Shown: positions 1-48,107 of the stretch, one piece after another | Layout: the number at the start of each line of letters is the position of its first letter | How positions within the stretch are numbered: the stretch's first letter is position 1 | NCBI GenBank assembly: GCA_020850695.1 | Contig: JADZEF010000043.1 | Span: forward strand, 1-48,107 | Source: Planctomycetaceae bacterium | GTDB taxonomy: Bacteria > Planctomycetota > Planctomycetia > Planctomycetales > Planctomycetaceae | Length of the DNA: 48,107 nucleotides | Direction: 5' to 3' | Notes under the pieces: generated by a model | Told to the model about the DNA's origin: nothing | Seen by the model: the letters and a program-made list of their open reading frames with translations, nothing else | The model's database searches: none | Translations under genes and position numbers: made by a program

Positions 1-1374
<1,374 letters not shown>

Positions 1375-1390
1375 TATCGGTCTCGTCCGA

Positions 1391-1735
1391 ATGCAACGAC
1401 TCAAGGAAATCGCCGTCGCCACAATGGTCATCTTTGTGGTGACGGCGATTCCACTTTATCCCTTCACACGACCGCTCGTCGTTGCCGTCGTTGTCCATTT
1501 CGCGGTGACTGCTCTCTACTTTCTCGTTCTCTCGACTCGCATGCAGAACCAGGTCGAAGGAGCAATTGTCGTCGTCGTCATTGCGGTCCTGTTGGCCATC
1601 CTCATTCCCGCGGTTCAGTCCGCCCGCGAACGACAACTGCAGAAAGTTGGTGCGGTCCCGCGCGGCCCGTCTCATGCGACGCCGCCTGCGCTTGGATCAG
1701 CCAGGGTGCCGGATCAACGCCAGCAGCCGCGGTAA
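1391..1735 (+). CDS. Small predicted membrane protein with pilin-like hydrophobic segment
   Basis: I do not recognise this 114-residue protein. It has three hydrophobic stretches (about residues 7-26, 27-47 and 56-76), so it should sit in the inner membrane. The last stretch, VVVIAVLLAILIPAVQSARE, resembles the N-terminal helix of planctomycete pilin-like/DUF1559 proteins, where a hydrophobic run leads into PAVQxARE. Here the helix is internal, there is no GFT(L/I)xE processing site and no large periplasmic domain follows. The tail is Pro/Arg-rich and low in complexity. It starts 16 bp after aconitase and could be co-transcribed. The last 18 bases through the TAA stop match the 16S rRNA 530-loop word, so the original C-terminus may have been altered. 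Confidence 0.55.
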   Translation: MQRLKEIAVATMVIFVVTAIPLYPFTRPLVVAVVVHFAVTALYFLVLSTRMQNQVEGAIVVVVIAVLLAILIPAVQSARERQLQKVGAVPRGPSHATPPALGSARVPDQRQQPR

Positions 1736-1736
1736 T
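1719..1736 (+). other. 18-nt exact match to the universal 16S rRNA 530-loop sequence
   Basis: Bases 1719-1736 read GCCAGCAGCCGCGGTAAT, the universal small-subunit rRNA word around E. coli positions 517-534 (the 515F primer site). The bases on either side do not resemble 16S, so this is not an rRNA gene. The TAA at 1733-1735 is the stop of the upstream small membrane-protein gene. It may be chance or a small rRNA-derived scar. Confidence 0.6.
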
Positions 1737-1741
1737 CATCG

Positions 1742-1759
1742 GCCCGTGAACTCACGGGC
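1742..1759. terminator. Perfect 8-bp hairpin between convergent genes
   Basis: GCCCGTGA and TCACGGGC pair around a 2-nt loop in the 25-bp space between the small membrane-protein gene (stop 1735) and the convergent phosphodiesterase gene (stop 1761). Neither side has a clear U-run, so intrinsic termination is inferred from position and symmetry only. Confidence 0.4.
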
Positions 1760-1760
1760 G

Positions 1761-2618
1761 TCATCGGCCCGTTGCAAGTCCGACCAGCCGCAAGACCGCC
1801 GGCTTGTCGGTCGTGATCCCGAGAATTCCCAAGTCGACCAGCCGGCGGGCTTCCTCGGGATCATTGACGGTCCACGCGTAACACGGGATTTTCGCCGCCG
1901 TCAGGCGTTCGATCAGGGCCGCATCAAATAGAGAAGTCTTGCCCCCCAGGTCCAGCCCCGTCGCGCCGATCCGGCGGACGGTCTCCATCAGCTCGTCGGC
2001 CTTCGGCGGCTGCTTGTCCTTGCCGGGGAATCCCACCACCCAGTAGCGTTCGAGGTCAGGCAGCTCGCGGGTGGCCGCCTCGATCACCGCCGCGTTGAAG
2101 CTGATCAGGCAGGTCTGTGCGGCAGGGCGGTTCGCCTTTTTCAAGACCCCCTTCAGGACCGGCACGATCTCGGGGCCGCACTTCACCTCGATGAATAGCC
2201 GGCGGCCAGCGGGTATCGAATCAAGAATGTCCTCGAGGCGAGGCACTTTCTCGCCCGCGAACCGGGAACTCTTCCACGTCCCGACGTCGAGCTGCCGGAT
2301 CTCTTCGAACGTCATGTCCGAGATCTTGCGGTCCGGCCCGCCGTACCGCTTCGGCGTGGCGTCATGCATCACGACGATCTGCCGATCCTTCGAGAGATAG
2401 ACGTCGATCTCGACGGCGTCCGCCTGCTGCTCCCAGGCGAGCTTGACGGACGCCAGCGTGTTCTCCGGAGCATCGAACGAAGCGCCCCGGTGGGCGATGA
2501 TTTCCGCCGCCCGAAGCGGTGCCGTCCCGAACAGAGCCGCTGCGCCGGCCAGTGCGCCGCAGAGCCACGCAGCGACGGTCGTCCGACGCATCCGACGGGA
2601 GGGTCGCATCGTCCTCAT
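1761..2618 (-). CDS. Secreted glycerophosphodiester phosphodiesterase (GDPD family)
   Basis: Hydrolyses glycerophosphodiesters to glycerol-3-phosphate and an alcohol, outside the cytoplasm. The ATG at 2618 gives 285 residues; the open frame runs further up, but the arginine-rich start followed by a hydrophobic segment ending GTAPLRAAE (signal peptide) fits this start or the ATG at 2609. The GDPD core follows immediately: IIAHRGASFDAPENT (catalytic His near residue 43), then DAVEIDVYLSKDRQIVVMHD with the metal-binding Glu/Asp pair and second His. FIEVKCG is the third metal-ligand strand, and the C-terminal YAWTVNDPEEARRLVDLG completes the TIM barrel. It stands alone, convergent with the upstream membrane-protein gene. 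Confidence 0.9.
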   Translation of the reverse strand: MRTMRPSRRMRRTTVAAWLCGALAGAAALFGTAPLRAAEIIAHRGASFDAPENTLASVKLAWEQQADAVEIDVYLSKDRQIVVMHDATPKRYGGPDRKISDMTFEEIRQLDVGTWKSSRFAGEKVPRLEDILDSIPAGRRLFIEVKCGPEIVPVLKGVLKKANRPAAQTCLISFNAAVIEAATRELPDLERYWVVGFPGKDKQPPKADELMETVRRIGATGLDLGGKTSLFDAALIERLTAAKIPCYAWTVNDPEEARRLVDLGILGITTDKPAVLRLVGLATGR

Positions 2619-2935
2619 TTCAGATCTTTCGGTTGCAATGTTGATTTTGGTTCCGGGGCGAGGCACATCCGGCCGACGGCAGATCACGATGGTAGGACGT
2701 CGTGCGGGGCGAGGTCCAGCGACGTGTAGTCACTGAATGTCAGCACTGTCCATTATGACAGAAGTTCTTTCTGCATCGCGAGTTGCGGCGTCACTGGGGC
2801 CTCGTCGGTAGACAGGTTCGTGCGCTCTTCCTTAGGATTGATCCTGAGCTGTTGGCTTTGCGGGTGTGACCCGTCGCGCCATTTTTCCGGCGCCGTCCGA
2901 GGCGGAAACACCCCGTTTATTTTCAGGAGATGGTG

Positions 2936-4507
2936 GTGTCCGACCTTGTGGACGTATTGAAATCGATCGTGTTAAAGGTTCAATCGCTGGCGGAAAAGGA
3001 CGAGGAACTCCGCTGTCAGCTGCGGCTTCTCGGTGAATCGCTGGTGGCTCTGGCCGCGCCCGCCTCCGCGCCGGCCCCCGTTGTGGTGTCGACCACTCCC
3101 GATGCGTCGCTTTTCGGCGTCGTCGTTCCGGCTCCCGAGCCCGCGCCCCCCCCGCCGCGGCGGGTGGAAGTCCCGAGGCCTGCCGGCCCGTCCGAACCGC
3201 TCCCCGAGCTGACGCTCGGAAAGTACATCCCCGCCCCCGCGGCGACGGCCGCCCCGCGCGTCGAAGGCGAGCGAACCTTCGCCCCTCCCACCGACGCCGA
3301 CCTCGCCCTCGTCGAAGCCCGCGCCAAACTCAAGGGTGATACCAGCCGCTGGGCCGCCGAGCGCCGTCGCCGCATCGCCCAGGGCGCCGTCGTCTCCATC
3401 GACCTCGCCCCGCACGACCGCGAATACATCACCAAGGCGAAGGAGCTTCCCGGCTGCTTCCTCTGGATGTGCCACCTCAACGCCCCCGAGCCGCTCGACA
3501 TCGCCGACTACGAGACGCTGGGGCACACGTTCGACAATCTCGCGAAGGCGGCGTCCATTGTCCGCCGCATCCGCGAAGTGGGGGGAGCGGACGAGCTCGA
3601 CCTCCACCGCTCGCTCGACCTGCTGGCCGAGTCGCAATCGGCGGTGCGGGCCGGAATCGCGGCGATGAACGGCCCCGTCGACACCGACCAGATGGCGGTC
3701 TTCCTCTGGCTGCGACAGACGGCCGCCGACGAGCGCTACTACATCCGCCGCCACATGCGGCTGGACGATCCCGCCGACCCCAAGGCCTGGGCCGACCTTG
3801 CCGATCGCTTGCAAGGGCTCGACGAGCGGGTCGAGGAATCGGGCCGCAAAGGGAAGAAACGCCACAAGCTGATCGGAAAGATCAAGCACAAGCTGGCGAC
3901 CATCACCGAGGACCCGAAGCTGGCGGCCGAAGAATGGCCGTCGATCGCCGAAGCGGTCGACGAACTGATCAAGGACGGCATGGCCCCCAGCAATCGCGAG
4001 CTCCGCGACCTGCTGCTTCCCTTCGTCGACGACATGCCCGAGTTCGAGCCGATGCCCTGGGGCTTCCAGCTGGCCCTCAAGGCGATCGACCAGCACCTCG
4101 CCACAACCCCGCCGGCCCCCGTCCGCAGCAATGGCTCGGTCCCTGAAGTGGTGCGACAGGTGGCGCCGCTGCTGCGAGGGAAGACCATCGTCCTCATCGG
4201 CGGCGACCGTCGCCCGGCCGCGGAGGAATCTCTCGTCGAAGCCTTCGAGCTCAACGATCTTTACTGGATCGAAACCCGCGAGCACCAGTCGATCACCGGA
4301 TTCGAATCGTACGTCGCCCGGCCCGAAGTCGCCGCGGTGCTGCTGGCCATCCGCTGGTCGAGCCATTCCTTCGGCGAAGTGAAAGGCTTCTGCGAAAACT
4401 ACGATAAGCCGCTCGTGCGTCTTCCGGGTGGATACAATCCAACGCAGGTGGCGACGCAGATCCTGGCCCAGTGCAGCGACCGCCTGCGGGTCGAGGTGAC
4501 GGGCTGA
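2936..4507 (+). CDS. Hypothetical protein with C-terminal DUF2325-like domain
   Basis: About 523 residues, function unknown. The start is ambiguous: ATG at 2930 overlaps the Shine-Dalgarno AGGAG (2925-2929), while GTG at 2936 has an ideal 6-nt gap, so I prefer 2936. Residues 1-40 look like a short coiled coil. A long Pro/Ala-rich linker follows to about residue 110, then a charged, mostly helical middle region. From about residue 417 the sequence TIVLIGGDRR...AVLLAIRWSSHS...KPLVRLPGG matches the pattern of DUF2325: a Rossmann-like strand with GG, a hydrophobic strand ending in a His/Ser pair, then KPLV. I infer a nucleotide- or partner-sensing module attached to a scaffold. No operon partner is visible; a hairpin pair lies 48 bp downstream. 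Confidence 0.75.
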   Translation: MSDLVDVLKSIVLKVQSLAEKDEELRCQLRLLGESLVALAAPASAPAPVVVSTTPDASLFGVVVPAPEPAPPPPRRVEVPRPAGPSEPLPELTLGKYIPAPAATAAPRVEGERTFAPPTDADLALVEARAKLKGDTSRWAAERRRRIAQGAVVSIDLAPHDREYITKAKELPGCFLWMCHLNAPEPLDIADYETLGHTFDNLAKAASIVRRIREVGGADELDLHRSLDLLAESQSAVRAGIAAMNGPVDTDQMAVFLWLRQTAADERYYIRRHMRLDDPADPKAWADLADRLQGLDERVEESGRKGKKRHKLIGKIKHKLATITEDPKLAAEEWPSIAEAVDELIKDGMAPSNRELRDLLLPFVDDMPEFEPMPWGFQLALKAIDQHLATTPPAPVRSNGSVPEVVRQVAPLLRGKTIVLIGGDRRPAAEESLVEAFELNDLYWIETREHQSITGFESYVARPEVAAVLLAIRWSSHSFGEVKGFCENYDKPLVRLPGGYNPTQVATQILAQCSDRLRVEVTG

Positions 4508-4554
4508 CCGCGGCCCCGCGCGAGGGGGAGCGGCAAAGCCATGTGTCGGCGATC

Positions 4555-4641
4555 GTAGTCCGGCCTTCCCAGGCCGGACGAAAAGACGTGTCCCAATCTC
4601 GCAGTATGGCATCCCCACCCGGCCTTGGAAGGCCGAGCCAC
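4555..4641. repeat. Inverted pair of REP-like palindromes (CCGGCCTTCCCAGGCCGG family)
   Basis: 4555-4579 is GTAG followed by a palindrome TCCGGCCT/AGGCCGGA with a 4-nt loop. 4617-4641 carries a related palindrome (CGGCCTTGGAAGGCCG) in opposite orientation, its foot reading GTGG. GTAG plus hairpin, in inverted pairs, is the described architecture of REP/BIME elements. It lies between two plus-strand genes. Confidence 0.65.
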
Positions 4642-4673
4642 GGCGTACTCGACCGTCAATCGCTCATCACCCC

Positions 4674-5126
4674 ATGCCCGCACACCGCATCCGCCTGCAC
4701 GGTCCATGGGAGATCCGCTGGATCACCCCGGCCCCGCAGCGTCCCTTTGCGGGGGAATCAGTCGAAGGCCTCTTTCTCAAGCCGGACCTGGTGCGCATGC
4801 CGGCTGCCTGGCAGATGCTGTTCGGACCCGCCCGCGGAACCGTCGAGTTCGCCCGCGTCTTCCAATGGCCGACGAACCTCGAGCCCGGCGAGCAGGCATG
4901 GCTCGTCTTCGACGGAGTCGGTGGAGCGGGTCGCATCACGCTGAATGGAGAGCCGCTGGGCGACCTCGCGACGAAGGGGCGTTTCGAGATCACGTCCCGG
5001 CTGGCGTCCGTGAACCGGCTCAGCGTCGAAGTGACGTGCGATCCGACTCAATCGCCAGACGATGGCGCACAAGGCGGCCTCTACGCCACCGTGGCCCTGG
5101 AACTGATCGACCCGAGGGACGGCTGA
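4674..5126 (+). CDS. Small protein resembling a sugar-binding jelly-roll domain (GH2 N-terminal type)
   Basis: 150 residues, no signal peptide. The segments IRLHGPWEIRW, FARVFQWPTNLEPGEQAWLVFDGVGGAGRITLNGEPLG and RFEITSRLASVNRLSVEV follow the pattern of the galactose-binding-like beta-sandwich found at the N-terminus of glycoside hydrolase family 2 enzymes (R-F-x-P, L-x-F-x-G-V, x-x-V-x-L-N-G). No catalytic barrel follows, so this is a stand-alone domain or a small relative. Start ATG at 4674; no strong ribosome site. The gene is convergent with the esterase gene, with 12 bp between stops. Cytoplasmic location is inferred from the lack of export signal; function is not known. Confidence 0.65.
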   Translation: MPAHRIRLHGPWEIRWITPAPQRPFAGESVEGLFLKPDLVRMPAAWQMLFGPARGTVEFARVFQWPTNLEPGEQAWLVFDGVGGAGRITLNGEPLGDLATKGRFEITSRLASVNRLSVEVTCDPTQSPDDGAQGGLYATVALELIDPRDG

Positions 5127-5138
5127 TCCGCCCCATGC

Positions 5139-7229
5139 TCACCGCTTCGCCTTCACCTGCCACTCCTCGTCAAAGAAGTCGGCATCGGCGATCTTCCCCG
5201 GCCACACGTTCCCCGGAGGCGTCCGCAGATCGACGATGGCCCAGTCGGGCAGCATCGGCACCTGGCGGGCGTTGTTGAGATAGGCGTACTCGCGGAACGT
5301 GAACGACGAGTTGAGGACGACGTACTTCTTCGGGTTGAGCGGGTTCGGATAGATGAGGATCGGCGCGTGATGCGTCGCATCGAACGACCGCTCCTTCGTC
5401 TTGCCATCGGCCGAGGCCTTCACGATGAGCTTGTCGCCGTCGTAGCGGATGGGCAGCCGGTCGGCGATCTTCGCGAAGACTGCGTTCGATGACGGATCGC
5501 CCCACAGGACGAGGTTCATCCCGGCGATGTCGGCCTCGGTGATGTCCTTGTCGTCTTTGACGCGCGCCTGCCCGCGGAAGTGCCGCCGCCAGTGCTCGAT
5601 CGCTCGATCGAGTTCGCCCCGCGCCCAGGCGTCCGTCTTCTCGTACTTCGCTTGGCCCGTCGGCCGCACGAAGACGAAACCGTCAAGGAAGGCGTCATCG
5701 ATGGGGCCTTGAAGACCGTGGACTTTCCGAAGTCTGGACTTCGAAGGAGGCTGCTCTCCTTCGACCCACTCCAGGCCTCTCTGGTGGAACGACAGCCCCG
5801 CGCTCCGGTCGCTGCGAATGAACTTCGAGGGCTTGAAAGTCTGGTTGATCGGCTGGTGATGGTCGCTCACCGTCTCGGTAACCTGAATCTCGGGAGCGGC
5901 ACCGGGCCAGGTACCCGCCGGGAAGTTGATCGTGAAAGCCGTCACCCCATGGACTTCGAGATGAACCTTGCCCGAAACCCGCATTGAGGCGGAAATCGAA
6001 GCCGGCTCCCAATGCGAGTCCAGTCCGTCAATCGTTACCCACGCCGACTGGTTGTACTTCAATGTCGGAGTCGCAAGGGCAACCATCTCCGGCACCCTGT
6101 TTCGACCGAGGCGGACGATGTCTCTCAATGACGCCTCAACCTGCCGCGCCGATTCGGGATGATAGCTGTGTCCTGTCCCGGGGCCGATGATGTGAACCAG
6201 GCGAATTCCGCTCTCGGCGAGGGCCGTTTCCATGACATCCGCCGCCTGCTTCTGGATGTCTTTTTCGCCCGAATATGCGACGGTCGGGCACATCAGCAGG
6301 TTCCAAGCCCACTTGTCGCAGTCGTACCACTGCCACAGCTTTTCTTCCCACCACGTCGGCTTCAGCGTCTCCTTCTGGAAGAACTCCAGAAACTTCGGCG
6401 TCTCGCTGAAGCCCGCCCCGGGGTTGGCGGCCGCCCACAGCGTCGGATAGTGCACCGCCAGCTGCCACGTCGACGCACCGCCCATCGAGAACCCGCGGAC
6501 GGTGATGCGGTCCTCGTCGATCCTGTACCGCTTCTTCACATCCTCCATCGCCTCGAAGACGTCGACTTCGCCGGCGAACTTGTTCGCGTTCGAATATCGC
6601 CCGTACGGATGCAGCACGATCGTGTCTTCGGGAGCGAACTGCCCCACCGACTTCCGCCGGTTCTGAAGGAAGTTCACCTCGCTCAACGTCTCGCCGCGGC
6701 CATGGAACCAGAGGTCGAGCCGATGCCGATAGGGGCTCTTCGGGTTGAACGACTCGGGCACGACAAGTCCGTAGGGCTGCACCGATCCATCGATCTTCGA
6801 GACATACCCTCGCACCACCAGACCCGTTGCGGTGGTCCACGGAGCTTCGCCTTTGGCCAGCTGTGAGGCGCGCTCTTGGCCTTCCTTCAGGAGTTCATAG
6901 GCGACGGGAATCTCCTTCGCGTCGAAGAATTCCTGATAGGTCAGCGCCGTGTTGACTGCCTCCCAGTAGATGCGGATGTCGGGCAGCAGCGCGAGCGTCT
7001 TCGGATTCTTCGATTCGGCCAGCTTGCCGATGGAGGCCTTGAGGTCATCGAGTCCCGCCTGGAGCTTCGACTTGTCTTCGGCAGGCACCTCGACGCCCAG
7101 CTTGGGCACGCGCCGCACCGTCTCGGGATTATTGTCGGCAGGACCGTCCGCACGGGCCGAAGCCACCATTCCTGAGACGAACCACAGGACCAAAACCGAT
7201 CCGACTGCAACCGGCCGCAACCGCGCCAT
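5139..7229 (-). CDS. Secreted alpha/beta-hydrolase (esterase/prolyl-oligopeptidase-like)
   Basis: 696 residues from ATG 7229, chosen because AGGAG precedes it and MARLRPVAVGSVLVLWF begins a clear signal peptide ending ASARA; the upstream 35 codons of the open frame are probably not translated. A helical N-terminal part (to about 125) is followed by an alpha/beta-hydrolase core: HRLDLWFHGRG (oxyanion strand), then RITVRGFSMGGAST with nucleophile Ser248 in GFSMGG, and a later GPGTGHSYHPES supplying the catalytic His. The C-terminal 300 residues include a beta-rich part and a stretch with YIYP-like and NSSFTFREYAYLNNARQ motifs typical of large planctomycete peptidases/esterases. The substrate cannot be told from sequence; an ester or short peptide is likely. 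Confidence 0.85.
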   Translation of the reverse strand: MARLRPVAVGSVLVLWFVSGMVASARADGPADNNPETVRRVPKLGVEVPAEDKSKLQAGLDDLKASIGKLAESKNPKTLALLPDIRIYWEAVNTALTYQEFFDAKEIPVAYELLKEGQERASQLAKGEAPWTTATGLVVRGYVSKIDGSVQPYGLVVPESFNPKSPYRHRLDLWFHGRGETLSEVNFLQNRRKSVGQFAPEDTIVLHPYGRYSNANKFAGEVDVFEAMEDVKKRYRIDEDRITVRGFSMGGASTWQLAVHYPTLWAAANPGAGFSETPKFLEFFQKETLKPTWWEEKLWQWYDCDKWAWNLLMCPTVAYSGEKDIQKQAADVMETALAESGIRLVHIIGPGTGHSYHPESARQVEASLRDIVRLGRNRVPEMVALATPTLKYNQSAWVTIDGLDSHWEPASISASMRVSGKVHLEVHGVTAFTINFPAGTWPGAAPEIQVTETVSDHHQPINQTFKPSKFIRSDRSAGLSFHQRGLEWVEGEQPPSKSRLRKVHGLQGPIDDAFLDGFVFVRPTGQAKYEKTDAWARGELDRAIEHWRRHFRGQARVKDDKDITEADIAGMNLVLWGDPSSNAVFAKIADRLPIRYDGDKLIVKASADGKTKERSFDATHHAPILIYPNPLNPKKYVVLNSSFTFREYAYLNNARQVPMLPDWAIVDLRTPPGNVWPGKIADADFFDEEWQVKAKR

Positions 7230-7393
7230 GACGGCTCTCCTGGCGATGAAGACACTCGTGGATGGCGGCGATCGTAGCAACATCGTCCGGGGGATTCGAC
7301 GCAGCCCGCGATGCTCAATCCAGAGTGGGTCCATCCTTCAATTGGTGGCGGTGCGTCGAATCACGGATCTCTGCTCTCAGCGTTCCGCAAATC

Positions 7394-7600
7394 TTTTTCC
7401 ACCACGGAGACACGGAGTCACGGAGAAAACAAAGGCGGAAATGCGAAAGGTCATCACACAGGGGGAAGCAGAGAGAAAACCAGCAGAGGCGGAGAGGATC
7501 ACTGTCGCATTCATCACGTGCCTCTTCTCCGCTCTCTCTGCTTGCTTCTGTCAAATGCCCTTTGTCTTCTCCGTGACTCCGTGTCTCCGTGGTAAAAAAT
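7394..7600. repeat. ~207-bp inverted-repeat element (CCACGGAGACACGGAG family), copy 1
   Basis: The left arm (7394-7436) and right arm (about 7555-7600) are near-perfect inverted copies of about 40 bp containing CCACGGAGACACGGAGTC. Inside is a second imperfect inverted repeat of purine-rich against pyrimidine-rich tracts (GGGGAAGCAGAGAG against CTCTCTGCTTGC). No ORF inside looks genuine. A diverged copy lies at 10886-11050. This fills most of the 420-bp spacer between the esterase and EpmA-like genes. Confidence 0.85.
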
Positions 7601-7649
7601 GCCTTGGATCGAGTCGACCATCCGTCGCCATCAACACCCAACTCGATGC

Positions 7650-8690
7650 TCACGCGCGATCGAAGGGGAACGCCATCACTTCCGCCAGCGATTCCTTGCC
7701 CGCTGCCAGCATCACCAGGCGGTCGAATCCCAAGGCGACGCCCGAGCACTCGGGCAATCCGGCGTCCATGGCCTCCAAAAGACGGCTTCCGGCCGGCAAG
7801 GCGCTCAGGCCTTCGCGGCTCCGGATGTCGGACTGAACCTCGATCCGCTTCCGCAACTCGTCGGGATCGGTCAACTCGTGATACCCGTTGCACAGCTCGA
7901 TGCCGCCGATGTAGAGCTCGAACCTCTCGGCGACCGGCGGGTTGTCGTCGCGAACCTGCGCCAGGGCCGACTGGCTGGCGGGAAAGTCATACAGAAAGAC
8001 CGGCCGCGTCGTCCCCAGATTCGGCTCGACCACGCAGGCCAGCAGCAGGTTCAGCCACCCGTCCCGGTCGTCCCGCTGCAATCCGGGGGGGGCCGAAATC
8101 CCGTGCCGTTCCGCCAGCGCCGCCAATTCCTCCGTCGTGCAATCCAGCACTCGCTGCCCCGCGTATTGCTCGAATGCCTCGTCGTAGGTCAGCCGCAGGA
8201 AGGGGGCCGTGCCCATGCGGAGTCCAAGGGCCAGCGCCCCTTCGATTCGACCCTGTCCCCCCTGCCAGATTGCCGCATCCACGACGGCCCGCACCAGCCC
8301 TTCCGTGCACGCCATCTGCTCGTGCATCGTATCGCCCACGCGATACCACTCGATCATCGTGAACTCGGGATTGTGCAGCCGTCCCACCTCGCCGCGACGC
8401 ATGACGCGCGACAGTTGAAAGATTTGCGCGGCCCCCGCGGCCAGCAGCCGCTTCATATGAAATTCGGGGGAGGTCTGCAGATAAAACGTTTCTGCGCTCG
8501 GAAGGCTCGAGCTTTCCGTGCGGAAGGGATCGAGGTGGGCGTCGACGACGACATCGCGGGACAGCACGGGCGTCTCGACTTCCCAGTATCCAATGTCCAG
8601 GAAGTATCGTCGGATCGCCTGCAGCAACGTGCTCCGGAGACGGATCACGTCGAGCTCCGCCGACGGTAGGTAGGGCGCGCCGGATTGCAC
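7650..8690 (-). CDS. epmA: EF-P--(R)-beta-lysine ligase-like class II lysyl-tRNA synthetase paralogue
   Basis: About 346 residues, the catalytic core of a class II lysyl-tRNA synthetase without the anticodon-binding domain, as in EpmA/GenX/PoxA, which lysylates elongation factor P. Motif 2 is clear: FQLSRVMRRGEVGRLHNPEF then TMIEWYR (about residues 90-117). Motif 3 is GVALGFDRL (about 317-325) near the C-terminus. The start is uncertain. The frame is open far upstream, but that part overlaps the neighbouring gene on the same strand and reads as non-protein. GTG 8690, TTG 8696 or ATG 8834 (a 31-bp overlap with the upstream stop) are candidates; similarity to the family begins at ELDVIRLRSTLL, so I use 8690. 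It follows the prenyltransferase-fold gene and may be co-transcribed. Confidence 0.88.
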   Translation of the reverse strand: MQSGAPYLPSAELDVIRLRSTLLQAIRRYFLDIGYWEVETPVLSRDVVVDAHLDPFRTESSSLPSAETFYLQTSPEFHMKRLLAAGAAQIFQLSRVMRRGEVGRLHNPEFTMIEWYRVGDTMHEQMACTEGLVRAVVDAAIWQGGQGRIEGALALGLRMGTAPFLRLTYDEAFEQYAGQRVLDCTTEELAALAERHGISAPPGLQRDDRDGWLNLLLACVVEPNLGTTRPVFLYDFPASQSALAQVRDDNPPVAERFELYIGGIELCNGYHELTDPDELRKRIEVQSDIRSREGLSALPAGSRLLEAMDAGLPECSGVALGFDRLVMLAAGKESLAEVMAFPFDRA

Positions 8691-8803
8691 GGTCAATTCC
8701 CATCCGTTGAAAAATCGCTCCGGGGTCGAGCGTCCGCCTCCCGCGGCGGGTCGAAACGGGATCGTGTCGGTCCACTGAGAGAGCTCAGCGGGGCTCGAAC
8801 CGC

Positions 8804-9877
8804 TCAGGGCCCGGCGGTTTCGATCTGTCCGCATTCCTTCAGCGCCATGATGGCGAACGCCGTCCCCGCATGAGTGATGTAGTGCTTGCTGTCCTTGAAG
8901 GCGGATCGAGTGAACCATCGACCGCTCTCGCGCTGGTTCGCCTTGAGCCAGGCGATTCCCTTCTCGATCCGCGGATCCGCCGAGGGGATACCGGCCTTTC
9001 GCAGGACGTAGAGGACGAAGCCGGTTCCGTAACCATCGCTGGTCTTGAGATCGTGCTCCCTGCCGTCGCCGCGCTTCCATGGTCCCAGCGAGGCAAGGTT
9101 CCACCCGCCGTCGGTTCCCTGCAGCCCCCACAACGTCTCGACGACGCTTTTCCGCTCGGCGTCCGTGAAGATCCCCTCAATCATCGTCGAAGCCCACAGC
9201 ATCATCACCTTGTGATGCAGCGTCGGAGCTTCGTGCGACTTCAGCCATTGCCGGATTCCCTCGAGCCCCTCGCGGGCTTCCGGCGTCGAGGCATAATTGT
9301 CCGGTGCGACTCCCACGGCGATCGCCGCCAGGGTCACGCCATAGTGGTCATCGAGCTCCATCGGCGGCCACCCGCACTTGATCCACTGAAAGCCCCCGTC
9401 CCGGCGCTGCCGCGTCCACATCAGGTCAAACGCCGAACGGGCCGCGGGCGAAAGCTTGCCCGTGGTCGCCGAATCGTTGAATGCGAGCGCCGCCGCCGTG
9501 GCAACCACTTCGGCATCCCACCGCGGTCCCTTTTCCTCCCACCGCTGCATGACCAGCGACTCCGCTTCGCGGCGGATGTCGCGATGCGCCTCGACGTCCG
9601 CGGCAATGGCCGGACGGGCATAGAGGTAGGCGTAGTTGGTATGGCAGGTGAAGCATCCCCGCTGCGTCTGCCAGGAGAGGGCGGCATTGTCGAGAAACCG
9701 CGCCGCACGGGTCAGCGAGAAGCTCTTCGCAACGGGCTCTTCCGGAAGATTGGGGCCGGGGTTCTCGAAGTTTTCGCGCGTCGGCGGCTCGTCAGCGATC
9801 GCTCGAAGATTTCCCGCGCCGGAGAACAGGCCGGCGAGGGTGACTCCCCAAAGCGTCAACCTTGCGAAGTGGGTCAT
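8804..9877 (-). CDS. Exported prenyltransferase/squalene-cyclase-repeat protein with CxxCH motif
   Basis: 357 residues from ATG 9877, preceded by AAGGA at suitable spacing and followed by a signal peptide (MTHFARLTLWGVTLAGLFSG...). The upstream extension to 10315 is rejected. The body is alpha-alpha repeat sequence with QW-like motifs: RRDGGFQWIKCG, GLQGTDGGWNLASLG, ANQRESGRWFTRS, characteristic of the squalene-hopene cyclase/prenyltransferase toroid fold. Residues 75-79 are CFTCH, a covalent c-type haem attachment motif, within RGCFTCHTNYAY. The DxDD catalytic motif of cyclases is not seen, so terpene cyclisation is unlikely. I infer a periplasmic, possibly haem-bearing structural or binding protein; such proteins are common in planctomycetes but uncharacterised. 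Transcribed away from the sigma-factor gene. Confidence 0.82.
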   Translation of the reverse strand: MTHFARLTLWGVTLAGLFSGAGNLRAIADEPPTRENFENPGPNLPEEPVAKSFSLTRAARFLDNAALSWQTQRGCFTCHTNYAYLYARPAIAADVEAHRDIRREAESLVMQRWEEKGPRWDAEVVATAAALAFNDSATTGKLSPAARSAFDLMWTRQRRDGGFQWIKCGWPPMELDDHYGVTLAAIAVGVAPDNYASTPEAREGLEGIRQWLKSHEAPTLHHKVMMLWASTMIEGIFTDAERKSVVETLWGLQGTDGGWNLASLGPWKRGDGREHDLKTSDGYGTGFVLYVLRKAGIPSADPRIEKGIAWLKANQRESGRWFTRSAFKDSKHYITHAGTAFAIMALKECGQIETAGP

Positions 9878-10095
9878 GTCGACAATCCTTGGCGGAAATC
9901 GGATCGTGCGCACAGAGGCGTCACACGGCCAGATGAATTTATCGTGAGCGAGGTCAAAACTCACGCCGCTTCGCGCTGGCCCATTCCTCGGTAACAGTTC
10001 GAATGATCCGCGAGATAGCACCAGCTGCATTATGTGATCTGGTGGACAGTGCCAGATTGAGGGTGCATTCATGCCGGTATGGCTGAAGCAGGATC

Positions 10096-10125
10096 TCGAC
10101 AAGCACACATGATGGGCACCATAAT
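10096..10125 (+). promoter_or_regulatory. Candidate sigma-70-type promoter for the ECF sigma factor gene
   Basis: TCGACA (10096-10101), 18-nt spacer, CATAAT (10120-10125); each hexamer matches the consensus at five of six positions. It lies about 90 nt upstream of the ATG at 10223, in the 345-bp divergent spacer (9878-10222). I see nothing else definite in that spacer. Confidence 0.4.
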
Positions 10126-10222
10126 TTGTGACCGGGGGATTCCCGCCGATTCTGCATTGCGGGATTGTCGGACGTTCCCCGGTCCGATGTCGGCCCGAAT
10201 CTGACCTCCCCAGACAAACCGC

Positions 10223-10831
10223 ATGGACTCCCAGGCTTCGGTGACGGCGTGGATCGCCGATCTCAAAGCGGGCGAAGCCGGAGCTGCCGAGCAGCTTTGG
10301 GAGCGGTATTTCCATCGACTCGTTGGGTTTGCCCGGCGCAAGCTCGCGTCGTCAGCCCGCCGCGTCGCCGACGAAGAAGACGTGGCGCTCAGCGCTTTCA
10401 AGAGCCTCTGCCTCGGAGCCGCCGACGGCCGGTTCCCCCAACTGTGCGATCGCGACAACCTCTGGCCGCTCCTGGTGGTTCTGACTTCGCACAAGGCCCA
10501 GGATCTGGTGAAGTCCGAGCGTCGACTGAAACGGGGAGGGGCAGGGGTTGCCCGCGCGGAGGCGTCGCGGCCTGCGCTCCAGACCAACGCGGCGGGTCTG
10601 GAAGAAGTTCTCAGCCGCGAGCCATCGCCCGAGTTCGCCACGCTGATGGCCGAGCATTGCGAATCGCTGCTGCACCAGCTCGACCTCCAGCACCGCAAGA
10701 TTGCCGAGTTGAAGCTCGAAGGACACTCGAACCACGAGATCGCGGAGCGCCTGCACTGCGGATTGAGAACCGTCGAACGCCGGCTTGAATTGATCCGCCG
10801 CGTCTGGCAGGAAGCGGGGGAAGGGCGATGA
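10223..10831 (+). CDS. ECF-type RNA polymerase sigma factor (planctomycete Sigma70-ECF group)
   Basis: 202 residues. Region 2 covers about residues 10-80 (AAEQLWERYFHRLVGFARRKL, then DEEDVALSAFKSLC and the LWPLLVVLTSHKAQDLVKSE stretch). Region 4 covers about 145-195, ending in a helix-turn-helix: LEGHSNHEIAERLHCGLRTVERRLELIRRVW. This is the PF07638-like family expanded in Planctomycetota. Such sigma factors are commonly paired with Ser/Thr kinases and often lack an anti-sigma gene; here the next gene on the strand is a kinase, separated by a repeat element of about 165 bp. I infer that the two belong to one signalling unit, with the kinase controlling the sigma factor. Start ATG 10223. Confidence 0.92.
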   Translation: MDSQASVTAWIADLKAGEAGAAEQLWERYFHRLVGFARRKLASSARRVADEEDVALSAFKSLCLGAADGRFPQLCDRDNLWPLLVVLTSHKAQDLVKSERRLKRGGAGVARAEASRPALQTNAAGLEEVLSREPSPEFATLMAEHCESLLHQLDLQHRKIAELKLEGHSNHEIAERLHCGLRTVERRLELIRRVWQEAGEGR

Positions 10832-10885
10832 CATCGGGTCATCCATTCGACGACGGTGTTCTGTCAAAGGTTTACAGGCATTGTT

Positions 10886-11050
10886 TCTCACCACGGAGAC
10901 ACGGAGTCACGGAGAAAGGCAGGAAGAGTTTTCAGATCTCATACGAAGTCACCGTCATATGCCATCACATTTCAGTAGAGAGCTCTTGGTTGACTCCCCT
11001 GATTCTCCGTGCTTGTTTTCTCTTGCCTCTCTCCGTGACTGCGTGGTGAA
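10886..11050. repeat. ~165-bp inverted-repeat element (CCACGGAGACACGGAG family), copy 2
   Basis: The left arm near 10886-10926 holds CCACGGAGACACGGAGTC like copy 1. The right arm (about 11008-11050) is its inverse but lacks one 9-bp unit, reading CTCCGTGACTGCGTGGTG. It occupies the centre of the 327-bp spacer between the sigma factor and kinase genes. The remaining 108 bp before the kinase show no clear promoter. Confidence 0.8.
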
Positions 11051-11158
11051 CCTGACTCGGAGCAGACTCACACGGAATTGGCATGCGATGCTTCACGCCG
11101 TCCCGAGACGACTCCGAGTCACTGACTGGCGGTGCTGACTCTGCATTGACGCATCGGA

Positions 11159-13483
11159 ATGAACAAGTCGCTTGCCCTGCTCTCAACGTTCCAACTCCTC
11201 TCCCCGCCGATGGCCGCCGACATTCAGAAGCCCGACGCCCTTCGCGACCCGCGGACCGATCCGGCGGTGTCGGTCGAGACGTTGCAGCGGGTCGACGAGT
11301 GTTGCGAGCAGTTCGAGCGCCGCTGGCAGGAATCGAAACCCGAGTCGATCGAGCCGCTCCTCTCCGGCTGGCACGGCCTCGAGCGTCGCGCCCTGTTGCG
11401 CGAACTGCTGGCGATCGCCCTCGAGTACCGCCGTGGGCGTGGCGAGGCGGTGTCGCCCGAGGCCTTGAAATCACGCTTCGCCGGTGATGAGGACATCGTC
11501 GATCTGGTCCTGTCCGAGACACCGATCGACGGTTCCGAGGACGGCTTCCCGCCATTCCTCAGCGATCATCCGCGATATCGCGTCGTGGCCCGAATCGGCT
11601 CTGGAGGCATGGGGACCGTCTATCGGGCCGAGCATGCTTTGCTTGGCCGTCCCGTCGCGATCAAAGTCATCCGCCCGCAGCTCCTGGCCGATCGTCTGGC
11701 CCGCGAGCGGTTCCTGCAGGAAGCCCGATCCGCTGCGCGCCTCAACCATCCCAACATCGTCACGATCTACGACGCCGAACTCTCGCCGGACGGCCCGTTC
11801 CTCGTGATGGAATGTGTCGAGGGGACCGATCTCGCACGAATCGTCCGCGACAACGGCCCGCTCCCCGTGGCCGAGGCCTGCGAAGCGGTGCGTCAGGCGG
11901 CCGAGGGCCTTCAGGATGCCTACGAATCGGGGCTCGTGCATCGGGACCTTTCCCCTCGGAACCTGATGCGGACCGCGGATGGAACGGTCAAGCTGCTCGA
12001 CTTCGGCCTCGCGCTGGTGTTCGGCCAGCAGAATCCCGCCGAGGTCCTGGGGACATCCGGCATGCTGATGGGGAGCGCCGAGTACATGTCTCCCGAGCAG
12101 GCGGAGAACCCTGCTCAATCGGATGTGCGGTCGGATATCTACAGCCTGGGATGTGTGCTGTGGTTTCTGCTGACGGGACAGCCGCCGCGCCGCGTCCGTA
12201 ACAAGGAGGAGCTCAACCGGCTTCGCGCGGGTCGTCCGCTGCCGCGGCTTGGCTCGTTGCGTGCGGAAGCGCCGCCCGAGGTCGAAGCCGTCCTTATGAA
12301 AGCCTTGTCGACGTCTCCACAAAGCCGCTACCAGACGCCCCAGGAACTGGCTGATGCCCTGGCGCCTTTCACGGGTGAGGTCGCCACTCCTCCGGCGCGG
12401 CCGAAGTCGCGTGGACGGGTCGCGATGGTCGCCGCGGCATGCGTCATCGGAGCCATGACAATCGGGCTGGCGGCGCAGCGGCACTTCGGCCGTCCCGAGG
12501 AGCGCGACCGTCCGACCGAGCGGATGTACCAGGAAGCGCTCGTCCTGCTCGGACAGCGCCAGGAGCGGCAGGCTCACCGGGCGATTGACCGGTTGAACGC
12601 CGTGCTGCTCCATCACCCGCACGATGCGGAGGCCTACTCGGTGCTTGCCGATGCCTGGAACCTGTGCGGAGACTACGGCTGGGAGCTGCCGTCCGTCGCC
12701 TTCCCGAATGCCATGAAGGCCGCCCGGCGGGCGCTCGAGCTTAACCCCGAGCACGCCGAAGCACACCTGGCGCTGGCCTTCGCCTACCATGGCTATGAAT
12801 GCGACTGGAAGAGGGCGGGGGAGTCGTACACGCGGGCTCTGGAGCTGAATGAGGACTTACCGTCCGCCAACCACTGGTATGCGTGGTATCTCGCGCAGCA
12901 GGGACGATTCGCCGAGGCCAAGGAGCACATCGACCGAGCCGCCGAGGAAGCGGAAGCGAAAGATCTCATCATCCACAACGACGTCGGCAAGATCCGCTAC
13001 TTCGCCCGGGAGTTTAAGGACGCGGCCGCCGCCCATCGCCACACCCTCGATCTCGACCCCGATTTTCGCAAAGCGCGGCTGGATCTGGGCTATGCCCTCA
13101 TCGAGCTGGGCGAAACCGAGGAGGCGCTCGATGAGTTCGACAAAGCCAAAGGGATCTCCGAGCGGAACGGCGACGTTAACGCCGCACTGGCGTACGCGTA
13201 TGCGCGGTCGGGGCAGTCGCAGCAGGCGGAAGAGATCGTGTCAAACCTTGCTCCCGACGCCGAGCGGAACGGCTTGGCGATGGAGATGGCCCACGTCGAC
13301 ACCGCTCTCGGAGACTTCGACAGCGCCTTGAACTGGATCGACATCGCCCTCCGGCAGAAGTCATCGGGGCGGGCGGGGCTGCTGGTCGACCCGCGTCTCG
13401 ACCCGCTCCGCAAAGAGCCGCGGTTCAAGGCGGCGCTGAAGTCGATCGGCCTGGCCGATAAGGTCCTCGCGACCGAGAAATGA
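11159..13483 (+). CDS. Transmembrane Ser/Thr protein kinase with TPR sensor region
   Basis: 774 residues (or 757 from ATG 11210). Residues 40-120 are a helical N-terminal region as in planctomycete kinases. The kinase domain spans about 140-405: glycine loop GSGGMG (147-152), VAIK with Lys169, HRDLSPRN (His261, Asp263, Asn268), DFG (281-283) and the activation-segment end SAEYMSPEQ. In the catalytic loop the usual Lys of HRDLKPxN is Ser265. One membrane helix (about 421-440) follows. The outer part is TPR repeats (about 455-760), recognisable by A-x-x-x-x-x-L-x-L-N/D-P spacing such as ALELNPEHAEAHLALAFAY. Probably phosphorylates proteins in response to a periplasmic partner; the adjacent ECF sigma factor is the obvious candidate target. 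Confidence 0.92.
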   Translation: MNKSLALLSTFQLLSPPMAADIQKPDALRDPRTDPAVSVETLQRVDECCEQFERRWQESKPESIEPLLSGWHGLERRALLRELLAIALEYRRGRGEAVSPEALKSRFAGDEDIVDLVLSETPIDGSEDGFPPFLSDHPRYRVVARIGSGGMGTVYRAEHALLGRPVAIKVIRPQLLADRLARERFLQEARSAARLNHPNIVTIYDAELSPDGPFLVMECVEGTDLARIVRDNGPLPVAEACEAVRQAAEGLQDAYESGLVHRDLSPRNLMRTADGTVKLLDFGLALVFGQQNPAEVLGTSGMLMGSAEYMSPEQAENPAQSDVRSDIYSLGCVLWFLLTGQPPRRVRNKEELNRLRAGRPLPRLGSLRAEAPPEVEAVLMKALSTSPQSRYQTPQELADALAPFTGEVATPPARPKSRGRVAMVAAACVIGAMTIGLAAQRHFGRPEERDRPTERMYQEALVLLGQRQERQAHRAIDRLNAVLLHHPHDAEAYSVLADAWNLCGDYGWELPSVAFPNAMKAARRALELNPEHAEAHLALAFAYHGYECDWKRAGESYTRALELNEDLPSANHWYAWYLAQQGRFAEAKEHIDRAAEEAEAKDLIIHNDVGKIRYFAREFKDAAAAHRHTLDLDPDFRKARLDLGYALIELGETEEALDEFDKAKGISERNGDVNAALAYAYARSGQSQQAEEIVSNLAPDAERNGLAMEMAHVDTALGDFDSALNWIDIALRQKSSGRAGLLVDPRLDPLRKEPRFKAALKSIGLADKVLATEK

Positions 13484-13581
13484 GCGCCTGCGCGACACGT
13501 CGCACGCCGCGCGTCCGGACTTTATGATAGAGGGTCCTCCTGATCACTCCTCGTCCTTCCATAGCTCGCAGGTGAGGCCTC

Positions 13582-16500
13582 ATGCGGTTCGTTTCTCTGT
13601 CGCTTAAGGCGGTCGGTCCCTTCACCGACGGCGGACTCGACCTCAGCGGCGGATCGTATGGGTTGCATGTCGTCTACGGCCCCAACGAAGCGGGAAAGAG
13701 TTCGACGCTGCGGGCGCTGCGATACCTGTTGTTCGGCTTCCCGTCCGCACGGACCAAGGAGGGGCGAACGCTCGGCGATACGTTCCTCCACTCGCAGCAG
13801 AACCTGCGCGTCGGCGCGACGCTGGAGAATGGAGCGGGGGAAACGCTGACGGTGATGCGGCGGATGGCGGCCTCGCAGTCGCTGCGCGGGGCCGATGACG
13901 CGGCCGTCGTCGACGAGGCCGAGTTGCGGAAGTTCCTCGGCAACGTCGACGCTCCGCGGTTCGAGACGTTCTTCGGCATCGACCATCAACGGCTGGTCGA
14001 TGGAGGGCGGGCGATCCTCGCCGGGCACGGGGACGTCGGGCAGATCCTGTTCGTGGCGTCCGGGCTCGAATCGCTGCAGAAGGTGCAGTCGTCGCTGGGG
14101 ACGGAAGTCGACGCGCTGTTCAACGAATCGACGCGGGCCTCGCGCCCGCAGATCAACGCACTCCTGCAATCGTTGAAGAAAGCCGAGCAGGAGATCAAGG
14201 CGCTGTCGCTTCCCGCCAAGGAATGGGACGACCACAACGAGGCATTGCAGTCGGCCCTCAAACGCAAGGACGAAGTCGAGCGGACGCTGGCTGAAAAATC
14301 CCGCGATCAGGCGCGCTTCGAGCGCCGGCGGGGGGCGCTGCAGCTGCTTCCCGAGTGGGAGCGCTGGGTCGGTGAACTGGAGAAGGTTCGCGACGCCGTC
14401 CTGCTGCCACCGGAGTTTTCGGAGAAGCGGCAGAAGCTGCAGGAGCGGATCGCCTCGGAGACGGGGAAGCTGCGGCGAAGCGAGGAGAATCTTGAGCCGT
14501 TGCGGCGACAGATCGCGGGGGTGCAGGTTCCCGAGTCGCTCCTCGCGCAGCAGGAGAACATCGAGCCGCTGCTGGAGCGTCTCGGTGTCTATCGGCAGGC
14601 GACGTCCGACCGCCCCGAACTCGAACGCAAGCTCCGCGAAGACGAGATCCGGGCCCGCGACGGGCTGCAGGCGATCGAGCGCCAGATGACCGTTGACCAG
14701 GCGGGGAAGGTGCAGATCAGCGAAGCCCAGCGCGGACGGGTGCGGAAGCTGGTCACGACGTGGCAGAAGATCGTGCAGCAGCACGATGCGGCCCGTGAGG
14801 CGGCGGCGCGGCTCGAACAGCGGCTGGCCGAAGCCCGCGAACGGCTGGCGGCTCTTCCGGCGGAAACCGATGTCTCTCCGCTGCAGGCGGCCGTTCAGGC
14901 GATCACTCGGCTTGGGGATCTTGACCGGCAGGCCTCGGACGCGCGGCTCGAATGCGACAACGCCCGCACTCAAATTGAATCCGACATCCGCCGGCTCTCC
15001 TTCTGGACGGGGACGCTCGAAGCTCTCCGCGGGTTGCCGGTTCCACCAGTCGAAACCGTCGAACGCTTCGACGCCGACCTCTCCGCCGCGGCGCAGCAAC
15101 GCGTGCAGACGGCAACGCGCCGCGACGAGGCGACTCGCGAGCGGGATGAACTCGCGCGGGCGCTTCAGGCGATGCGAGATGGTCAGGACATCCCGATGGA
15201 CGACGACCTCAAGACTGCACGCACGCGGCGCGATGCGGCGTGGGTCGAACTGCGGCGACGTCTTCAGGACGAGCGTCATGTGTCGTCCGAGTCGACGGGA
15301 GATCTGGTTGCGGCGTTCGAAGACCACAAGCGGCTCGCCGATGACCTGGCCGATCGTCTGCGCCGCGAGGCGGACAAGGTCGCGCAATATGCGGAGCGGG
15401 CGGCGCACTTGCGCAAGCTGGAATCGGACGCCGAGCGACGGACTCGCGAAGCAGACGCAGCGTTGGCCCGTCACGACGAACTGAACTCAGAGTGGATGGA
15501 ACTCTGGACGTCGACCGGTATCACGCCGCGATCGCCGCGCGAGATGCTGACCTTCCTCCGCCGCCATGCCGACCTCCTTCAGAAAGCGGAGGCTCAGTCG
15601 GAACGGGAAGCGCGGGCGGCGGCGATCGAGCGGCGGCGGCAGGAACAAGTCGCTCTCCTCTCACAGCGGATTCAGGACACGACGCCCGGTGATCGGACCG
15701 TCTCGGGATCTCTGGGGGAACTGCTGGCGCGGGCGGAAGCCATCCTGCAGTCCACCCGCAACGCCTCTCAGGAACGGAACGACGCGGCCCGCGACGTGCA
15801 GCAGCTCGAACGCGAACTCAACGGCGCACAGGGGGCGCGCCCCCGGCTCGAGCGAGCCCAGGCCGAACGGAGCGAATGGCGGCAACAGTGGGAAACGGTG
15901 ATCGCCGATCTTCCCCTGGCCCCGCACTCCTCGCCTGATGAAGCTTCCGCCGACCTCGATCGGCTGTCCGACGTGAAGCAGGCTCTCAAGCTCGTCGAGG
16001 AAACACGCCATCGGCTTCAGCAGATCGATGACTCGTGCCGGCGCTTTGAAGCCGACGTCCGCGGACTGACGGGACGGCTGGCTCCGGACCTCGCGACGTT
16101 TCCAGTCGATCAGGCGGCGGCCGAACTGCACGGTCGGCTGGCGAAGGCGCTGCGGGACAAGGCGAGCCACGATCTGTTGTCGAAGAAGCTGGCCGAAGAA
16201 GAACGTGCCGCGGAAGCCGCACGGGCCCGCGTGGCCGAACTGGAGGTGCAGATCGGTCAGCTGATCCGTGATGCGGGGTGCGAGACGGCGGCCGATCTGC
16301 CGGCGGCCGAGCAACGCTCGACCGCGCGGCGGCGTGCGGAGGAGAAAGTCGAGGAGCTCGAAGCGCGGTTGCGCGAGCAGTCCGGCGGGACGCCTCTCGA
16401 AGCGTTCCTTGCTGAGCTTCGAACGATCGACCGCGAGACACTGGCCGCCGACGCGGCGCGGCTCGATGCGGAGATCGAAGGGCTCAACCGCGAGCTTCGC

Positions 16501-17133
16501 GACGTTCTCGGTGAACAGATCGGAGCGGAGAAGAAGACGCTTGCGGCGATGGACAGCAGCGGTCGCGCGGCCGAAGCGGCGGAGAATGCCCGCGATATCG
16601 TGCTGCGTCTCTCGGGCGAGGCGGAACGCTTCACGCGGCTGCGGCTGGCTCAAGCGGTGCTGAAGGCGGGGATTGACCGTTACCGCGAGCGTCACCAGGG
16701 GCCAATCCTCGGCCGGGCGTCGACGATCTTTGCTCGGCTGACGTGCGGGGCGTTCTCGGGGCTTCGTCAGGACTTCGACGATGAAGGACGACCGGTGCTG
16801 ATGGGGTTGCGGGCGGCCAACGGAGCGGCGGTCCCCATCGAGGGGATGAGCGACGGAACGGCGGACCAGATCTATCTCGCGGTGCGGCTGGCGTGGCTTG
16901 ATGAGTTCCTGCAGCACCACGCCCCGGTGCCGTTCATCGTCGACGACATCCTGATGCGGTTCGACGACGAGCGATCGGTCGAGACGCTCAAGGCGCTGGG
17001 AGACCTCTCGGCTCGTACTCAAGTCCTGTTCTTTACCCACCACCGGCACCTCGCCGACCTCGCAAAGCAGACGCTGCCGGAAGTGGTCCACGTCCACGAG
17101 CTGCCGAGGAGCATCAGCGCAAGCTCGTCCTGA
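13582..17133 (+). CDS. YhaN-like SMC/Rad50-type ATPase
   Basis: 1183 residues with split ATPase heads joined by long coiled coils, the layout of Rad50/SbcC/YhaN proteins. Walker A is GPNEAGKSS (33-41) directly after LKAVGPFTDGGLDL. The middle, about 190-1000, is heptad-rich and full of Glu/Arg/Leu, with breaks suggesting a hinge. The signature-like GMSDGTADQIYLAVRLA lies near 1085-1101, Walker B is VPFIVDDILMRFDDE (about 1116-1130), and the H-loop is FFTHHRH. YhaN usually has a metallophosphatase partner (YhaO); none is present in this window, so the nuclease subunit must be elsewhere or absent. DNA repair or end processing is the family inference. Followed by a repeat-filled spacer and ppk. 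Confidence 0.88.
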   Translation: MRFVSLSLKAVGPFTDGGLDLSGGSYGLHVVYGPNEAGKSSTLRALRYLLFGFPSARTKEGRTLGDTFLHSQQNLRVGATLENGAGETLTVMRRMAASQSLRGADDAAVVDEAELRKFLGNVDAPRFETFFGIDHQRLVDGGRAILAGHGDVGQILFVASGLESLQKVQSSLGTEVDALFNESTRASRPQINALLQSLKKAEQEIKALSLPAKEWDDHNEALQSALKRKDEVERTLAEKSRDQARFERRRGALQLLPEWERWVGELEKVRDAVLLPPEFSEKRQKLQERIASETGKLRRSEENLEPLRRQIAGVQVPESLLAQQENIEPLLERLGVYRQATSDRPELERKLREDEIRARDGLQAIERQMTVDQAGKVQISEAQRGRVRKLVTTWQKIVQQHDAAREAAARLEQRLAEARERLAALPAETDVSPLQAAVQAITRLGDLDRQASDARLECDNARTQIESDIRRLSFWTGTLEALRGLPVPPVETVERFDADLSAAAQQRVQTATRRDEATRERDELARALQAMRDGQDIPMDDDLKTARTRRDAAWVELRRRLQDERHVSSESTGDLVAAFEDHKRLADDLADRLRREADKVAQYAERAAHLRKLESDAERRTREADAALARHDELNSEWMELWTSTGITPRSPREMLTFLRRHADLLQKAEAQSEREARAAAIERRRQEQVALLSQRIQDTTPGDRTVSGSLGELLARAEAILQSTRNASQERNDAARDVQQLERELNGAQGARPRLERAQAERSEWRQQWETVIADLPLAPHSSPDEASADLDRLSDVKQALKLVEETRHRLQQIDDSCRRFEADVRGLTGRLAPDLATFPVDQAAAELHGRLAKALRDKASHDLLSKKLAEEERAAEAARARVAELEVQIGQLIRDAGCETAADLPAAEQRSTARRRAEEKVEELEARLREQSGGTPLEAFLAELRTIDRETLAADAARLDAEIEGLNRELRDVLGEQIGAEKKTLAAMDSSGRAAEAAENARDIVLRLSGEAERFTRLRLAQAVLKAGIDRYRERHQGPILGRASTIFARLTCGAFSGLRQDFDDEGRPVLMGLRAANGAAVPIEGMSDGTADQIYLAVRLAWLDEFLQHHAPVPFIVDDILMRFDDERSVETLKALGDLSARTQVLFFTHHRHLADLAKQTLPEVVHVHELPRSISASSS

Positions 17134-17168
17134 CTTCCAATCGGTCTGTCGCTCGCGACGAATGACAG

Positions 17169-17277
17169 GGGCCACGGAAACGACGGACGAGACGGAGACT
17201 ACGGAAGCGGCACGATTGTCCGTCGATAGCCGGAATCGGTTCGCGAAACGCCGTCGCATCCGTCGCTTCCGTGGCCC
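17169..17277. repeat. Inverted-repeat element (GCCACGGAAGCGACGGA family)
   Basis: GGCCACGGAAACGACGGAC at the left (17170-17188) and its imperfect inverse, ending CCGTCGCTTCCGTGGCC (about 17259-17275), bound a 109-bp element in the 306-bp spacer between the YhaN-like ATPase gene and ppk. It reads as a relative in style, not in sequence, of the CCACGGAGACACGGAG elements. Nothing else is evident in the spacer. Confidence 0.75.
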
Positions 17278-17439
17278 TGCCGATTCGTGAATTTCCCGTT
17301 CTGCGGTTGCATCCGGCCGGGCGAGAAGCGATGTTGCTGTGTCCGGAGTTTTTCCGCGGGATCGCCTGAGGGGGGTGGGGGGCCGCGGAAGCGAGCCACC
17401 GGTTCCGATCCGCACGTCACCGCCCGGCGTCCGCCGTCC

Positions 17440-19554
17440 ATGAACCAGAATTTCTCGCGGTTCATCAACCGCGAACTCAGTTGGCTCGAGTTCAACCAGC
17501 GGGTGCTCGACGAGGCGCGCGATCCGAAGATCCCGCTCCTCGAGCGACTCAAGTTTCTCGCCATCACCGGGTCGAACCTCGACGAGTTCTTCATGGTCCG
17601 CGTCGGCGGACTGCAGATGCTTTCCGAGCAGGGGAACGCGCGCCCCGACCCCGCGGGAATGTCCGCCGACCGCCAGCTCGAAGCGATCAGCCGCCGCATT
17701 CACCGCATGACGGCCGACCAGTACGAGTGCTACGTCGAAGAGCTGGAGCCGGGGCTCGCCCAGGGGGGCCTGCGGCGGGTGAAGTCCAACGAGCTGACCG
17801 ACCGGCAGTCGACGGTCCTGCAGCAGGTCTTCGAAGAGGAGATCTGGCCCGTCCTCACGCCCATGGCGATCCGCGAGTCGAAGGAGTTCCCGCTCCTCAT
17901 CAACCAGACGATGAACGTCGGCGTGCAGCTCAAGCCGAACGAGGAGAGCGAAGGGCAGCCGCGGTTCGCCGTCATTCCGCTGGGACGGACGACCAACCGC
18001 TTCATCACCGTCCCCTCGGACGGCGACAACTCCTATGTGTTGCTGGAGGACGTCGTCGCCCGGCACATCGATCGCTTCTTCCCCGGCGAGGAAGTTGTCG
18101 AGTGCGTGCCGTTCCGGCTGACGCGGAACGCCGACTTCAGCCTGCGGGACGACCTGGCCGCCGATCTTTTGAGCGGAATGGAGGACATCCTCGCCGCCCG
18201 CAAGAAGGGGGAATGCGTCCGGCTGGAGATCGCGGCCAACGTCAGCAACGCCACGCTCGAGTTCCTGCAGCGGACGCTCGAAGTCGCCGGCGATGACGTT
18301 TACCTCCTCCCCGGCCCGCTCGACCTCGCGAGCTTCATGCGATTGACGGAGGCCCAGGGCTTCGACAGCCTCCGCTACGAGCAGTGGCCGCCGCGGCAGT
18401 CCCCGCAGGTCGACCCGACCGAGAGCATCTTCGAGACGATTACCCGCGGCGATGTGCTCCTCTACCATCCGTTCCACAGCTTCGAGCCGGTGCAGCGGTT
18501 CATCGAGACGGCCGCCGCCGATCCCGACGTCCTGGCTATCAAGCAGACTCTCTACCGCACCAGCCGCAACAGTCCCATCGTCACGGCGCTGCGGCGGGCG
18601 GCCGAGCGGGGCAAATACGTCACCGCCATCGTTGAGTTGAAGGCCCGTTTCGACGAGGCCCGCAACATGGAATGGGCCCGCAGCCTCGAACAGGCCGGCG
18701 TACAGGTCATCTACGGCGTGAAGGGACTGAAGACGCACGCCAAAGTCTGCATTGTCGTCCGCCGCGAGCCGCACGGTATCCAGCGGTACGTCCACTTCGG
18801 CACCGGCAACTACAACGAGCAGACGGCCCGCCTCTACACCGATGCCAGCCTGCTCACGGCGAATGAAGATCTCGGGGCCGACGCCACCGCGTTCTTCAAC
18901 GCGGTGACCGGGTACTCGCAGCCGCAGAAATTCCGCAAGATCGACATCGCTCCGCTGGGGCTTCGCGAGCGGATTCTCGAACTGATCGAAGGGGAGACGC
19001 AGCGGAAGCGGCACGGGCAGAAGGCCCGCATCATGGCCAAGCTCAACTCGCTGGCCGACCCCGAAGTGATCGACGCGCTCTATGCGGCGTCTCAGGCGGG
19101 GGTGAAGATCAGCCTCAACGTCCGCGGCATCTGCTGCCTGCGTCCGGGCGTGCAGGGGCTGAGCGAGAACATCACGGTCGTGAGCATCGTCGACCGCTTC
19201 CTCGAGCACAGCCGCATTCTGTACTTCTACCACGGGGGAGACGAGCGGGTTTACATCTCGAGCGCCGACTGGATGCCGCGGAACCTCGACCGCCGCGTCG
19301 AGCTGCTGGTGCCGGTGGAAGACGCCGCCGCCCGCGACCGACTGCTCGGCGTGCTCGACCTGTGCCTCAACGACACGGTCAAGGGGCGGCGCCTGCAGCC
19401 GGACGGCAGCTACAAGCGGGTCACGTCAAAGAAGAAGAGCGCCATCCGCAGCCAGGAGCAACTGTTCCAACTGGCCGGAGAGGCGGTGAAGCGGGCCGTG
19501 CAATCACGCCGCACGACACTCGAGCCGCACCGGCCGGACGGGGACGAGGAATGA
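17440..19554 (+). CDS. ppk1: Polyphosphate kinase 1
   Basis: Reversibly transfers the gamma-phosphate of ATP to polyphosphate. 704 residues from ATG 17440, matching the usual 690-720; the open frame extends to a GTG at 17287 but that leader is cysteine- and glycine-rich and unlike the family. The N-domain starts FINRELSWLEFNQRVLDEA. Both catalytic histidines are present: His433 in GLKTHAK (autophosphorylated, E. coli His435) and His590 in DRFLEHSR (E. coli His592). LYTDASLLTANEDLG and SSADWMPRNLDRRVE are further PPK1 signatures. No exopolyphosphatase or pho gene adjoins it. A REP-like pair begins 15 bp after the TGA stop. Confidence 0.97.
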   Translation: MNQNFSRFINRELSWLEFNQRVLDEARDPKIPLLERLKFLAITGSNLDEFFMVRVGGLQMLSEQGNARPDPAGMSADRQLEAISRRIHRMTADQYECYVEELEPGLAQGGLRRVKSNELTDRQSTVLQQVFEEEIWPVLTPMAIRESKEFPLLINQTMNVGVQLKPNEESEGQPRFAVIPLGRTTNRFITVPSDGDNSYVLLEDVVARHIDRFFPGEEVVECVPFRLTRNADFSLRDDLAADLLSGMEDILAARKKGECVRLEIAANVSNATLEFLQRTLEVAGDDVYLLPGPLDLASFMRLTEAQGFDSLRYEQWPPRQSPQVDPTESIFETITRGDVLLYHPFHSFEPVQRFIETAAADPDVLAIKQTLYRTSRNSPIVTALRRAAERGKYVTAIVELKARFDEARNMEWARSLEQAGVQVIYGVKGLKTHAKVCIVVRREPHGIQRYVHFGTGNYNEQTARLYTDASLLTANEDLGADATAFFNAVTGYSQPQKFRKIDIAPLGLRERILELIEGETQRKRHGQKARIMAKLNSLADPEVIDALYAASQAGVKISLNVRGICCLRPGVQGLSENITVVSIVDRFLEHSRILYFYHGGDERVYISSADWMPRNLDRRVELLVPVEDAAARDRLLGVLDLCLNDTVKGRRLQPDGSYKRVTSKKKSAIRSQEQLFQLAGEAVKRAVQSRRTTLEPHRPDGDEE

Positions 19555-19570
19555 CGCGGGAGGCAGCGAC

Positions 19571-19705
19571 GTAGCACGGGCACTCATGCCCGTGCGTCAA
19601 TTTGCTTGCTGCCGCGAGCCGCATGCGAACGCACTTCGCCGTTCGAATGCGCGGACTGAGTGATTCGTTACTACCGGTTTCACACGGGCATGAGTGCCCG
19701 TGCTA
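19571..19705. repeat. Inverted pair of REP elements (CACGGGCACTCATGCCCGTG family), copies 1-2
   Basis: Copy 1 (19571-19594, plus) is GTAG followed by the palindrome CACGGGCA-CTCA-TGCCCGTG. Copy 2 (19682-19705) is its inverse with foot ATAG. They bracket about 87 bp of unassigned sequence between the convergent ppk1 (stop 19554) and DUF1501 (stop 19725) genes and could act as a bidirectional terminator. Confidence 0.8.
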
Positions 19706-19724
19706 TGTCGAGACACTCCGACGA

Positions 19725-21050
19725 TCACGCCCATTCGCGGATCGGTTCGCCTTCAATCAGACGGACGGGGCGGCCGTCCGGGGCGTGGGCCACGAGGTCG
19801 AGCGGGAGGCCCATCTTCTGGTAAACCGTCGCGGCGATGTTGTGCGAGAAGTACTCGTTCTTCACCGGACGTCCCCCTTCCTCGTCGGTCTCGCCGAGGA
19901 CCGAGCCGCCGGGGATGCCGGCGCCGGCCATCATGGCGAAGCCCGCGCTGGCCCAGTGGTCGCGGCCGCTGGCCGAGTTGATCTTCGGCGTGCGGCCGAA
20001 GTCGGTAAGCCACAGGACGAGGGTCGACTCGAGGAGGCCGCGCTCTTCGAGGTCGGCGAGGAGTTGCGGGATCCCCTGGTCGAACCGCGGGATGAGGTTC
20101 TTTTTCAGCGCATTGAAATTGTTGGCGTGGGTGTCCCAGCCGCCATCGGTGACGGTGACGAAACGGACGCCCGATTCGATGAGCCGCCGCGAGAGGAGCA
20201 GGCTCTGGCCGAAGCGGTTGCGGCCGTAGCGGTCACGAAGCCGCGGGTCTTCCTTGTCGATCTCGAAGGCCCGCCGAGTCTCGGGGGCCGTGATCATGTT
20301 GAGGGCCGCCTTGAAGTGCTCATCGAGGGCGTTGTAGGCGTCGGGCTGGATTTCGGTCGCCCGCTGGAGCTGATCGACCCGTGCGAGCATCTGCTTGCGG
20401 CGGCTGACGCGGTCCATCGACACGCCTTGCGGCGGGGTGATGTCGCGAACGTTGAACACCGGGGCGCTGGGATCGGCCAGCATTTCAAACGGGTTGTGCT
20501 CGAGGCCCAGGATGCCGGCCACGCCGCCGCCGAAGCGGTGGTCGACCGCACTGCCGAGCTGCATGAACGGGGGCATGGCCGTCTTGAAGCCGTGCTGCTG
20601 GGCGACGACCGAGCCATAGGTGGGGTAGGTGACGGCCGGGTTGAAGCGGCGGCCCGACATGACCCACGCGTCGGCGGTGCCGTGGCTGCCGTTCTCGGGG
20701 TTCCAGCCGCGGAGGATCGCGAAGCGGTTCAGCTCGCGAGCCATCTGCGGGACGATTTCGGTGAATTTGACGCCTGGGATGGCGGTGTCGATGACGCTGT
20801 ATTCGCCTTTGACGTTGAGTGGGGCGTCCGGCTTCGGATCGAAGGTGTCGTGATGGCTGGTCCCCCCCTGGGCCCAGATCAGGATGCACTTCATGTCGTT
20901 CGACGACTTGCCTTGAGCGGCGGCGGCCTGTTTAGCGGCAAAGGCCATCGGGAGCGAAGCTCCCAACCCTGCAAGGGCGCCGACCTTGAGGAAGCTGCGG
21001 CGGGAAACCCCTTCGCAATCGCGCGTGTGGCCCGTGAGGAGATCGAGCAT
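19725..21050 (-). CDS. DUF1501 protein with Tat signal (sulfatase-like fold)
   Basis: 441 residues from ATG 21050 with GGAG upstream. The N-terminus MLDLLTGHTRDCEGVSRRSF is a planctomycete Tat signal (SRRSFLKVGALAGLGAS), so the protein folds in the cytoplasm and is exported. DUF1501 signatures are ILIWAQGGTSHHDTFDPKP near the start of the mature domain, RFVTVTDGGWDTHANNF, and LWLTDFGRTPKINSASGRDH with the terminal AGIPGGSVLGETDEEGG. The fold is related to alkaline phosphatase/sulfatase enzymes, with His/Asp metal ligands in those motifs. The biochemical role is unproven; these genes normally sit beside a DUF1549/DUF1553 gene, which is not adjacent here. Confidence 0.93.
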   Translation of the reverse strand: MLDLLTGHTRDCEGVSRRSFLKVGALAGLGASLPMAFAAKQAAAAQGKSSNDMKCILIWAQGGTSHHDTFDPKPDAPLNVKGEYSVIDTAIPGVKFTEIVPQMARELNRFAILRGWNPENGSHGTADAWVMSGRRFNPAVTYPTYGSVVAQQHGFKTAMPPFMQLGSAVDHRFGGGVAGILGLEHNPFEMLADPSAPVFNVRDITPPQGVSMDRVSRRKQMLARVDQLQRATEIQPDAYNALDEHFKAALNMITAPETRRAFEIDKEDPRLRDRYGRNRFGQSLLLSRRLIESGVRFVTVTDGGWDTHANNFNALKKNLIPRFDQGIPQLLADLEERGLLESTLVLWLTDFGRTPKINSASGRDHWASAGFAMMAGAGIPGGSVLGETDEEGGRPVKNEYFSHNIAATVYQKMGLPLDLVAHAPDGRPVRLIEGEPIREWA

Positions 21051-21194
21051 GGGAGGCTCCACCAAGCAGGTGCAGGTCGGTAGGAACGCATCCGCCGAAG
21101 CGGACGGTCAGTCCAGGCAGGATTCTGTCATTATATAGGTCGGCACGCTGAGTTCAATAGATCAACATGGGATTGCGCGTGCGGGTTGGGGGGA

Positions 21195-21287
21195 TCGAGT
21201 GATGGAGAGATTGAGGGATGGAGAGAGAAGGCAGGATCTGCTGGCCTCCCTCAATCACTCTATCCCTCAATCTCTCCGTCCTCCTCA
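21195..21287. repeat. Inverted-repeat element (GATGGAGAGATTGAGGGATG family), copy 1
   Basis: GATGGAGAGATTGAGGGATG (from about 21201) pairs with CATTCC-type inverse tracts at 21245-21280 (CTCTATCCCTCAATCTCTCC). The element sits immediately after the gpsA stop: the TGA (complement of 21285-21287) runs straight into GGAGGACGGAGAG. A second copy is at 29603-29690. Confidence 0.8.
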
Positions 21288-22280
21288 CTCCCCACGCGGC
21301 GGGCGGAGCATCAGCGAGCTCGTCGCTTCCGCTGGATTCTTTCCGTCGAACAGGACTTCGAAAACCTGCTGGGTGATGGGCATCTCGATGTCGCGGTCTT
21401 CGGCCAGATCGTGGACACTCTGGGCCGTTGTCACCCCTTCGGCGACTGCATCCATGGTGCGGAGAATCTGCTCGAGGGTCTCTCCCTTGCCCAGCCGCTC
21501 GCCGACCAGACGGTTGCGGCTGTGCCGGCTGAAGCACGTGGTGATGAGGTCCCCCATTCCGGCGAGGCCGGGAAACGTGGACGCTTCGGCCCCGAGTGCC
21601 GTGCCGAAGCGGGTCATCTCGACGATCCCGCGGGTGAGGAGCGCCGACTTCGCGTTGTCCCCATAACCCAGTCCGTCGGAAATTCCGGCCGCAATGGCAA
21701 TGACGTTCTTGAGAGCGCCCGCCAGCTCGACTCCGATGATGTCGGGATTCGTATAAACGCGGAAGCGATCGGTGCTGAAGACTTCCTGCACCCGCCGGGC
21801 GAGCGTCAGATCGCCGCTGGCGGCCACCACGCTGGCGGGAAGCCGGCGGGCGATCTCTTCCGCATGACTGGGGCCGCACATCGCCGCCACGGCGCGACTT
21901 CCGAGAACATCCGCGATGATTTCGCTGGGACGCAGGAAGGTATCGACTTCAAGGCCTTTGATGACGCTGACGATCGGACGGTCCGGCGGGATGTGGGCGG
22001 CGACATGATGGAGCGCCGACCGCAGGAACTTGGTCGGAATCGCGGCGACAATCAACTCGGCATCCCGCACCGCTTCCGAGACGTCTGACGTGAGCATCAC
22101 GCGGTCCGGCACGCGGACGCCGGGAAGCAGCCGGCGATTTTCGCGATGCGCCATCAGTTCGCGGATGTGCTGGTCGTTCCAGCCCCAGAGGGCGACATCC
22201 TGTCCCGAATGTTCGGACAGGAGGACCGAGCAGGCGGTCCCCATGGCGCCGCTGCCGAGAATTGCGATCTTGCTGCCCAT
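21285..22280 (-). CDS. gpsA: NAD(P)-dependent glycerol-3-phosphate dehydrogenase
   Basis: Reduces dihydroxyacetone phosphate to sn-glycerol-3-phosphate for phospholipid synthesis, in the cytoplasm. 331 residues from ATG 22280, the family length; 19 upstream codons of the open frame lack family resemblance. MGSKIAILGSGAMGTACSVL holds the dinucleotide-binding GSGAMG (9-14). IVSVIKGLE and AAMCGPSHAEEIA are conserved GpsA segments. The catalytic Lys191 lies in ELAGALKNVIAIAAG, and GLGYGDNAKSALLTRG binds the substrate. No strong ribosome site is seen. The stop codon lies at the edge of a repeat. Confidence 0.96.
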   Translation of the reverse strand: MGSKIAILGSGAMGTACSVLLSEHSGQDVALWGWNDQHIRELMAHRENRRLLPGVRVPDRVMLTSDVSEAVRDAELIVAAIPTKFLRSALHHVAAHIPPDRPIVSVIKGLEVDTFLRPSEIIADVLGSRAVAAMCGPSHAEEIARRLPASVVAASGDLTLARRVQEVFSTDRFRVYTNPDIIGVELAGALKNVIAIAAGISDGLGYGDNAKSALLTRGIVEMTRFGTALGAEASTFPGLAGMGDLITTCFSRHSRNRLVGERLGKGETLEQILRTMDAVAEGVTTAQSVHDLAEDRDIEMPITQQVFEVLFDGKNPAEATSSLMLRPPRGE

Positions 22281-22508
22281 GACGGTGGATTCTGAGTGGA
22301 GCGGCTTCGGACGTTCGAGACTGACCGACTGATCCATTAAACGCGGGAAAGCGCAAGTCGCCTAGCGAGGCGAAAAAAGCCTCTGAGGACAAGACGCGAA
22401 GAATCGCAGAGATGCAACGCAAAGGAAAGGCACGGGCGCCGAAATGACAGGGCGCAGCGGCCGTCAAGGCGCTGGGAGGGTGAGCTGGCTCAGGGGAACC
22501 GGGAAGAG

Positions 22509-22586
22509 ATTGGTCGTTGGTCATTGATCGTTGGTCATTGGCTATTTCCCCCAATGATCACTGACCAACGACCAACGACCAATGAC
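22509..22586. repeat. Inverted-repeat element (TTGGTCGTTGGTCATTG family)
   Basis: About 33 bp of tandem-like GGTCGTTGGTCATTG units (22509-22540) are followed after a short loop by the inverse CCAATGATCACTGACCAACG and ACCAACGACCAATGAC (to 22586). It can form a long hairpin. The 507-bp spacer 22281-22787 otherwise shows only a small hairpin GAGGC/GCCTC around an A-run near 22367-22383. Confidence 0.8.
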
Positions 22587-22787
22587 AATTCCCTTCCTTC
22601 GACTTCTGTCGCCGGTCGTCGCACTTCTTCGTTGCAGGCGTCGTGGCGTGCGCGTTGCGCGACCATGTTCTCGAAAATCGACGGAATTCGCCGCCCCGAT
22701 TTGCCCTCTTCAGAATACGACGTATGGTTTCCACAGGGCCATGCGAGCATTCGCCGCAACAGGCCGACCGGTTGGTGAGGGATGACA

Positions 22788-23027
22788 ATGCAAGCCGTCG
22801 CAGAGCAGAAGCCCGTCGGATTTCAGGATCGCCGCCAGAGCGGTGGAAACCGTGAAGGGGGAGGCGAGCGCCGCCAGTTCGGCAACTCGCACGCCGGACT
22901 CCGTCCGGAAGTGGCCGAACTCGCCGAAGCGGTCGACCGCTACAAGCTGATGCACCGCCGCCGCTTCATCACCTTCGAAGAGCTGCACCAGGTCATCACC
23001 AGCCTGGGCTACGCCAAGCAGGGTTGA
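22788..23027 (+). CDS. Small hypothetical protein
   Basis: 79 residues from ATG 22788, which has GAGGG six bases upstream; the ATG at 22782 abuts that site and is less likely. The first half is polar and Gly/Arg/Gln-rich (probably disordered). The second half, RPEVAELAEAVDRYKLMHRR then RFITFEELHQVITSLGY, reads as two amphipathic helices like a small regulatory or DNA-interacting protein, and looks like real coding sequence. No domain is recognised. It stands alone in a repeat-rich area. Confidence 0.6.
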   Translation: MQAVAEQKPVGFQDRRQSGGNREGGGERRQFGNSHAGLRPEVAELAEAVDRYKLMHRRRFITFEELHQVITSLGYAKQG

Positions 23028-23410
23028 CCGCCGGTCCAAACCCTGGATCTGGCGACACCTCCTGTCCCGGCTCTGATCGGCGCAGATTCTGCGCCTCAGC
23101 AGTCCTCATGAATATCGAGCGACGCTTCGCGGAGATCACTCCCGCGAACGCGTCGCTTCCTTCATTTGCTGCGGAACGCTTGACCGACGGGGTTTGCCGC
23201 CTGGAAGTCCGCGCTGTGCAAGGCGGGATGTGCGAATCAATAAGGGCGGATGTCAATCCGACGCACCCGGAAGCCCCAACGGTCACCCGCTCCCGCTTCG
23301 CAACGCGTTGGCGTCGCTCGGACCCGCAACGTTTGTCCGCGACGTGGGCCACGATCCCTTCGGATGACTTCCGGATCACTTCGCTGCGTCGTGACGCCGG
23401 ATTCAACGAA
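23028..23410. other. Spacer without a supported gene
   Basis: An open frame crosses this stretch on each strand, but both translations are Arg/Ser-rich, lack any domain pattern or ribosome site, and look like GC-driven noise. I see nothing else definite apart from the terminator hairpin that follows. Confidence 0.5.
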
Positions 23411-23445
23411 GAAGCCCTCCCGGCCGCGAAGGTCGGAAGGGCTTC
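23411..23445 (-). terminator. Hairpin terminator of the coiled-coil membrane protein gene
   Basis: GAAGCCCTCCCGGCC and GGTCGGAAGGGCTTC form a 15-bp stem (two G-U type pairs) with a 5-nt loop, 43 bp beyond the TGA stop at 23488. The tract following on the minus strand (TTCGTTGAA) is only weakly U-rich. Confidence 0.65.
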
Positions 23446-23487
23446 TGGTTCAGTCTCGAGGCGGAGTGAAACCGGCTGTGGCCGATC

Positions 23488-25017
23488 TCACTTGGTCGGG
23501 CCGCCCGACTTGTAGGCCTTGCTCGTCTGGCCGCTCGAGGTCGCTGCCGGGCCAACCCGCTTCGTGTCCTTGTAGATTCCCGAAACGGTGCCCGCCGCTT
23601 CGCGGTTGCCGAGCGTTTCACCCGAAGCGGCGCTCTTCGAACCGTTCTTCAGGGCGAACGGAACCTTTTCGCCGGGGCGGAATGTCCGCTGCTGCGGGAC
23701 GTAGCCCATCTTGCTCAGGAAGTCGTTCAGCGTGATGGTCCGAATGCCGAGAAGACGGGCCTGCTCTTCGACCTTCTTGGTTTCCTGGGCGATCTTGCGG
23801 GCCGCTTCTTTGTCATTGTGGGCGACCTTGGTTTCGTCAGGAATCGGGGCCCGGACGAGGTACTTGGTGTTCGAGGTCAGGCCGTTCCCCAGCACTTCGC
23901 CTTTGTCGTTGACTTCGAGGTCGAGCAGACAGTTGGCGTTATTCAGGAATTCATGCAGGCGGTCGCGATCGTTGTGGCCGTCCTGGTCGATGTCGATGAA
24001 GCCCAGGAGGGCGATCGACAGCTTGCGCCCGGCGGCCCAGATCGGCGTAAAGACCGGATCGCCAGGAGCCATCGGCTGGGCCGGGTCGTCCTTGATGATA
24101 CGCGCTTCCGAGAGGTGAGCTTCGAGAATCTTGGTGATCTCGATCGAACCCTTCACGTCTTCCGGACCGCGGCCGAGGCCGTTCTGGCCGCGGGTATAGA
24201 CGCTGAAGGTCGTACCGACAGGCAGGCCGTCCGCCTCGCCCAGCGTGACCCACACCAGCTTGCTGTTGTAATCGACGTAACGCAGCTCGCCGTTCGGCCG
24301 GTCGAAGCTCTCGCGGGTCGCCTCGTTGACGCGCTCGCGGAGCAGGTCGTTGATTGCGACGAGCTTCTTTTTGTCGTTTTTCAGCTCGCCGATTTCCTTC
24401 TCGGCCTGGTCGCGGTAGGTGCGGAACTCGGTGTCGATGCGGTTACGGTCGGCGACCGTTTCCTCGATTTTCTTTTCCTTCGCGGTCAGTTGCTCTTCCT
24501 TATCGGAGATGTTCGTCCGGAGGTTCCCTTCGGCGTCGGTCGCCTTCTTTTGGGCGGCGTCGACGAGCAGCTTGTACCGGTCGTTGAGCGCGAGCAGCTC
24601 TTCCTTCTGCTTGTTGACCTCCGCCTGGAGCTGATTTCGCTCCTGCGTCATCTGATCGAGCGCGCTGCGGAGCTTCGTGAGCCCTTCGATCAGATTGTTC
24701 GACGCCATCGTGCCGCCCAACCGCTGCAGCTCCGTATTCGTCCGGCCAAGGGTTGTGTTCGCATCGACGGAACCGGCGTCACCCACTTCCGGCAGTTCCG
24801 CTCCAATGGCCTTCTTGAGAGCCTGGATCTCGTCGTCGTGCTTGCGGGCCGTGTTCTGGTGCGTCTGGTTTTCCGACGTGATCCGCGCGTTGTCGGCGAA
24901 CAGCCGGTCCTTCTCGGTCGTGCTGGTGTAGGCGAACGCTCCCATGATCAGGAAGGCGATCACGAAGAACATCAGCGAGAAATGGACTGCGGAAAGCTTG
25001 TTGTTGGCGGCGGGCAT
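23488..25017 (-). CDS. Membrane-anchored coiled-coil protein with C-terminal beta domain
   Basis: 509 residues, not a family I can name. One membrane helix (about 11-30, VHFSLMFFVIAFLIMGAFAY) sits after a short cytoplasmic end, and long coiled coil covers about 35-235. Then comes a beta-rich domain (about 240-395) beginning NGELRYVDYNSKLVWVTLGE, ADGLPVGTTFSVY, a pattern also seen in FlgT-type C-terminal domains. Residues 342-350 are DIDQDGHND, an EF-hand/dockerin-like calcium loop. The tail (about 455-509) is Ser/Gly/Lys-rich and disordered. The layout suggests a periplasmic spacer or scaffold protein. It is divergent from the processing-protease gene, with a candidate promoter on each side of a 624-bp spacer. 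Confidence 0.85.
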   Translation of the reverse strand: MPAANNKLSAVHFSLMFFVIAFLIMGAFAYTSTTEKDRLFADNARITSENQTHQNTARKHDDEIQALKKAIGAELPEVGDAGSVDANTTLGRTNTELQRLGGTMASNNLIEGLTKLRSALDQMTQERNQLQAEVNKQKEELLALNDRYKLLVDAAQKKATDAEGNLRTNISDKEEQLTAKEKKIEETVADRNRIDTEFRTYRDQAEKEIGELKNDKKKLVAINDLLRERVNEATRESFDRPNGELRYVDYNSKLVWVTLGEADGLPVGTTFSVYTRGQNGLGRGPEDVKGSIEITKILEAHLSEARIIKDDPAQPMAPGDPVFTPIWAAGRKLSIALLGFIDIDQDGHNDRDRLHEFLNNANCLLDLEVNDKGEVLGNGLTSNTKYLVRAPIPDETKVAHNDKEAARKIAQETKKVEEQARLLGIRTITLNDFLSKMGYVPQQRTFRPGEKVPFALKNGSKSAASGETLGNREAAGTVSGIYKDTKRVGPAATSSGQTSKAYKSGGPTK

Positions 25018-25115
25018 ACTCGTCTCAAACCCCCTGATTGGCAGGCCAGAAATGGACTGAAACTGGCCCGCTATTGCCGGAAGTTACCGTAACTCCACCA
25101 GCAACAGCCTACTTC

Positions 25116-25143
25116 AGTCTATGGGCAGGGGGGGGCAAGTCAA
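25116..25143 (-). promoter_or_regulatory. Candidate sigma-70-type promoter for the coiled-coil protein gene
   Basis: On the minus strand, TTGACT (complement of 25138-25143), a 16-nt spacer containing a C-run, and TAGACT (complement of 25116-25121). The start codon is about 100 nt downstream at 25017. Confidence 0.4.
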
Positions 25144-25478
25144 GAACGAAATGCGCGGCTTTCCGTTGACACACTTATAAGGCGCCGTTCCGTTTGCGCC
25201 GAACGGCCTGTGCATTCCGCGACGGTTGCGAGACTCACTGCGATCATCCCGCTTGCTCCCCTCATTTCCGCCACTTTTCTCAAAACGAGCGGGGCGCCGC
25301 CGAATCCACTGAAGTTCCTCGTCGATTTCCCGCATCCCCCTCGCAACCCTCCGGACACTTCGATCGATTGCGCGGCCTGCCCCATCGGCAAGGTTCGCCC
25401 AACCGTTGCAATGCGGCGCAAACCTCTCCGTAAGTGCCTTTTGCGGTGAAGCTTCCGTCCATAACGGAACGATGCCGT

Positions 25479-25507
25479 TTGACCCCCGAAATATCGCGGC
25501 CTATATT
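25479..25507 (+). promoter_or_regulatory. Candidate sigma-70-type promoter for the processing protease gene
   Basis: TTGACC (25479-25484), an exact 17-nt spacer and TATATT (25502-25507), both five-of-six or better matches to consensus, about 135 nt before the ATG at 25642. The long leader (about 128 nt) carries no obvious riboswitch. The rest of the 624-bp divergent spacer holds nothing I can assign. Confidence 0.55.
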
Positions 25508-25641
25508 CAAACTAACTACAGTCCGGCCGCTGTCCAAACGCGACACGTCGCCCGATTGCAGCACAGAACGAGCCCCGCTGTGCCTGAGCCGGACCCGTTC
25601 TCGCCTGCCGCAGATATGCAACTACTGAGGGGAAATCGACA

Positions 25642-27297
25642 ATGCGGCTTCCATGCACGCTCGCACTGCGGGCGCGGGTCGGAATTATTGTCTGGCTGAC
25701 ACTCTTCGCGCTGCTCCAGTCCGCCTGGCTGGCGCAGGCCGATGCCAAGGAAAAGCCCGCCGACGCCGCTTCGGCCGTCGCATCGGGTGTCGAGTTCGAG
25801 CGCTCGCGCCAATGGCTCGAAGCCATTGAAGTCTACGAGAGCTCCCTCAAGCAGTGGCCCGACAGCAAAGACCTGCAATATGGTCTGCGTCGTTCGAAGG
25901 TCCACTTCTCCATCGAACGCCGCTACGCCGACGGCAGCTTCGATCGACAGCTCCTGTCGAAGTCGAAGCCCGAGGCCCTCAGCACCTTCGACGACCTGCT
26001 CCAGCAGGTCCGCTCCAACTACGTCGACTCGGTCAGCGCCACGTCCTTCGTGGCTCACGGCACCGAGAGCCTCTACCTCGCCCTCGCGAACGATCGCTTC
26101 CTGGCAAGGAACCTTCCCAACGCCGATCGCGATCAGATCGGCCAGGTCCGGGCCATCCTCCGCGACCGCTATTGGAACAAGCCGCTCGCCAACGACGCCG
26201 CGGCCCGCACGACCGTCTCCGAAATCTGCGACATCGCCGGCTCGAGGCTCAGCCTTCGCCCCGGGGCCGTGGTGATGGAATATGTCTTCGGCGGATGCAA
26301 CGCCCTCGACGACTACAGCTGCTTCCTCACGCCCGACCGTCTCGACGACCTCTATGGCAACATCGAAGGAGAGTTCGTCGGCCTCGGCATCGAAATGAAG
26401 AGCGAAGCCGGAAAGGGGATGCTCCTGGCCAACGTTCTTCCGGAAAGCCCTGCCGCGGAAGGCGGGCTGCGGAAGGGGGACTTCATCGTGATGATCGACG
26501 GCTCGGACTGCCGCACCATGACCACCGACGAAGCGGCCAAGCTGCTCCGCGGCCCGGCCAACAGCCGCGTCAAGCTGCGGGTCGAACGCGAGGAAGCCGA
26601 AAGCCCGCTCGAAGGGATGTTCGTGCGGCGGGCCGTGCACGTGAAGAGCATTCCGGTGGCGAAGATCGTCGATGAGACGAACGGCATCGCTTACATCCAG
26701 ATGACCGGCTTCCAGAAGACGTCGGCCCAGGAACTCGACGAAGCCCTGGTGAAGCTGAAGGGCCAGGGAATGAAGGCCCTGATCTGGGACGTGCGGGGCA
26801 ACCCGGGAGGCCTGCTGACGGCCGCTGTCGAAGTCCTCGACCGGTTCGTCAACGACGGCGTGCTCGTCGCGACGAAGGGACGCTCGTCCGACCAGAACTG
26901 GACCTACTCGGCTCATCGGACCGCCAAATACAACATCCCGCTCGTGCTGCTGGTCGACGGCGACAGCGCCAGCGCCAGCGAGATCGTCGCGGGTGCCCTG
27001 AAGGATCATCGCCGCGGGACGATCGTCGGACGGCAGACCTTCGGCAAGTGGTCGGTGCAGAGCATCTTCCCGCTCCGCGAGCAAACCGGACTGCGTCTGA
27101 CGACCGCCAAGTTCTACTCCCCGCACGGCCACACGCTCGGCAAGATCGGCGTGCGACCCGACGTGGTGATCGACCAGACCGAAACGACCGGCGGCCGCAA
27201 GGCGGCGTATCGCGGCGGCTCCGAGCCGGGCGACGCGGCCGATCCGGACGTCGACGCGGGAATCAACGTCCTCCGCCGGCAGCTTGCCTCACGATGA
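25642..27297 (+). CDS. C-terminal processing peptidase (S41 family) with PDZ domain
   Basis: 551 residues. GAGGGG lies 9 bases upstream of ATG 25642. A signal peptide/anchor (residues 12-33) exports it. A helical region with a TPR-like start (45-75) precedes the PDZ domain (about 235-320, EFVGLGIEMKS...GLRKGDFIVMIDG). The peptidase core has GIAYIQMTGFQ and IWDVRGNPGGLL. The serine-lysine dyad falls in DSASASEIVAGAL (nucleophile probably Ser444) and GRQTFGKWSVQ (Lys469). Function by family: cleavage of proteins from their C-termini in the periplasm. Position 470 is Trp where many relatives have Gly after the Lys. A strong terminator hairpin follows the stop. Confidence 0.94.
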   Translation: MRLPCTLALRARVGIIVWLTLFALLQSAWLAQADAKEKPADAASAVASGVEFERSRQWLEAIEVYESSLKQWPDSKDLQYGLRRSKVHFSIERRYADGSFDRQLLSKSKPEALSTFDDLLQQVRSNYVDSVSATSFVAHGTESLYLALANDRFLARNLPNADRDQIGQVRAILRDRYWNKPLANDAAARTTVSEICDIAGSRLSLRPGAVVMEYVFGGCNALDDYSCFLTPDRLDDLYGNIEGEFVGLGIEMKSEAGKGMLLANVLPESPAAEGGLRKGDFIVMIDGSDCRTMTTDEAAKLLRGPANSRVKLRVEREEAESPLEGMFVRRAVHVKSIPVAKIVDETNGIAYIQMTGFQKTSAQELDEALVKLKGQGMKALIWDVRGNPGGLLTAAVEVLDRFVNDGVLVATKGRSSDQNWTYSAHRTAKYNIPLVLLVDGDSASASEIVAGALKDHRRGTIVGRQTFGKWSVQSIFPLREQTGLRLTTAKFYSPHGHTLGKIGVRPDVVIDQTETTGGRKAAYRGGSEPGDAADPDVDAGINVLRRQLASR

Positions 27298-27322
27298 GGC
27301 CTGAGGACTGTGCATCGGAGAC

Positions 27323-27364
27323 GAGAAAAGGCCGTACCCGCGTGACGCGGGTACGGCCTTTCTC
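27323..27364. terminator. Strong hairpin terminator after the S41 peptidase gene
   Basis: AAGGCCGTACCCGCG and CGCGGGTACGGCCTT pair perfectly around a TGA(C) loop, flanked by AAA/TTT that extend the stem with one bulged base. The A- and T-flanks would let it act in both directions. It begins 25 bp after the TGA and separates the gene from recG. Confidence 0.85.
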
Positions 27365-27490
27365 TGTTGCACTCGAACGCTTCGGGCCGATCCGCCACTG
27401 GCACTCCCAACCCGCGGACTGATAAAATATTCACTACTCGCTTCGGGTCGCTCGGACCGATCTCGAACGAAATCACTCACGGACTGAGCA

Positions 27491-29605
27491 TTGGGCATCG
27501 ATCTCACATCCCCCGTCACCGCCGACGTCCTCTCCGAGCCCGTTCAGTTTCTGAAGGGGGCCGGCCCGGAGCGCGCCGCTCTTCTCGCGCGGCTCGAACT
27601 GACGACCGTCCGCGACCTGCTCTGGTATCTTCCGCGCGACGTCCTCGACCTCACCGACGTGTGCGAGGTCCAGAAACTGACGTCGGACAAGGTCCACACG
27701 GTCCGCGGCGAAGTGGTCGAGATGGATGGGCGGCAGATTGCGGGGGGACGGTCGCTGTCGGCGGTGCTGCTCAATAGTGATGGGCAGTTTGTCCGCGGGC
27801 TGTGGTTCAACCAGTCGTGGATCCTGCAGAAATTCCGCCCCGGGCAGATCGTCCTTTTCTCGGGCAAGCCCAAGAAGCATGCGGGACGGTGGGAGTTCTC
27901 CCATCCGCGGGTGCAGTACCTCGACGAAGACGACCCTAACGCGACCGGCGGCATCCTCTGCCGTTATGGATTGACCGAAGGTCTCAGGATGTGGGAGATC
28001 CGCCGCATCATCCGCGATGCGGTCGAGCGGTGTGCGGGGGCGGTGCCCGAGCGGCTTCCCGAATCGTTCCGCGCCGCGAATGCGCTCCCACAAATCGGCG
28101 AAGCGCTGCGGCAGCTTCACCTGCCGAAGTCGATGGACGAGTACAACGCCGGGCGGCGGCGACTGCTGTTTGACGACCTGCTTGACTTCCAGATCGCGCT
28201 GGCGGTCCGTCGCCGCATGTGGAAGACCCAGGAGGACGCTCCGAAGCTGCCGACGACCGCCAAGATCGACGCCCGCATCCGGCGCCTGTTCCCCTTCACG
28301 TTGACTGACGGTCAGAACCAGGCGGTCCGTGAGATCACCGCCGACCTGGCGTCGGGCAAGGCGATGCACCGCCTACTGCAGGCGGACGTCGGCGCCGGCA
28401 AGACGGCCGTGGCCGTCTACGGAATGCTGGTCGCGGTGGCCGCCGGCTGGCAGACGGTGATGATGGCCCCGACCGAAGTCCTCGCCAACCAGCACTGGGA
28501 GATGATCGATGCGGCCCTGCGCGAAAGCCGCGTCAACCGACGCCTGCTCACCGGCAGCCTGACCGCCGCCCAGCGCCGCAAGACGCTCGACGAGATCGCT
28601 AGAGGTGAGGTCAGTCTCGTCGTCGGCACGCAGGCGGTCATTCAGCAGGGAGTGAAGTTCGCGAAACTCGGGCTTGCGGTCATCGATGAGCAGCACAAGT
28701 TCGGCGTCGAGCAGCGGGCCCACTTCTCGATGACCGAGGCGGCGGTTTCCCCGCACGTCCTTGTCATGACGGCCACGCCCATCCCGCGCAGCCTCTGCCT
28801 CACGCAGTTCGGCGACCTCGACATCACGATCATCAAGGACCTTCCTCCGGGCCGGCAGAAGATCGTCACCGGCCGCATCACCGGGACCGCCGCCCGCACC
28901 CGGGCGTGGGACTTCATCCGCAAGCAGTTGCGCGCAGGACGGCAGGCGTACGTCGTCTGCCCGCGGATCGAAGAGAAGGTCGAGGACTCGGCCGAATATG
29001 TCGCCCCAAGCGCCGAGCAGGTCTATCGCCGGCTCTCTACGGACGAGCTGCGAGACTTCCGCGTGGCCCTCATCCACGGGCAGATGGACCGCGTCCAGAA
29101 GTCCGAAGTGATGGAATCGTTCCGCTCGGGCGAGACTCAGGTCCTCGTCTCGACGACCGTGATCGAAGTCGGCGTCGACGTCCCCAACGCCACGCTGATG
29201 GCCATCATGCAGGCCGAGCGATTCGGACTATCGCAGCTCCACCAGCTTCGCGGGCGGGTTGGCCGCGGGAAGTTCCAGGGATACTGCTTCCTTTTCTCCG
29301 AGGCGGATAGTGCGGAAGCGGTCAAACGCCTACACGTCCTCGAATCGACGACGGACGGCTTCGAGATCGCCGAGGCCGACTTCGAAATCCGCGGCCCCGG
29401 CGACGTCCTGGGAACCAGGCAGCACGGCGACCTCCCGCTCAAAGTCGCGAACATCGTCCGCGACCGCGAACTCCTCGTCGAAGCCCGCGACGCCGCGTTC
29501 CAGCTCGTCGACTCAGGCGAGATCGACCAGCCCGAATTCCTCCCGGTGAAGTTCGACGTCCTTGATCGCTTCGGCCGCCTCATGGACCTGCCGCAGTCGG
29601 GATGA
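27491..29605 (+). CDS. recG: ATP-dependent DNA helicase RecG
   Basis: Branched-DNA translocase that regresses stalled replication forks and processes Holliday junctions. 704 residues. The start must be TTG 27491: an in-frame TGA lies at 27485, and the conserved wedge start FLKGAGPERAALLARL comes before any ATG or GTG. The OB-fold wedge domain is about 60-160. Walker A is DVGAGKT (299-305), the DEAD-type box is DEQHKFG (399-405), and motif III is MTATPIPRSL. The helicase C domain carries STTVIEVGVDVPNAT, QLHQLRGRVGRG and the TRG-like DFEIRGPGDVLGTRQHG. An AT-rich TAAAAT lies near 27422. Its TGA stop runs directly into a repeat. Confidence 0.96.
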   Translation: MGIDLTSPVTADVLSEPVQFLKGAGPERAALLARLELTTVRDLLWYLPRDVLDLTDVCEVQKLTSDKVHTVRGEVVEMDGRQIAGGRSLSAVLLNSDGQFVRGLWFNQSWILQKFRPGQIVLFSGKPKKHAGRWEFSHPRVQYLDEDDPNATGGILCRYGLTEGLRMWEIRRIIRDAVERCAGAVPERLPESFRAANALPQIGEALRQLHLPKSMDEYNAGRRRLLFDDLLDFQIALAVRRRMWKTQEDAPKLPTTAKIDARIRRLFPFTLTDGQNQAVREITADLASGKAMHRLLQADVGAGKTAVAVYGMLVAVAAGWQTVMMAPTEVLANQHWEMIDAALRESRVNRRLLTGSLTAAQRRKTLDEIARGEVSLVVGTQAVIQQGVKFAKLGLAVIDEQHKFGVEQRAHFSMTEAAVSPHVLVMTATPIPRSLCLTQFGDLDITIIKDLPPGRQKIVTGRITGTAARTRAWDFIRKQLRAGRQAYVVCPRIEEKVEDSAEYVAPSAEQVYRRLSTDELRDFRVALIHGQMDRVQKSEVMESFRSGETQVLVSTTVIEVGVDVPNATLMAIMQAERFGLSQLHQLRGRVGRGKFQGYCFLFSEADSAEAVKRLHVLESTTDGFEIAEADFEIRGPGDVLGTRQHGDLPLKVANIVRDRELLVEARDAAFQLVDSGEIDQPEFLPVKFDVLDRFGRLMDLPQSG

Positions 29606-29690
29606 GGGGAGGATGGAGAGACGGAGCGACAGAGGGATGGAGAGATTGGCCTTTTCCCTCCATCTCTCCGTCACTCCATCCCTCAATCCT
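29603..29690. repeat. Inverted-repeat element (GATGGAGAGATTGAGGGATG family), copy 2
   Basis: From the recG stop codon (TGA 29603-29605) the sequence runs GGGGAGGATGGAGAGACGG then GGGATGGAGAGATTGG, and returns as CCCTCCATCTCTCCGTCACT and CCATCCCTCAATCC. The TGA stop of the convergent RluA-type gene (complement of 29683-29685) lies inside the right arm. One hairpin therefore ends both genes. Confidence 0.82.
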
Positions 29691-30342
29691 CATCCCACGG
29701 CGCCGCGCACCGCACCACCACCGGCGCGCATCGCACGGGGTGCTCGAACGTCAGTTCGTACGCGTGAAGCGCGATGGCCCCCTCGTCGAAGGGACGCCGC
29801 GCACCGTACTTCGCATCTCCCTGGATCGGCCAGCCCTGGCCGCTCAGCTGCACGCGAATCTGATGGCTGCGTCCCGTGAGCGGGGTGACTTCCAAGAGGC
29901 TCATTCCGTCCGGTCGGCGCGGTTCGAGCACGCGATACCGCAGCACGCACTCCTTCGCTCCGGGTGTGCTGCCCGGAACGCGTCTGCTGATGTTGAGCTT
30001 CTCGTCTTTCAGCAACCAGTCGTGCAACTCGCCTTCCGGTGGTGAAGGCGTTGATTCAACCAGCGCATGATAGACCTTGTGCGCCGTCCCCATCCGGAAT
30101 TGTTCGCTGAGTCGCCCCGCAGCCTTGCTGGTGCGGGCGAAGAGGACGACGCCCGAGACGGGTCGATCGAGCCGATGGACGAGCCCCAGGTAAACGTCAC
30201 CCGGCTTGGCATATTTCTGTTTGAGGTAGGCTTTCGCTCGATCGAGCAGTGTCTCGTCGCCGGTCTCGTCCCCTGCGACGAGCAACCGCGCCGGCTTCGC
30301 CACCGCCAGGCAATGATTGTCCTCGAACAGCACTTGCAGCAT
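29683..30342 (-). CDS. RluA-family RNA pseudouridine synthase
   Basis: Isomerises uridine to pseudouridine in RNA. 219 residues, at the short end for the family and without an S4 domain, so like RluA/TruC or the single-domain RluA-type enzymes. The core is LFEDNHCLAVAKPARLLV, the catalytic motif LVHRLDRPVSGVVLFAR with Asp59, KVYHALVE, and the C-terminal LEVTPLTGRSHQIRVQL. Target site (rRNA or tRNA) cannot be told. The end, APWDED, and its TGA stop are inside the shared repeat with recG. A REP pair begins 13 bp upstream of the ATG. Confidence 0.93.
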   Translation of the reverse strand: MLQVLFEDNHCLAVAKPARLLVAGDETGDETLLDRAKAYLKQKYAKPGDVYLGLVHRLDRPVSGVVLFARTSKAAGRLSEQFRMGTAHKVYHALVESTPSPPEGELHDWLLKDEKLNISRRVPGSTPGAKECVLRYRVLEPRRPDGMSLLEVTPLTGRSHQIRVQLSGQGWPIQGDAKYGARRPFDEGAIALHAYELTFEHPVRCAPVVVRCAAPWDED

Positions 30343-30355
30343 CGGAACTCAAGCC

Positions 30356-30427
30356 GTAGCACGGGCACTCCTGCCCGTGAAAAATATGAGAGGCATCGTT
30401 TCGCACGGGCATGAGTGCCCGTGCTAC
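30356..30427. repeat. Inverted pair of REP elements (CACGGGCACTCATGCCCGTG family), copies 3-4
   Basis: Copy 3 (30356-30379, plus) is GTAG plus the palindrome with loop CTCC; copy 4 (30404-30427, minus) is GTAG plus the palindrome with loop CTCA. Only 24 bp separate them. The TAG of copy 4's GTAG is the stop codon of the Gfo/Idh gene. Confidence 0.85.
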
Positions 30428-31560
30428 ATCCGATCGAGCAATTCCCGCGGCGAGACCGCACGGTGCTCGCGGGCAGACACGTAACACGCTTCCACCAGCG
30501 CCATCGTCTGTAGGTTGTCGTCCCCGCTGATCTCCGGCTCGCGGCCTTCTTCCAGCGCACAGAGCAACTGGGCCATCGTCCCCAGGAACGCATCCGGAAA
30601 CCAGACTTCCTTCCATCGCGGCTGGTGCCACACACCCGCATCGTGGATCGTCGTGTAGTCGAGCGTGCTGGGTGTCGGGTTCGGATAGTCGGGCCAGCCG
30701 ATCGTTCCGCGGGCCATGCCCTCCGTCCCCTCGACGCGCCACCGGATGCCGATGTCCTTTCCCGCTCCTTCCAGCGCCGGCCCCGCCCACACGTCATCCC
30801 AGGACGCCGCCCGCAATCCGTTCGCGTACACGAGAATGTATAACGCCAGCCCGTCCTCGTGGGCGAACTTGCGGGCAGTGCGGGGATCCGGGCGGATACT
30901 CGCGAAAACCCGCTCCGGGTCGCCGAAGAGGAAGCGGAACGCATCGAGGTGATGGATGCTCATGATCCGCAGCGTCACCCAGCCGAGCCGCTCCTGCCAC
31001 GGCATCCAGTGCGGGACCGCCCGCATGTCGATCGATGCGAACACCGGCTCGCCCAGCCGCCCGCTTCGCAGCAGCGACCGGCACCCGCGGATCGACTGGT
31101 CGTACCGCATGTTCTGATTGACGGCGAGCGTAATGCCCGCCTCACGGCATAGCCTCACGATTTCACGCGCTTCGGCCAGGTCAACGCCGAGCGGCTTCTG
31201 GGCGAGGATTCCCCGGATGTGCCCCGCGTGACGCACCGCCTCGCGCACGATCTCCAACTGCACATCGGGCGGCACGGCGATGTCGAGCACTTCGACGTTC
31301 GGATCGGCCAGCAGCTCATCCACCGTGCGATGGACCGTCGGAAGGCCGTGTCGCGCGGCGACACTTTGCGCCCGTTCGAAGTGCCGCGACGCGATCGCCA
31401 CGGGATTCAGCCCCGCCGCCTTGTAGGCGACGAGGTGGCAGTCGGCCATGATGAACCCCGCCCCGATGCAGCCGATGCGGACATCGCGCCGCTGCGGCAG
31501 GACGGGATGGATTTCGAGCGGCAGATCATGCAAGGGTGAGGCGAGCGTCATGCCGGGCAT
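30424..31560 (-). CDS. Gfo/Idh/MocA-family oxidoreductase
   Basis: 378 residues (ATG 31560, or ATG 31551; neither has a good ribosome site). The NAD(P)-binding Rossmann domain begins at about residue 28 with [17 protein letters not shown] (Gly30, Gly33, Gly35). [20 protein letters not shown] and [15 protein letters not shown] match the family's second strand and its EKP motif (Gln in place of Glu here). [12 protein letters not shown] follows, then the C-terminal alpha/beta sheet with [15 protein letters not shown]. The class oxidises or reduces sugars and related compounds; the substrate is unknown. No signal peptide, so cytoplasmic, unlike many planctomycete members. The stop TAG belongs to a REP element. 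Confidence 0.9.
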
Positions 31561-31605
31561 CGTAACAGAATCGACGGCCGTCTTTCGCTTCTCGAAAGTC
31601 GGACA

Positions 31606-32610
31606 TTACGGCTTCAGCACGATCTTCCCCATCGACGTCCCCTTCTTCTGCAGCGTGTTCTCTTCCTGCAGTCGATGGGCGGCGGCCGCCTCGGACAGCG
31701 GGAACACCTTTCCCACCACCGGACGCCACTTGCCCGCCTGATACATCTCGTTCAACCCCAGGCCGCAATCGCGCTGCTCTTCCGGCGTCGCGTTGAACAT
31801 CGCGAAGCCGATCAGCCGCAGGTCCTTCACATAGAACGGCCCGATCGGGAATTCCGGACGGGCTTCGCGCCCCGCCATCACGATGATCCGGCCGCGCGGC
31901 GCCATCAGCGGGATGATCCGCTCGGGATTCGGATCGCGCTGCGTCTCGAACCAGACGCCGACCCCTTTCACTCCGGCCGTCTCGCAATACTTCTTGATTT
32001 CGTCATCGACGTTCGGAGCACGGTAGTCGAGCACCAGATCAGCGCCGAGCTTCCTGCACAATTCCTGCTTCTCGGGATTTCCTGCGGTCGTGATGACCCG
32101 GGCGCCCAGCGCTTTCGCGACTTGGATCACGGAAGTCCCTACTCCCCCGCTGCCGCCGCTGATGTAGGCAACTTCCCCCGCCTTGAGGCCGCCGTGCAGC
32201 ACCAGCCCCTGGTGGGCAGTGATGCCGACGAGCGCTCCGGCCGCCGCTTCCTCATCGCTTTCCCCCTCGGGTGTGGGATAAAGCCACTTCTCGTCGACCG
32301 CCGCATACTCCGCGAACGATCCCTGGCGGCCCATCAACCCCTGGTTGCTCCCCCAGACGCGGTCGCCCACCTTGTACCGCTTCACCGCCGGACCACACGC
32401 TTCCACCGTCCCCGCCAGATCGCACCCGATGATGTAGGGAAAGTTCAATTTCGCCGCGATCATTCCGCCGCGGATGTACGTGTCGATCGGATTGACGGCC
32501 ACCGCCCCCACCTTCACCAGCACTTCGGTCGGTCCGGGCGTCGGCTTCGGAAGCTCGGCATACTCGATGACGTCGGGCGTCCCGGTCTGTCGGATGACGG
32601 CGGCTTTCAT
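31606..32610 (-). CDS. Zinc-free MDR oxidoreductase, quinone-reductase type
   Basis: 334 residues. GroES-like N-domain with VLVKVGAVAVNPIDTYIRGG and YIIGCDLAGTVEACG, then the NADPH-binding domain with YISGGSGGVGTSVIQVAKALGA (Gly motif 151-158) and VITTAGNPEKQELCRKLGAD. The catalytic-zinc cysteine of alcohol dehydrogenases is absent, as in quinone oxidoreductase/crystallin-type enzymes. It most likely uses NADPH to reduce quinones or enones. One of a minus-strand series running from about 37.4 to 29.7 kb, with 45 bp to the Gfo/Idh start on one side and 51 bp from the YfhO-like stop on the other, so it may be co-transcribed with both. Confidence 0.93.
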   Translation of the reverse strand: MKAAVIRQTGTPDVIEYAELPKPTPGPTEVLVKVGAVAVNPIDTYIRGGMIAAKLNFPYIIGCDLAGTVEACGPAVKRYKVGDRVWGSNQGLMGRQGSFAEYAAVDEKWLYPTPEGESDEEAAAGALVGITAHQGLVLHGGLKAGEVAYISGGSGGVGTSVIQVAKALGARVITTAGNPEKQELCRKLGADLVLDYRAPNVDDEIKKYCETAGVKGVGVWFETQRDPNPERIIPLMAPRGRIIVMAGREARPEFPIGPFYVKDLRLIGFAMFNATPEEQRDCGLGLNEMYQAGKWRPVVGKVFPLSEAAAAHRLQEENTLQKKGTSMGKIVLKP

Positions 32611-32661
32611 GGGGGCAGCGGGTCGTTGGGAGTGGAGGGTGGGTCGCCAGAACGAAGCGGG

Positions 32662-35091
32662 TCAGGAATTGGGCGTTGGACCTGCAGTGGTTTCAGCCGC
32701 TGGCGGCGGAGCGGGCTTCATGCGTCCGGCCCGCCACGCCCATCCGCCCATCGCCAAAGCGGCGAACAGGCTGACCGCGCCGCCCCAGTATACGCTCGCG
32801 GGATGGAAGGTCCACGCGATGACGTGCTTCCCCGCGGGAACATCGACCACGCGAAACTGCGACTCGTCCGCGATCGCATCCGCGGCGGCTCCATCGATGG
32901 TGACGCGCCATCCGGGATACATCAGGTCGGTCAGCACGACTCGTCCGCCGGCGGTCGATTCGGCCTCGATCTCGATGCGGTTCGCCGAAGCGCGTGTGAT
33001 CCGCAGCGTGCCAGCCGACGCGTCCTCCGCCGGTCGAGTGTCCGCTGTCGGTGCATTCTCCTTCCACTGCACGCGCCCCGCCGCATTCGCGACGCGATAC
33101 AGGAAGAGCGACTCGCGAAACATGCCCCATGCGGGATTCAGGAAGGGATCGCGTCCCATCCAGACCGGTTCGAGCCCCCACGCGGGATCGAGCCGCAGGA
33201 AGCTCAGCACGTGCGTAATTCCCGCACGCTGCCATGCGGCTCTCGCGGCAGCGACTTTCGCGGGGTCCGGCACACCCGCAGTCAACTCGGGCAGATGATC
33301 CTGTCGCGCGTACTCCTGCGGTCCGAAGGTGAAATACGCCGGCGTCGACGGCACCCGCAGAATCGACGGCAGGTTCCCTCCCGGCGCCTGCAGCCGCACG
33401 GCGTGTTCCGGCACCACGGGATCGTGGTGAAGTCGTTCCAGCACCGGACTCTCGGCGACATGGCGGATGGGCGGGTCGGACACCATCGGGCTGTAGGTGA
33501 GCAGCCGGCTCGCCATCCAGAGATCGACGAGCGTCGTCAGGATCACGACCGCACTGAGCACACCCGAACCACTCCGTCGATGTCCCGGTGCGGATGTCGC
33601 GTCGCGGCCCATCAAACCGAGTCCGACGATCGTCCCGACAACCGCTCCTGCAATCGCGATCAGGATCGTCCCATCGCCGATCGAGAGCCCGAACAATACC
33701 AGCGGCGAAGAAGTTTTCGTCAATTGCGATGATTGCTCGACCGCCGCCGAAACTGCCGACAGGGTCAGAAAGGCGAAGGCCATCCAGAGCCCGACGAATC
33801 CGAGTGTCATCCAGCCGCCGCGCGGCGACGTGGTCGTTTCACCCGCTGAACGTCGAGTTCCGTCCCCCACGACAGCCAGAGCGTCGAGACCAAATCCTGC
33901 GAGCAGTGCGGCAGCCAGCGTCGTGATCAATCCATAGCGCCCGGGGCCATGAAACCAGCCGAATCCCGGCAGCCGCTGCATCCACGGGACAAGAACGCCG
34001 GTCGCGTAGAGCGTGCTCAGCAGACCGAAGGCCATCCACGCGAGCCACACCCGTCGTCGCCGGCGAACGGCTGCCACACCTCCCAGCAGCGCCAGCCCCA
34101 TGGGAACCACCCCGAAATACAAGCCCGCTTCCGTCTTGTTCGTCGGAGCCTTCGGAGAGTTCTTCTGAAGGACGTCGTTGTGATCGACCAGCGGCGAACA
34201 CCACGGCTGCCACGACCCACTCACACCGTCTCCCGGTTCTCCCTCGTCCGCCGTTCGCACCCAGCCCGCCAGCATTGTCATGTTCTGCCAGGGAAGCAGG
34301 CCGCGCGACGGATTGTGCGTCTCCCCCAATTCCGCCCGCTGACTGCGGCGAAGCAGCTCCACCATCGGGGCCAGCTGCACGGCAGCAAGTAGAAACCCGC
34401 CCGCCAGCGCGACTCCGGCGAGCAGCAGTCGCCGCGACGTCGACGGGAGTGATGCGCTCTCCGACATTGCCGGCGCGCGATCGACCCACCGGAAGAGGAT
34501 CCACCCCGCCACGACGAGCTGCGTCAGGAAGGCGATGTGCTCGTGGCCGGGAAGCATCTGCCACGCCAGAACCGCCGCAAGCCCCACTGCATCCTTCACG
34601 GCCCCCGTCGCCATCAGGCGGTCGGCCATCCACACCGCCAGCGGCAGCCAGGCGCCCCCGACGATGGCCCACTCCCAGCACGAGCGTGCGGGAAACCAGC
34701 CGTAGACGTACACCACTCCCGCCAGCGCAGCCGCCAAGGCGCTCAATCCGAGCCGTCGCGCCAGCAACACCGTGAATGCATACGCCAGCACGTAGTGCAG
34801 AAGATGATTGACGTGATACGCGGTGTTGACGTCGAGCAGGCGATACAGCACGACGTTCGGCGGATAGAACACCCCCGTCTGGCTCTCTCCCACGACGGGA
34901 TAGCCGTGCGCCACGAAGGGGTTCCACCACGGCATCTCGCCGCGGGACAGGCAGTCGGCGTAGTGCGTCTTCTGCGGGAAGTAATACGAATAGACATCCC
35001 CGCCGACGAACCCCCCGCCGCGCCACAACGGGTCGAAGAAGAGCGCCGAGAGCGCGACCCCCGTCATCAGAACCAGCAGAACGTGCTTCAT
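32662..35091 (-). CDS. YfhO-like polytopic membrane protein
   Basis: 809 residues with about ten or more hydrophobic segments. The N-terminal region GGDVYSYYFPQKTHYADCLS, GEMPWWNPFVAHGYP, has the first-loop Asp and the P-x-W-N-P motif of YfhO-family/GT-C-type glycosyltransferases. The C-terminal third, from about residue 530, is a soluble domain with the family's RVPSTPAYFTFGPQEYAR and the terminal LTDLMYPGWRVTIDGA beta-sandwich (YPGW...V.VDG is typical). The family is thought to use polyprenyl-linked sugars to glycosylate envelope polymers; this is inference from family. Start ATG 35091, 77 bp after the comB stop. Confidence 0.88.
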   Translation of the reverse strand: MKHVLLVLMTGVALSALFFDPLWRGGGFVGGDVYSYYFPQKTHYADCLSRGEMPWWNPFVAHGYPVVGESQTGVFYPPNVVLYRLLDVNTAYHVNHLLHYVLAYAFTVLLARRLGLSALAAALAGVVYVYGWFPARSCWEWAIVGGAWLPLAVWMADRLMATGAVKDAVGLAAVLAWQMLPGHEHIAFLTQLVVAGWILFRWVDRAPAMSESASLPSTSRRLLLAGVALAGGFLLAAVQLAPMVELLRRSQRAELGETHNPSRGLLPWQNMTMLAGWVRTADEGEPGDGVSGSWQPWCSPLVDHNDVLQKNSPKAPTNKTEAGLYFGVVPMGLALLGGVAAVRRRRRVWLAWMAFGLLSTLYATGVLVPWMQRLPGFGWFHGPGRYGLITTLAAALLAGFGLDALAVVGDGTRRSAGETTTSPRGGWMTLGFVGLWMAFAFLTLSAVSAAVEQSSQLTKTSSPLVLFGLSIGDGTILIAIAGAVVGTIVGLGLMGRDATSAPGHRRSGSGVLSAVVILTTLVDLWMASRLLTYSPMVSDPPIRHVAESPVLERLHHDPVVPEHAVRLQAPGGNLPSILRVPSTPAYFTFGPQEYARQDHLPELTAGVPDPAKVAAARAAWQRAGITHVLSFLRLDPAWGLEPVWMGRDPFLNPAWGMFRESLFLYRVANAAGRVQWKENAPTADTRPAEDASAGTLRITRASANRIEIEAESTAGGRVVLTDLMYPGWRVTIDGAAADAIADESQFRVVDVPAGKHVIAWTFHPASVYWGGAVSLFAALAMGGWAWRAGRMKPAPPPAAETTAGPTPNS

Positions 35092-35150
35092 GCGGAAACG
35101 GTGGCGACCTTGCGTGCGGATGGCATCGTGTCACGGGCATTCTATTCGCT

Positions 35151-35171
35151 GCCCCGCAGGCGGGACACTAC
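35151..35171 (-). repeat. REP-like GTAG hairpin at the comB stop
   Basis: On the minus strand: GTAG, TGT, CCCGC-CT-GCGGG (complement of 35151-35171). The TAG of GTAG is the comB stop codon. Only one copy of this palindrome family is seen in the window. Confidence 0.65.
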
Positions 35172-35938
35172 GCGCGAGGCGACTGATGGACTTTCATGAC
35201 CATCGGCACAATGACGCTGTCGTCGCCGGAGAACTCCGGGACCAGGTCGCAGCAATCGATCTCGGCGCACCGGTCGATGTCGCGGTCGTAGCCAAGCTCG
35301 ACCAGGTTCACGCCGCCGCGGCTTCCTCGCATGGCTTCGCGGAGCGCCGGCCCGGGCGTCACGGTCTGCCAGAAGGCGCTCGCGACGCGGGCACTATCAT
35401 CGAGGATAAGCGCGTCCGCATACCCCTTCTCGAGCTCGCTGGCGATCGCCCCCGCGCACAACACGTCCTCGGCCGTGACGTGTCCGTCGGTCCCCGCACA
35501 CACGATATGACAGGGCAGCCCCGAGCTTCCCACCGCGGCAACAACAGCCCTCAAGTTCGAGAACGCTCCGACGAGCACATGCCGCGCGTGACGGCAGCGG
35601 GCCAGCGCGCGCGTCCCGTTCGTCGTCGTCAGGCAGATCGTCTTCCCGGCCACGACGTCGGACGTGTATTCGAGCGGCGAGTTGCCAAGGGAAAACCCTT
35701 CGATACGCACCCCACCGCGCTCGCCCCCCAGGAGTGCCGTCCCACCCGGCAAGTCGGCGAACCGCCGGCGGGCTTCGTCGATCGTTTCGGTCGCGATGAC
35801 GCGGGTTGCCCCGGCCGCGAGCGCCTGCACGATCGTCGTCGTCGCCCGCAGCACGTCGAGCACAATCGCCACCGAGCCCTGCAATACGGGTGGCTCGAAC
35901 GCGGCAGGCAGGAAATGAACGGTGACGGTCTGCGACAT
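35168..35938 (-). CDS. comB: 2-phosphosulfolactate phosphatase
   Basis: Dephosphorylates 2-phosphosulfolactate to sulfolactate, the second step of the phosphoenolpyruvate route to coenzyme M in methanogens. 256 residues from ATG 35938; the open frame extends 27 codons further, into the next gene. Family motifs: VAIVLDVLRATTTIVQALAA near the start, LLGGERGG, IEGFSLGNSPLEY, ICLTTTNGTRAL, and VCAGTDGHVTAEDVLCAGAI. No other coenzyme M gene (comA, comC, comDE) is near, so in this bacterium it may serve sulfolactate metabolism or another phosphate ester. Genes of this family are widespread in planctomycetes. Stop TAG lies in a REP hairpin. Confidence 0.92.
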   Translation of the reverse strand: MSQTVTVHFLPAAFEPPVLQGSVAIVLDVLRATTTIVQALAAGATRVIATETIDEARRRFADLPGGTALLGGERGGVRIEGFSLGNSPLEYTSDVVAGKTICLTTTNGTRALARCRHARHVLVGAFSNLRAVVAAVGSSGLPCHIVCAGTDGHVTAEDVLCAGAIASELEKGYADALILDDSARVASAFWQTVTPGPALREAMRGSRGGVNLVELGYDRDIDRCAEIDCCDLVPEFSGDDSVIVPMVMKVHQSPRA

Positions 35939-36018
35939 GGCGCGATCATAGGTCGCGCCTCGCTCAGTCACAACAGGGTCGTCCTTCTCGCCCGTCATCG
36001 CGGAATGAATGACGACCA

Positions 36019-37434
36019 TCAGCCAAAAATCGCCGTCACCGGGGTACCCGTCGTGACGCGGACAGGGCGGCCGGTCAACTCGGGGACGGCGGCTTCCGGC
36101 GTCACGCCGAAGGCATGGAGCACCGTGGCAGCGAAGTCATCCGGCGTGACGGGCAGATCCTTCACGTAGGCTCCCTGGCTGTCGCTGGCCCCGTAGATCG
36201 CGCCGCCGCGGATGCCGCCCCCGGCGAGGAGTTGCGTGTAACAGTGAGCCCAGTGGTCGCGGCCCGACGTGGGGTTGATCTTCGGCGTGCGGCCGAACTC
36301 GCCCGAGACAACGACCAGCGTGTCGTCTAGAAGTCCCCGTTCCTCAAGGTCGCTGAGCAGCGCGGGAAAACTCTTGTTGAACGACGGCGTGCAGTAAGCG
36401 TGGGTCAGCTGCTGGATGCCGGTAAGCTGTCCATCCACCCCGCACACGTCGCTCGCCACGCCGTGGTTATCCCAAAGGTTGAACTGACAGCCCTTGGCGT
36501 CGAAGAACGTCCAGAAGACATTGACCATCCGCACCCCCGACTCGACCAGCCGCCGCGCCATCAGCAGGCTCTGGCCGTATTCGTTGCGGCCATAGCGGTC
36601 GCGGAGTGCGGCCGGTTCCTGTTCGAGGTCGAAGGCCTTTCGTATGGATTCGGAGGTGAGAAGTTCGTCGGCCTGGGTGTAGACGTTCTGCCAGCCGCGG
36701 GCCGACTCGGGATGGGCGTCGATCGATCGCCGCAGCTGCTGCCGGCGCGAGAGGCGATCGCGGGAAATGCCGTCGACAAGCGTCATGGCGTCGAAGCGGA
36801 GTGGAGCGTCGCTGAGCGAGCCTTTCTTTTCTTTGTCGAAGGCGATCGGGTCGTACTTCGGCCCGAGGAATCCGCCCGACTGACCCTTGTAGGGAGGACT
36901 GACTGTGGTGAAGGGACGAGGCAGGACGACCCATGGAGGGAGCGCGCCCGACGCGCCCAGGGTGCGGTGCAGAATGGCGCCCAGGCCGGGATGGTCGTCG
37001 CGGGCGACGTAGACTTCGCCCGGGCGAGCGGGAAGTTGGCCGTGGAGCGAATGGGCGATCGCGCCGTTGTGGTCGTTATTCGAGTGCGTCATCGAGCGGA
37101 TGAGCGCGAGCTTGTCCGCGTGGCGGGCGACGTCGGGAATCAGTTCCGAAAAGAGGGTGCCGGGAACGTTTGTCTGGACCGGAGAGAAGATGGTGCGGAC
37201 GCCGGACGGGGCGTCGAGCTTCAGGTCCCAGAGGTCGGGCTGCGACGGCCCCCCGCACAAAAAGAGAAAGATGCAGCGTTTGGCGGTGGCCCGCTCGCGT
37301 TCGATGCCGTGCTCTTCAGCGGCTTGGGCGACCGCGTGCGGGAGCGCCGCCCCGCCGGCGAGGGCCGACATCTTCAGCGCCTGTCGCCGCGACAGCGACT
37401 GTTTCCACAGCGACGAAGGGAACAACGTCAACAT
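36019..37434 (-). CDS. DUF1501 protein with Tat-like signal
   Basis: 471 residues from ATG 37434 with GAGG six bases upstream; the frame is open to 37629 but that part lacks protein character. Signal: LWKQSLSRRQALKMSALAGG, twin-arginine. The mature part begins CIFLFLCGGPSQPDLWDLK and contains ALIRSMTHSNNDHNGAIAHS, RMVNVFWTFFDAKG and VVVSGEFGRTPKINPTSGRD, the DUF1501 metal-site motifs, then HWAHCYTQLLAGGGIRGGAI. It resembles the other DUF1501 gene in motifs but is clearly diverged. Divergent from the CocE-like hydrolase gene; the DUF1549/DUF1553 gene lies 2.3 kb away on the other strand rather than directly beside it. Confidence 0.93.
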   Translation of the reverse strand: MLTLFPSSLWKQSLSRRQALKMSALAGGAALPHAVAQAAEEHGIERERATAKRCIFLFLCGGPSQPDLWDLKLDAPSGVRTIFSPVQTNVPGTLFSELIPDVARHADKLALIRSMTHSNNDHNGAIAHSLHGQLPARPGEVYVARDDHPGLGAILHRTLGASGALPPWVVLPRPFTTVSPPYKGQSGGFLGPKYDPIAFDKEKKGSLSDAPLRFDAMTLVDGISRDRLSRRQQLRRSIDAHPESARGWQNVYTQADELLTSESIRKAFDLEQEPAALRDRYGRNEYGQSLLMARRLVESGVRMVNVFWTFFDAKGCQFNLWDNHGVASDVCGVDGQLTGIQQLTHAYCTPSFNKSFPALLSDLEERGLLDDTLVVVSGEFGRTPKINPTSGRDHWAHCYTQLLAGGGIRGGAIYGASDSQGAYVKDLPVTPDDFAATVLHAFGVTPEAAVPELTGRPVRVTTGTPVTAIFG

Positions 37435-37687
37435 GGCGGCCTCGGAAGATCCGGGAGCAGCGATCCGACACTCAGGTTCGCCGGACGGGCGGGTGCTGTC
37501 AATCGCTCTATCGTGGGACAGGCCCCACACGGGCCACCGCAACCGGCTGCGGCGACGCAAATGGTCAATTGACGGCTGACCGCTCCTGGTTGCGGGGCGG
37601 GAGCGCGCTGGCGGACACGCCGTCGACACTCTCTCACAGTATGATGGCCCTCACTTCGCTTCCGACCTTATCGCGAGTCCCCCCACG

Positions 37688-39559
37688 ATGTCCCCGCAAG
37701 CTGCGAACACCGATCGCGTCGACCTCTTTCTTCACAGCCGTCCGCGCCACCGTCCTTTGTCAGCAACATTCCTGGTCCTCCTGGCCGCGCTGCTCCTCAC
37801 CCCGCAACTCTCACTCGCTCAGAAGCCCGATGCGGGAACCTATTCGGCCGAGAAATACACCGTCTCCGGCGTTCGAGGCATCCGCGTCCCGATGCGGGAC
37901 GGCGTCCGACTCAGCGTCGACGTCTATCGCCCCGAGGCCGAAGGCAAGTTCCCCGGCATCCTGATGCTGACGGCCTACAGTAACAACACGGCCGGCATCA
38001 TGGCCCGCGCCCACTGGTACGCCAAGCGGGGCTATGCGGTCGTCCTGGCCGACACCCGTGGCCGCTTCGATTCCGACGGCGAGTTCGACCCCTATAACCC
38101 CAAGCACAAAACCGACGGCTACGACCTCATCGAGTGGTTTGCGGCACAACCCTGGTGCAGCGGCCGGGTCGGCACGATCGGCGCTTCGTACTCCGGGTCG
38201 ATGCAGTGGTGGGCCGCCGTGACCTCGCCCCCCTCGCTCAAGGCGATGGTGCCTGAAGTCGCCCCGCCCGACGCCTTCTACAACTGCCCTTATCAGAACG
38301 GCGTGCTTGTCTGCTTCTCAATGGACTGGGCCGGCTCGATGGCGGGCCGCACCGGACAGCTCAAGGGGGACGGCCCCTACGCCGGCTTCGGCGCAAACCG
38401 TGCCAAGGACTACATGATCCACCCCTACCTCACGCTCCTCGAACGCCGCGGCGTCGCCGATGATGCGTTCTTCCGGAAGTGGATCACCCAGAACCGCTCG
38501 ACCGACGAGTACTGGCACGCGAGCGGCTATCAGCGGCCCGAGCTTTATGCAAAGGTCAAGGCTCCCACGCTCAACGTCTCGGGCTGGTTCGATGCCAATC
38601 ATCCCGGCACGCCGATGAACTACATCGGCATGCGCAAGCACGGCGGCTCGCCCGAAGCGAAGCAGCCGCGGCTGATCATCGGCGCGTGGGCCCACGGCAT
38701 CAACACGCAGAAGGTCGGCGCGGTCGACTACGGCCCCGACAACGTCCTTGACTGGGAAGGTTACGCCTGCCGCTTCTTCGACCGGCACCTCAAGGAAGAG
38801 GCCAACCACCTCGAGGACGATGCCCCCGTGTCGCTGTTCGTGATGGGAGAGAACAAGTGGCGTGCGGCGAAGGACTGGCCGCTCCCCGAAACGAAGTGGA
38901 CGAAGTTCTTTCTGCACAGTGGCGGCCGCGCCAACACACTCAATGGCGACGGCGCGCTCAGCCAGGTGTCTCCTGCCGAAGAAAAGTCCGACACCTACAC
39001 CTACGATCCGAGCCATCCCACGCCCTCGGCCTGGAAGGGGGGCCACACCGAGGACGGTGCGGTCGACACCCGCGAAGGCGCCTCACGCGACGACGTCCTC
39101 GTCTATACGTCGGCCCCGCTCGAGAAGGACCTCACGGTGATCGGCCCGGTCTCGGCGAAGCTCTTCGCTGCCACTTCCGCCCGCGACACCGACTGGATGG
39201 TTCGCCTGGTCGACGTCGCCCCGGACGGCACCACCGCTCTCCTCTGCGACGGCGTGATGCGGGCCCGATATCGCGACCCGAAAAACGAAGGCCGCTTCAA
39301 CCCGGCTCAGCTGTCGACGATCGAACCCGAATCCCCGCTCGAATACACCATCGACTTCTGGCGGGGCACCGCCAACCGCTTCCCGGCCGGCCACCGCCTT
39401 CGCATCGAAATCTCGAGCAGCTTCTTCCCGTACTTCCTCCCCAACCTCAACACCGGCGAAGACAACGTCGGCCTGGCGACGAAACCGGTCATCGCGAAGC
39501 AACGCGTACTCCATGACTCGAAGCACCCGACGCACATCGTGCTGCCAGTCATCGAGTGA
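37688..39559 (+). CDS. CocE/NonD-family hydrolase (exported)
   Basis: 623 residues. An N-terminal polar stretch leads into a signal segment (about 25-45, SATFLVLLAALLLTPQLSLAQ). The alpha/beta-hydrolase core follows: VRGIRVPMRDGVRLSVDVYR, PGILMLTAYSNN, ADTRGRFDSDG and the nucleophile elbow GTIGASYSGSMQW with Ser167 (G-x-S-Y-x-G, as in cocaine esterase and X-Pro dipeptidyl peptidases). LNVSGWFDANHPG holds the acid and IIGAWAHGIN the catalytic His. The C-terminal jelly-roll (about 400-620) is the X-Pro peptidase C domain with DDVLVYTSAPLEKDLTVIGP and AGHRLRIEISSS. Substrate unknown: an acyl ester, amide or beta-lactam. Confidence 0.94.
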   Translation: MSPQAANTDRVDLFLHSRPRHRPLSATFLVLLAALLLTPQLSLAQKPDAGTYSAEKYTVSGVRGIRVPMRDGVRLSVDVYRPEAEGKFPGILMLTAYSNNTAGIMARAHWYAKRGYAVVLADTRGRFDSDGEFDPYNPKHKTDGYDLIEWFAAQPWCSGRVGTIGASYSGSMQWWAAVTSPPSLKAMVPEVAPPDAFYNCPYQNGVLVCFSMDWAGSMAGRTGQLKGDGPYAGFGANRAKDYMIHPYLTLLERRGVADDAFFRKWITQNRSTDEYWHASGYQRPELYAKVKAPTLNVSGWFDANHPGTPMNYIGMRKHGGSPEAKQPRLIIGAWAHGINTQKVGAVDYGPDNVLDWEGYACRFFDRHLKEEANHLEDDAPVSLFVMGENKWRAAKDWPLPETKWTKFFLHSGGRANTLNGDGALSQVSPAEEKSDTYTYDPSHPTPSAWKGGHTEDGAVDTREGASRDDVLVYTSAPLEKDLTVIGPVSAKLFAATSARDTDWMVRLVDVAPDGTTALLCDGVMRARYRDPKNEGRFNPAQLSTIEPESPLEYTIDFWRGTANRFPAGHRLRIEISSSFFPYFLPNLNTGEDNVGLATKPVIAKQRVLHDSKHPTHIVLPVIE

Positions 39560-39729
39560 TCGTGTCGCGCGGCTCCCCCCTCGCACTGGCGGCCGTGTGA
39601 TGGACGGCAAGCGGCACCGCTGTGCGGAGTTCGAGGTTGTGTCCCGTCCCGGAAAGGGACAACTTATCTGAAGGAGTCTTCGCGCGGTCGAATGCGACGA
39701 GACTTCCCTTCGACCGTCGGTTGGTATGA

Positions 39730-42700
39730 ATGGACCTTTCCATGCCTCGGCTGCATTGTCAGTTGGTCATTGTCATCGCGCTGCTGGGTTTGTCCGCGCG
39801 AGTTTCAAAGGTCCGCGGAGCCGATGCGGTATCGCCCGACCACGCGAAGCGGGCGGCTGTCGGACTGGACCTCTTCCGCAAGCATGTGCGGCGGATTCTG
39901 AACGACCGGTGCGTCGCCTGCCACGGACGCGATTCGATCGAAGGGGGCTTCGACCTGGCCTCGCGCGAGGGATTGCTGAAAGGCGGGGATTCCGGGAAGG
40001 CGGTCGTCCTCGGACAGTCGAAGAAGAGCTTGCTCTACAAACTGATCACGCACGCGCAGCAGCCGCGGATGCCGTATGAGGAAGAGAAGCTGCCCGAGGC
40101 CGAGATCCGTCATCTGGCGGCGTGGATCGACAACGAAGCCCCCTATGACGAGCCGCTGGTCGCCGGCAAGGAGAAACCGGACGCCAGGCCCTGGACCGAG
40201 AAACTGGTGTCCGCACGGGCTCGCGAACATTGGGCGTTTCAGCCGTTAAAGCGCGCGACCGTTCCGGCGGTTCAAAATGCGGAATGGCCGCGCACGCCGA
40301 TCGACCGGTTCCTTCTCCATCGGATGGAGGCCGAAGGGCTCGCGCCGAATCCGCCCGCCGATCGCCGCACGCTGATTCGCCGCGCAAGCTTCACGCTGCT
40401 GGGACTGCCGCCGACTCCGGAAGACGTCGAAGCCTTCGTGCGGGATGAAGCCCCCGATGCCTTCGAGCGGCTGGTCGACCGGATGCTGGCGAGTCCCCAC
40501 TACGGCGAACGCTGGGCTCGGCACTGGCTCGATCTGGCGCGGTTCGCCGAGAGCCACGGCTTCGAGCACGACTACGACCGCCCCACCGCGTTCCACTACC
40601 GCGATTTCGTCATCCGCGCCCTGAATGACGATCTCCCGTATGACAAGTTTCTGCAGTGGCAGCTGGCCGGGGATGAGCTCGAGCCCAAAGACAATCTCGC
40701 CTTGATGGCGACCGGCTTTCTCGCGGCCGGCGTCCACAGCACGCAGATCACGGCGAACGAGGTCGAAAAACATCGCTACGACGAGATGGACGACATGCTG
40801 GCGACGACCGGCACCGCCATGCTCGGCCTGACGGTTGGATGCGCCCGCTGCCACGACCACAAGTTCGATCCCATCCCGCAGGCCGACTACTACCGGCTCC
40901 TCTCCACCTTCACCACCACCGTCCGCACCGAGGTCGAACTCGACTTCGACCCCGAAACCTACCGCAAGGCGAAATCGGCTTTCGATGTCGAGCACGCCCC
41001 GCTCGTCGCGGCTCGCGAACGGTTCGAAAAGGAGCAGCTCCCCGCCCGCCTCAAGGCCTGGGAAGCGACCCGAACCGCCGCGGAGCAGCCGAAGTGGATT
41101 CTGCTCGATCTCGTCGAGTTCAAGTCGGCCGGCGGGGCAACCCTCACCAGGCAGGACGACGGCTCGCTCCTCGCGACGGGTGCCAATCCCCAATTCGATA
41201 CGTACACGCTCGTCGCCCACACCGACCGGGCCCACATCACGGGTTTCCGGCTCGAGGCGCTCAGCCATCCTTCATTCGTCAAAGGGGGGCCGGGGCGGGC
41301 ATCGAACGGCAACTTCGACTTGACCGATGTGCGACTGACGGCCGCGCCGAAGAACGGACAGGGAACGCCCGTCGCAGTCCGGCTCCAGAATCCGCTGGCG
41401 ACGTTCGAGCAGACCGGCCTGCCGATCAAGGCGGCGATTGATGACAACAAGTCCTCGGGCTGGGCCGTCGATCCGCAGTTCGGGAAGGATCATGCAGCGT
41501 CGTTCGAAGCGGCCGAGACGTTCGGCTTCGATGGCGGGACGATTTTGACCTTTACGCTGAAGTTCGAAGGGAATGGCGGCCACAACATCGGTCGGCCGCG
41601 GCTCTCGCTGACGACCGGTCCAAAGCCTGTCACGCTGGAAGGGAGCACGGTGCCGGCGAACATCGTGACGGCGCTGGGCACGCTGCCGGACAAGCGGAAC
41701 GCCGCGCAGACGGCTGAGCTGCTTGCGTGGTATCGCCACAACGACGCCGAATGGCAGAAGCTCGACCGCGTCGTGCAGGATCACCTGGCCAAGGCGCCGA
41801 AGCCCAATCTGCAGAAAGTGCTGATCTCAAGCGAGGGGTTGCCCGCTGTGCGGCTCCACACGCAGGGGGGAGATTTCTTCCCGGAGACGTTCTTCCTGCG
41901 GCGCGGCGACACGCAGCAGAAGCAGGGAGCGGCGCCCGCCGGGTTCCTGCAGGTGATGATGGCAACGCCGCAATCCGCCTCACGATGGAAGGCGACCCCG
42001 CCCGAAGGAGCGAAGCAGTCGTTCCGCCGCACCGGCATGGCCCGCTGGCTGACCGACACCGAGAACGGCGCCGGGTCGCTGACGGCCCGCGTTGCGGTGA
42101 ACCGTCTCTGGCAGCATCACTTCGGCCGGGGCATCGTCAGCACTCCGAGCGACTTTGGCACCCGGGGCGAGCCCCCCACCCATCCGGAGCTTCTCGATTG
42201 GCTGGCAAGCGAACTGATCCTGGGCGACGTCACGCGCCCCTCAGGGACTTCGCCATCAACCGTCGACCATTCCCCCTCAACCGTCTCCTCGACCGCCTGG
42301 AGCCTCAAACGCCTCCATAAGCTCATCATGCTGAGCGCGGCGTGGCAGCAGAGTTCTCGCTCCGACGAATCCCGTTCCAGCATCGACCCCGACAACCGTC
42401 TCTTCTGGCGGCAGGAGTTCCGCCGGCTGGAAGGTGAGGTCATCCGTGATGCGCTGCTGGCGGTGAGCGGGCGGCTTGACGAGCGGATGCTGGGGCCGGG
42501 GACGCTCGACGAAGGGATGCTTCGCCGCAGCATTTACTTCACGATGAAGCGGAGCCAGATGATCTCGATGATGCAGGTGTTCGATCAGCCCGAGCCGCTG
42601 TCGGGCGTCGGGGATCGGCCTTCCACGACCATCGCCCCGCAGGCGCTCATGCTGCTCAACAATCCGCAGGTGCGGGAACACGCGCGACGCTTTGCCCTTC

Positions 42701-42927
42701 GGCTCGCGTCACTCGGAGCGAAGTCGCCGGTCGAGGCGGTACGGACCGCATATCTGACGGCTTTGTCGCGCACGCCAACCGAAAACGAGCAGGCCGATGC
42801 GCTCGCGTACCTGGAGAAGCAGCGGGCGGCGAATGCGAACGCGGGGAAGGCGAATCCGGCAGAACTGGCTCTCGTCGATTTGTGCCAGGTGCTTCTGTGC
42901 CTCAATGAGTTCGTCTACGTCGAATAG
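39730..42927 (+). CDS. Planctomycete cytochrome-c/DUF1549/DUF1553 protein
   Basis: 1065 residues; ATG 39730 or the Met at 39742 start a signal peptide (LVIVIALLGLSARVSKVRGA). Domain order: PSCyt1 cytochrome domain with haem motif CVACH (61-65) and a methionine-containing loop ending PRMPYE; DUF1549 (PSCyt2, about 195-400, starting TPIDRFLLHRMEAEGL) with a second possible haem-like CARCHDHKFDP; a beta-sandwich insert (about 490-650) resembling a carbohydrate-binding module; and DUF1553 (PSD1, about 750-1030) ending LCQVLLCLNEFVYVE. The family is hypothesised to act in planctomycete polymer breakdown or electron transfer; function unproven. It normally pairs with DUF1501; none directly adjoins it. 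Ends in TAG. Confidence 0.95.
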   Translation: MDLSMPRLHCQLVIVIALLGLSARVSKVRGADAVSPDHAKRAAVGLDLFRKHVRRILNDRCVACHGRDSIEGGFDLASREGLLKGGDSGKAVVLGQSKKSLLYKLITHAQQPRMPYEEEKLPEAEIRHLAAWIDNEAPYDEPLVAGKEKPDARPWTEKLVSARAREHWAFQPLKRATVPAVQNAEWPRTPIDRFLLHRMEAEGLAPNPPADRRTLIRRASFTLLGLPPTPEDVEAFVRDEAPDAFERLVDRMLASPHYGERWARHWLDLARFAESHGFEHDYDRPTAFHYRDFVIRALNDDLPYDKFLQWQLAGDELEPKDNLALMATGFLAAGVHSTQITANEVEKHRYDEMDDMLATTGTAMLGLTVGCARCHDHKFDPIPQADYYRLLSTFTTTVRTEVELDFDPETYRKAKSAFDVEHAPLVAARERFEKEQLPARLKAWEATRTAAEQPKWILLDLVEFKSAGGATLTRQDDGSLLATGANPQFDTYTLVAHTDRAHITGFRLEALSHPSFVKGGPGRASNGNFDLTDVRLTAAPKNGQGTPVAVRLQNPLATFEQTGLPIKAAIDDNKSSGWAVDPQFGKDHAASFEAAETFGFDGGTILTFTLKFEGNGGHNIGRPRLSLTTGPKPVTLEGSTVPANIVTALGTLPDKRNAAQTAELLAWYRHNDAEWQKLDRVVQDHLAKAPKPNLQKVLISSEGLPAVRLHTQGGDFFPETFFLRRGDTQQKQGAAPAGFLQVMMATPQSASRWKATPPEGAKQSFRRTGMARWLTDTENGAGSLTARVAVNRLWQHHFGRGIVSTPSDFGTRGEPPTHPELLDWLASELILGDVTRPSGTSPSTVDHSPSTVSSTAWSLKRLHKLIMLSAAWQQSSRSDESRSSIDPDNRLFWRQEFRRLEGEVIRDALLAVSGRLDERMLGPGTLDEGMLRRSIYFTMKRSQMISMMQVFDQPEPLSGVGDRPSTTIAPQALMLLNNPQVREHARRFALRLASLGAKSPVEAVRTAYLTALSRTPTENEQADALAYLEKQRAANANAGKANPAELALVDLCQVLLCLNEFVYVE

Positions 42928-43010
42928 AATCAATGTGCTGACCGATCGCACGACTCGTCTACGCCAACCGCAACCCGACTCTGCACATCCTGGATGCTGA
43001 TCGATTTCCG

Positions 43011-43240
43011 ATGCTGACCTATCGAGCGATGTATTAGTTCATCAGTGGCGGCGTGCATGCGGAAGTGCTGGACTTTCCGGGAGTGATGTCATGCGCTGGA
43101 ACGCTTGAGGATGCGCGAAGAATGTTTCAGGGGGCGCTCGTCGATATGGCAGAAACGGCACTTCTGACGGGAGAGGCGCTTCCCATTCCCGATCCTTCAC
43201 GAACGGACCCATCGTCTGGCCTGGAAGAGCCCATTCACCT
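43011..43240 (+). pseudogene. hicB: hicB antitoxin remnant (TAG at codon 9)
   Basis: From ATG 43011 the frame reads MLTYRAMY, a TAG at 43035-43037, then FISGGVHAEVLDFPGVMSCA, GTLEDARRMFQGALVDMAE, TALLTGEALPIPDP and LEEPIHLII. This is the HicB partial RNase-H-like fold: FPG turn, the E-A helix, and the terminal GE-x-(I/L)-P-x-P. The stop inside the first strand cuts the protein; the GTG at 43053 could at best give a truncated form. The frame runs on past 43240 without a normal end and overlaps the hicA remnant in another frame. HicB would neutralise HicA and repress the operon. Confidence 0.8.
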
Positions 43241-43430
43241 TATCATCCAGGCAGCGACTGCTGAAGCACCTCAGGGCCGTGGGTTGCCGGCTGCTTCGAG
43301 ATGGGGGTTCTCACTCCATTTGGGAGAATCCTGCCATCGGCCGTCGCGTTCCGATCCCGCGTCATCGGATGACTACACCGCCGCCGCGATCTGTCGCCAG
43401 TTGTGAGTTCCTGAACCGGCTCCGGGCTGA
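43241..43430 (+). pseudogene. hicA: hicA toxin remnant (frameshift plus near-terminal TGA)
   Basis: Frame of 43243: RQRLLKHLRAVGCRLLRDGG then SHSIWENPAIGRRVPIPRHR, the double-stranded-RNA-binding-like fold of HicA mRNA interferase with its catalytic His in GGSHS. Around 43366-43370 the frame changes; the continuation DDYTAAAICRQL is in the frame of 43368. After CRQL comes TGA (43404-43406), then VPEPAPG and a TGA at 43428. Family members usually read R-E-I-D-D and C-R-Q-L-G, so I infer a small deletion (about 7 nt) and a GGA-to-TGA change. No HicA start codon is seen either. Inactive. Confidence 0.8.
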
Positions 43431-43462
43431 ACTCAATGCCCATCTCCCAGTCATGGACCGCC

Positions 43463-43951
43463 TCACGCATCGTCGGTGTCGGCTAGCGAGCGGCGCGACT
43501 CCGCAAGTTGCTCTGCCTCAAATATCAGCAAGGCATCGGTCCAGCGTTTGCGCAGCATCCCGCATGCGACGAACCACAAGGCGGCCACGCCCAGTCCGGC
43601 CGTGATGCCCCAGAAGAGAGACGGATCAACTCCCTCGAACGGTCCGTTCACCCCGCTCGAGACGGCGGCGAACAGCAGCATGGCTCCCAGAAAGAGGCAG
43701 CACAGCCCGGCTTGACGCTCCTGATCGACCCGATCGCGCAGGAACCCAAGCCACTCGGCAATCGCCCACCACGTGAAGGCGAGGACGACGAAGAGGCCGC
43801 CAAGCACGGCGAATGCGCTGGACGCCGGCGTGCGCAGCGCGTTGACGATCGTGAAGACGGAGAGGCCTCCCAGCAGCGTCGCGACCCCGAAGTTGACCAG
43901 AAAGAAGGCCGTCCGCATGCTGCCGTTGCTCCGATCCATGAGGGAAGACAT
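43463..43951 (-). CDS. Four-helix membrane protein, unknown function
   Basis: About 162 residues from ATG 43951 (alternatives ATG 43939 and 43918; AGGA immediately before the first). The frame is open to 44239, but the upstream part reads as non-protein. Four hydrophobic helices: FFLVNFGVATLLGGLSVFTI, SAFAVLGGLFVVLAFTWWAI, AGLCCLFLGAMLLFAAVSSG and LFWGITAGLGVAALWFVACG. Between helices two and three is a basic loop RDRVDQERQ. The C-tail is charged. No domain recognised. It stands between the hicBA remnant (opposite strand) and the SPFH gene. Confidence 0.7.
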   Translation of the reverse strand: MSSLMDRSNGSMRTAFFLVNFGVATLLGGLSVFTIVNALRTPASSAFAVLGGLFVVLAFTWWAIAEWLGFLRDRVDQERQAGLCCLFLGAMLLFAAVSSGVNGPFEGVDPSLFWGITAGLGVAALWFVACGMLRKRWTDALLIFEAEQLAESRRSLADTDDA

Positions 43952-44051
43952 CCTGACGAACTTGATTGTAGTTCTGCCGCTGCGATTCGGGGAGCGGTGG
44001 GGATGGCTGCACATGCGCGGATGAAGCTTCCAATACGGGAGCTTCGCGCTG

Positions 44052-44126
44052 TCACTTTCCTTGCCTTTTTCCTGCCTTCCTGGGTTCCTCATTGAAATCC
44101 TCATCGTCTTCTTGATCATCTCGCAA
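44052..44126 (-). CDS. Candidate 24-residue acidic peptide with full Shine-Dalgarno
   Basis: On the minus strand, AAAGGAGGT (complement of 44132-44140) is followed after 5 nt by TTG (44126) and a short frame of Asp/Glu-rich then Lys/Arg-rich residues (DDQEDDEDFNEEPRKAG...) to a TGA at 44052. This is the strongest ribosome site I noticed in the window. The alternative is that it serves ATG 44119 in another frame (12-nt gap, poor). Whether the peptide is real is uncertain. The 309-bp spacer 43952-44260 otherwise holds only the REP element at its end. Confidence 0.35.
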   Translation of the reverse strand: MRDDQEDDEDFNEEPRKAGKRQGK

Positions 44127-44240
44127 GACGCACCTCCTTTCAGGTCGAGAAGACCTTCTTCGACGACAATCCTGAGACGCCGTCTGTGCTCTGCAGGGAT
44201 CAGGGATCCGAATGGCCAGGCGCCGCAGGACAATGTCACT

Positions 44241-44264
44241 CACGGGCAGGAGTGCCCGTGCTAC
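44241..44264 (-). repeat. REP element (CACGGGCACTCATGCCCGTG family), copy 5
   Basis: Minus strand: GTAG, CACGGGCA, CTCC, TGCCCGTG. A single copy, with the TAG of GTAG being the stop codon of the SPFH gene ending at 44261. Confidence 0.85.
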
Positions 44265-45916
44265 CTTTTCGTCGGCGCTTCGCCCGGTGACGCGTCCCGC
44301 GCCATCTTCCCCATCATCGTCTCGCTGAAGCCTTTCAGGTCGGTCCAGAATGTTCCCTGGCCCGCATACAACAGGTTCAGTTCGACCGTTTCGGGCAGGC
44401 CCGTCGCGAAGATCCACTGGTTGTACGCTTCACCCGAGCCGAAGGCATCGACCGCCATTTTGAACTTCTCGGACTTCGCCTGCTCGAGCAGCTTCTTCGA
44501 GCTCGCCTTTGCTTCCCCCAGCGTCACCGACGCCTGCGCGTCGAGCTCGGCCGTCTCCTTGTCGATCTTGGCCACCAGTTGAGTCGTCTCGGCCTTCGTC
44601 TGCTCCGCTTCCTTCTGCCCCTCGGCCATCTGCTTCGCAACGAGCTTCTCGGTCTCGACCCGCGTCCGCTCGGTCTCCAGCTTGACCTTTTCCTTTTCCT
44701 CCGCGAGCGTGCCCTGCGTCTTGGTCGTAATCTGCTCCTGCTCGCGGGTCAGTTTCAACTCTTCCGCGATGTACGAGTCCTGGATCGGCAGCCGCACTTC
44801 CTGCGGGATGTAAATGTGTCGCACCAGCCCGTACAGCAGGCTCACTTCCTTCTCCTCCAGCACCTTCTTGAAGTTCTCCGACGCCTTCAGCTGGAATACC
44901 TGCCGGGAGTCGCCGACCAGCAGATCGACCGCCCCCAGCTTCGAACCTTCGTTGCGGCAGATGCTTTCGATCTGCGGGAGCACCACCTTCTGTTCGACCG
45001 AAGCGATGTTGCCGAAGCGGCGGATGACGTTGGGCGCCTGATCCGGCATGATGCCCCAGATAGCGGTGAAGTCCATGTGAATCGTGAACCCGTCCTTCGA
45101 CGGAAACGCGATGCCGCTGTTGTCGTCGGCGATCATCGGCTCCCCGCTGGCGTCGAGGGCCACGTCCCCCGCTTTGTCCAGCACGAGGTTCGCGGTGACG
45201 CTGTTCTCGCGGTATCCGACCTTCACCACGTCGACCTGCTGCTCGCGCGGGTTGATGAGATAAAGCCCCGGTTGAAGGACCTTGTCCTGAATACCCGACG
45301 TCCCCTGAGTTGCCAGGTTGTCGGTCAGGTTAGTGACGACGCCGACATAGCCCGACGGCACATTGACCCACCCGCCATGCTTGATCTGCCCGCCGCCGGA
45401 ATCGGTTGCCTCTTCCTTGACCACCTTCACTTCGTAGCCATACGAGTTGATGCGGTAGCGTCCCGGGGGAAGCGGCTTGCGCAGAATTCCCTGGTGCTTC
45501 GTCGAGCCGATGTCGCCGTCGACGAGGAACTGACCGGACGAGAGAGGGGCGCCCATCTTGCTCGTGACGATGCCGACTTCGCCCGGTTCGATGATCAGGT
45601 CCTTCACCAGCGTCCGTTCCCACCACAGCGGGTTGTAGAAGTGACGCCCGGGGCCGACCATCTGCTCGAGCACGCCAATCTCGGCCGGTTCGCCTGAGTC
45701 TTCGACCTTTGCAAAGCTCCCCGAGGCAGCCGGAGGTCGCGATCCCGGCAGGAGCGGAAGCGGCGGCCCCTTGTAGCGGAGCTGCAGGCTGTAGCCTTCA
45801 TCGACGTAGATCCGGTTCCACGTCCACTCGTAGCAGAACCACAGAAACCCGGCGAGCATCCCGCAGGCGATCGCAATGAAGGCGCCGTTGCGGGGAATGG
45901 GAGAGTTGGTCGTCAT
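44261..45916 (-). CDS. SPFH-domain (band 7/flotillin-like) membrane protein A
   Basis: 551 residues. A single N-terminal membrane helix (about 12-33, GAFIAIACGMLAGFLWFCYEW) anchors a large domain. The region with GYVGVVTNLTDNLATQGTSG, VLQPGLYLINPREQQVDVVK (about 190-230) and the following beta/alpha part to about 370 is the SPFH core. A long Glu/Lys/Ala coiled coil (about 385-485) follows, then a conserved-looking tail with AYNQWIFATGLPETVELNLL. Related proteins oligomerise into membrane microdomains that organise proteases or transport. The second SPFH gene lies upstream, 147 bp away, in the same direction, suggesting a hetero-oligomer. Stop TAG is part of a REP element. Confidence 0.9.
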   Translation of the reverse strand: MTTNSPIPRNGAFIAIACGMLAGFLWFCYEWTWNRIYVDEGYSLQLRYKGPPLPLLPGSRPPAASGSFAKVEDSGEPAEIGVLEQMVGPGRHFYNPLWWERTLVKDLIIEPGEVGIVTSKMGAPLSSGQFLVDGDIGSTKHQGILRKPLPPGRYRINSYGYEVKVVKEEATDSGGGQIKHGGWVNVPSGYVGVVTNLTDNLATQGTSGIQDKVLQPGLYLINPREQQVDVVKVGYRENSVTANLVLDKAGDVALDASGEPMIADDNSGIAFPSKDGFTIHMDFTAIWGIMPDQAPNVIRRFGNIASVEQKVVLPQIESICRNEGSKLGAVDLLVGDSRQVFQLKASENFKKVLEEKEVSLLYGLVRHIYIPQEVRLPIQDSYIAEELKLTREQEQITTKTQGTLAEEKEKVKLETERTRVETEKLVAKQMAEGQKEAEQTKAETTQLVAKIDKETAELDAQASVTLGEAKASSKKLLEQAKSEKFKMAVDAFGSGEAYNQWIFATGLPETVELNLLYAGQGTFWTDLKGFSETMMGKMARDASPGEAPTKR

Positions 45917-45970
45917 GGTTGGAATCCGATGAGTAAGCGGATTGATGGAGTCAGTTTCAACCTCGAGAGT

Positions 45971-46040
45971 GCCCGGGCCTGAATCTTTGCGAGGCCCGGA
46001 GCTCGCGTGAGGACCGGGCCTTCCCTTCGGTCAGACCCGG
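45971..46040. repeat. Hairpin repeats between the two SPFH genes
   Basis: GCCCGGGCCT and AGGCCCGGAGC (45971-46002) form a stem, and a related ACCGGGCCT with its partner AGACCCGG follows to 46037. The repeated core is CCGGGCC. The stems fill the 147-bp spacer and could act as an mRNA processing or attenuation structure between the genes. Confidence 0.5.
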
Positions 46041-46063
46041 CCACCCGACGCGAACGGTCGGCC

Positions 46064-47686
46064 TCACTTCGGTGCCGTCGCGCTGGCCGCCCTCGTCTCC
46101 TGACTCCTGACTCCTGTCTCCTGACTCCTGCCCTTCGTCCCCTCAAACCCCTCGAACACCCGCATGATCGGGCTGTCGGCCGTGTTGGCCATGATCCGCT
46201 TGTACGACGGCGCCAGCTTCTGCAGCATCACGAACCGGGCGAACTGCCCGCCGTCGCCGTTGAAGGCTTCGACCGCCGTCTTCCAACCCGCCGCATCGGC
46301 CTCATTCTGGAACCGCACGACGTCCGCCTCGGCCTTCCCCTTCGAGACGATCGCCGCCGCCTCGTCCTTCGCCGCATCCAGCTTGAACTGGGCAACCGCC
46401 TTCTTCTCTTCCGCCTTGGTGACGGCCACTTCCTGCTCCTGGATTGCGGCGGTCGTCAGCTTCACCACCGCCTGCTGAGACTTCACCAAAGCTTCCTTCT
46501 GCTTGATCATCTCGCGTTCGATGGCGAGCTTCTGCTCGGACGCCTGCTGCAGGATCTGCTGCTGGTATTGCTTCTCCTGCTGCTTGGCGATTTCACGGTC
46601 ACGGACAGGTGACGCAATTTTTTCGGGCGGGCGGATCCGTGTGATCAACGCCTGGATGATGTCGACTCCCATCGGCTCGCATGCCTGCCGCATCTCCTTT
46701 TGAAACTCTTCCTGGAAGATGCTGCGGGTCTCGCCCTGGATGAACTCGCGACCCAGTTCGTTCGAGCCTCGCAGCCGGCAGAAGCTGCGGGCGTTGGGCA
46801 TGATCACCTTGCGGATGATCTCTTCGTCGATGGGGTCGAACGGATCAATGACCCCCTTGTCCCCTTGCTTGAACTCGTTGTACGTGACGTAAACCTCAGC
46901 CGCCTTCTCCGAGTGAATGCGGAACTCGATCACGCCGTCGAGGCTCACCCAGAATCCATCCTTCGAGGGGAAACCCATATCGCGATTTTCGGCCAGGTTG
47001 TAGCGCTGGCTGCGGCAATCGACCAGGCCGATCCGCTGCTCGTAGGGGTTGATGTAATACGTCCCCGAATCGAGCGTCTCTTCCTGCACGCCGCGGTAGC
47101 CCTTGGGCACCAACAGCTTGTTGGGGTCGGGAGCGAGCGGGCCGGCGAGGTTCGTCACGACCCCCTTGAAGCCGCCGGGGATCGTCACCGGGGCTTTGCG
47201 TTCGAGCTTGAAGAGGTACGGATGGATGGCGTATCGGCCGGGACGCAGCACGCCGGGGACGATGCCTTTGGACGTCGGTTCGCCGTTGGCATCGACGTGG
47301 GCGAGGAACTCTCCGTAGGGGAGTTCGTCTCCAACCAGGCTCACCCGCACGCCCACTTCGCCGTCGCGGATCACTTCCTGCGGGAGGACAGTCCAGCTCC
47401 AGTCGAAGGGGTTGTAGAAGTAGCGTCCTTCGGTGAGGAACCAGGACTGCACCCCTTTGTATTCGGCGTTCTCCTTCGTCCCGGGAGCGACCTCCTGATC
47501 GTTGGGAAGGTCCTTGCCGCTCTTCTTGGTGAGGATCGCCATCGAACCCGTGGGGACGTCGATGCGGCACTGGGTATACATCGTCCAGGCGGCCGTCACG
47601 GCGATGACGCCGCCCGCCAGCGCGGTGAAGAACCAGCGTCCGTTGCGGGGACGTTCGTCCGGATTGAAGACCCGTTGTTTCGCCAT
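46064..47686 (-). CDS. SPFH-domain (band 7/flotillin-like) membrane protein B
   Basis: 540 residues; GGAAG lies before ATG 47686. Membrane helix about 18-38 (WFFTALAGGVIAVTAAWTMY), then a large N-terminal region and SPFH core (about 165-360) with GGFKGVVTNLAGPLAPDPNK, GVQEETLDSGTYYINPYEQR and GFPSKDGFWVSLDGVIEFRI. The coiled coil (about 370-480) is Gln/Lys/Glu-rich (KQQEKQYQQQILQQASEQK). Same layout as protein A, only moderately similar in sequence, so an old duplication. The last about 20 residues (RSQETGVRSQET...) are encoded by a CAGGAGT-type tandem repeat, and probably were added when a repeat overlapped the original 3' end. No strong promoter is seen upstream. Confidence 0.9.
   Translation of the reverse strand: MAKQRVFNPDERPRNGRWFFTALAGGVIAVTAAWTMYTQCRIDVPTGSMAILTKKSGKDLPNDQEVAPGTKENAEYKGVQSWFLTEGRYFYNPFDWSWTVLPQEVIRDGEVGVRVSLVGDELPYGEFLAHVDANGEPTSKGIVPGVLRPGRYAIHPYLFKLERKAPVTIPGGFKGVVTNLAGPLAPDPNKLLVPKGYRGVQEETLDSGTYYINPYEQRIGLVDCRSQRYNLAENRDMGFPSKDGFWVSLDGVIEFRIHSEKAAEVYVTYNEFKQGDKGVIDPFDPIDEEIIRKVIMPNARSFCRLRGSNELGREFIQGETRSIFQEEFQKEMRQACEPMGVDIIQALITRIRPPEKIASPVRDREIAKQQEKQYQQQILQQASEQKLAIEREMIKQKEALVKSQQAVVKLTTAAIQEQEVAVTKAEEKKAVAQFKLDAAKDEAAAIVSKGKAEADVVRFQNEADAAGWKTAVEAFNGDGGQFARFVMLQKLAPSYKRIMANTADSPIMRVFEGFEGTKGRSQETGVRSQETRAASATAPK
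46094..46131. repeat. Tandem repeat (GACTCCT/CAGGAGT units) inside the SPFH B gene
   Basis: Units TCTCCTGACTCCTGACTCCT then GTCTCCTGACTCCTG. In the minus-strand gene this reads as GAGTCAGGAGACAGGAG and encodes repeats of S-Q-E-T/R-S-Q-E-T at the C-terminus. The unit has the purine-rich character of the window's intergenic repeats. Confidence 0.75.
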
Positions 47687-47917
47687 ACAGGCTTCCTTCG
47701 GGGAATCGAGAGGTTCGCGAGTGCGACCCGCCGAGTGGCGGGAACGAGAGTTTCAGACGGGTGATTTCAACAGCCTAACGCAGGAATCCGTCCGCGGGTT
47801 CAGGCAGGCGCGGGAAATGGCCGGGTTGCGGCGGAAAGCCGACTGAACACCCGCATCGCACGACGGTTGGTGCTCATCTTATGCGGTTCAGTCGCTAAAG
47901 ACGGGATTGTCGGAAGA

Positions 47918-47943
47918 GTAGCCCTCATGTTCCGCATGAGGCC
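47918..47943 (+). repeat. REP-like GTAG hairpin (CCTCATG/CATGAGG)
   Basis: GTAGC followed by CCTCATG-TTCCG-CATGAGG and CC. It has the GTAG-plus-palindrome form of REP elements. One copy in the window, in the 421-bp region 47687-48107, which holds no supported gene. Confidence 0.6.
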
Positions 47944-47980
47944 AAGTGGTCCATTTCAGAAGTTTCTGAAGGGTCATGAT

Positions 47981-48065
47981 GGGTGGCTGGGGTCGACCGA
48001 AGGGAGCCCCCAGCTTTCGACGCGGAGTTCGCTGGGGGCTCGCAAAGCCTCGACCCCAGCCACCC
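47981..48065. repeat. Long nested hairpin (GGGTGGCTGGGGTCGA family)
   Basis: Outer arms GGGTGGCTGGGGTCGA (47981-47996) and TCGACCCCAGCCACCC pair over 16 bp. Inside, GAGCCCCCAGC and GCTGGGGGCTC pair over 11 bp, leaving a short central loop and two small internal loops. No ORF fits. This is the largest perfect-arm hairpin in the window. Confidence 0.85.
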
Positions 48066-48107
48066 CTTTCTGGTCATTCAGGTTTGCTGGAACCCTCCTG
48101 AAACTTG

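Follow-up and report, generated by a model that had tools for sequence, protein, structure and literature searches.

The window analysed here, a stretch of 48,107 nucleotides from a Planctomycetaceae bacterium, carries on its forward strand, at 43011-43430, sequences related to both genes of a hicBA toxin-antitoxin pair. The antitoxin gene hicB comes first and the toxin gene hicA after it, the reversed arrangement of the small-HicB type (Class 2 hicBA). Upstream, a DUF1549/DUF1553 gene ends at 42927; downstream, an orphan gene on the opposite strand ends at 43463. The flanking genes (1065, 551 and 540 codons) are all open and have their expected Pfam domains. From the ATG at 43011, frame 1 translates as MLTYRAMY*FISGGVHAEVLDFPGV...EEPIHLIIQAA, while the hicA portion lies in frame 2 (RQRLLKHLRAVGCRLLRDGGSHSIWENPAIGRRVPIPRHR); after a frame change within hicA, frame 1 resumes with DYTAAAICRQL*VPEPAPG* (asterisks denote stop codons). 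A residual open frame comprises HicB without its first 14 residues, followed by out-of-frame hicA and then by the last hicA residues. The features are collected in Table 1.

Table 1. Remnants and lesions of the hicBA locus (positions in the window)
Feature	Position	Strand	Details
hicB (antitoxin) remnant	43011..43255	+	codons 1-81 and part of 82; ancestral gene ~94 codons; read-through alignment to family HicBs
In-frame TAG, hicB codon 9	43035..43037	+	AAA or AAG in the five aligned relatives
Residual open frame, GTG start, 117 aa	43053..43406	+	HicB from residue 15, out-of-frame hicA, last hicA residues
hicA (toxin) remnant, main piece	43249..43368	+	profile positions 3-42 (RQRLLKHL...GGSHSIWENP...IPRHR)
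Junction of net 49-nt deletion	43255..43256	+	nucleotide alignment and hicA offset; placement uncertain by a few nt
Net 7-nt deletion, shifts hicA frame	43369..43370 (approximate)	+	nucleotide alignment
hicA remnant, 3' piece (DYTAAAICRQL*VPEPAPG)	43371..43430	+	runs to TGA 43428-43430
In-frame TGA, hicA 3' piece, residue preceding VPEP	43404..43406	+	mostly G, D or E in relatives

No RNA element was matched in Rfam between 42400 and 44300. An 18-nt near-repeat (83%) links 42936-42953 with 43012-43029 in the hicB start region, 76 nt further on, and could be due to chance or be the trace of a duplication. Further downstream, two adjacent SPFH/Band 7 genes (44264-47686) form a pair that is kept in the nine genomes of the family that were checked. 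In nine relatives, the DUF1553 gene is not found near the SPFH gene (flanks to ~1.5 kb). The orphan gene is absent from every other sampled genome of the family, which leaves no empty or intact counterpart of the site for comparison.

Lesions

Four lesions are spread over the pair. Two are nonsense changes, the other two are deletions that shift the frame, and neither gene can yield a full-length product. Nucleotide alignment to intact homologues, as the original prediction had proposed, placed both deletions and both stops: the TAG and the TGA lie where they had been described, and the frame change expected near 43367 is present at about 43369, where it corresponds to the net 7-nt deletion. 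The out-of-frame junction between hicB and hicA, which had been counted as a further lesion, also exists, but it is not a lesion in itself, since hicA is out of frame with hicB in the intact relatives as well and in most of them overlaps the hicB stop (mostly by 4 nt). What sets the window apart is the distance between the genes. Among the 61 intact loci, which come from a survey of the best 80 of 103 relatives, hicA is offset from the hicB start by 274-287 nt, 36 of them having 281 nt; in the window the offset is 232 nt, so that about 49 nt are missing. According to the nucleotide alignment with intact relatives, this deletion took the C-terminus of hicB, the hicB stop and the hicA start, and it is thus the deletion, not the change of frame, that constitutes the junction lesion. 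Because ribosome-binding site matches are just as poor in 28 relatives, we do not count its loss among the lesions as a fifth one.

Homology and classification

When the lesions are read through, both proteins are readily recognized. HicA matches the Pfam family HicA_toxin (PF07927) at E=7.2e-11, above the cut-off, with the GGSHS motif retained; its main piece, which carries this match and the conserved histidine, scores 60 bits against a family HicA profile. For HicB, the Pfam matches, PF21748 and PF15919 (UPF0150, HicB_lk_antitox), are weak and below the cut-off, and none of them is to a DNA-binding domain. HicB homologues are found in 11 other genomes of the family, strong ones in ten, and the ten best relatives share 51-68% identity with the read-through, led by G010 (E=3.1e-31, 68% identity over 81 residues) and G082 (E=3.0e-30, 62% identity). 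HicA in turn matches its counterpart in G048 at E=2.3e-21. The strong protein signal claimed in the original prediction is thereby borne out, with similarity to relatives far above chance for both reconstructed proteins. The HicB subfamily has no match in plasmid records, and the HicA read-through no sequence match among solved structures.

Class 2 hicBA modules have the order hicB before hicA, a HicB of 63-103 codons without a DNA-binding domain and a HicA of about 60 residues (Gerdes, 2024, PMC10865869). The window pair resembles them in gene order, in its small HicB devoid of such a domain and in the size of HicA. Its genes are adjacent or overlapping in this order, as in the 61 intact relatives, the HicA domain has the conserved glycine/histidine motif, and hicB measures 85-98 codons, mostly 94, in the 61 intact loci of the survey (best 80 of 103 relatives). 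It differs from them in that neither gene is open from start to stop, given the TAG, the TGA and the two deletions, and neither HicB nor HicA can be translated in full from the window copy. Open two-gene copies occur in six genomes of the same family (G082, G015, G013, G086, G048 and G062).

Decay stages in relatives

The survey, anchored on HicB, covered 85 distinct loci from many phyla, drawn from the best 80 of 103 relatives and for the most part from draft genomes. Within this set, both genes are open at 61 loci, hicB is open with hicA broken or undetected at 20, both are lost at four, the window included, and hicA alone is open at none. These counts fit a decay in which the toxin goes first, as seen through a HicB-anchored search. 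A planctomycete locus recovered by a HicA-started search, G217:C55 (L132 / L204), runs contrary to this, with a frameshifted hicB and an open hicA, and is a possible exception to toxin-first loss; its hicA has several unusual residues (RKRS for REGG).

Damaged copies of the window's HicB subfamily also occur in other genomes of the same family. Three genomes have retained an open hicB next to a truncated, stopped or frameshifted toxin, an earlier stage than that of the window copy: in G010 (isolate SP200), hicA stops after a few codons; in G037 (isolate MB_PLM_1), it lacks a start and contains an internal stop; in G021 (isolate MGR_bin14), it is frameshifted. In G083, the end of hicB is lost and hicA is undetected. 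Among 392 evenly sampled genomes of the phylum, five clearly have the subfamily, and in four of these one gene or both are damaged. It is conceivable, but in our estimate improbable, that this subfamily repeatedly loses its toxin first while the solitary HicB is selected as a guard against incoming HicA, with the window representing a late stage at which the guard role is over.

Elsewhere in the window's own genome, a hicBA from a different subfamily has decayed as well (L005, contig C350, ~1260-1700): its hicB is open and its hicA is frameshifted by a net ~8-nt deletion, as judged by eye; three further hicA genes in this genome are open. Within the complex I operon, five genomes of the family have a hicBA in the gap that separates nuoC from nuoD: the window's genome (G000:C243, ~10150-10850, L003), G015 (L043), G037 (L041), G086 (L045) and G062 (L047). 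Since the HicB type of the first differs from that of the other four, this gap may have been filled at least twice. Of the 30 family loci examined, most have no hicBA motif there.

Interpretation of the locus

The locus is almost certainly a pseudogenised Class 2 hicBA module. Its homology to intact genes spans the disabling lesions, and this reading is supported by the damaged copies of its subfamily in G010, G037, G021 and G083, together with the decay of a different hicBA on contig C350. All evidence is consistent with the relic originally predicted, with at least four lesions and damage in both genes. As judged from its sequence, the remnant is expected to have no function.

Continued production of a shortened HicB from the GTG at 43053, retained as a solitary antitoxin or regulator, is very unlikely. 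The HicB core is well preserved, and open hicB genes without an intact hicA are present at 20 other loci among the best 80 of 103 relatives. Against this, the 117-aa frame is missing 14 residues at the N-terminus of HicB as well as its normal C-terminus and continues into out-of-frame hicA; weak evidence also comes from a simple sigma-70 scan, in which no promoter-like site was found. We give even a little less credence to an intact hicBA disguised by sequencing or assembly error: the draft genome does comprise 440 contigs, but two substitutions and deletions of 7 and 49 nt would have to fall within 420 nt, next to long genes that have none. The original prediction had likewise rejected sequencing error, and base-call error indeed leaves a 49-nt deletion beside uninterrupted genes unexplained. 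Recoded stops would leave the deletions unexplained as well, and a neighbouring gene terminates at an ordinary TAG. A fused hicBA (Class 12) arising through the junction deletion can be dismissed, for although fused HicBA proteins, with both domains in one frame, are known (PMC10865869) and the deletion connects the hicB frame to downstream sequence, the deletion leaves the HicA core out of the HicB frame, which is regained by the last residues only.

For the pseudogenised module, the ancestral unit would have encoded a HicB antitoxin of ~94 residues and a HicA mRNA-cutting toxin of ~60 residues with an overlapping start. The 49-nt deletion may have come early and silenced both partners in one event, and the remaining lesions would then have gathered under little or no selection. 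As an inference on the order of the lesions, an early junction deletion is plausible, since a single event would take away the toxin start and change the antitoxin. The claim that the loss of both partners was tolerated, drawn from the lesions within the toxin, is true, but it is a weak point: with the toxin start gone through the junction deletion alone, nothing would be left to select for the antitoxin.

Age of the decay

The window read-through reaches 297 bits when compared with a profile of 59 intact loci; the intact loci, with self and close relatives left out, average 314 bits (sd 27), and ten of them score below the window. In simulations, ~20 random substitutions cost ~44 bits, so that the number of neutral changes accumulated seems to be small. 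The two nonsense changes alone would suggest 62 substitutions (range 8-225), an estimate that overlaps with that from the score at its low end. The window branch is not unusually long and shows no excess of changes in the first two codon positions, third positions being saturated; with the same saturation, pairwise comparison of positions 1 and 2 versus position 3 gives a slight and inconsistent excess. In the coding parts, amino-acid-changing substitutions are not clearly in excess, so that nothing besides the lesions points positively to relaxed selection.

The decay had been predicted to be recent. This holds relative to the divergence of the family, as the conserved residues are mostly retained and the read-through scores lie within the range of intact members; the support is in relative terms only, and no absolute date can be given.

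Significance

Mine et al. are said to have described, in 2009, a decaying chromosomal ccdO157 in E. coli. Like the window hicBA, ccdO157 is a chromosomal type II toxin-antitoxin pair decaying through nonsense changes or deletions; unlike it, ccdO157 has a toxin of another family and decays within one species, whereas the stages of hicBA are distributed across species. The decay of chromosomal toxin-antitoxin pairs is already established and is discussed in PMC7167474, which cites Mine et al. for ccdO157; the window hicBA is a fresh example of this phenomenon and, on its own, an ordinary dead gene pair. Together with its relatives, it becomes part of a series that runs from loci with both genes open, through those with a broken toxin beside an open antitoxin, to those with both broken, in one subfamily and in several phyla. 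Such a series would allow the order and rate of toxin-antitoxin loss to be measured outside E. coli.
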